From positions 1 to 30,122 of IMG/VR virus record IMGVR_UViG_3300037485_000174: DNA of 30,122 bases. One strand, given 5' to 3'. Below the pieces are notes generated by a model. It worked only from the letters and a program-made list of their open reading frames with translations. It had not been told where the DNA came from and searched no databases. Position numbers and translations under genes: made by a program. The DNA comes from a virus. This document shows, one piece after another, positions 1-30,122 of the stretch. The first letter of the stretch is position 1, and every line of letters begins with the position of its first letter.

Positions 1-366
1 TGGTTTGTTTAAAATTAAAGCATCTCCGGTAGTAGCGTTCCAGTCTGCATTTACGTTTACTTCTGCTCCGGTTGCTATTCCAGCAAGTTTGTTTTTTTCA
101 GTTAGTGAGTATTGCTTAAACGTACTGCCATCTAAAATATTATCTTGAGTTAATACTACATCTCCTACTAAAGTATTTACAGAATTAACTGCACCTCCTC
201 CAGTAACTTGGTTTACATTTATAGTTATTAAATTTGGAGTAATAGTTAAATTTACCGGATTGTTTGTAGGTTGTATTGTTACCGCTACATTGTCGATAAT
301 GGTTTGTATTGTTACATCAACAGTCTCAATAGTTGGGTATATATTTAAATCTACTATATCTGCCAT
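1..366 (-). CDS. Tail fibre protein, N-terminal part (runs off the window start)
   Basis: The reading frame opens with ATG (MADIVDLNIYPTIETVD) and stays open to position 1, giving 122 residues with no stop. The first 60 residues are short beta-type repeats (VDVTIQTI, VAVTIQPT, VNLTITPN). Then come a GGG linker and the fibre signature DGSTFKQYSLTEKNKLAGIA with GAEVNVNADWN and ILNKP, which is common in phage tail fibres. It starts 1 nt after the stop of the gene before it. Residues 34-122 are nearly the same as the start of the fibre fragment at the other end of the window: 127 nt identical, then 12 changes in 140 nt, giving three amino-acid changes. I infer that this is the true N-terminus of that gene plus a variant allele stub. 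A second, separate fibre gene is the alternative. Confidence 0.75.
   Translation of the reverse strand, partial: MADIVDLNIYPTIETVDVTIQTIIDNVAVTIQPTNNPVNLTITPNLITINVNQVTGGGAVNSVNTLVGDVVLTQDNILDGSTFKQYSLTEKNKLAGIATGAEVNVNADWNATTGDALILNKP
141..267. repeat. 127-bp terminal identity, copy 1
   Basis: This stretch is identical to 29996-30122. The identity starts sharply at 141, where the flanking 140 nt carry 12 mismatches and no gaps, and it ends because the window ends. A length of 127 equals a k-mer size often used by short-read assemblers. I read it as a contig end folded back onto its own start (a lariat), not a biological terminal repeat. Confidence 0.85.
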
Positions 367-367
367 C

Positions 368-703
368 TTATCTAGTTATATCGCATTCGATTAAGAACTC
401 TCCACTTAACCAAGTCTTAACAGTATTGTCTGCAAATTTTATCTCTAAATCGTATGAGTAATTTCCAGCAGCAATATCTATAATTTGTTTGTTTATCTTA
501 AATAAGCCTCCAGCAGCGTTAGTAATTGTAATTCCAGCACTTGACACCGAAGTCAAAGATAATGCAATAAGACCTCCGCATTCACTTCTTAATTGCATTT
601 TAATTACTGCTCCAGTTAAATTAATTGCTACATTATTTAAAAGTATAGCGAATGGTACTTGCTCAAAAGTATCTCCCTTTATATGTGTAAAATTATAACT
701 CAT
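368..703 (-). CDS. Small beta-sandwich tail or baseplate protein (BppU N-domain-like)
   Basis: The product has 111 residues and begins MSYNFTHIKGDTFEQVPFAI. The pattern of 'GDTF...F.I..N...INLTGAVIKMQLR', then 'GGLFKI' and 'AGNYSYDLEIKFAD..VKTWLSGEFLI' resembles the small beta-sandwich fibre-linking domain seen in many phages (BppU N-terminal family), which joins fibres to the tail tip. There is no signal peptide or membrane segment. The ATG shares ATGA with the stop of the 32-codon gene before it, and the fibre gene starts 1 nt after its stop, which fits a role at the tail tip. The family assignment is from recognition of the pattern only. Confidence 0.55.
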   Translation of the reverse strand: MSYNFTHIKGDTFEQVPFAILLNNVAINLTGAVIKMQLRSECGGLIALSLTSVSSAGITITNAAGGLFKINKQIIDIAAGNYSYDLEIKFADNTVKTWLSGEFLIECDITR

Positions 704-798
704 TTCGTTTTATTTAATTTGCTTAAATATTGCTTAACTTTCTGTAAATTTTCTTTCTTTATCTTATATGAGATAAATTTATTTTTTTTCTCTCTCAT
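700..798 (-). CDS. Lysine-rich 32-residue peptide of unknown function
   Basis: This tiny frame starts in an ATGA overlap with the stop of the preceding adaptor gene and stops in an ATGA overlap with the next gene. It encodes 32 residues starting MREKKNKFISYKIKK, with 11 lysines, no cysteine and no hydrophobic stretch. A helix with basic faces is likely in the second half (ENLQKVKQYLSKLNK). The exact stop-start coupling at both ends is the main evidence that it is translated. It may be a nucleic-acid-binding peptide or may only couple translation across the gap. I do not recognise a family. Confidence 0.5.
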   Translation of the reverse strand: MREKKNKFISYKIKKENLQKVKQYLSKLNKTK

Positions 799-1298
799 AG
801 TACCCAATTACAAGGATTAGCTTTTTGGTCTGGGTACATATCGCTGTCTTTATTTGTATAATACTCTGGAAATTTAGCAGAAGCATTTATACCCATATAA
901 TCAATAAACCTAGTAGCGTAAAAGTCTGCAAAAGTTCTGTGCTTTTGTACTAATATATCTAACTCTTCTTTACTTGGTGTTTCTGAATTTTCGCTTCTAT
1001 GTTTAAATACTCCTCCGTTTCTTATTTGATAATTTGCAAATGGCAAATAGTCTACCATAGCAAAATGTATAAGCATAGGTTGTACGTAATCTTTTACCAA
1101 GTTTAAATAATCTCCACTTAATGTCGAAGCATTTATTTTAGTAGTAATCGCATCGTATAATTTTGTACCTAGATAATTTTGTACGTGCATCTGTTGTGCA
1201 ATTTTAATAAACTGCATAAACAAGTCAGCATCTACATTACCATTTAAGATAGTATTTGCTTTTAGGTCTGTCTGTGTTATGAATAAAGTTGTAGCCAT
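795..1298 (-). CDS. Head-tail adaptor-like protein (DUF6712 type)
   Basis: The product has 167 residues, begins MATTLFITQTDLKANTILNG and is mostly helical. 'VDADLFMQFIKIAQQMHVQNYLGTKLYDAI' followed by 'VKDYVQPMLIHFAMVDYLPFANYQIRNGGVFKH' is the pattern of a protein found next to portal or capsid genes in Bacteroidota phages and grouped, as far as I recall, as DUF6712. Its size and helical make-up resemble head-completion adaptors of the gp6/gp15 kind, which sit under the portal. It lies 3 nt after the portal gene, which supports that role. The function is inferred from position and fold type. Confidence 0.55.
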   Translation of the reverse strand: MATTLFITQTDLKANTILNGNVDADLFMQFIKIAQQMHVQNYLGTKLYDAITTKINASTLSGDYLNLVKDYVQPMLIHFAMVDYLPFANYQIRNGGVFKHRSENSETPSKEELDILVQKHRTFADFYATRFIDYMGINASAKFPEYYTNKDSDMYPDQKANPCNWVL

Positions 1299-1301
1299 TT
1301 A

Positions 1302-3191
1302 TTATCCTTTGTAATTTGGGTGGTGTCCGTTGTTTGGCATATCTATTGGAGCAATTTTTGAATCAATAAAACCAGCCGGAGTTGGATTGTATCCCTCAAT
1401 ACTTGCAACCTCTTCACTAGATGCTAAAGATTTGTCTGCATATGGTGTTCCGTCTGTTTTAGTTTTTAATCTATAAAGATTTTCATTCCAAATATGGCCA
1501 CAATTAACTCCTCCTTTAAATCTGAATAGTGAGTAATTCTCTCCTTTGTGACCGAACTCATTATTTACTCCTTGAAAACTTGCTTGGTCTATATCCTCTT
1601 TGCGATATACTACTCCAGATGCAGTTCTATTCATCATATTAACACAGAACGACCTTGAATTGCTGCTATTATATTTTTCTGCATACTCATAACGTACTTT
1701 ATAAATATCCTTATCTAAATAGCTTTGTTCACTTGGACTGCTTTTTATAAATCCTCCTAGTTTTGTATCTTTTTTTGGAGTTATATGTTGTTTTGCCCAG
1801 TCTTCTATGTTTGTATTATTGTCGTCAAACTCTCTTTTATCTACTAATTCCCACTCATCCGATACAACTTCGCCCTCAAAAGAGTTAATATCAAAACATT
1901 CGTGTTCATCGCTTAATGTTTGTTGAGGCAGTACTTGTTGTGTTGATGCTTTTAAGCCTACTAGAGACCTTATTTCGTCAGCAGTCATACTCTCAAGTAC
2001 CTTGTTTGCTACTAATGGACTTAACGAGTTAATACCATCTATAATAGTATTAGATTTTTCAGTAATAGTTAAGTCATTTACTGCGTCAAGTGGTTGTAAT
2101 GTTTTGAAAAATAGGTCTAAATTAATTCCGTTGTAAGCAAGTATGTTGTCAAACTCTTTTATAAGTAAGTTTTGGAATGGTTTTATAACTGTGTTCTGCA
2201 TTAAGATAGTTGCAGTCTGTAATTCGTCTGCATTGTTACCAAAACCAGAGTTGTCTTTAATACCTAATAACATCGGACTGATTACTCTATGCGATACCAT
2301 TATTTTACGCATACTTTCGTCACTTAAAAACTGGTATTGATTGTGAGCATCGCTTAATTGTACCGGAGTTATAGTTGCTCCGTAATCATTTGAATCATTA
2401 AAAGATAAAATGAATCTTCCAGCGTTTGAAGTACCCGAGAATTTTTGTGTAATTGCTCTTTCGATATCTCTTTGCTCGTCCTCTGTCGGAGTTCCGTTAT
2501 TAAAGTTAATTAACATACTAGGAGCAAGTCCATTCATTATATTGTTTAAATGGTAGTTGCTTATCTCCTCTTCTAATTCGCAGTATTGTAAACCTCCTTG
2601 CCAATCTGGTGGAGAGTAGTAATAAAAACCAGTCTTGTAAGGTTTAATATAAAGTATTTCTTCGCTCTCTTGACTTGTACCAAATGCTGGTATTGGACTT
2701 GCTGGATATTGTCTATTTACTTTCGTCCAATCGTCTGCATAAAAATAAAATTCTATCTCTCCGTCCTCGTTGCATTTACCACTTCTTAAAGTTTCAATAG
2801 GCCAGTGGTTACACTCTACAATTCTAGTTCTATCTAAAGAATAAACCACTTGTATAGCACACTGTCCCATCGCTTTTAAATCATAACAAAGTCTCTCGGT
2901 TGTGTCGTTGTCAAATAACAATTTTGCTTGAGCATAGTCTTCCGGTTTCATTTGAGCATCGGTAGCATCTAATCCTTGTCCGTATATCATTTGACTGATT
3001 CCGTTTACAATAGCGTTATTAGTTGGACTTCCGTTTATTCTGTCTTGAATATATCCAAAGTAATTATTATCGTCTCCGTAAGATACCCATTCTTGGTTTC
3101 TAACTTCTATAATTCTAGGACTCGTATATGTCGCTAAATTGACAATTCCTATTCCAGTATTTTTTGGTTTAACTTCTGCTTTTTTTCTCAT
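1302..3191 (-). CDS. Portal protein with an extra C-terminal MuF-like domain
   Basis: The product has 629 residues. The first 400 or so fit a phage portal, the dodecameric ring at one capsid vertex through which DNA passes: 'EWVSYGDDNNYFGYIQDRINGSPTNNAIVNGISQMIYG', the 'HWPIETLR' region, and 'SHRVISPMLLGIKDNSGFGNNADELQTA', followed by a long helix. From about residue 440 the chain continues with acidic linkers and a separate domain: SRSFC near 512, YRKEDID near 530, FGHKG near 546 and FKGGVNCGHIWNE near 558-570. That cysteine/histidine pattern is what I know from the C-terminal half of Mu gpF-like minor head proteins. The C-terminal 30 residues are rich in Pro, Gly and His. The neck gene ends 1 nt upstream. 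The portal call is firm; the domain name is inference. Confidence 0.85.
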   Translation of the reverse strand: MRKKAEVKPKNTGIGIVNLATYTSPRIIEVRNQEWVSYGDDNNYFGYIQDRINGSPTNNAIVNGISQMIYGQGLDATDAQMKPEDYAQAKLLFDNDTTERLCYDLKAMGQCAIQVVYSLDRTRIVECNHWPIETLRSGKCNEDGEIEFYFYADDWTKVNRQYPASPIPAFGTSQESEEILYIKPYKTGFYYYSPPDWQGGLQYCELEEEISNYHLNNIMNGLAPSMLINFNNGTPTEDEQRDIERAITQKFSGTSNAGRFILSFNDSNDYGATITPVQLSDAHNQYQFLSDESMRKIMVSHRVISPMLLGIKDNSGFGNNADELQTATILMQNTVIKPFQNLLIKEFDNILAYNGINLDLFFKTLQPLDAVNDLTITEKSNTIIDGINSLSPLVANKVLESMTADEIRSLVGLKASTQQVLPQQTLSDEHECFDINSFEGEVVSDEWELVDKREFDDNNTNIEDWAKQHITPKKDTKLGGFIKSSPSEQSYLDKDIYKVRYEYAEKYNSSNSRSFCVNMMNRTASGVVYRKEDIDQASFQGVNNEFGHKGENYSLFRFKGGVNCGHIWNENLYRLKTKTDGTPYADKSLASSEEVASIEGYNPTPAGFIDSKIAPIDMPNNGHHPNYKG

Positions 3192-3192
3192 A

Positions 3193-3546
3193 TTATTGTA
3201 TTACGATGTAATCGTTGTTGTTTGTATTCAAAGTGATAAAATTACCATTGTTTATAGAGTAATTTGCAGCACTCTGGTTGGTCGAAAATAGTCTATCCTT
3301 ATATAAGATATCACTTGAAGCATTTAAGACGCTTAATTCAAAGAATCCACCCTCGTATAAACAAGTCAAGTTACAATCTATATAAACTAAATCGTAAACG
3401 TTTGGATATACGCTAGTAGGTGAAAAAGTAAATAGTGTGTTTTTTTGCTCGTCTCTGACTTTTATTGTTAAACTTTCTCCCTCTATATAGTTTCTAGGAA
3501 TAGTTATAAATCTTTGAGATGCGTTATCTTGGTTTACTACTGTCAT
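3193..3546 (-). CDS. Neck or head-tail joining beta protein, function not proven
   Basis: The 117-residue product starts MTVVNQDNASQRFITIPRN. A start 33 nt upstream is possible, but this ATG sits 3 nt after the conserved 17-bp element, and the extra residues (MQKKINIRYIT) would be encoded by that element. The chain alternates short beta strands (SLTIKVRDEQKNTLFTF, VYDLVYIDCNLT, GGFFELSVLN, ILYKDRLFSTNQ) and ends in NDYIVIQ. I recall similar proteins between capsid and portal genes of Bacteroidota phages. It sits between the tail-tube gene and the portal, so a neck or connector role is plausible. No catalytic motif is visible. Confidence 0.5.
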   Translation of the reverse strand: MTVVNQDNASQRFITIPRNYIEGESLTIKVRDEQKNTLFTFSPTSVYPNVYDLVYIDCNLTCLYEGGFFELSVLNASSDILYKDRLFSTNQSAANYSINNGNFITLNTNNNDYIVIQ

Positions 3547-3549
3547 AGT

Positions 3550-3566
3550 TATATAACGTATATTTA
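3550..3566 (-). promoter_or_regulatory. Conserved CGTTATAT element, copy before the neck gene
   Basis: On the minus strand this reads TAAATATACGTTATATA and ends 3 nt before the ATG at 3546. It is one of four copies of the form TA-N6-CGTTATAT. A GC-A9 run (3567-3577) precedes it directly, exactly as at the scaffold-gene copy. It also follows a strong terminator (3582-3607) at once, so transcription must restart here if the neck gene is to be made. That makes a phage late promoter the best guess. Confidence 0.6.
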
Positions 3567-3581
3567 TTTTTTTTTGCAAAT

Positions 3582-3607
3582 AAAAAAGGAGTGAAACTAA
3601 TCACTCC
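3582..3607 (-). terminator. Rho-independent terminator after the tail-tube gene
   Basis: On the minus strand GGAGTGA, a 6-nt loop and TCACTCC form a perfect 7-bp stem followed at once by six T. It lies 38 nt after the stop of the tail-tube gene, so it ends the capsid and tail-tube transcript and would keep those two abundant proteins on a separate message. Confidence 0.88.
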
Positions 3608-3644
3608 CTTTGAACCATAGAAAACCTATCGATTACGCTTTTTC

Positions 3645-4169
3645 TTATGGTGTTATTTGCGTAGCAGAAGCGTGTGAAGTTACAACTGAACCTTGTACAA
3701 ATGGTGCAAGGATTGGCTCTTCGGCAGTAATTGTCAAAGTGTATCCGTTCATATCTCCTAATGCAGTTCCAGTTGAAACTGTACCGTTAACATTACATCC
3801 TCTAGTTAAACCTACTGCAAAGTAGTTACCATTATTGTCCTCTACAAAGCAATGTGGTCTTTGTGAAATCATTTTTTGTAACTCAACTTGTGTAGCTACA
3901 TCCATTTTTGTTAATACCGTAGTAAGTGTTTGAGCATAAAATGTAGTTCCATTCTCATCACTAGAAGTAATGGTTTGCTCTAAATTATTCCCTCCCTTTA
4001 CTTCGTATTTATACCAGTTTGTTCCAGCATTACTTACCGCAGTTAATGTTCCAGCAGTTATAGTTAATGTTCCTAGTGTACCATAGTCAGCAAAATATAC
4101 TGTTTTGATACCACCTACTACATCTTTGCAAGGTAACTTACGACCCGTAGCCATTAAGCAAGTACTCAT
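3645..4169 (-). CDS. Major tail tube protein (probable)
   Basis: The product has 174 residues. 'NGTTFYAQTLTTVLTKMDVATQVELQKMISQRPHCFVEDNNGNYFAVGLTRG' followed by 'GTALGDMNGYTLTITAEEPILAPF' is a pattern I associate with tail tube subunits of Bacteroidota siphophages: a beta-barrel core with one helix, stacked as hexamers around the tape measure. Its size fits. It is placed between the capsid gene and a strong terminator, as expected for a highly expressed structural protein. There are three cysteines (residues 4, 14 and about 107) and no membrane segment. A head-decoration protein is the alternative. Confidence 0.65.
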   Translation of the reverse strand: MSTCLMATGRKLPCKDVVGGIKTVYFADYGTLGTLTITAGTLTAVSNAGTNWYKYEVKGGNNLEQTITSSDENGTTFYAQTLTTVLTKMDVATQVELQKMISQRPHCFVEDNNGNYFAVGLTRGCNVNGTVSTGTALGDMNGYTLTITAEEPILAPFVQGSVVTSHASATQITP

Positions 4170-4197
4170 ATTTTTTTTATTTAAAAGTTAATAAATA

Positions 4198-4219
4198 GCC
4201 TCCCTTATTTCAGAGAGGC
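4198..4219 (-). terminator. Weak terminator or attenuator between capsid and tail-tube genes
   Basis: On the minus strand GCCTCTC, an 8-nt loop and GGGAGGC form a 7-bp stem with one G-U pair, 12 nt after the capsid stop. The downstream tract is TATTTATT and so is poor in continuous T. It may end part of the transcripts, or protect the 3' end of the capsid message from decay, letting the capsid protein outnumber the tail tube. Confidence 0.55.
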
Positions 4220-4230
4220 ATTTAATTTAA

Positions 4231-5142
4231 TTATGCTATTCCGTAAGTAACTGAATCTGCTCCGATACCTACTTGTAGACCTCTTGAGAAACGAGCAATA
4301 AATCTTACGTTTTTGCTTCCGTCGATATCTTGCATATCAATTGTCTTAACGATATTTGCATCGTCAGCCAATCCAAATCCTACAAATAAGTTAGAGATTT
4401 GTGCAGCTACCATTGTGTTAGCTGGTAAACCATTTGCAACGAATATAGAAACTCCGTCGAAAGTTAATTCTTGTCCGTTGTACCAAGTTGTACCGGCAGC
4501 GTTAACACCCGCATTTGAAGTAGCAGCTACAGAGAAACCTCCTAATGCTCTTACGTATGCTTTAGCTACGTTTTGAGATACATATATTCTTAAGTCTTCT
4601 GTACCATAAAGTGCTGCTGGAATACCGTCTACAACTCTTCCCATTTCTGCGATTACGTTTGCAGAAGTAATAGACAAAGGAGTACCGATAACAGTTGCTC
4701 CGTCTGTTTTAAGTAATTTACCAAGTCCAGTTGTAGCATTCCAAAGGAAAGTTTCAGTATCGATAGCAATATCTTTTAATACTTTAGCAATAAAGAAATC
4801 AGAGAAGGTTGAGGGCAGCACATCAAATGAACTGAACCCCATTTGGGAGGCTTGCCAATCTTGCTCGAATGGAGTCTTGCACAAGCTCAAATTTACTTGT
4901 TTTTCTGCTACTGTTAAAACTTTATCAGACAAAGTAACAGTTCCAGCATCTGTAAAATCACAAGTTGCATCGGCTACTAGGCCAGAGATAACTGCTTTCT
5001 TTATTGTGCTTTTATATTTTACGTTTGGAATAACTGTTACTCCATTGTTTGCGATTGTGTTCGCACTTAATACCGCAGCAGCGATATATTTACCGGCAAA
5101 TTCGCCAGCATAGTTTGATGTAATTGTTGGTTGACTAGGCAT
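4231..5142 (-). CDS. Major capsid protein (HK97 fold)
   Basis: The product has 303 residues and begins MPSQPTITSNYAGEFAGKYIAAAV. The N-terminal 'GEFAGKYIAAAVLSANTIANNGVTVIPNVKYKSTIKK' and the 'LSLCKTPFEQDWQA' segment are typical of capsid subunits of Bacteroidota phages. The middle part (VIAEMGRVVDGIPAAL then DLRIYVSQNVAKAYVRAL) fits the spine helix and P-domain of an HK97-type subunit, and the end 'VRFIARFSRGLQVGIGADSVTYG' fits the last P-domain strands. It directly follows the scaffold gene, and a hairpin follows its stop. No N-terminal delta domain is fused to it, in agreement with a separate scaffold. Confidence 0.88.
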   Translation of the reverse strand: MPSQPTITSNYAGEFAGKYIAAAVLSANTIANNGVTVIPNVKYKSTIKKAVISGLVADATCDFTDAGTVTLSDKVLTVAEKQVNLSLCKTPFEQDWQASQMGFSSFDVLPSTFSDFFIAKVLKDIAIDTETFLWNATTGLGKLLKTDGATVIGTPLSITSANVIAEMGRVVDGIPAALYGTEDLRIYVSQNVAKAYVRALGGFSVAATSNAGVNAAGTTWYNGQELTFDGVSIFVANGLPANTMVAAQISNLFVGFGLADDANIVKTIDMQDIDGSKNVRFIARFSRGLQVGIGADSVTYGIA

Positions 5143-5178
5143 CTTTTTTTAATTTTTTAAGTTTAATTTTTAATTTAA

Positions 5179-5775
5179 TTAGTTTGATAATAATGACATA
5201 ATTCTAGACTCTGTGTCTGAAATATTTTTCTTTGTGTTTGCTTTCCCTAAAGATACTTTAGTGTCTGCTGGTTTGTGTACTGTAGCTTTTTTAGATACAC
5301 TAGAAAGAGTTTCTTTCATATTTGAATGAGCAGTAGCTATCTCATCTAGTTTAGCTTGTAGTTCGTCCATTTTAGGTTGTAGTGCTTCCATTACTTTAGT
5401 AAGGATTTCCTCTAACGTAGCCGGTACTGCTTCAAGTTCAACTTCTGTTTCTGGTGCTGCCTCTTCTGCTGGTGCATCCTCTTTAGTTTCATCTTCTGGC
5501 TCTGCTGACATTTCAGTCTCTTCTGCTTCAGCAGATGGAGAAGCTAATTCGCCAATCATTCCAATTTCGTAAACCTCCAAAGTTGTACCGTCAGCTAATA
5601 AATAACTCCCAACTTCCAACGGTGTTTTATTATCTCCGTCAATAGCGAAAATAGGTTGCCCTACTTCAAAGCTATCGGCTTCAATAACAGTACCGTTATC
5701 TAGAGTTTGCTGCTCTAACTTCACATTTCTGCGAAGCAACGCATTGATGCGTGATAAAATTTCTGTGTTTTTCAT
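5179..5775 (-). CDS. Capsid scaffolding protein
   Basis: The product has 198 residues in three parts. Residues 1-80 form a small beta domain (LDNGTVIEADSFEVGQPIFAID, then LEVGSYLLADGTTLEVYEIGMIGEL). Residues 80-118 are very acidic and rich in Glu, Ala and Pro. Residues 119-165 are a likely coiled coil (LEEILTKVMEALQPKMDELQAKLDEI). The basic tail is Lys-rich. An acidic coiled coil directly before the capsid gene is the hallmark of a scaffold that guides shell assembly and is then removed, here probably by the XkdF-like protease. A copy of the conserved CGTTATAT element lies 25 nt upstream of its start. Confidence 0.8.
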   Translation of the reverse strand: MKNTEILSRINALLRRNVKLEQQTLDNGTVIEADSFEVGQPIFAIDGDNKTPLEVGSYLLADGTTLEVYEIGMIGELASPSAEAEETEMSAEPEDETKEDAPAEEAAPETEVELEAVPATLEEILTKVMEALQPKMDELQAKLDEIATAHSNMKETLSSVSKKATVHKPADTKVSLGKANTKKNISDTESRIMSLLSN

Positions 5776-5799
5776 ATTTATAATTTATTAATTCTTAAA

Positions 5800-5816
5800 C
5801 ATATAACGAACTACTA
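5800..5816 (-). promoter_or_regulatory. Conserved CGTTATAT element, copy before the scaffold gene
   Basis: On the minus strand this reads TAGTAGTTCGTTATATG. It keeps the TA, the 6-nt spacing and the CGTTATAT core of the other copies but is the most divergent in between. The GC-A9 run before it (5817-5827) matches the copy before the neck gene in sequence and spacing. It lies in the 59-nt gap before the scaffold ATG and could raise scaffold and capsid expression. Confidence 0.55.
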
Positions 5817-5834
5817 TTTTTTTTTGCATTTTCG

Positions 5835-5984
5835 TTATGCCTTTTTGTAAATAGTTCCTATTCCTTGTGCTTGTAATGAGCCATCACAACACTTTCTAGA
5901 GTATTTATTGTCTGGACATAAACATCCTCTCTTGTCGTTTTTTGGACTTGTACGACTTGGTGTTTTAAAATCTTTATCTTCCAT
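5835..5984 (-). CDS. Cysteine-rich 49-residue protein of unknown function
   Basis: The start overlaps the end of the protease gene (ATGGAAGATAA, 11 nt). The product starts MEDKDFKTPSRTSPKNDKRG and holds a compact cysteine cluster, CLCPDNKYSRKCC, followed by DGSLQAQGIG. I recall the same CxCPD..YS..CCDGS..AQGIG pattern in small proteins beside capsid genes of Bacteroidota phages, so the gene is probably real and conserved. Four cysteines in two pairs could bind a metal. Its place between protease and scaffold suggests a head role, but none is shown. Confidence 0.7.
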   Translation of the reverse strand: MEDKDFKTPSRTSPKNDKRGCLCPDNKYSRKCCDGSLQAQGIGTIYKKA

Positions 5985-6588
5985 AGTTTAATAGTGTTTG
6001 TAGTTCTAATAAATCTAATCCAGCTAATATCTGCACTTCTGTATCGTCTACTTTTGAAAGTGGTGTTTTTGCTTTGTCAGCAAAATATCCTTCTATACTA
6101 AATCCTTTTACTTTACCCGTCTTAATAAAGTCATTCCAGATAACATCGTTTGCAACTTTAATAGTTCCCATCCAAGTTCCTACCGGCACATTTAATTCGT
6201 AAAGTTTTGATTTGTCTTTATCTGTGTCCTCTACTATCCAACTCTCTACCATAGTTAATCCGGTAATAGATTCCATATGTTCAAACGTAGCGTTTGACTG
6301 ATTGCCATTTTGAAAGAATAACTCCATACATTTACGAATAGTATCTTTACTAAAATAAATGTAATACTCTCCCTCGTTTTCGTCCTTTCTGTAAATAGGT
6401 TTATCCGGCACAAGCATAGCACCCATAATTATTTTTTTCTCTTTATCTACTTCAGCAAACTTGTACTCTTTTTGCTCTGTTTTTAAAGCGATAAAATCCT
6501 CCTCTATTGCTGGATTTTCTACAATACTTATTGCATCGATTCCAGATAACTCCATTTCTTCGTCGATTATTAACTCGATTAATTTCAT
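5974..6588 (-). CDS. XkdF-like prohead serine protease
   Basis: The product has 204 residues. 'IVENPAIEEDFIAL' near the N-terminus, 'KIIMGAMLVPDKPIYRKDENEGEYYIYFS', a His in ATFEHMES (104), the ESW motif (116-118) and a Ser in KGFSIEGYF (164) match the XkdF family of phage proteases (Peptidase_S78_2), with His and Ser as the likely catalytic pair. Such enzymes cut scaffold and capsid precursors during head maturation. Scaffold and capsid genes follow directly. A copy of the CGTTATAT element lies 12 nt before its start. Confidence 0.8.
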   Translation of the reverse strand: MKLIELIIDEEMELSGIDAISIVENPAIEEDFIALKTEQKEYKFAEVDKEKKIIMGAMLVPDKPIYRKDENEGEYYIYFSKDTIRKCMELFFQNGNQSNATFEHMESITGLTMVESWIVEDTDKDKSKLYELNVPVGTWMGTIKVANDVIWNDFIKTGKVKGFSIEGYFADKAKTPLSKVDDTEVQILAGLDLLELQTLLNYGR

Positions 6589-6600
6589 ATTAAATTTTTT

Positions 6601-6617
6601 TATATAACGTTTATTTA
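6601..6617 (-). promoter_or_regulatory. Conserved CGTTATAT element, copy before the protease gene
   Basis: On the minus strand this reads TAAATAAACGTTATATA. Its first three bases are the TAA stop codon of the tape measure gene, so the element fills the only gap between the tail and head modules. It would let the head genes be transcribed apart from the long tail operon. Confidence 0.6.
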
Positions 6618-8543
6618 TCCTAAAGTTGCATTTTGAACAATACCTCTGTTTAATGATTGTTGGCTAGTTACATCTCCACCCACTACAAATGCTTTTAAAG
6701 GTTGGCTTTCTTTACCGGCTATACTTTCTGCTATTTGATTTGCTCCACTTGGCCCTACTACGTTAAAACTTGGTGCTGGTGGTACTGCTCCTCCACCTCC
6801 ACCGGCTGCTCCTCCACCGCCACCTCCACCGCCTGAAAGTAATGCTTTTGCTCTTGCAATATTAGCCAAAATTGTAGCCGTACCAGTAGCATAAAATGCT
6901 ATTTTAGTTGCTAAATATACTGCTGGTGCTGCTGGTCCGGGTGCTCCAGTTGCTGCACCAGCTGCACTTTGTTCTGTTCCTTGCATCATTTTTGAAAATG
7001 CGACTGCACTATCTACACCTATCTGAACTAAAGCTAGTGCTTTCATAGCTGCTTGACCGGCTTTGCCTTTTGCTAATCCAGTTGCTTGTATTGAAGATAA
7101 TAATTCCTCTCCACTCTTTGCTATACTTCCTACTGCTTCTGTTGTAGCTTGAAATGATTGTATTTTTCTTTGTCTTTCCTCTTCCTCTCTTTTTTCTCTT
7201 TCTGATACACTATCGTAGTATATTTGAGCAAGTGCTAATTCTTGTGCTCTTTGTCTTTCTAACTCTTCCTCTTTAAATTTAACATCGTTAGCTGCTTTAT
7301 TTTCAAGTCCAGTTACGTCTATTTCATCTGGTATTTGTATATCCTCTTCTCTTAATTTTTTATTATATTCGTCTGTTAGTTTTTTTAAGTTTTCTAATTT
7401 TTCGTGCTCTGATAAAACTTCGTCTTTTTTATGTTGTTTGCCTTTTTCTGCATCCTCAGCATCCTGCTTATTTTTACTAACTCTATAACCGTCTCTTTCA
7501 TTTGTTAAATCTTTTATTGCATCCTGAGTAGCTTTTAAAGTTGCTGCTCCTTCTGCTTTAGTTTTAGCTGGGTCAAAAGCTAATTTAGTAATATAGTCAG
7601 TTGCTTTTGAGGCAAAATTCTCATCTATCTTTCCTTTGATTTCAATGCCGGGGATTTTATTAGCTAAATCAATTATTTTATTAATTGCAGTTGCAGCAGT
7701 TTCAAATAATATTCTTTGCGGAATACTTACAAAATCTATAAAAGATTTTAACCTTTCGTAATTTCTTTCAGCAGCCTCTGCTTCTAGTTTATTAGTTAAC
7801 TGTAATCCTTTTACTCTGCTAATATTTGCATCAATAGTCGCTTGAGTTGCTTTTATTTTAATATCTAAAATTTGCTGCTCACTTTTACCTTGTAATTTTA
7901 AGGTATTGTCCATCGACTTTGCAGCCTTTAAATTTTCATTTGCTGTCTGTACATTTTGTTCTGCTAATTGGTTTAACTTTTTTTGTTCATTTGAAACTCC
8001 ATTGACTGCCTCTTTAATATCATCCCAATAAGCATATAAAGCACCAGCAGCAATTACTAATAAACCTATTCCAGTAGCACCTATTGCATTTTTAATTCCA
8101 GCAAAAACACTTTTAGCAACTGCACCTAATTGTTGAAAGCTATCTCTTGCCTCTCCTAATCCTTGCAGACCTTGTGCCAAAGCCATAGCACTCTGAACTT
8201 GTAAAAGTTGCTCTTGTAATTTTTTACTCTCAACTCCAGCTAAACCTAAAGCACCTTGATAAGCAGCAAAACCACTCGCCACGCCAGTAAGTGATGAACT
8301 TAATGCTTTAAATTTTGCATCTGGATTAAATGCATCGGTTAAGGTTTTTGCATCGCCTATACGGTCTTTTAGTTCTGCTGCTCTTTTAGCTGCTTCGACC
8401 GCCTCTCTTGAAGTTGCACCAAATTTATCGGCCAAAGTTTGAACATCTGCTTGTGCTTCTCTTAATTGGCTTTTTAAACTACCTAAAGACTTGTCTGCTT
8501 GTTGAGCATTTACGTTTAAATTAATATCTATTTCTTGTGCCAT
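6615..8543 (-). CDS. Tail tape measure protein
   Basis: The product has 642 residues. Residues 1-70 form a helical start rich in Ala, Lys and Glu (QQADKSLGSLKSQLREAQAD). Residues 153-172 are a hydrophobic segment (IGATGIGLLVIAAGALYAYW), as usual for tape measures that later act on the host membrane. Residues 370-450 are a charged coiled coil, and near 570 there are two glycine runs before a Pro-rich stretch. At about 0.15 nm per residue it would set a tail near 95 nm, which is my estimate. It follows the tail hub gene and a 50-codon gene that overlaps it by 16 nt. No lysozyme or peptidase domain is visible. Confidence 0.85.
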   Translation of the reverse strand: MAQEIDINLNVNAQQADKSLGSLKSQLREAQADVQTLADKFGATSREAVEAAKRAAELKDRIGDAKTLTDAFNPDAKFKALSSSLTGVASGFAAYQGALGLAGVESKKLQEQLLQVQSAMALAQGLQGLGEARDSFQQLGAVAKSVFAGIKNAIGATGIGLLVIAAGALYAYWDDIKEAVNGVSNEQKKLNQLAEQNVQTANENLKAAKSMDNTLKLQGKSEQQILDIKIKATQATIDANISRVKGLQLTNKLEAEAAERNYERLKSFIDFVSIPQRILFETAATAINKIIDLANKIPGIEIKGKIDENFASKATDYITKLAFDPAKTKAEGAATLKATQDAIKDLTNERDGYRVSKNKQDAEDAEKGKQHKKDEVLSEHEKLENLKKLTDEYNKKLREEDIQIPDEIDVTGLENKAANDVKFKEEELERQRAQELALAQIYYDSVSEREKREEEERQRKIQSFQATTEAVGSIAKSGEELLSSIQATGLAKGKAGQAAMKALALVQIGVDSAVAFSKMMQGTEQSAAGAATGAPGPAAPAVYLATKIAFYATGTATILANIARAKALLSGGGGGGGGAAGGGGGAVPPAPSFNVVGPSGANQIAESIAGKESQPLKAFVVGGDVTSQQSLNRGIVQNATLG

Positions 8544-8680
8544 TTCAATAGTCTTTTATGTTGTTTAAATGCTTCCATCCAAGTTTCTGGATGTTTGTTT
8601 TTTCCCTTTGCTATTTCTATAAATTCACTCTGTCCGTAGTGACTAGATGCTTTTAGTAAGTTTAATATTTGCTCTATCAT
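8528..8680 (-). CDS. Small tail-module protein, 50 residues, unknown function
   Basis: The start shares ATGA with the stop of the large tail protein, and the end overlaps the tape measure start by 16 nt. The product begins MIEQILNLLKASSHYGQSEF and ends WMEAFKQHKRLLKWHKK. It is helical with a strongly basic C-terminus and no membrane segment. The double overlap in a packed operon makes translation very likely. It may help tape measure or hub assembly, but I do not recognise a family. Confidence 0.7.
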   Translation of the reverse strand: MIEQILNLLKASSHYGQSEFIEIAKGKNKHPETWMEAFKQHKRLLKWHKK

Positions 8681-11310
8681 ATTGCAGTCTGTGTTACCAT
8701 TATATATTCTAATTTTTGTGATACTCCTCCTATTCTATAATCTAATATTACTGAATCGTATCTGTCTAATCCAGTTGCATTTGCTGGTACTGTAACACTT
8801 AATGTTATATCGGTTTTATTATTATTTGAGTCAGTATAAGTTAAGAATCCAGCCGGTGATTTTACATCAAAAGTATCGTAATCATTTAAATATATTACTA
8901 AATCAAATGTTAATGCTTGGTTGTCTGTTTGTATGTTATCCATACTTGCTATTCTATACCCTACTGTACTTGCAGCATTTAATCCTCTGTAATCTGTCAA
9001 TAGTTCCAAATTAGTTTCTCCGGTTGTTAAATCAGTAGTGAATGAATTAATTATATATCTTTTGTTTCTAATAACTAACCTATCGTTTAAAGCAATTCCT
9101 AAAGGAATACCACTTCCATTTGTTACTGTACTTCCTAGTAGACTTGCCGGTAGTAATGCTTTTACTTTTATTAATCTAGTTTTAATATCATAAAGATTGT
9201 CTACAAAGTTTTTATAGTGTCTATAATATAGTCCTTGTGGGGCAAGTAAATTTAGCCAACTAGATTGCTCGTTACCAAAATTCATAGTCATTAATTGTGA
9301 GTGGTTTGCATCTGTCGGCATACTATCATACTCATTTGAGAAACGATTATAGTTGCTTATTTGTGTTGCTGCTCCACTTGAATTAGTCATATAAATTCTA
9401 TCAGCACCAGTTAACGGAGTCACTAATGAATTACAATAAATAAGCATTGGTTTTGGTGTATATGGATTGTTGTCTTTATCTACTAATGTCGCAGTCTGAA
9501 ATAATTTGCCTTGCTTTGGAACTTCAAATAAAACATTCTCAAAGGGTAGTTTAATATCATAAGTTGATGACTCTGTAATCTTATCTGAATTGTAAATTAA
9601 ATCTCCATAATTTTGTTGATATAAACCTTTGTAGGCATTGTTTAAGATATTCTTACTTTCCTCGTATTTAAAGTTTATACTTTTGAATAACGTTGGCTTA
9701 TTTATGCTCATTTCGTTTTCATAAGTGTACTCTGTTATATCTAATGTTTTACCAGCGTTGTAATACATTTCAAGAGGTATAAACTCATAAATATTGTTTG
9801 GTCTTGGAATAATCATTAAGTTAAATGCCTTTATTATACCAGTAATAAAATCCACAATTTTAATATCCGGCATATAATTACCTATTGGAATATAAGTGTT
9901 TGTAGTATTATTACTAATAGCTCGACAGAGTATTTGATTAATACTGCCGAAATTTGTAGTTCTGTTTCTTAAATGTTCTGTTTTTACTAAACTTAAAGTA
10001 GAGTTAATTGTCATTGAACTACTAGAACTTATTTTAAATGTGTACGAATGTGACGGACCAGTTCCTATTGGATTTGATATTAATTGGTCTATTATAATCC
10101 AATCAGTAGAAACTCCTATTAACTCTAAAGCAGTAAAAAGTATTCCATCTCTATAAACATAAATAGTATATGGTAATGTTATATTTGAAGGTGTAAAAGC
10201 AATAGCAATACCTAATGTTTTAGATATTATTTGATAAGTTGTGGTATTACTAAAAGTTACATAACTTGAATTAGAAATTGTAAGAGTATCTGTTACGAAA
10301 TTTATTTCTGGAAATGCTGGAGAAGACGGTAATAATGCAGTAAAATTTACTAATATAGGTTCACTTTTAAAAGTTATTGTTTCTGCTGGTTTTAAATATA
10401 AATATAGTTTTGTCCATTGGTCTAAATTAAAAAAACTTCCGGTAAATGTTATTTCATATTTTGCTTGTATTCTTGCGAATATATCTGAAACTTTTATTGC
10501 TGGAAATAACTCATTCCATAGTATAGCACCAGCTAAAGTAGTAATGTCTTCTGTTGGTCTTAATGGGTCTTGGTAATAAAATTTTTTTCGATAACCTATT
10601 AATGGATATTTGACTCCAGCAATATCAGTTGTTATTCTAGTTTTTACATTTGTACTAGTATACTCGTGATTAAAACTTGAAAAATCTAAACTTTGTAATT
10701 TTTCGTCTTTAATTATATCTTTTATTTGAGTTAGTTTGCCGTAAAAAGTAACTGAATAGCTTTCAATAAATCCATTCTTTTTGTCTGCCTTCTCTAGTTG
10801 AATAGTTCCGTTTCTAAATCTATGCGTGTTAATCTCGATATAAGCATCGTATCTCATTCTGTGGTCAAATCCATTATCGACAGAACTTTCGTACCAATGC
10901 GATAATATTTGATTGTTCTTATTTGATGCTGGTATTGTAAACGACTGCGTGTAGTCAGTATATAATTTACCTATGTCGTTTGCGTTCCCAATCTGGGAAG
11001 TTATACTTATTTTTTCGTCTTTAAATAAATCTAGTCTTTGGTAATCACTTCTATAAATTTCAAACGTGTCAGTTGCTTGTACCGGTAAATCATATTGTAA
11101 AGTTAAAACTGTTGTAGTGTTTGAAAGAATCCAACTTGTTAAATTGTTACTTATTCCGGAAGTCATTTTAATATAATATCCTACGTACTGATTTGTAGTC
11201 ATAGTTATACTAGGAGTGACTGTAAAAAATGGCGATGCATTATCGCTGTTAATTGTGCCTCCTATTACTAAAGTATTTTTTTTAATATAAACCTCTACGC
11301 TTAATTTCAT
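8677..11310 (-). CDS. Large tail tip or hub protein
   Basis: The product has 877 residues. 'LFKDEKISITSQIGNANDIGKLYTDYTQSFTIPAS' followed by 'NNQILSHWYESSVDNGFDHRMRYDAYIEIN' and 'GTIQLEKADKKNGFIESYSVTFYGKL' is a motif series I know from large tail proteins of Flavobacteriia phages. The middle part is beta-rich and low in charge. A later segment (PDIKIVDFITGIIKAFNLMIIPRPNNIYEFIPL) resembles the baseplate-hub fold that closes the tail tip. The end is a beta domain. It overlaps the previous gene by 1 nt (TAATG). Its exact part in adsorption is inferred from size and position before the tape measure. Confidence 0.65.
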   Translation of the reverse strand: MKLSVEVYIKKNTLVIGGTINSDNASPFFTVTPSITMTTNQYVGYYIKMTSGISNNLTSWILSNTTTVLTLQYDLPVQATDTFEIYRSDYQRLDLFKDEKISITSQIGNANDIGKLYTDYTQSFTIPASNKNNQILSHWYESSVDNGFDHRMRYDAYIEINTHRFRNGTIQLEKADKKNGFIESYSVTFYGKLTQIKDIIKDEKLQSLDFSSFNHEYTSTNVKTRITTDIAGVKYPLIGYRKKFYYQDPLRPTEDITTLAGAILWNELFPAIKVSDIFARIQAKYEITFTGSFFNLDQWTKLYLYLKPAETITFKSEPILVNFTALLPSSPAFPEINFVTDTLTISNSSYVTFSNTTTYQIISKTLGIAIAFTPSNITLPYTIYVYRDGILFTALELIGVSTDWIIIDQLISNPIGTGPSHSYTFKISSSSSMTINSTLSLVKTEHLRNRTTNFGSINQILCRAISNNTTNTYIPIGNYMPDIKIVDFITGIIKAFNLMIIPRPNNIYEFIPLEMYYNAGKTLDITEYTYENEMSINKPTLFKSINFKYEESKNILNNAYKGLYQQNYGDLIYNSDKITESSTYDIKLPFENVLFEVPKQGKLFQTATLVDKDNNPYTPKPMLIYCNSLVTPLTGADRIYMTNSSGAATQISNYNRFSNEYDSMPTDANHSQLMTMNFGNEQSSWLNLLAPQGLYYRHYKNFVDNLYDIKTRLIKVKALLPASLLGSTVTNGSGIPLGIALNDRLVIRNKRYIINSFTTDLTTGETNLELLTDYRGLNAASTVGYRIASMDNIQTDNQALTFDLVIYLNDYDTFDVKSPAGFLTYTDSNNNKTDITLSVTVPANATGLDRYDSVILDYRIGGVSQKLEYIMVTQTAI

Positions 11311-12389
11311 TATACGATATTGTTTATTAGTTTATTAGCAAAGTCAAACTCTAAAGTATAGTTTATATTTTTGTCTTTTAAATATATTTTCTTTTGCATA
11401 CTGCTAGTTTTTATTGTAACTGGTATTTCGTAATTTGTAAGTAATATTGTTTCACTTAACATCATATCTTGAATTAACTCAAAATACTCCTCGTCTATCC
11501 ATCCGGTGTTAACTTTTATACTTCCATTTCCATTTACATTAAATGGCTTTGTTTGGCCTCTACGTGGGTCATAGTTTACATTCTTTTGCATCAAAGCGTA
11601 ATCGCTATTTTTTATATTAATAGAATTATAACTTGCTTTAAAAAATGTAAATTGATTCCAGCCTCCGTACTTATTCACAAACCACATAGCTTGTACTGGA
11701 TAAGTAGGCTCGCACACGTCTACTGTTTCAATTTTATATATTTGCTCATTACTTTCGTTTTGTATAGATACATATACACTATCGTTATATACTAAAGGAA
11801 TTGCGTAATTAAAAAAGTCATTCTCTCCATTATAAAATACTGTTGTTTTTAATAACGTATTACTTTTGTCATACCATCTTGCTTTATAAACATCGTCTAT
11901 GTTTTTACAAATAAAATTATAATAAGGTATTGTGTCACTCCAGTAAACTTTTTTACTTCCATCTGCAAGTAATAAATATGGAAATGGGTCTGTAATATCG
12001 TAATTCATTCCCTCCTCTACTGTGCTATACCCATTTACACCAACAAAAGAAATTGTACTCAATAAAGTATATGTAGTTCCATTTGTGCTATAATACGTTC
12101 TATACTCTCCTATGCACCATTCTTTACTAGTGGCTTGTGTTACATTAGCAGAATTGTAATTTAATTTATATTTATCTATGTACTCTAGAATGAATGGAGA
12201 TATATTGTAATTTGTTTCTGTTTGTGTTACAGATGCAATTCCCTCACTCATTATATAAGTTGGCACTGTTGGTACAGTATTTCCTTTGTTCCAAAGTTTT
12301 AACTCTACTTTAGTTCTTACTTGAGTTGCCTCATTTATAATTATTTGAAATGGACTTCTGGCTAGTATTACTTTTATTGATGCCGGCAT
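11310..12389 (-). CDS. Tail structural protein, beta-rich (distal tail type)
   Basis: The product has 359 residues, begins MPASIKVILARSPFQIIINE and is nearly all beta. The stretch 'YPVQAMWFVNKYGGWNQFTFFKASYNSINIK' is a recurring pattern in tail proteins of Bacteroidota phages, and 'GSIKVNTGWIDEEYFELIQDMMLSE' follows it. It has tyrosine-rich surfaces and no membrane segment. It is 1 nt from the gp10-like gene before it and overlaps the hub gene after it by 1 nt, so it most likely belongs to the tail tip beside the hub. I cannot say whether it is a distal tail protein in the strict sense. Confidence 0.55.
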   Translation of the reverse strand: MPASIKVILARSPFQIIINEATQVRTKVELKLWNKGNTVPTVPTYIMSEGIASVTQTETNYNISPFILEYIDKYKLNYNSANVTQATSKEWCIGEYRTYYSTNGTTYTLLSTISFVGVNGYSTVEEGMNYDITDPFPYLLLADGSKKVYWSDTIPYYNFICKNIDDVYKARWYDKSNTLLKTTVFYNGENDFFNYAIPLVYNDSVYVSIQNESNEQIYKIETVDVCEPTYPVQAMWFVNKYGGWNQFTFFKASYNSINIKNSDYALMQKNVNYDPRRGQTKPFNVNGNGSIKVNTGWIDEEYFELIQDMMLSETILLTNYEIPVTIKTSSMQKKIYLKDKNINYTLEFDFANKLINNIV

Positions 12390-12390
12390 A

Positions 12391-12939
12391 TTATTTGAAG
12401 TTTGATTTTGCTATTAATTCTACTGTTGATTTTACATCCAGAGCGAATGCCTCTGCTATTTCTTTGGGCATTAATTTTATATTCTCTTCTATTGCATCTT
12501 TTAAAAAGTAAGTTGGTTTAATACCTTGATGGTAAACTGACTCTCTGACTGCAAACGGACTTAATCCTCTTTTGTTACTCCACGATACAAAATGTTTAAC
12601 ACTTGGTTTAACTCCCTCTTTAAAACTGTAAGGACTATCTCCGCCATTTTGCTTCCACATCTTTCCTTTGTTGTTTGTTCTTTTAAAGGTGCTTGTCATC
12701 TTTCTTACTCCTCCTACTCCTCTGACTCCCTTATCTACAAATGCTCCATAGTCTGACATTCCTATATTCAAACTAAATGACCGCTTCATAAATTTAACTC
12801 CGTTATTAACTACACTTTTTTCTAGTGTGCCGGTGTCAACTTTCTTTTTGTCTTTTAAGTTCTGCTTTGCATCTGCGACTACCTTATCTCCAAATGCATT
12901 CATTGCCTCTACTAAATGTTCAAACTTTATATTTAACAT
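12391..12939 (-). CDS. HK97 gp10-like head-tail or tail completion protein
   Basis: The product has 182 residues. The N-terminal helix (FGDKVVADAKQNLKDKKKVDTGTLEKSV) followed by 'SLNIGMSDYGAFVDKGVRGVGG' is typical for the gp10 family that helps join or complete siphovirus tails. The longer C-terminal part (VSWSNKRGLSPFAVRESVYHQGIKPTYFLKDAIEENI) is usual for the Bacteroidota versions. It overlaps the gene before it by 7 nt and lies between the tail terminator candidate and the tail tip genes. Confidence 0.7.
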   Translation of the reverse strand: MLNIKFEHLVEAMNAFGDKVVADAKQNLKDKKKVDTGTLEKSVVNNGVKFMKRSFSLNIGMSDYGAFVDKGVRGVGGVRKMTSTFKRTNNKGKMWKQNGGDSPYSFKEGVKPSVKHFVSWSNKRGLSPFAVRESVYHQGIKPTYFLKDAIEENIKLMPKEIAEAFALDVKSTVELIAKSNFK

Positions 12940-13403
12940 TTGGATATGTCATTAGGTACATTTATCGTTATGTCTGTTTGGTAACCGGTTAACATATTCT
13001 CCATCTCCTTATCTATTACATCGCTATCTGGATTACCTTCTAACTCCCAACCGTCTTTGTATATTGTAGACTGCTTTAAACGGCTCAATAAACGATTAAT
13101 AACATAGAGTTGGTTAGATAGTATATACATAGTATTATCGTTCCCATAAACGCCTATTTCAGCTTCCTTTGATATATTAACTATATCTAGATTATATATG
13201 CTCAAATTAAACGATAGAGTATTCTCGTTGTGTCTTATTGAGTTTAGCATTATATGGCTCAAAGGAAAGATAGTATTTTTAGCCAAATCAATTTCGGTTA
13301 GTCTTCCTACTGTAACTTTGTTTACAAATGGATTGCTTAATAGTTCCTCGTTTAAAGAATCTATAATATTATACAATGCCTCTACTCCTTTTTTATCGTC
13401 CAT
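12933..13403 (-). CDS. Tail terminator or tail completion-like protein
   Basis: The product has 156 residues. 'VTVGRLTEIDLAKNTIFPLSHIMLNSIRHNENTLSFNLSIYNLDIVNIS', a Leu-rich helix 'SNQLYVINRLLSRL', and the end 'LTGYQTDITINVPNDISKC' form a mixed alpha/beta plan like tail terminator subunits, which cap the tail tube at the neck. The ATG overlaps the end of the frameshifted chaperone by 11 nt. The family is one I have seen in Bacteroidota phages without a proven role, so the function is inferred from fold plan and neighbours. Confidence 0.55.
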   Translation of the reverse strand: MDDKKGVEALYNIIDSLNEELLSNPFVNKVTVGRLTEIDLAKNTIFPLSHIMLNSIRHNENTLSFNLSIYNLDIVNISKEAEIGVYGNDNTMYILSNQLYVINRLLSRLKQSTIYKDGWELEGNPDSDVIDKEMENMLTGYQTDITINVPNDISKC

Positions 13404-14156
13404 ACTTTCTATTTATTTTTTCTAATTGCTTTGCTCTTAACTCTGCCTTATCTAACTTATAAGATAGAAACTTTAGACACAAGTGCATATTTAATTTTGT
13501 GACCTTTTCAATTCTTGTAACATCGTTTTTAGCGAGTTCAGCGAGTGAAGCAAACCATCCCCACTCTTTTGAAAACTGGCTTTCTGTCGAGAACTCATCT
13601 TGCTCATTTCCTGCTCCAAAGAGCAAAGGGTAGATGTCACTAAATCCAAGCCTAAATTCCAAAAAAAAACCCTTGCTCCTAATACAATATTTATAGGCAT
13701 CTCTTTTAGTATCTCGTGGTACTTATCTCCTTCGTATTTCTCTATTAGATATTTACCATCTTTGCCTCTTCCGGTTACTGGTCTGTATAAAACTGCCATA
13801 GCAGTAACAATATCCTCTAGGTTGTCTATGTTATTATTTACGTCTAGAAACTCTCCAAATGATAAGTTGTCTAATTTAGGAATCCATCCGAACTCTATAC
13901 CTCCTAGTTTGAAACTTTCAATATGTGAAGCATCTCCAGAAAGTAAGTCAACTATTATTTTTACTACTTTATTTGCAGAGTCAGCATCTATCTGTTTGGC
14001 TTGGTCTTCTGTTATCTCGCAGAATATCTCTAGCATTTTTAAACCTAGATATGTCTCTTGGTTTTTTTGGCTCTTACTATACTCAAACTCTTTTAGGTAT
14101 CTTTGGTATTTGCTTAAACTGATTTCCTCTAGTGTACTTGGTACTATTAATTTCAT
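13393..14156 (-). CDS. Tail assembly chaperone, long form made by -1 frameshifting
   Basis: Two frames join here. The first (start 14156) encodes 165 residues up to VFF at the run of nine T on the minus strand (13661-13669). A slip of one base back continues in the second frame (LEFRLGFSDIYPLLFG) to the stop at 13393, giving 254 residues. The second part has 'FSKEWGWFASLAELAKNDVTRIEKVTKLNMHLCLKFL', which I recognise from tail chaperones of Bacteroidota phages. Tail assembly chaperones of siphophages (G and GT of lambda) are classically made this way, keep the tape measure soluble and recruit tail tube subunits. The usual place, early in the tail operon, fits. A miscounted T run in one continuous gene is the alternative. 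Confidence 0.75.
13491..14156 (-). CDS. Tail assembly chaperone, short form (no frameshift)
   Basis: Read without slipping, the frame from 14156 gives 221 residues and ends at 13491. The first 165 residues (MKLIVPSTLEEISLSKYQRYLKEF onward) are shared with the long form. The last 56 (from WNLGLDLVTS) are Ser- and Gln-rich with no familiar pattern, and lie opposite the conserved FSKEWGWFASL part of the other frame. If the slip is real, this would be the more abundant product, like gpG. The long unshifted tail is unusual, since in many phages the short form stops soon after the slip site. Confidence 0.55.
   Translation of the reverse strand: MKLIVPSTLEEISLSKYQRYLKEFEYSKSQKNQETYLGLKMLEIFCEITEDQAKQIDADSANKVVKIIVDLLSGDASHIESFKLGGIEFGWIPKLDNLSFGEFLDVNNNIDNLEDIVTAMAVLYRPVTGRGKDGKYLIEKYEGDKYHEILKEMPINIVLGARVFFWNLGLDLVTSTLCSLEQEMSKMSSRQKASFQKSGDGLLHSLNSLKTMLQELKRSQN
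13661..13672 (-). other. Candidate -1 slippery site
   Basis: On the minus strand this is GGGTTTTTTTTT, followed by GG. In the zero frame it reads GTT TTT TTT TGG, so tRNAs on TTT codons can re-pair perfectly after a one-base slip. It lies at codons 163-166 of the chaperone gene, exactly where the conserved reading frame changes. Confidence 0.7.
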
Positions 14157-14159
14157 AAC

Positions 14160-14176
14160 TATATAACGTTTGTTTA
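14160..14176 (-). promoter_or_regulatory. Conserved CGTTATAT element, copy before the tail chaperone
   Basis: On the minus strand this reads TAAACAAACGTTATATA and ends 3 nt before the ATG at 14156, the same distance as at the neck gene. It separates the terminase genes from the tail module, a sensible point for a late promoter. Confidence 0.6.
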
Positions 14177-14192
14177 TTTTATTTGTGAGTGT

Positions 14193-15389
14193 TTATTTAA
14201 TTGCGTATGTTCCTCTGTTTTTTAATTCTTTGATTGCTTGGTAAGATAATGCCAAACTAATTACACTATCGTCGTGTACTCCTTGTGGTGCAGAATATTG
14301 TACGTTACGTGTAGTTTGATTGTATATGTACGTGAATGCTTCTAACTCATCTATTAGCCAACTGATATTTAATATCTGAATGTCTTTCTGTTCAAATAGT
14401 ACTGCTAGGTCTTCTATCATTATAGGCTTGGTCTTTGTGCTTGTGACAAATGGATATACTCTTTTACCACATATCTTTTTAAGCATCTCATAAAAGACGT
14501 CTCCTTGGTTGTTTACCTCGACATATACTTTTGCATTGTACTCATTTATCTTTGCTCCTACCTTCTCTATTATTCTGGTCCACTCGTCGTGTCTCCAGCG
14601 TTCACAATATACTATTTGTTTGTGTTCATTTATTATTGTGAGTACTGTGTAATCATCTGCTCGTCCAATATCCAAACCTCCGTAATATACATTTGAGTTT
14701 GATGGCTCTCCGATGCACTCTCTTACATTTGCAAATAGTCCACTTGAATTATCTAGAAACTCTGCTAGGTACTCTTGTCTAAATATGTGGCTAGGTAAAC
14801 TTCTTTTTCTCTCTTCTAAATCTAACTCGTTTATGAATGGAGTATCGTAAGAAGTAAAGTGAAAGTACTTATATCTGTTGTCATAGTTTGGCTGGAGAGA
14901 TAGTGTATGAAAGTGATTCTTTCCTTTGGGTGTAGATATGAATATAACCTTTTTACCTTTGACTAGAACTGTTGCAGAAAGTACCTCGCTCCAAAGTTCC
15001 TCTCTTGTAAATGCAACCTCGTCAATTATTAAATAGTCAAATGTATTTCCTCTAATATTGTCCGGTCTCTCTCCAGAGAAAAAAGAGATAGTACTTCCAA
15101 ATCCTTTGACTGTTAACTCGCTTTGATTAAACTCAAAAAAGCCACTCGTTCTGGTGGCCTTCTCTAATTCGCTAAATACTTTTTTACCTTGTTTATATAC
15201 AGGAGTAACCCAAGCAATATTGCAACCTCTATTATTGATTGCCCAGTATAACATTTGATTAATAGCCAACATCGTTTTACCAAACTGCCTACCGATATTC
15301 AATACATAGTATTTGTATGGCTCTTTATTAATTGAGTCGTGTATCTGTCTTTGGTTTGTATGTGGCTTATATCCTTTTATGCTACTCAT
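14193..15389 (-). CDS. terL: Terminase large subunit
   Basis: This is the packaging motor: an ATPase that drives DNA into the prohead and a nuclease that cuts it. I chose the ATG of MSSIKGYKPHTNQRQIHD (398 residues), which overlaps the small-subunit stop by 8 nt. A frame start 9 nt upstream uses TTG and is less likely. Walker A is GRQFGKT (33-39), Walker B is LIIDE (120-124), and the coupling motif STPKGKNHF lies at 152-160. The RNase H-like nuclease has Asp 240 in GGLDIGRADD, Glu 291 in YVEVNN and Asp 373-374 in HDDSV. It is short compared with many terminases, but all key residues are present. Confidence 0.93.
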   Translation of the reverse strand: MSSIKGYKPHTNQRQIHDSINKEPYKYYVLNIGRQFGKTMLAINQMLYWAINNRGCNIAWVTPVYKQGKKVFSELEKATRTSGFFEFNQSELTVKGFGSTISFFSGERPDNIRGNTFDYLIIDEVAFTREELWSEVLSATVLVKGKKVIFISTPKGKNHFHTLSLQPNYDNRYKYFHFTSYDTPFINELDLEERKRSLPSHIFRQEYLAEFLDNSSGLFANVRECIGEPSNSNVYYGGLDIGRADDYTVLTIINEHKQIVYCERWRHDEWTRIIEKVGAKINEYNAKVYVEVNNQGDVFYEMLKKICGKRVYPFVTSTKTKPIMIEDLAVLFEQKDIQILNISWLIDELEAFTYIYNQTTRNVQYSAPQGVHDDSVISLALSYQAIKELKNRGTYAIK

Positions 15390-15786
15390 CAAAGTCAAAC
15401 TTGGTTACGCTAACTTCTGTCTGTGTCTTCTCTACTAGGTTGTTTAATCTTTGCGTTATACTTGGATTGTACATACCAGCCATACCTCCCTCGATTTGGT
15501 CTTGCCTTACTGCTTTTTTTACACGTGAACAGATAGCGAGATACTCTGTGTATCTATTTTCATAATTAGAAAAATAGTGGCTTAAATCGGCTATTATGTC
15601 TTGGTCTGCTAACCAGCATTCGAATCCTTCTATTGTGAGAGGTCGTTCTTTCTCTCTGTATACATCTAGTGCATCTTTACCTACCCAATCTTTTACTAGG
15701 AATGGTTTACTCTTTGTCTCTTTTTTGTACTCTTCAAAATGTTTCCATAGTATCTCTGGTGTCTCTATGTATTTTGGTTTGCCCAT
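15382..15786 (-). CDS. terS: Terminase small subunit (GP3-package-like)
   Basis: The product has 134 residues. 'RPLTIEGFECWLADQDIIADLSHYFSN' followed by 'YTEYLAICSRVKKAVRQDQIEGGMAGMYNPSITQRLNNLVEK' fits the DNA-packaging small subunit family common in Bacteroidota phages (GP3_package). It should bind the packaging start site and hand the DNA to the large subunit, whose gene overlaps its end by 8 nt. The position between replication genes and the large terminase is the usual one. Confidence 0.85.
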   Translation of the reverse strand: MGKPKYIETPEILWKHFEEYKKETKSKPFLVKDWVGKDALDVYREKERPLTIEGFECWLADQDIIADLSHYFSNYENRYTEYLAICSRVKKAVRQDQIEGGMAGMYNPSITQRLNNLVEKTQTEVSVTKFDFDE

Positions 15787-15794
15787 ATTTTATA

Positions 15795-16178
15795 TTATTT
15801 TAGTTGTTGTTCTTGGAAGTCTATTAAGTTGTGTATGCCTTGTAATCTGTCTATGTCGTATATGTCTCTTATTCTATTTAAAAGTACGGCTTGTGGATTA
15901 GTTGTTTTTAAAACTTTGTCTCTTATCTCTTCTAGTCTTTTGTCGTCTTTGGATGCTATCTCGTAATTGTTAACTGAATGAATAACCGTTGCGTGATTGT
16001 ATCTCTTTCCTTTGCTCTTGTATATATCTGCTATACTATGTAACGTTAAATTAAAATCTTTGCGTAGTATGTAACAGAATAAACTCCTTGCGTCTACTAT
16101 TGGTCTCTTACGTGAGTTCTCAAATACATTAACTTTTAGTCTATCTTTTATTTCGTTTGCTATTAATTTGTATTCCAT
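15795..16178 (-). CDS. DnaA domain-IV-like DNA-binding protein
   Basis: The product has 127 residues. 'RKRPIVDARSLFCYILRKDFNLTLHSIADIYKSKGKRYNHATVIHSVNNYE' (residues 23-73) matches the DNA-binding domain IV of the initiator DnaA, including the HATVIHS signature whose residues read the DnaA box. The AAA+ ATPase part is absent, so the protein alone cannot load a helicase. It may bind DnaA-box-like sites in the phage or host origin, either recruiting the host replisome or blocking host initiation. The terminase genes follow 8 nt later. Confidence 0.75.
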   Translation of the reverse strand: MEYKLIANEIKDRLKVNVFENSRKRPIVDARSLFCYILRKDFNLTLHSIADIYKSKGKRYNHATVIHSVNNYEIASKDDKRLEEIRDKVLKTTNPQAVLLNRIRDIYDIDRLQGIHNLIDFQEQQLK

Positions 16179-16188
16179 TTGTTTTTTT

Positions 16189-16833
16189 TTAAAATAGTTT
16201 TTGTTGTGCTACGTGGTTATTTATTCTCTCTATTGCTTTGTCGTAATATTCTTTGTCTAATTCACAAGCGGTTAAATCAAATCCGTAATCGTGACAAGCT
16301 ATTGCAATACTTCCACTTCCTAAATGAGTGTCAAGTATTTTGTCTCCTTGTTTTGCGTATTTGTCTAAAATCCATTTGTAAAGTTCAACAGGTTTTTGTG
16401 TTGGATGTATTCTTATTTCTTTGTTATTCATATCTTTTTGTAAGGCACCGTGCCATAAAATATCAACATAATCTATACCATAACCAAAAGATTTAAAAGC
16501 AATTTCACCATTTGAAGAAGTATAATTAGTTTTATTTTTAAGCCAAAATAAACAACCACCTTTTAAACCGAAATAATTTGCACCCCATATAATTTGATTT
16601 TTTGAAACTCTAAACAATTCATTAAAATATAATTCGTTTGGTATTGAATTATCCCAATTTTTTTTTGTATAATTATTTCTTTTACTGCCAGCTTCTTTTG
16701 TTTTTAAATTAAATCTATTATCATTGCTTGCATCAATACCATAAGGCGGGTCAACAATAGCCAAGTCAAAATGCTTATCTGGATACCTTGCCATTAAAAT
16801 CATATTATCCTCATTTGTTATTGTTAGGCTCAT
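16189..16833 (-). CDS. DNA amino-methyltransferase (beta class, DPPYG type)
   Basis: It transfers a methyl group from S-adenosylmethionine to an exocyclic amino group of a DNA base. The ATG chosen (MSLTITNEDN) shares ATGA with the exonuclease stop; 10 more codons upstream are open but inside that gene. Motif IV DPPYG lies at 28-32. Motif X and I, in the order of the beta class, are HPTQKPVELYKWIL (143-156) and DTHLGSGSIAIA (168-179). The usual FxGxG is changed to HLGSG. At 214 residues it is compact, with a short target-recognition region near 40-130. No partner nuclease lies beside it, so it is an orphan methylase. The central third looks still more AT-rich than its neighbours, which could reflect recent gain. 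Confidence 0.88.
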   Translation of the reverse strand: MSLTITNEDNMILMARYPDKHFDLAIVDPPYGIDASNDNRFNLKTKEAGSKRNNYTKKNWDNSIPNELYFNELFRVSKNQIIWGANYFGLKGGCLFWLKNKTNYTSSNGEIAFKSFGYGIDYVDILWHGALQKDMNNKEIRIHPTQKPVELYKWILDKYAKQGDKILDTHLGSGSIAIACHDYGFDLTACELDKEYYDKAIERINNHVAQQKLF

Positions 16834-17540
16834 TTTGTTTTTAATTTTAAAAGTAAGTAACATTCTATAAATCTCTCTCGTGCTTTCTGCTTGTGTATTT
16901 TTTTAAATAGACTAAATACTACTCTAATATAATTATAATCGCTTAAACAGTCTTTAAATGCGTTTTGAACGTACTTTACTCCGTAGCCTTTGCAGAAGTT
17001 TACATTGTCCGCAGTATCTCCTATAATCATTTGCTCCCAAAAGTTATATCTTGCCTCTTGCTCTGTTATATTGTGATAGCATTGTTTTTTATAATGATAG
17101 TCATATATAATGCAAGGTAGTTGTTTATAGTCTTTGTCTATTGAAACTATTATTACTTCGTCTCTTCCGAATGTCTCTGTTAAGTTAGTCCAGTAGGTAG
17201 CTACTAAATCGTCTGTCTCTACTCCGTAACCTATTTTAGCATCGTATGTTTCTTTTACATAGTCTTGCAGTTCATTTAGTATTGGAGGAAGTTCTCTGCC
17301 TATTCTATTTGCTTTGTATGTTTTGGATATCTGTTTGCGAAAGTTGCCTCTTGCACCAGCAAATGTTAATACCTTATCTACTTCGTGGTCAAGTTCTATA
17401 GTATTAATGATTTTCATTACTACCTCGTTGTATTTGTCTTTGGCCTCTTCGATTTTATGATATCCGGTACACTCTGGAGATTCTTTTTGCTTGTAACAAC
17501 TGCTCCAGATTAAACTGTCTGCATCTATTAATACTATCAT
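16830..17540 (-). CDS. 5'-3' exonuclease, FEN/T7 gp6 type
   Basis: The product has 236 residues. Acidic metal ligands are all in place: D6 and D8 in LIDADSLIW, ETDD at 108-111, SIDKDYKQLP (133-142) and GDTADNVNFCKGYG (174-187). YKANR (75-79) is the conserved basic segment that holds the phosphate. The set fits the flap endonuclease/5' exonuclease family that removes RNA primers and resects DNA ends. It shares ATGA with both the coiled-coil peptide before it and the methylase after it. It could work with the ERF annealing protein in recombination-dependent replication. Confidence 0.88.
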   Translation of the reverse strand: MIVLIDADSLIWSSCYKQKESPECTGYHKIEEAKDKYNEVVMKIINTIELDHEVDKVLTFAGARGNFRKQISKTYKANRIGRELPPILNELQDYVKETYDAKIGYGVETDDLVATYWTNLTETFGRDEVIIVSIDKDYKQLPCIIYDYHYKKQCYHNITEQEARYNFWEQMIIGDTADNVNFCKGYGVKYVQNAFKDCLSDYNYIRVVFSLFKKIHKQKARERFIECYLLLKLKTK

Positions 17541-17653
17541 ATCGTTACTAGTCTATTGATTTGCTCTATCTGCTCCTCTAGTTCTTTTTTGGCTCTTTCT
17601 CTTTCTGCTATTATCTGTTTTAGTATAGCTTCTGTTTTAATTAATTCATTCAT
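17537..17653 (-). CDS. Coiled-coil peptide of 38 residues
   Basis: The first gene after the promoter at 17678-17708. It encodes 38 residues, MNELIKTEAILKQIIAERER onward, with heptad spacing of Leu and Ile and many Glu, Lys and Arg, so one amphipathic helix is expected. Its TGA shares ATGA with the exonuclease start. Two ATGs are next to each other (ATGAATG) and I took the first. It may partner the exonuclease or only couple translation. No family is recognised. Confidence 0.65.
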   Translation of the reverse strand: MNELIKTEAILKQIIAERERAKKELEEQIEQINRLVTI

Positions 17654-17677
17654 ATTTTTTGTTTTAGTTTAGTTTTA

Positions 17678-17708
17678 CAAAGATAATGTTTTTTATTTTA
17701 TTAACAAA
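17678..17708 (-). promoter_or_regulatory. Bacteroidota-type promoter for the exonuclease-methylase-terminase operon
   Basis: On the minus strand TTTG (17705-17708), a 19-nt spacer and TATCTTTG (17678-17685) match the known Bacteroidota housekeeping promoter (-33 TTTG, -7 TAnnTTTG). It sits in a 58-nt gap after the PD-(D/E)XK-like gene, and the first start codon is 25 nt downstream. Host RNA polymerase should read it, so this operon may be on from early infection. Confidence 0.8.
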
Positions 17709-17711
17709 TTT

Positions 17712-18116
17712 TTAGTATTTATTTATTACTGCTGCTTGGCTCTCTGATAAAAAGTAAACGTTTTTGTTTATCAATTCTTTATTTTCAAAGTCAGTAGTTG
17801 CTTTGCAGTTTACTATATTAACTTTCGGAAGTTCTAACGTATTTAAATAATAAAGATAATTGCCTCTGTTATCAAAAACATAGTAAAACTTTAAGCAATT
17901 TATTTGCATTAATTTATTGTACTTATATTGCTCTAATATTTTAGTTGGATAATATGCGTGTCTTAATTTGAACTCTATTACACAATCTAATCCTTTGGGT
18001 GTTTTGCCTCTTGCATCGTAATGCTCAAACTCTGCTCCTGTCCATTCTAAATTCCATCCATCCAAATTTAGCACTTGAATTATACCTTGCTCCCACTTGT
18101 GGTGTGAATTACTCAT
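17712..18116 (-). CDS. PD-(D/E)XK-like nuclease
   Basis: The product has 134 residues. An N-terminal helix (HHKWEQGIIQVLNLDG) is followed by 'EHYDARGKTPKGLDCVIEFKLRHAYYP'. Asp 34, Glu 48 and Lys 50 could be the catalytic D-x(n)-ExK set, and the strand order fits this fold, used by Holliday-junction resolvases and repair nucleases. The later 'QINCLKFYYVFDNRGNYLYYLNTL' fits the last strands of the core. It is the last gene before the promoter at 17.7 kb, among recombination genes. I infer a resolvase- or repair-type nuclease; substrate unknown. Confidence 0.55.
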   Translation of the reverse strand: MSNSHHKWEQGIIQVLNLDGWNLEWTGAEFEHYDARGKTPKGLDCVIEFKLRHAYYPTKILEQYKYNKLMQINCLKFYYVFDNRGNYLYYLNTLELPKVNIVNCKATTDFENKELINKNVYFLSESQAAVINKY

Positions 18117-18328
18117 CTAGAGCGTGGCTTTGGATTGTTACTCCAAAAATCATTCAAGTCATCTATATAGCTTTGTATTATTCTAGGACTACACTTGCAA
18201 GGATAGTTCACTTTGTGGTCAAAGTAATTAGCGTGTAACTGACTTACTTTTAAATACTCGTCGTTTGTGAGTGTGCCTCTTAAATTATCTCGGAAGTTCG
18301 ACCACCATATCCAGTCTTCTTTTGTCAT
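18113..18328 (-). CDS. Small protein of 71 residues, unknown function
   Basis: The product begins MTKEDWIWWSNFRDNLRGTL and contains CKCSPRIIQSYIDDLNDFW near the end. Its start shares ATGA with the 46-codon gene before it and its stop shares ATGA with the nuclease-like gene after it. The CxC motif, the tryptophan-rich start and a helical C-terminal half are the only features. It has no membrane segment. It was likely kept for a role near DNA metabolism, but there is no direct evidence. Confidence 0.7.
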   Translation of the reverse strand: MTKEDWIWWSNFRDNLRGTLTNDEYLKVSQLHANYFDHKVNYPCKCSPRIIQSYIDDLNDFWSNNPKPRSR

Positions 18329-18465
18329 TTTCTGTTTATTTTAAATTCAAACTCATTCATTTTGTCTCTTCGCTTATCGCAGTTGCAGTTAGGATATATT
18401 TTTTTAACTAGCCATTGAATGCCGGTTACTTTAAACAACCATTCTAATTTGTCTCCTAGTCTCAT
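18325..18465 (-). CDS. Small phage protein of 46 residues with a CxC motif
   Basis: The product begins MRLGDKLEWLFKVTGIQWLV and continues KKIYPNCNCDKRRDKMNEF. The combination of a short helix, 'KVTGI.WLVKK' and 'CxC..R.....N' is one I recall from small proteins found widely in phages without a known role. The start and the stop both lie in ATGA overlaps. The two cysteines with nearby Asp and Arg could hold a metal or contact DNA. Confidence 0.7.
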   Translation of the reverse strand: MRLGDKLEWLFKVTGIQWLVKKIYPNCNCDKRRDKMNEFEFKINRK

Positions 18466-18578
18466 AAAAATACATTTACTACTATTACAAAAGCTATTAT
18501 TACTATTGACATAAATAATACTATATCCTTTACTGTTTGTAAAACAAATTTTAACTCTTTTTTATCTTGTGGTGTCAT
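18462..18578 (-). CDS. Single-span membrane peptide of 38 residues
   Basis: The product begins MTPQDKKELKFVLQTVKDIV and then has one hydrophobic segment, residues 19-38 (IVLFMSIVIIAFVIVVNVFL), reaching the C-terminus. The charged N-terminal half suggests an inside N-terminus. Both ends lie in ATGA overlaps with neighbours, so translation is likely. It could be an inner-membrane peptide made early that changes the host envelope or excludes other phages. That role is speculation. Confidence 0.65.
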   Translation of the reverse strand: MTPQDKKELKFVLQTVKDIVLFMSIVIIAFVIVVNVFL

Positions 18579-18760
18579 AGCTTTTCTATTTCGTGTTTAA
18601 CTTCATTCCAATATTCGTAGTTTTCTACATCTGACAAATTTTTAATATGTAATGAATCAATAATCTCTTCGACTATTATTAAACCGTATTGTTTTGAATC
18701 TTCCATTAATTTATATTCAAATAAACTAATTAATTTTTTTGCGTATTCTTTTGGTGTCAT
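18575..18760 (-). CDS. Small helical phage protein, YWNEV family, copy 2
   Basis: The product has 61 residues, MTPKEYAKKLISLFEYKLME onward, ending in YWNEVKHEIEKL. The form 'MTPKE.AK.L...F...' with 'YW.EVK.EIEKL' at the end is one I recall from many phages of Bacteroidota, with no known role. It overlaps the gene before it by 4 nt, and that gene encodes a protein with the same ending (YWNEVALEIKKR), so the two are probably paralogues. Confidence 0.72.
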   Translation of the reverse strand: MTPKEYAKKLISLFEYKLMEDSKQYGLIIVEEIIDSLHIKNLSDVENYEYWNEVKHEIEKL

Positions 18761-18945
18761 ACTATTCGTTTTTTAATTTCGAGTGCAACTTCGTTCCAGT
18801 AGTTTAACTCTTTTATCTCTCCTTTGTTTTTAGCGTTTTGAATAAGGCCATTTATAACTTCTTTTAAATATGGTATACTATATCTATTCAATAGATTTTT
18901 GGCTCTTAAATCGCTTGTAAATTGCTCGTTTAAATCAAATCTCAT
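18757..18945 (-). CDS. Small helical phage protein, YWNEV family, copy 1
   Basis: The product has 62 residues, begins MRFDLNEQFTSDLRAKNLLN and ends YWNEVALEIKKRIV. The C-terminal part aligns with that of the next gene (YWNEV..EI.K), while the N-terminal half differs. It overlaps the sigma-like gene by 11 nt upstream and the next gene by 4 nt. It is helical and soluble. Tandem duplication with divergence is the likely origin. Confidence 0.68.
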   Translation of the reverse strand: MRFDLNEQFTSDLRAKNLLNRYSIPYLKEVINGLIQNAKNKGEIKELNYWNEVALEIKKRIV

Positions 18946-19474
18946 TTTTTATCTGTTGTTTAATTCTTTTAACTGTGTTTCTTATACTCCAGTAAGATAG
19001 TTTTGTCTCTTCGCTTAAATCTGTAATAGAGTAGCTTTCAACGAATATCTTTTGATAGATAAACTTTATATAACAAAGACTTGCTTTGTACTCTGTGTGC
19101 TCATCTATTGAGTCTATCTCGTTGTTTAACTCTTTTATCCAGTTTGAAACCAAATCTTTTTGGAAGTAAAACTTCTCCTCTGAATATTCGCTTGGCTCTT
19201 CTATTAAAATTACGTCCTCGATGTTTACTATAATTTTCTTTTTGTTTTTTCTGAAGTCATCTAGATACATATTTTTTAAAGTAACGTAAATAAAAAAGAA
19301 GTTTATCTCCTCTCCGTCGTACATTAAATCGTTGTTTTTTATCTGACTATAATTATAAATCTTAATATACATCTCTTGGACATAGTCCTCTGCGATGTCA
19401 TCTGGACACCCAAATGATTTTACGTATTTTAACCAAGTGGAATGCTTTAGGAATAGAACATCGAGTATATTCAT
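18935..19474 (-). CDS. Sigma-70-family-like RNA polymerase factor
   Basis: The product has 179 residues. Residues 11-80 resemble sigma region 2: 'HSTWLKYVKSFGCPDDIAEDYVQEMYIKIYNYS' carries the DIAED.VQE..IK pattern, and 'FFFIYVTLKNMYLDDFRKNKKK' the second half with its basic end. Residues 148-178 (SYSITDLSEETKLSYWSIRNTVKRIKQQIK) form a helix-turn-helix like region 4. The linker is acidic. The size is that of an ECF-type sigma. Phages use such factors to redirect host polymerase to late genes; here it could read the CGTTATAT elements. It lies 1 nt after the helicase gene. Confidence 0.72.
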   Translation of the reverse strand: MNILDVLFLKHSTWLKYVKSFGCPDDIAEDYVQEMYIKIYNYSQIKNNDLMYDGEEINFFFIYVTLKNMYLDDFRKNKKKIIVNIEDVILIEEPSEYSEEKFYFQKDLVSNWIKELNNEIDSIDEHTEYKASLCYIKFIYQKIFVESYSITDLSEETKLSYWSIRNTVKRIKQQIKNEI

Positions 19475-19475
19475 T

Positions 19476-20387
19476 TTATAAAAAATTAAGTTGACTTTCT
19501 TTTATAGTCCTTAATATAGATTTGCCCTCTATACTAAAGCCTACATTATTTTGTAAAGCTACGATTTCTATTGGATTATCAATACTTGTTGGTCGGCCTC
19601 CTGTTTCTATCTCTTTTATCTTTCTTATATGTAACATTGTAGTTGTGTATAATTGTGGATGTAAAGTTAACCGGTGAACTACTATAAAATCGTCTGCTCT
19701 GTTTACAAATTTACCACCCCCCTCTACATCACTTGCCATTGGTGGAAGTGGATGCCCAGCAAATGGATGGTCGTTTCTGTACACTTGTCTCAAAGCGTTT
19801 GTGTTTGCGTGAGTGTTTAACCATAAAGAAATTTTAAACTCCTTGCAGAACATTCTCATTTCAGTACACGCTTGGTAATCATATTCGTGGCCTCCTAGAT
19901 TTTTCATTAAATCGTTATCTTTAATCAAAGCATTGTACGGGTCAAGTAATATACCATTATAATTGAATTGTTTTTTAACAGATTTGAACATATCTATTGC
20001 AGAATGATAATCGTACATCTTTGCATTATCGACAAACTTAAAATGACTATTAATAAAATCGGTGTGAGTTTTAAAGTTGCTTTCAGAAACTAAATTTATA
20101 GGTGTTTCATCCAAAAACTCAACTAACTTTCTAATCAAAGAGTAAGAATCATTCTCGGTGCTACATACTAACCACTTTAAATCGTGCTTTAAAGAATAAC
20201 AAAGCATTAAATAAAGAATAGAGGTCGTTTTACCTACGTTTGCGTGTCCAAGTACTATATTAAAATTTGATGTCTTAAAACGTATGTATTCGTCTAACTG
20301 AGGGATGTCTAGTTTTAATCCCTCTTTGAGTTTACCAGACCTAATCTGTCGGAGGATATCTAATTGTTTGTTGTAATCTATTAGCAT
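19476..20387 (-). CDS. DnaB/RecA-fold replicative helicase core
   Basis: The product has 303 residues. Walker A GHANVGKT lies at 47-54, the next motif STEND at 76-80, Walker B GILLDPYNAL at 145-154 and WLNTHANTN at 189-197. 'DVEGGGKFVNRADDFIVVHR' and the later 'KIKEIETGGRP' are typical for the sensor and finger region of DnaB-like or Twinkle-like helicases. No primase domain or N-terminal helical domain is present, so a host primase is needed. It should unwind the fork on phage DNA. It follows the SSB-like gene after a 65-nt gap with a hairpin. Confidence 0.82.
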   Translation of the reverse strand: MLIDYNKQLDILRQIRSGKLKEGLKLDIPQLDEYIRFKTSNFNIVLGHANVGKTTSILYLMLCYSLKHDLKWLVCSTENDSYSLIRKLVEFLDETPINLVSESNFKTHTDFINSHFKFVDNAKMYDYHSAIDMFKSVKKQFNYNGILLDPYNALIKDNDLMKNLGGHEYDYQACTEMRMFCKEFKISLWLNTHANTNALRQVYRNDHPFAGHPLPPMASDVEGGGKFVNRADDFIVVHRLTLHPQLYTTTMLHIRKIKEIETGGRPTSIDNPIEIVALQNNVGFSIEGKSILRTIKESQLNFL

Positions 20388-20409
20388 TTTTGTTTTTAGT
20401 TTTGAAAAT

Positions 20410-20440
20410 ACCGGCAGCTAGTTTTGAATTTACTGCCGGT
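20410..20440 (-). terminator. Hairpin between SSB-like and helicase genes (attenuator or bidirectional terminator)
   Basis: ACCGGCAG and CTGCCGGT form a perfect 8-bp GC-rich stem with a 15-nt loop, rare in such AT-rich DNA. On the minus strand the 3' tract is ATTTTC, so termination would be partial. On the plus strand five T follow (20440-20444), so it would stop antisense transcripts better. It could lower helicase expression relative to the abundant SSB. The 10-mer TTCAAAACTA appears once in the loop and once 22 bp downstream. Confidence 0.6.
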
Positions 20441-20452
20441 TTTTAGTTAATT

Positions 20453-20800
20453 TTAGAATGGTAAATCGTCTTCCAAATCTACAACCTTTGTAACTTGGGT
20501 TTGTCTATCCGGCATAAAACTATCAGCAGACTTCTCTCTCTCTCCTTTGTTAATGTTCCAGCCTTGGATGTTTGCAAAATATCTTCCTTTCCATTCTGTG
20601 CCTCTTAAGTTAATTCCTATTTTAACTATGTCTCCTATTTGAAAGTTGTCTAATAAGGAAACTTTGTCTTGTGTAAATTCTACCGGAATAGTCTGTGGGT
20701 ATTGGTCGTTTGTTTTAACCACCGCTAGTCTCTTTTGAAAACCTTTTGCTCCAATTGTTTCTGTCTCGTTAATTACGATTAATTCTCCTTGTACTTCCAT
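20453..20800 (-). CDS. Single-stranded DNA-binding protein candidate (DUF3127-like)
   Basis: The product has 115 residues. 'KGFQKRLAVVKTNDQYPQTIPVEFTQDKVSLLDNFQIGDIVKIGINLRGTEWKGRYFANIQGWNI' fits the OB-fold family DUF3127 of Bacteroidota. The C-terminus ends in the acidic tip DLEDDLPF, as in bacterial SSB where this tip calls in partner proteins. Placed between ERF recombinase and helicase, an SSB role in replication and recombination is likely. It binds no metal and has no other domain. Confidence 0.8.
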   Translation of the reverse strand: MEVQGELIVINETETIGAKGFQKRLAVVKTNDQYPQTIPVEFTQDKVSLLDNFQIGDIVKIGINLRGTEWKGRYFANIQGWNINKGEREKSADSFMPDRQTQVTKVVDLEDDLPF

Positions 20801-20801
20801 C

Positions 20802-21395
20802 TTATTTGTTGTTTAAAAGTGCTTGTTTCACTTCGTTAGTTAATTTGTATTTTTTCTCTATTAAATTAATGTCTCCTCCCATAGCAATATAGTTTAATGC
20901 TCTGTCATATTCTGGAGTTTTAAATTCTAAAGATACTATCTCTTTGGCTTTTACTGGCTCTTTTGAGTGTGTATTTGTAGCATCTGCATCGGCAGTATCG
21001 TCTATTAATAATAAGTTGCCTAGAGCGTACTTTTTTGCGTAGCTGGATGCACTTCCAAACGCTTGAGGTGTTTGCATTCCTTTTTGGTTTAAATCTATTC
21101 CTACTACCGCAGAACAATCAATACTCTTTCCACTCTCGCAATCCCAAATAGTTGCAACCGAAGTCATAACCGGAGGATTTGCATTAATTAACTGCTCGTT
21201 AATTGTGAAGTAAACTCCGTACTTATCGTTAAATGGTTTTAATCCCTCTAAAATATCCTCTGCACTTCTAAAGTTGTATTTCCCAAAGGAATTAAATCTG
21301 CTTTTTTTTGCTTTGAACTCTTGTTGGATTCTGCAAAGTTTCTCTCCAATACATAAAGGAATATCAATTGCTGGTAATTCAATTTTGTTTGCCAT
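20802..21395 (-). CDS. erf: ERF-family single-strand annealing recombinase
   Basis: The product has 197 residues. 'FGKYNFRSAEDILEGLKPFNDKYGVYFTI' (38-66) and 'GMQTPQAFGSASSYAKKYALGNLLLIDDTADADAT' (106-140) are the two signature parts of the ERF family, Rad52-like ring proteins that anneal complementary strands. The C-terminal 40 residues are a small helical domain. It is followed 1 nt later by the SSB-like gene, the usual pairing of annealase and SSB. With the exonuclease at 17 kb it forms a recombination set. Confidence 0.9.
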   Translation of the reverse strand: MANKIELPAIDIPLCIGEKLCRIQQEFKAKKSRFNSFGKYNFRSAEDILEGLKPFNDKYGVYFTINEQLINANPPVMTSVATIWDCESGKSIDCSAVVGIDLNQKGMQTPQAFGSASSYAKKYALGNLLLIDDTADADATNTHSKEPVKAKEIVSLEFKTPEYDRALNYIAMGGDINLIEKKYKLTNEVKQALLNNK

Positions 21396-21396
21396 T

Positions 21397-21582
21397 TTAA
21401 TTTGTTTTTAAGGTTATTATTATATTCATTAATATTTCTTTTGCTTGATTTAAATTGTCAAAGTCTATTTCTTCTTCAGTTTCATTTTCAATAACTCTAC
21501 CGCTAAAATCACTAAAAATTCTTATACTATAACTTTGTTCTAATTTATCTGTAATTTTTAATAAGATATATATTTCCTCCAT
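21397..21582 (-). CDS. Small acidic protein of 61 residues, unknown function
   Basis: The product begins MEEIYILLKITDKLEQSYSI and holds an acidic middle (IENETEEEIDFDNLNQ) followed by a helix (AKEILMNIIITL). It lies 1 nt from both neighbours in the ERF operon. The strands and helix suggest a small alpha/beta protein. I do not recognise it. Confidence 0.65.
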   Translation of the reverse strand: MEEIYILLKITDKLEQSYSIRIFSDFSGRVIENETEEEIDFDNLNQAKEILMNIIITLKTN

Positions 21583-21583
21583 T

Positions 21584-21781
21584 TTAATTTGTTTTTAGTG
21601 AATAATAATAATTTGCTTTGTTGTACTCTTGGCTCATTATAATTGCATCGTGAACCTCGATGTTGTTTGTCAGTCTTTCGACCTCGTCCATTAGTCTTAA
21701 ATTCTCAATTCTTAAGGCCTCGTTACTTTGGCTTAAAAAATTAAATAATTCTTTAGTGCCCCAATTTTCTTCTGCTTTCAT
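21584..21781 (-). CDS. Small coiled-coil protein of 65 residues, unknown function
   Basis: The product begins MKAEENWGTKELFNFLSQSN, and residues 20-45 (NEALRIENLRLMDEVERLTNNIEV) form a likely coiled coil. The C-terminus is Tyr- and Asn-rich. It is 1 nt from the next gene and 6 nt from the previous one. It is soluble, with no known motif. Confidence 0.65.
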   Translation of the reverse strand: MKAEENWGTKELFNFLSQSNEALRIENLRLMDEVERLTNNIEVHDAIIMSQEYNKANYYYSLKTN

Positions 21782-21787
21782 TTTGTT

Positions 21788-21967
21788 TTAGTTTTCGTTA
21801 ATAAATTCTGTGTACTCGTAATATTCGTCGTAAAATAATGTATATTGTAAATCTGGGTGCAATTCTTTATATTTTCTTTGCTCTTGCCTTGCTTGTCTTT
21901 CAGTTAGCAAAAGTATATAAGGTTTACCTTCTTCCAGCAATACCCATCTAGTATCGTTAATCTCCAT
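21788..21967 (-). CDS. Small charged protein of 59 residues, unknown function
   Basis: I chose the ATG of MEINDTRWVLLEEGKPYILL, which overlaps the stop of the gene before it by 11 nt (ATGGAGATTAA), the same overlap style as the protease/Cys-rich pair. A start 7 codons upstream is possible. The middle is helical (ERQARQEQRKYKELHPDLQY) and the end Tyr- and Glu-rich. No family recognised. Confidence 0.65.
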   Translation of the reverse strand: MEINDTRWVLLEEGKPYILLLTERQARQEQRKYKELHPDLQYTLFYDEYYEYTEFINEN

Positions 21968-22142
21968 CTCTCTCGTATAATTCTGCAATCATTTGGATGT
22001 CTTTGTTTATCTCCTCTAATTGGTCAGAGTCCATTGGTCTACTGTCGTAGTCAGCACTTACAATATAAATATCGCTATAATCTTTATTGTCTTCCCAATC
22101 TATACCTCCAAACTCTATATTATCTATTAATTCTATGTTCAT
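21957..22142 (-). CDS. Small acidic phage protein (SADYD type), 61 residues
   Basis: The product begins MNIELIDNIEFGGIDWEDNK and contains YIVSADYDSRPMDSDQLEEI. The plan 'I..IEF.GID..D..D..D.YI.SADYD.R.M....L.EIN.D' is one I recall from small proteins found in many unrelated phages. Its pI must be very low. Its start lies inside the end of the preceding gene (23-nt overlap). Role unknown; acidic phage proteins of this size often bind host enzymes, but that is only a possibility. Confidence 0.72.
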   Translation of the reverse strand: MNIELIDNIEFGGIDWEDNKDYSDIYIVSADYDSRPMDSDQLEEINKDIQMIAELYERDGD

Positions 22143-22293
22143 CTCTAAATGTTTTTACGTTAATTTTTGCTACTTTTTTCTCTGACTCTACCGGTTTTAT
22201 ATTAAATGTTACTTCTATGTGAGTTAATTCTTTGTCTCTTTCAAATACACTACGCATCTCTTTGTATATCTCTGCCCAGTCTTTACTATCCAT
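22120..22293 (-). CDS. Small protein of 57 residues, unknown function
   Basis: The product begins MDSKDWAEIYKEMRSVFERD, followed by a strand pair (LTHIEVTFNIKPVESEKKVA) and a basic end. It overlaps the gene before it by 8 nt (ATGGATAG) and the one after it by 23 nt. It is too short for most gene callers, but the overlaps support it. A helix-strand-strand plan could bind nucleic acid. Confidence 0.65.
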   Translation of the reverse strand: MDSKDWAEIYKEMRSVFERDKELTHIEVTFNIKPVESEKKVAKINVKTFRDEHRINR

Positions 22294-22450
22294 TTGCTAA
22301 TTCTTTTATTGAATCTATCCTCTTATAGACTATATTCTCTTTTAAAAATAAGTTAAATGCCTCTTGAAATGTTTGTGCCTCAATTACTCTTTCAAAGTCT
22401 GTACACTCATCTCTAAACTCGGACCAGTATGTTACTAAATATTTTCTCAT
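22286..22450 (-). CDS. Small protein of 54 residues, unknown function
   Basis: The product begins MRKYLVTYWSEFRDECTDFE, then ERVIEAQTFQEAFNLFL and YKRIDSIKELANG. The strand-helix-strand-helix plan with 'YLVTYW....IEA.TFQEAFN' is reminiscent of small phage proteins that start with a Lys-Tyr-Leu-Val strand. It shares ATGA with the 27-codon gene before it. Confidence 0.68.
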   Translation of the reverse strand: MRKYLVTYWSEFRDECTDFERVIEAQTFQEAFNLFLKENIVYKRIDSIKELANG

Positions 22451-22530
22451 CTTGTAAATTGTAAAAGTATATAAAATAATACTACTATTATAAATCTAAA
22501 TTGGTTCTCTGCTTTTAAAAATGTTTTCAT
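22447..22530 (-). CDS. Single-span membrane peptide of 27 residues
   Basis: It starts 1 nt after the TAA of the preceding gene, and its TGA shares ATGA with the next one. The sequence MKTFLKAENQFRFII continues into VVLFYILLQF: a short basic start followed by one hydrophobic span to the end. Below the size limit of gene callers. Tight packing on both sides supports it. Function unknown; perhaps a host-membrane effector. Confidence 0.5.
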   Translation of the reverse strand: MKTFLKAENQFRFIIVVLFYILLQFTR

Positions 22531-22531
22531 A

Positions 22532-22762
22532 TTAGTTGCTTAAAACGATTTGTATATTTCCTTTTTTGTACTCAATCATATCAGTTCTGGTGTCATCATA
22601 TAAACCATAAAATCTCACAAAATTATCGTTTAATAAATCTTGCTCTATTTCTGTATCGTAATCTGCCATTGCTCTCACGTTGGAGTGATTAATTGAGATG
22701 TTAAAAAATCTGTCTAAATCTAAATTTGCGTTCTGTAATTCTAAAAATAATTGGTTTTTCAT
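22532..22762 (-). CDS. Small protein of 76 residues, unknown function
   Basis: I took the ATG of MKNQLFLELQNANLDLDRFF. A longer frame begins with GTG at 22810, but ATG is the rule in this genome. The sequence has a Leu-rich helix, 'NHSNVRAMADYDTEIEQDLLNDNFVRFYGLYDDTRTDMIEYKKGNIQIVLSN', and is acidic. It lies second in the operon from the promoter at 23.1 kb. No family recognised. Confidence 0.65.
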   Translation of the reverse strand: MKNQLFLELQNANLDLDRFFNISINHSNVRAMADYDTEIEQDLLNDNFVRFYGLYDDTRTDMIEYKKGNIQIVLSN

Positions 22763-22819
22763 AATATTTGATATTTGTTTTGTTAAGCAGTTTATAGTAT
22801 GCTGCTCCACTTTGTTTTT

Positions 22820-23077
22820 TTATCTGCTTAATATTGTAAATGCAAAAGGATTTTCTCCATTTTGTGCTGCTTGACATAAACCGTTAAACTCATCTGAGTT
22901 AAAATTGTAATGTCTATTAAAACCCATTCTTATTAATTTATTCCAAAGATTTTGTTTGTCTCTTGATGTTTCAGAAGTAAATGTAACACCATTATCAAAA
23001 ACGATATCGTTGTTTCCAGATACCATTGTCATTTGTCCTTTTGGATTTGCAGTTCTAATTTGTTTTGTAGTTGTCAT
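22820..23077 (-). CDS. First gene of the early operon, 85 residues, unknown function
   Basis: The product begins MTTTKQIRTANPKGQMTMVS and continues 'IVFDNGVTFTSETSRDKQNLWNKLIRMGFNRHYNFNSDEFNGLCQAAQNGENPFAF'. It is basic at the start, with a helical second half. It is the first gene after the terminator and promoter at 23.1-23.2 kb, so it is likely among the first proteins made from this operon. First-in-line phage genes often act on the host, but no motif shows what this one does. Confidence 0.7.
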   Translation of the reverse strand: MTTTKQIRTANPKGQMTMVSGNNDIVFDNGVTFTSETSRDKQNLWNKLIRMGFNRHYNFNSDEFNGLCQAAQNGENPFAFTILSR

Positions 23078-23111
23078 AATTTTAGTGTTTTTTTTTGTTA
23101 TTAATATTTGA

Positions 23112-23119
23112 CAAATATA
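23112..23119 (-). promoter_or_regulatory. Bacteroidota-type -7 element of the early operon promoter
   Basis: On the minus strand TATATTTG fits TAnnTTTG. The -33 region at the right distance is TTTT rather than TTTG, so the match is partial. Its place, 53 nt after a strong terminator and 35 nt before the first start codon of the long 23-17.7 kb operon, supports a promoter. Confidence 0.62.
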
Positions 23120-23172
23120 TAAACATTTTGTTAATAAAAAAACTTTTAGGCAATTATTTTTAAAAAAAGATT

Positions 23173-23205
23173 AAAAAAAAATCCCAACCTAATAAAAGAC
23201 TGGGA
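23173..23205 (-). terminator. Rho-independent terminator after ninG
   Basis: On the minus strand TCCCAGTC and GGTTGGGA form an 8-bp stem with two G-U pairs and an 8-nt loop, followed directly by nine T. It lies 55 nt after the ninG stop and separates that operon from the next promoter. Confidence 0.85.
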
Positions 23206-23259
23206 CTTTTCACTAAAACAAAAATATTAACAAAACAATATCACTCCAAATATAATGCT

Positions 23260-23811
23260 TTATTTTGACTTACCAAACTCTTTGATTAAAATATCGTATT
23301 TTAATTTCTTTGCAATTAGTTCGCATTTTGCAAACTTGTAGTTTCTTGTCTCATTTGCTTTCTCTTCTATCTGGTCTGTATACTCAACTCCGTACCTATG
23401 AATAAGTCCAGCTCTGTAATTTAATTCGTTACCTCCTAAAAACCTATTACACTTTCGGCATTGTTTATGGCAGTTATTCTCATCAAATATAACTCCTGAG
23501 TATATCTCTGCTTTTTTATAATGGCCACCGTCCCATAGTTCTGTGTTTTGAACTCCACAAGATATGCAAGGTTGTTTATCATCTCGCATTCTAACCCACT
23601 TTTGAAATGACTTTTTAGCTTCTGCCTCATATTGACTCAAAGTTTTTAGTTTGTCTCTTAAAATGGCTTTCTCTGCTTTCCACTCTCTTTGCTCTTTTAG
23701 TTGTTTAAGTTTCTTTGAGTGTTCAATAGCACATTTGTAATTGCAGACTGCTTGTGCGAACTGCACCGGAGTAAATTTAGTTTGACAGACTTTGCACTTC
23801 TTATCTTTCAT
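23260..23811 (-). CDS. ninG: NinG-like recombination endonuclease
   Basis: The product has 183 residues. An N-terminal zinc finger has C6, C9, C23 and C27 (CKVCQTKFTP, VCNYKCAIE). A basic coiled coil (residues 30-70) follows. The catalytic part has C82 and C85 (CISCG), GGHYKKAE (95-102) and ENNCHKQCRKCN (111-122). This is the NinG/Rap plan of lambda, a structure-specific nuclease that cuts branched DNA in recombination. Its start shares ATGA with the spanin-like gene, and a terminator follows. Confidence 0.88.
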   Translation of the reverse strand: MKDKKCKVCQTKFTPVQFAQAVCNYKCAIEHSKKLKQLKEQREWKAEKAILRDKLKTLSQYEAEAKKSFQKWVRMRDDKQPCISCGVQNTELWDGGHYKKAEIYSGVIFDENNCHKQCRKCNRFLGGNELNYRAGLIHRYGVEYTDQIEEKANETRNYKFAKCELIAKKLKYDILIKEFGKSK

Positions 23812-24302
23812 ATAAAAAAAACTTTATACTTTCTCCACAAGTAGTAAATCGGTATTAAAAGTAATAACCATAATAACCACCAGTAAGACTGCTTTCTTTC
23901 TATTTGTTTTATTTCAACTACTTTGTTTGTTTTAACTGCCTTTAAATCGCTTTTTTGTACGTTCTGTTGGACTTTTACATCTTTTGCTACACTTATATTG
24001 TTTTTACTTTTTGTACGTCTTATTTTAACGTTTTTGTACGTTATTCCATTCACAATCATAGGTAATGTGTCAGATACCGGACTTATCTCTATCTCATCAC
24101 TTGTCGAGGTGTCTATTATTTTAGTGTTGTCAGTTATTTTAGTTTCTGTTTTCTCTTCAGTTTTCATCTCTGTCTGTTGTGTTTCTTTAGTTTGAGATTT
24201 GTTTACCTTTCTAGAACCACACGAAGTCATTATTAAAACTATTAACCCCAATATAATGGCTAGTATTAAATTATTCCCGTTGTAATTTTCTTTTGTTGTC
24301 AT
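23808..24302 (-). CDS. Unimolecular spanin candidate (lipoprotein with C-terminal membrane span)
   Basis: The product has 164 residues. Residues 10-27 are a hydrophobic signal (NLILAIILGLIVLIMTS) ending at C28 of MTSCGSRK, a fair lipobox. A Lys/Thr/Glu-rich, low-complexity linker spans 30-135. Residues 139-158 (YWWLLWLLLLIPIYYLWRKY) are a clear membrane span with a positive tail. An outer-membrane lipid anchor at one end and an inner-membrane span at the other is the plan of one-piece spanins such as T1 gp11, which fuse the two membranes at lysis. It lies apart from the endolysin gene. A plain lipoprotein is the alternative. Confidence 0.62.
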   Translation of the reverse strand: MTTKENYNGNNLILAIILGLIVLIMTSCGSRKVNKSQTKETQQTEMKTEEKTETKITDNTKIIDTSTSDEIEISPVSDTLPMIVNGITYKNVKIRRTKSKNNISVAKDVKVQQNVQKSDLKAVKTNKVVEIKQIERKQSYWWLLWLLLLIPIYYLWRKYKVFFI

Positions 24303-24318
24303 TTTTTTTTATTATTAT

Positions 24319-24504
24319 TTATATATCGTATTGTTTTAACTTCTCCAAATATAGTATAAAATCCATTGCCTCTTGTTGTGCGTGGTTAATCCAGTCTAAA
24401 CAACTTAAATCCTCTCTGTCTAGTGTTGTGTTGTATTTTTTTATTCCAACTTCTGACCGTTCTCTAAATTGCTTTATAACTGATTCTAGTACTTTGTCTT
24501 TCAT
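24319..24504 (-). CDS. Small phage protein of the 'TLDREDLS' type, 61 residues
   Basis: The product begins MKDKVLESVIKQFRERSEVG and continues KKYNTTLDREDLSCLDWINH with AQQEAMDFILYLEKLK. I recall this helical pattern (RS..GI.KY..TLDR.DL...DWL.H...E.MD...YLE) from many phages, and it resembles the N-terminal part of proteins annotated as dATP/dGTP diphosphohydrolase or MazG-like. With 61 residues it lacks a full catalytic site, so an enzymatic call is not justified. It lies 2 nt after a 38-codon gene. Confidence 0.7.
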   Translation of the reverse strand: MKDKVLESVIKQFRERSEVGIKKYNTTLDREDLSCLDWINHAQQEAMDFILYLEKLKQYDI

Positions 24505-24506
24505 AA

Positions 24507-24623
24507 CTATTTTTTTAAGTTAATTATTTTACGATATACATTATTTACGCTTTCTTTGTTTGTTCCTCTTGAATAGTAAAAATTCATAACTCTTTTAATT
24601 CTTTGATAGTTTGATGCACTCAT
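24507..24623 (-). CDS. Small basic protein of 38 residues, unknown function
   Basis: The product begins MSASNYQRIKRVMNFYYSRG and ends YRKIINLKK. It is strongly basic and helical. Its ATG shares ATGA with the preceding gene, and the next gene starts 2 nt after its stop. It is short for gene callers. DNA or RNA binding would fit the charge but is not shown. Confidence 0.62.
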   Translation of the reverse strand: MSASNYQRIKRVMNFYYSRGTNKESVNNVYRKIINLKK

Positions 24624-24943
24624 AAATTAATTTGTATCTTTCTAGTCGGACAACTCATCTTGTGTTCGCTATCTGTCTTATGGCAGTACTCACAGTAATT
24701 ACTTTGTACGCACTTTGGATACGTGCAGTAATCTAAATTACAAATCTCTCCCTCTCTTTTAACTCCGTTTAATTTACATTTGTTTGACTCTCTTCCATTA
24801 GGCCAAAACATATCACAATTATCTGCATCGCCATCTCTGTTGAATCCTCCATAACTTTGGTATAAACCTACCGGAGCAGTAAACCTATGGCAGTACTCTT
24901 TTGACGGACAAAGAAAATCTTTGCATTTTGCTATATCACTCAT
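24620..24943 (-). CDS. Cysteine-rich protein of 107 residues, unknown function
   Basis: The product begins MSDIAKCKDFLCPSKEYCHR with 'FTAPVGLYQSYGGF', a start I know from small Bacteroidota phage proteins (C...CP.K..C.R.TA...YQSY). It has 12 cysteines in all, with a second cluster CNLDYCTYPKCVQSNYCEYCHKTD near residues 68-91, and could bind two or more zinc ions. It is the first larger gene after the RNA locus. The upstream 60 nt are nearly pure A/T. A regulator or redox role is possible; none is shown. Confidence 0.7.
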   Translation of the reverse strand: MSDIAKCKDFLCPSKEYCHRFTAPVGLYQSYGGFNRDGDADNCDMFWPNGRESNKCKLNGVKREGEICNLDYCTYPKCVQSNYCEYCHKTDSEHKMSCPTRKIQINL

Positions 24944-24987
24944 ATATTATATATTTAATTATTAATTAAACTAATATAGTTATTATA

Positions 24988-25089
24988 TTATATATTAATT
25001 CTACTTTGAAGATTATAGCTGGTGAGTAAACAGAGGAAGCCTAAGAGAATAACTACTTTCGTGTTAATCCAGATATTAATATTTTTCAT
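24988..25089 (-). CDS. Membrane peptide of 33 residues
   Basis: The frame starts MKNINIWINTKVVILLGFLC and ends with polar residues (YNLQSRINI). Residues 11-23 (KVVILLGFLCLLT) form one hydrophobic span. An AGAAGG sequence lies 6 nt before the ATG, a rare Shine-Dalgarno-like site in this genome that favours translation. It is the only decent frame in this region. A signal-like or membrane peptide is all that can be said. Confidence 0.45.
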   Translation of the reverse strand: MKNINIWINTKVVILLGFLCLLTSYNLQSRINI

Positions 25090-25243
25090 TTAATACCTTC
25101 TCTCTCTGTTTTAATTCTACTTCGTTAGACCGTCGCAGTTTCGTTCACAGTTGCACCATTAGAAGCCCATTTTAGTGCTTTAAACATAAGTCAAATTGTT
25201 GTAATCTTCCCCTTAATTCCTTATGTCGATTTGTTTAGGTAAC

Positions 25244-25280
25244 AAAAAACCCTAACAAGAGGATGAGAATCTTATTAGGG
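25244..25280 (-). terminator. Rho-independent terminator ending the small RNA
   Basis: On the minus strand CCCTAATAAGA and TCTTGTTAGGG form an 11-bp stem with one U-G pair around a 9-nt loop, followed by six T. It ends both the small RNA and any read-through from the phosphoesterase gene. Confidence 0.88.
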
Positions 25281-25332
25281 TCTGTATTGATAATTGGTCA
25301 AAACCTAAATCAATAGGTCTCATCCAATTGAT
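25244..25332 (-). ncRNA. Candidate small structured RNA, about 88 nt
   Basis: A promoter lies directly upstream and a terminator forms the 3' end, with no start codon of use between them. The RNA has several exact complementary pairs: TATTGAT/ATCAATA (25309-25315 with 25285-25291), AATTGG/CCAATT (25324-25329 with 25292-25297), and GGATGAGA near the 5' end (25318-25325), which matches all but one base of the terminator loop (25261-25268). The last pair would make a pseudoknot, a loop contact with another molecule, or a switch. It resembles no RNA family I know. It could also be a leader controlling the tiny ORFs downstream. Confidence 0.6.
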
Positions 25333-25336
25333 GCAC

Positions 25337-25365
25337 CAAATATAAAAACATAATTCGAATAACAA
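25337..25365 (-). promoter_or_regulatory. Bacteroidota-type promoter of the small RNA
   Basis: On the minus strand TTG (25363-25365), an 18-nt spacer and TATATTTG (25337-25344) match the Bacteroidota consensus. It lies 26 nt after the phosphoesterase stop. The start of the RNA should be near 25332-25330, five to seven bases after the -7 element. Confidence 0.75.
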
Positions 25366-25390
25366 TAATAAACTTATTTAAAATAAATGT

Positions 25391-26227
25391 TTATAACTGC
25401 ATTGGTATTACTATTGGTAACGTTCCCTTATTTAAAAGCACTCCACAACCTATTGCTGGTTTCTTAAAATGTTTCCCATAGGCCATTGCATAACTCTTGT
25501 TGTCTATTCCACATCCCACTTGCATTCCAAAGATTCTAAAGTTTTTACCTACTATAAAATCTACATATAAATCAGAATGTAAATGTCCTTGTATTTGGCT
25601 CTGTAATTCTTTTTTCATTTTTGCTCTTGCAGTTCCTCCCTCTCCGTGGTTTATATTTACATCAAATAAATCCAGACTCTCTACAAAATCCCAGTTTGGT
25701 ACTCTTAAAACTTCTTTGTACTCTTTTATCCATCTCCTTGAAACTCCTCCGGTAAATGCTTTACGATATACTAACCTATCGTGATTGCCTATAATTACAC
25801 TTGCCTTTGGAAATACCTTATAGTACTTTTGTAGTTCGTTAATTGCTACGTCTAGTTCGTCTCCGGCAGACATTCCATCTGGGTCACTTTCGTGGTAACT
25901 TGAATAATGATTATCGATTACATCTCCGATAAAAACAACAGTACCACATTTAAACTTTTTTTGCTGCTCAAGACAAAATTCCAAATAATTAGGCAAATTA
26001 AATGGAGCGTGTAAGTCTCCAATTATTAAAATGTTATTTGGATTTCCTAAATTATAAGGCTGTAATTTTTCTAAATCTTTATTTCTAATTTTACCTATTT
26101 GCTTCCTTATAGTTTCTAATTCTGTAAAATCAGCATCTGGAAATAACTCTTTTGCTATCTGTGTATTGTTTAAATTGTATTGTATTAATGGTAAAATCTT
26201 ACTGTGTAATTCTTGATATTTAGACAT
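25391..26227 (-). CDS. Calcineurin-like metallophosphoesterase
   Basis: The product has 278 residues. Residues 1-60 look like a helical, helix-turn-helix-type start (NNTQIAKELFPDADFTELETIRKQIGKI). The enzyme part has all metal motifs: DLHAP (71-75), GDVIDN (101-106), GNHDR (147-151), His 194 in NINHGEGG and GHLHSD (214-219). Two metal ions would be held for hydrolysis of phosphate esters; substrate unknown, with protein, nucleotide or nucleic acid all possible. A terminator lies 35 nt upstream of its start and no clear promoter is seen in the short gap, so it may be transcribed by read-through or from a non-consensus promoter. Confidence 0.87.
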   Translation of the reverse strand: MSKYQELHSKILPLIQYNLNNTQIAKELFPDADFTELETIRKQIGKIRNKDLEKLQPYNLGNPNNILIIGDLHAPFNLPNYLEFCLEQQKKFKCGTVVFIGDVIDNHYSSYHESDPDGMSAGDELDVAINELQKYYKVFPKASVIIGNHDRLVYRKAFTGGVSRRWIKEYKEVLRVPNWDFVESLDLFDVNINHGEGGTARAKMKKELQSQIQGHLHSDLYVDFIVGKNFRIFGMQVGCGIDNKSYAMAYGKHFKKPAIGCGVLLNKGTLPIVIPMQL

Positions 26228-26261
26228 AGTTTGAATTTTAATATTTTATGTAAAACTACAC

Positions 26262-26289
26262 AAAAAAAACGCTAAAATCGATTTTAAGC
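26262..26289 (-). terminator. Rho-independent terminator after the fibre-lysis operon
   Basis: On the minus strand GCT(T)AAAA, loop TCGA and TTTTAGC form a 7-bp stem with one bulged T, followed after one G by eight T. Its core TAAAATCGATTTTA is also a perfect 14-bp palindrome, so a protein-binding site is possible, but the T run makes termination the better call. Confidence 0.68.
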
Positions 26290-26411
26290 ACTATTTTATC
26301 AACAAATTTTTAATAAAGGTATATACACTTTACTTTTTCTTTATCTTTAAACTAGCAAAAAATCCCTTATTTTACAAGGTTTAACAGAGTGATAAAATTC
26401 TTACAACTTTA

Positions 26412-26615
26412 TTATTCAAAAGTACTCCAAATGAAGTTGACAGAGAAAAAAAACAGCAATACTTGGATAGTATGCTCTGTCTCATTTTCATCAAATAACT
26501 CATCGTGATATAATGCTCCAAACATCAAACCTTTTATAGGTGCAAATAAAATATCGCAGTTAACAAAATTCATTACAAAGAAAAAAACACCCACAAGTAA
26601 AAATAATATTATCAT
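26412..26615 (-). CDS. Small membrane protein with two spans, 67 residues
   Basis: The product begins MIILFLLVGVFFFVMNFVNC. The first span is residues 1-20 and a second is near 50-63 (TIQVLLFFFSVNFIW), with an acidic loop (YHDELFDENETEH) between them. This layout, next to the endolysin gene, could suit a holin or a lysis regulator, but the gene lies after the endolysin and two other holin candidates lie before it. I recognise no family. Confidence 0.6.
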   Translation of the reverse strand: MIILFLLVGVFFFVMNFVNCDILFAPIKGLMFGALYHDELFDENETEHTIQVLLFFFSVNFIWSTFE

Positions 26616-26692
26616 AACTAATCAATTTAAAGCGTTTTAAAGGACGATAATTTTAAAAATATATAAGTATACCAAAAATGTATTTTAGTTGC

Positions 26693-27154
26693 TTAAAAGT
26701 TCTCGTAATGAGTTCTGCCGTTAACTTTAACTGCTTTTAATATTTTCTTTCTGTTTTTTACTGAACTGTATGAAACGTGAATCCACTCCGGATTTTTGTC
26801 CGTTCCAAACTCCCAAATTAATTGGTCAAACTCTAGGTTCTTTTTAATGTAGTCGAATAGGTCTTTATTGCTAGGCTTCGTATTATTTCCCATATCAATA
26901 TCGATTGCCTCTCCTCTACAATGTTGGCTAGTAATACTACCTTTAATTGCTTGGTTTAAATTCATAATTCTATAACCAGACGAAATGTGAATAGGCACTC
27001 CAAAATGTTCTCTCATAGGCTCGAAAACTTTTTCTGCTAAAATTTTAAGGTTTGCAGTCTGTGCTGGAGTAGGTACATTTACGATACCTAATTTAATTGC
27101 AGTTGCAGAATAGCATAACTCCTCTAGAGTTAGATGTTTACTTATTTGTGTCAT
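26693..27154 (-). CDS. Endolysin, peptidase M15 type
   Basis: The product has 153 residues. 'HISSGYRIMNLNQAIKGSITSQHCRGEAIDID' (56-87) and 'WEFGTDKNPEWIHVSYS' (114-130) carry the zinc ligands His 78, Asp 85 and His 126 of the M15 peptidase family (D-Ala-D-Ala carboxypeptidase or L-Ala-D-Glu endopeptidase type). It should cut peptide cross-links in the host cell wall at lysis. It has no signal peptide, so it needs a holin. Its start overlaps the preceding membrane-protein gene by 17 nt. Confidence 0.9.
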   Translation of the reverse strand: MTQISKHLTLEELCYSATAIKLGIVNVPTPAQTANLKILAEKVFEPMREHFGVPIHISSGYRIMNLNQAIKGSITSQHCRGEAIDIDMGNNTKPSNKDLFDYIKKNLEFDQLIWEFGTDKNPEWIHVSYSSVKNRKKILKAVKVNGRTHYENF

Positions 27155-27305
27155 CTTTTTTATTTATTAATTTATAGGTTTGTATTAAAGTATATAAAAT
27201 TGAAACAGTCAAAAGAACTATTTTCAATGTTTGTTCAATATTACTAAATGAAATAATCATTGAGGTAGTATTCAAGGCATAGATTTTAAAGGATTGTGGT
27301 ATCAT
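27138..27305 (-). CDS. Small membrane protein of 55 residues, holin-like
   Basis: The product begins MIPQSFKIYALNTTSMIISF. Residues 27-45 (LKIVLLTVSILYTLIQTYK) form a membrane span with a Lys-rich end, and a weaker hydrophobic part lies near 11-20. The start 'MIP....IYA.NT.S...SF.NIE..LKI.LL' is familiar from small proteins beside lysis genes in Bacteroidota phages. The gene overlaps the endolysin start by 17 nt, so a holin or antiholin role is likely. Confidence 0.65.
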   Translation of the reverse strand: MIPQSFKIYALNTTSMIISFSNIEQTLKIVLLTVSILYTLIQTYKLINKKDDTNK

Positions 27306-27313
27306 TATTTATA

Positions 27314-27496
27314 TTACGGTTTTAATTTCGCTACTATATCGGTAAATCCTTGTATGCCTATATAAGCAGTCGCAACTATTACCCAGTCTCCAGATGTTAT
27401 ATTAGTTAAAAACAAACCTACACAAGCCACTAAAAATACTAATAGCTTTCTGCTAATCCATTTGTTTAATAACCTATCTAATGTCTCTTTACTCAT
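27314..27496 (-). CDS. Putative holin, 60 residues
   Basis: The product begins MSKETLDRLLNKWISRKLLV. Two spans lie at residues 17-33 (KLLVFLVACVGLFLTNI) and 38-53 (WVIVATAYIGIQGFTD). The pattern 'ISRKL.VF..A..GLF...I.S.DWV..AT.YIG.QG..D' is one I recall from holins of Bacteroidota phages. Holins open the inner membrane and let the endolysin reach the wall. The endolysin gene is two genes downstream. Confidence 0.72.
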   Translation of the reverse strand: MSKETLDRLLNKWISRKLLVFLVACVGLFLTNITSGDWVIVATAYIGIQGFTDIVAKLKP

Positions 27497-27498
27497 TG

Positions 27499-28761
27499 TT
27501 ATATAGTATATGCGGCTATTTGCCCGCCTGTTGTTGCTACTGTTGCAGCGTTTTGTAATCTGTCTCCAATACTATTAGCAGTAAATCCACTTGCAATTAA
27601 ATAATTCCAAAAGTCTGCTGGTGTCATTAATAATGTTCCAGTTGTATTATCAGTTAAAACCCCGCTTAATACGTTTGCAGCACTTGGCACCCTTAAAGTT
27701 CCAGTTAATTCACTTGATGCACCGTAAGTAGTGCCAAATCTTACGTTACTTGTTGCGGGATTTCCTAAAGCTACTCCAGCAGCGTATAAAGTTCTATTAC
27801 CACCCGTTGAAATTTGATATAACCAACTTGATGTGTTTGTGTCTATTGTTACTCTCGATGCTACAATAGCCATATTATTAGTTGAATTAATAACGTTACC
27901 ACTTACTTTTACAAAAGTACTTGATGAATATGCCGAACCAAGAGCAAACGCTGCATATATAGCTGGTGCTCCACTTCCAGCAGTAATTATTCCAGTTACA
28001 GAAATTGTTGCAGCAGCAGTTTGATTATAAATTGCTGGTTGAACTGTTGAAGCATTTACGTTACCTATTTGTGTATAAGTAACTGCTCCCGTTAAATAAA
28101 CTGCTCCTGAAGAACTTGCTGTTGTATTTCCTGTAATGTTCAAAGTTCCAATATTTGAAAGTATTGGTGAACCACTAATTGAACCACTTGTATTTGAACC
28201 ACTGACATTTCCAGTTATATTAACTATACCATTACCTGTCATATTTACTACAGCACCACTTCCCCCCGAAGTAACAGTAGAAGAAATAGTAGGGCTAATG
28301 ATATTAGTAATACCAGTTGATGAGTGTGATATAATTACTCTATTCCCAGCACTGCCATCTATATTATAGTTTCCATTTAAATTTAAAGTGCCAGTACTTG
28401 AATTTCTAATAGCTATATAATTTGTAGTATTTGTTAAAGTCAAAACACTACCATTAAAAGTACCAATATTTGGAGTTGCTAAAGTCATTTCTAAAGTTGG
28501 TGTTGTTGAGCCAACAAAAATAGCTTGAGCAGCAGTACAAGTTAAATTACCACCATTTGCATATCTAAATTGACCACCAGCTAAAATAACGGGCAATGCT
28601 GCATTTAATGTATTTCTAATTGATAAAACTGTAAAAGTTCCATCAATAGTTACAGTAAAGTTATTTGAAAAAACATCGTCTGCTGCCGTTGGCAATGTTC
28701 CACCATCCCAAGTTGCTGTATTGCTCCAGTTACCAGTTGCTACTGCATATCTTAAAGCCAT
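27499..28761 (-). CDS. Beta-repeat adhesin-like tail fibre (receptor-binding candidate)
   Basis: The product has 420 residues with hardly any charge, rich in Thr, Ser, Asn, Gly and Ile. The start (TGNWSNTATWDGGTLPTAADD then VTIDGTFTVLSI) resembles the first repeat of beta-helix adhesins in Bacteroidota. Residues 90-330 are irregular short beta repeats with 'NITGN', 'NGN' and 'SGN' turns, as expected for a beta helix. The last 50 residues (MTPADFWNYLIASGFTANSI) form a charged cap or trimer domain. It lies after the fibre gene, so it likely contacts the host surface. Confidence 0.68.
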   Translation of the reverse strand: MALRYAVATGNWSNTATWDGGTLPTAADDVFSNNFTVTIDGTFTVLSIRNTLNAALPVILAGGQFRYANGGNLTCTAAQAIFVGSTTPTLEMTLATPNIGTFNGSVLTLTNTTNYIAIRNSSTGTLNLNGNYNIDGSAGNRVIISHSSTGITNIISPTISSTVTSGGSGAVVNMTGNGIVNITGNVSGSNTSGSISGSPILSNIGTLNITGNTTASSSGAVYLTGAVTYTQIGNVNASTVQPAIYNQTAAATISVTGIITAGSGAPAIYAAFALGSAYSSSTFVKVSGNVINSTNNMAIVASRVTIDTNTSSWLYQISTGGNRTLYAAGVALGNPATSNVRFGTTYGASSELTGTLRVPSAANVLSGVLTDNTTGTLLMTPADFWNYLIASGFTANSIGDRLQNAATVATTGGQIAAYTI

Positions 28762-28763
28762 AA

Positions 28764-29054
28764 TTAAAGATTTTTATCATTAATAAAAGTTTGCAAAGCA
28801 CCCATAATAGACATAGCTGCATTTATAGCGGCTGTATCCCCACTTTCAAAAACATCCATATAAGTTATAGGAATTGAATTGTCGGGTAAACTTACTGAAC
28901 TTCCATCCTCTAATACTCTATATGGTGTTAACCTCATAGCTACACTTGCACCTATATCAGTTGGTTTAACTAATGGCGATATTGCTAAATTTACCATAAA
29001 ATATGGATAAACAATTCCATCTACTTCAATCGGGTTTGTACTTTGTATTGGCAT
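28764..29054 (-). CDS. Small fibre-associated protein of 96 residues, unknown function
   Basis: The product begins MPIQSTNPIEVDGIVYPYFM. Strands (VDGIVYPYFMVNLAISPLV, ASVAMRLTPYRV) are followed by an acidic turn and a C-terminal helix (DTAAINAAMSIMGALQTFIND). It is 2 nt from the adhesin gene and 9 nt after the fibre gene. It may be a fibre chaperone or a small linker between fibre parts. I do not recognise it with certainty. Confidence 0.6.
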   Translation of the reverse strand: MPIQSTNPIEVDGIVYPYFMVNLAISPLVKPTDIGASVAMRLTPYRVLEDGSSVSLPDNSIPITYMDVFESGDTAAINAAMSIMGALQTFINDKNL

Positions 29055-29063
29055 AATTTCTAT

Positions 29064-30122
29064 TTATATATAAGTTGCTGATTCTCTATTGGTCCACGCT
29101 GCGTTTGTAGCAGTTGCTATTGTAATTGTGCCACTTGCAGCTATTGTTAATCTTTTTATAGTCCATACTGCTGTTGCTTCCGCACTTCCATTGGCAGCAG
29201 TTCCACAATAGTTTATACTGTTATTTGATGAATTGTTTGCGTTCCTTCTTTCAGAAACTATTTGATTTAAATTTTTATTTTTCCAAAGTTGTGTTGCACT
29301 CTCATAAGTTAATATTTGATTGTTTGCTACGCTTGACAAAGCTATATCGTGGATTTCTGATAATTCATAACCATTTTGTATACCTACTTCAATTTGTCCT
29401 TGTGTTGGATGTGACCTTGTAACCTTACCAACATAAACTAAATGCGTTGGTGCTAATATTTTTGTTGCAGTATATGTTCCAGCAGTAACTCCACTTAAAT
29501 AAAGTTGGTCGCCCTCTGCAAATGTTGAAGTATCTAAACCGCTTAAATCCCCAATAATAACGCAGTTTCCCAATCCATTGTTTGAAATGTTTGACTGTAA
29601 CAATCCAAATGTTCGTGAACTTAAAGCATCTGTTGTAGCTAATGCTTTTGAAACTAATGCTTTGTTTCCATTTGCACCACTTATATAAACTACTGTTCCT
29701 TTTGTTAAAGTAGCACCAGTCATATTTTTAACCTCACGAACTATTGTACTTGCTTGTCCAGTAGTTGGAATATCTAAAGCAGTTATAAAAGGATTAACTC
29801 CGTCTGCTCCATTATTAGTTAGTTGACTTGTTTGTGTTACGGCTGCCGGTATAGTTGGTTTGTTTAAAATTAAAGCATCTCCAGTAGTAGCGTTCCAATC
29901 TGCATTTACATTTACTTCTGCTCCGGCAGCTATTCCAGCAAGTTTGTTTTTTTCTGTTAGTGAGTATTGCTTAAAAGTACTTCCGTCCAAAACAGTATCT
30001 TGAGTTAATACTACATCTCCTACTAAAGTATTTACAGAATTAACTGCACCTCCTCCAGTAACTTGGTTTACATTTATAGTTATTAAATTTGGAGTAATAG
30101 TTAAATTTACCGGATTGTTTGT
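29064..30122 (-). CDS. Tail fibre protein, C-terminal part (runs off the window end)
   Basis: The frame is open to 30122 and gives 352 residues. TTG at 29990 is only an internal codon. It begins with the same beta repeats and the LTEKNKLAGIAAGAEVNVNA signature as the fragment at the window start. Then come 'VREVKNMTGATLTKGTVVYISG' and 'ALSSRTFGLLQSNI' with 'GDLSGLDTSTFAEGDQLYLSG', a head-fibre or tail-fibre domain frequent in aquatic phages, and a C-terminal beta end (KRLTIAASGTITIATATN). Joined to positions 366-268 in a circle it would have about 385 residues. Confidence 0.8.
   Translation of the reverse strand, partial: TNNPVNLTITPNLITINVNQVTGGGAVNSVNTLVGDVVLTQDTVLDGSTFKQYSLTEKNKLAGIAAGAEVNVNADWNATTGDALILNKPTIPAAVTQTSQLTNNGADGVNPFITALDIPTTGQASTIVREVKNMTGATLTKGTVVYISGANGNKALVSKALATTDALSSRTFGLLQSNISNNGLGNCVIIGDLSGLDTSTFAEGDQLYLSGVTAGTYTATKILAPTHLVYVGKVTRSHPTQGQIEVGIQNGYELSEIHDIALSSVANNQILTYESATQLWKNKNLNQIVSERRNANNSSNNSINYCGTAANGSAEATAVWTIKRLTIAASGTITIATATNAAWTNRESATYI
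29996..30122. repeat. 127-bp terminal identity, copy 2
   Basis: Identical to 141-267. Upstream of the identity (29856-29995) the sequence still aligns to 1-140 without gaps at 12 mismatches. Only three of these change the protein, so the two versions look like functional alleles or paralogues. Confidence 0.85.

Follow-up and report, generated by a model that had tools for sequence, protein, structure and literature searches.

Covariation joins the terminator loop of a phage small RNA to its own 5' region at the apparent entrance of an early operon

Comparison of homologous loci shows that the locus studied here holds a phage gene for an RNA of about 89 nt, with a predicted host sigma-A-type promoter, a start at AUCAAUU and an intrinsic terminator, and that the loop of this terminator docks, as judged from covariation, on an upstream segment (J) through 7–9 bp, in the form of a long-range pseudoknot or an intramolecular kissing contact. 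That the small RNA is real and its fold under selection is well supported by the sequences compared, as is the structure. The gene occupies 89 nt of the minus strand (25332 to 25244) of the window, i.e. the whole stretch of 30,122 nt analysed (IMG/VR record IMGVR_UViG_3300037485_000174). A first-pass annotation had described a promoter, two 5' helices and an 11-bp terminator, and all of them are present on the minus strand; J (GGATGAGA) is the 5' octamer that it had matched to the nine-base terminator loop, in which the eight complementary bases are here called L3.

25337..25365, minus strand: promoter of Bacteroidota sigma-A type (TTG, 18-nt spacer, -7 box)
25365-25363, minus strand: -33 box TTG
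25344-25337, minus strand: -7 box TATATTTG, 18 nt after TTG
25244..25332, minus strand: small RNA of about 89 nt, predicted to start (+1) at A25332 (AUCAAUUGG...) and to finish with the U-run
25292..25329, minus strand: helix P1, AAUUGG (25329-25324) with CCAAUU (25297-25292)
25318..25325, minus strand: J segment GGATGAGA (RNA GGAUGAGA), partner of the terminator loop, covarying with L3
25303..25318, minus strand: helix P2, ACCUA (25318-25314), loop UUGAUU, UAGGU (25307-25303)
25309..25332, minus strand: candidate pairing of AUCAA at the 5' end (25332-25328) with UUGAU in the P2 loop (25313-25309)
25250..25280, minus strand: helix P3, the intrinsic terminator of 11 bp, CCCUAAUAAGA with UCUUGUUAGGG; in DNA letters CCCTAATAAGA (25280-25270), loop TTCTCATCC (25269-25261), TCTTGTTAGGG (25260-25250)
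25261..25268, minus strand: L3 segment UCUCAUCC, the part of the nine-base terminator loop (eight bases) that pairs with J
25244..25249, minus strand: terminator U-run (T6), kept in nearly all members

Relatives were found by a protein scan with the neighbouring phosphoesterase, which gave 71 viral loci. About 12 of these carry the small RNA right downstream of that gene, and pattern scans added more, so that 25 distinct RNAs were tabulated; leader scans added three upstream of the conserved leader A (see below), two divergent (L218, L219). The approximately 28 distinct homologues, all in metagenomic viral contigs of IMG/VR, fall into two length classes: class I resembles the RNA of the window, and class II has a longer terminator stem and a J starting with GGC.

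The test set beforehand, compensating changes in GGATGAGA/TCTCATCC, was strongly passed: J and L3 change together. The 25 tabulated homologues hold 16 J/L3 allele pairs, with J covarying with L3 across 12 distinct 7-mers. Besides the pair of the window (GGAUGAGA/UCUCAUCC) the alleles include GGACUCA/UGAGUCC, GGAUGCAA/UUGCAUCC, GGCUAGACA/UGUCUAGCC, GGGUUGCA/UGCAACCC, GGGCGUA/UACGCCC, GGAUGGAA/UUCCAUCC, GGACUGAA/UUCAGUCC and GGCUGAACA/UGUUCAGCC. Over the 16 combinations 110 of 112 cells are paired, versus 77.5±4.3 with shuffled partners (maximum 95 in 20,000). Since MAFFT puts L3 in the wrong place in part of the rows, an anchored alignment was used to count pairs column by column. In its 19 distinct rows 98.5% of the J/L3 cells are paired and 38 are doubly changed, compared to 10.5±2.6 in shuffles; the covariation score is 0.779, against 0.189±0.037 for shuffled and 0.041–0.161 for slid partners, the latter control being the more telling since it preserves relatedness. 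Complementarity of 7–9 nt between the loop and the segment separating P1 and P2 extends to L218 and L219; in L218, where P1 and P2 are both re-sequenced, the J/loop pair is GGCTGAGAA/TTCTCAGCC.

Within the genomes of the phages that carry them, the 7-mers of J and L3 occur no more often than in other genomes, and their matches there do not exceed chance. Thus the contact should lie within the RNA or between its copies, and an action on phage messages, one of the roles imagined earlier for this RNA, finds no support as far as J/L3 is concerned. Three readings of the pairing had also been offered, and the best fit among them is an intramolecular contact, a pseudoknot or a kissing interaction. 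A switch in which docking would replace the terminator stem is unlikely: the partner of J is the loop and only seldom the stem, at whose boundary J ends in most members, for which reason we reject a classical attenuator in which the stem would be destroyed. On the predicted fold, the terminator stem and the docked loop can coexist. An attenuator with a mutually exclusive antiterminator was likewise discarded, there being no conserved alternative pairing that breaks the stem; reading the sequences, a P2b/P3a antiterminator could pair in class I and fails in class II.

The third reading, a dimer contact, is quite unlikely, with the reservation that covariation does not separate intramolecular from intermolecular pairing. 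Just as improbable is its extension to dimers or rings joined from loop to 5' segment, like those of the phi29 packaging RNA, in which the many alleles would keep co-infecting phages apart. It would accommodate a complementarity that stays perfect through at least 15 allele changes (tree of 24 phages), even where the endolysin is identical or 95% identical, as well as a J/L3 helix that is more diverse in alleles, and higher in covariation score (0.78 versus 0.50), than the terminator stem. But neutral drift and recombination also yield many alleles, no link to a packaging gene appeared, and the intramolecular geometry looks possible, with a linker between P1 and the terminator that seems to measure about 5 nt or more in all members and to be longer where the stems are longer.

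The other helices are documented to different degrees. In P3, 98.8% of the cells are paired, with both sides changed in 31 cells and a covariation score of 0.498. The pairing of P1 with its own partner beats every one of 20,000 permutations, and its compensatory changes comprise AAUCGG/CCGGUU (L005), AAUUA/UAAUU (L004, L007 and L010), AAUUAGGC/GCCUAAUU (L084) and AAUUAGGG/CCUUAAUU (L076). CCUA/UAGG of P2 is invariant in the 25 tabulated members, though loop lengths differ, and the candidate pairing of the P2 loop with the 5' end is invariant or G-U in 19 of 19 sequences; both are therefore uninformative in the 19 rows. They are supported by the sequences of divergent members, in which P2 is replaced by AAUCGGA/UUCGGUU (L218) or ACCUAU/AUGGGU (L219), and the 5'-end contact by GCAA/UUGC (L218). 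This contact is a possible alternative or addition to P1/P2. The GG of P1 overlaps J, and J takes up nearly all of the space from the 5' strand of P1 to that of P2, with hardly any unpaired base left, so the 5' strand would be pairable nearly throughout, with P1b, the terminator loop and P2b. As P1b and L3 can both pair with the two or three bases at which J begins, a rearrangement is likely when the loop emerges. The fold predicted without the loop contact reaches -32.2 kcal/mol, versus -17.9±3.3 for shuffles (z -4.3).

Of the promoter, which had been called near-consensus, the -7 box is conserved and the -33 element is not: the box (TAnnTTTG) precedes the small RNA in 31 of 31 promoter/RNA variants, and TTG at normal distance is found in about one third of them and is not conserved. 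In 27 of the 31 variants the gap between the box and the conserved block is exactly 4 nt, the four bases themselves being variable. The Flavobacterium -7 box occupies positions -12 to -5 (PMC9723704), which places +1 at the fifth base after TTTG, i.e. at the conserved AUCAAUU. These 27 variants make a strong comparative case for selection on a transcript whose 5' end lies at AUCAAUU. The motif TTG-N17-20-TAnnTTTG is expected by chance about 1.3 times per strand in a 30-kb window and is thus weak evidence on its own, but it gains weight from the box in all 31 variants and the exact gap in 27.

We also searched for chance occurrences of the whole arrangement, defined as TAnnTTTG followed within 150 nt by a strong terminator whose loop makes at least 7 Watson-Crick pairs with the first 45 nt. 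On both strands of 2.42 Mb of phage DNA the matches were all members of this self-docking terminator RNA family, and 4.85 Mb of shuffled sequence gave none. An arrangement confined, in these sequences, to the family and a conserved start at +1 support the first-pass view that the structured RNA stands alone, having a promoter and a terminator of its own.

Essentially all genes of the window are on the minus strand. The small RNA is preceded by lysis genes and followed by a leader and small early genes, with NinG, an Erf-like annealing protein and others further on:

26693-27154, minus strand: M15 endolysin, a lysis gene upstream of the small RNA
25391-26227, minus strand: phosphoesterase, grouped with the lysis genes, upstream of the small RNA
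24999..25238, minus strand: leader A, about 240 nt, a structured RNA that is conserved and non-coding, after the small RNA and before the first early ORF

Homologues in related phages sit 3' of phosphoesterase or M15 endolysin genes, and at loci with readable flanks early or replication genes come next on the same strand. L108 and L119, from two other phage contexts, have 22 nt and 38 nt, respectively, between the U-run and the next start codon, the genes concerned, assigned by inspection, looking like phage replication genes. Most members share one syntenic neighbourhood, so that the conserved position partly reflects common descent. Elsewhere in the window, proteins carrying a DnaA C-terminal DNA-binding domain (15795-16178, minus strand, a small protein, PF08299 exactly at the Pfam cut-off) and a 5'-3' exonuclease N-terminal domain (16830-17540, minus strand, PF02739) lie close to the terminase genes. 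The record ends (1-300 and 29823-30122) are near-copies of about 300 bases with point differences and no exact terminal overlap, probably a repeated tail-fibre segment.

The RNA had also been suggested to be a leader for the tiny ORFs that follow. We do not regard these ORFs (20 and 33 codons) as genes, since relatives lose the frame and keep RNA helices, and their place is taken by a second structured RNA, leader A; a role as a cis leader of the early operon is likely. The leader A alignment (11 phages) has a mean column identity of 86% and 11 compensated pairs. The two ORFs after it (24620-24943 and 24319-24504) have no Pfam match. Other phages carry at the same place leader B (about 335 nt; L008:915-1274) or leader C (about 300 nt; L011:4977-5290), which can each be aligned among phages, are unrelated to leader A and to each other, and are each conserved, with a predicted fold and some compensated pairs, and a fourth type was seen once (L088, after 1974). 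None of the four matches Rfam, and a blastn search of leader A against named phages gave no match. From their sequences the leaders, of 240–335 nt, seem to be RNA families independent of each other. The window holds a second promoter-terminator unit immediately behind the NinG gene (23276-23170, minus strand): TTG-N19-TATATTTG (23276-23247), then a 15-bp terminator-like hairpin (23211-23176) and at least 8 T; it is possibly another small RNA or leader.

With about equal measures of confidence and doubt, we infer that the self-docking terminator RNA stands at the entrance of the early operon and gates read-through. The promoter would fire once the phage DNA enters the host; most polymerases would halt at the terminator, releasing a compact RNA with tied-up ends, and the remaining ones would continue through the structured leader to the early genes. 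Docking would have to wait for the loop to exit the polymerase, about when the latter is at the U-run, so that the contact between J and the loop could influence the choice between termination and read-through. The sequence of the J/L3 helix would be free to vary because, under this proposal, only pairing matters. No -7 box lies between the terminator and the first ORF in 20 of the 28 listed loci, and in the window the next upstream box of the same type with a normally spaced TTG is 2.5 kb off, inside a gene, which favours an operon gate. The early genes could instead use a phage promoter of an unrecognised type, and no conserved antiterminator was seen at these loci.

The compact fold is explained as well by a stable RNA acting in trans, and as an account of the locus this reading is nearly as good as the operon gate. 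Released at the start of infection, the RNA would use the pseudoknot merely for compactness and stability, as in RydC, and its targets would be a host protein (polymerase, ribonuclease or defence protein) or host messages reached through AUCAAUU and P2. We hold this possible, if somewhat doubtful. It agrees with an RNA that has its own promoter and terminator and whose conservation begins at +1, with conserved segments flanking a hypervariable helix, and with downstream leaders being exchanged while the small RNA persists; RydC indeed needs its pseudoknot for small-RNA stability (PMC4337610). However, the RNA sits directly upstream of early/replication genes, on the same strand, in three contexts, an obvious conserved exposed seed is absent, and the phages' own DNA holds no target of J/L3. 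The operon gate and an action in trans may also be combined, the released RNA being recognised by a protein through its conserved, not its variable, segments.

A mere transcription boundary, with an insulating late/early terminator, a cryptic promoter and an inert RNA, is very unlikely. Most members do lie between lysis and early genes and the strong terminator is kept, but a plain terminator needs neither a 5' end conserved from +1, nor P1 and P2, nor a covarying loop contact, and L108 and L119 are away from the late/early boundary.

The window proteins match those of Flavobacterium phage 11b and other Flavobacteria phages, and the uncultured phages carrying the small RNA appear to infect Flavobacteria-like hosts. 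Flavobacterium phage 11b and Nonlabens phage P12024L lack the small RNA downstream of their phosphoesterase genes, and blastn of the latter against named phages and plasmids gave no match. Model R1, which scores 99 bits at the small RNA of the window, found nothing at E 1e-4 in 396 Flavobacteriales and 395 Bacteroidota genomes, a weak negative because the filters were strict, hence insensitive, and a positive-control genome was lacking; five pattern matches in genome contigs were without promoter or terminator and were set aside as chance. At the gathering score Rfam 15 recognised no family in the window or in 12 relatives, and matches up to E=10 were chance ones only, among them ToxI on the wrong strand. 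The impression that the RNA fits no known family is thereby borne out, also by the literature searched, and as far as could be searched the family has not been described before. L107 and L124 were excluded, the 5' 25-mer pattern being present and the terminator-loop partner missing: on the minus strand both have ATCAATTGGCTGCTAACCTATTGAT, then a long, differently structured-looking sequence without that partner, either by chance or as a relative of the 5' module. Upstream of the small RNA of L218 (about 150-230 nt, minus strand) lies a tRNA-gene-like sequence (TTTCAGTATAGTTTAATGGATAGAATTGCCGATTACG...).

On the endolysin tree (24 phages) we counted at least 15 changes of J allele and at least 6 of leader type, approximate values because several inner branches are weakly supported. 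L080 and L093 have identical endolysin sequences and differ in J and leader; L002 and L008, nearly alike in promoter region and phosphoesterase, have RNAs of different classes and different leaders. Judged from these comparisons, the class of the RNA and the type of leader recombine among phages. It is unlikely, though conceivable, that J/L3 is an allele-specific code, i.e. a per-phage address, through intermolecular pairing or gate specificity, that keeps relatives from interfering; such a code would change when the RNA is swapped as a cassette, along with structured leaders unrelated to one another.

Little is known of the small RNAs of Bacteroidota phages. Here a helix joins a terminator to its own 5' end and changes in sequence faster than its surroundings while complementarity stays, which makes J/L3 a clear natural experiment on RNA structure. 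The small RNA marks the apparent entrance of the early operon in a phage group with otherwise few recognisable promoters, and the conserved structured leader RNA that comes after it belongs to one of at least three unrelated types. Should the contact control read-through, phage early genes would have in it a switch that works with little or no protein.

Several known systems invite comparison. In lambdoid phages the pR' promoter gives the short terminated 6S RNA, ending at tR', and the late genes beyond depend on read-through, the gate being opened by the Q protein. The order of promoter, short terminated RNA and genes beyond the terminator is alike, but the present RNA precedes early/replication genes and no antiterminator protein was identified. 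The put RNAs of HK022 are structured RNAs at the start of an early phage transcript and act on the polymerase so that it passes later terminators; the position at the very start of the early transcript is shared, whereas here the terminator is part of the structure. The packaging RNA of phi29 is a small phage RNA with two covarying complementary segments that pair intermolecularly through loops. The covarying pair is the likeness; fold and genome context differ, and the J/L3 pairing is known from covariation. The c4 antisense RNA (RF01695) is also a phage RNA with paired specificity segments, but its partner lies in another message while J/L3 has none outside the RNA; 6S-flavo (RF01685) is likewise a Bacteroidota small RNA. 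Neither model matches, at the Rfam gathering score or up to E=10.

A type III toxin-antitoxin RNA of the ToxI kind was rejected: the RNA is a single unit without tandem repeats, the two following ORFs are without Pfam match, and the ToxI match in Rfam was on the opposite strand and far below threshold. RNA-based anti-CRISPRs (Racrs) mimic the CRISPR repeat of the host (PMC10651486); the conserved 16-mer of the small RNA is found in 6 of 396 Flavobacteriales genomes, as single copies and in no array, the true host of the phage being possibly another. RydC, a small RNA of Enterobacteria whose pseudoknot is needed for its stability, differs in being a host RNA, bound by Hfq and with an exposed 5' seed, whereas the 5' end of the phage RNA is predicted to be paired; in the latter the 5' segment has its partner in the terminator loop, and no sequence relation was seen. 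RydC (PMC4337610) nevertheless resembles the phage RNA in being short, with its own promoter and terminator, a U-rich 3' end and a pseudoknot fold, the last being indicated for the phage RNA by covariation.
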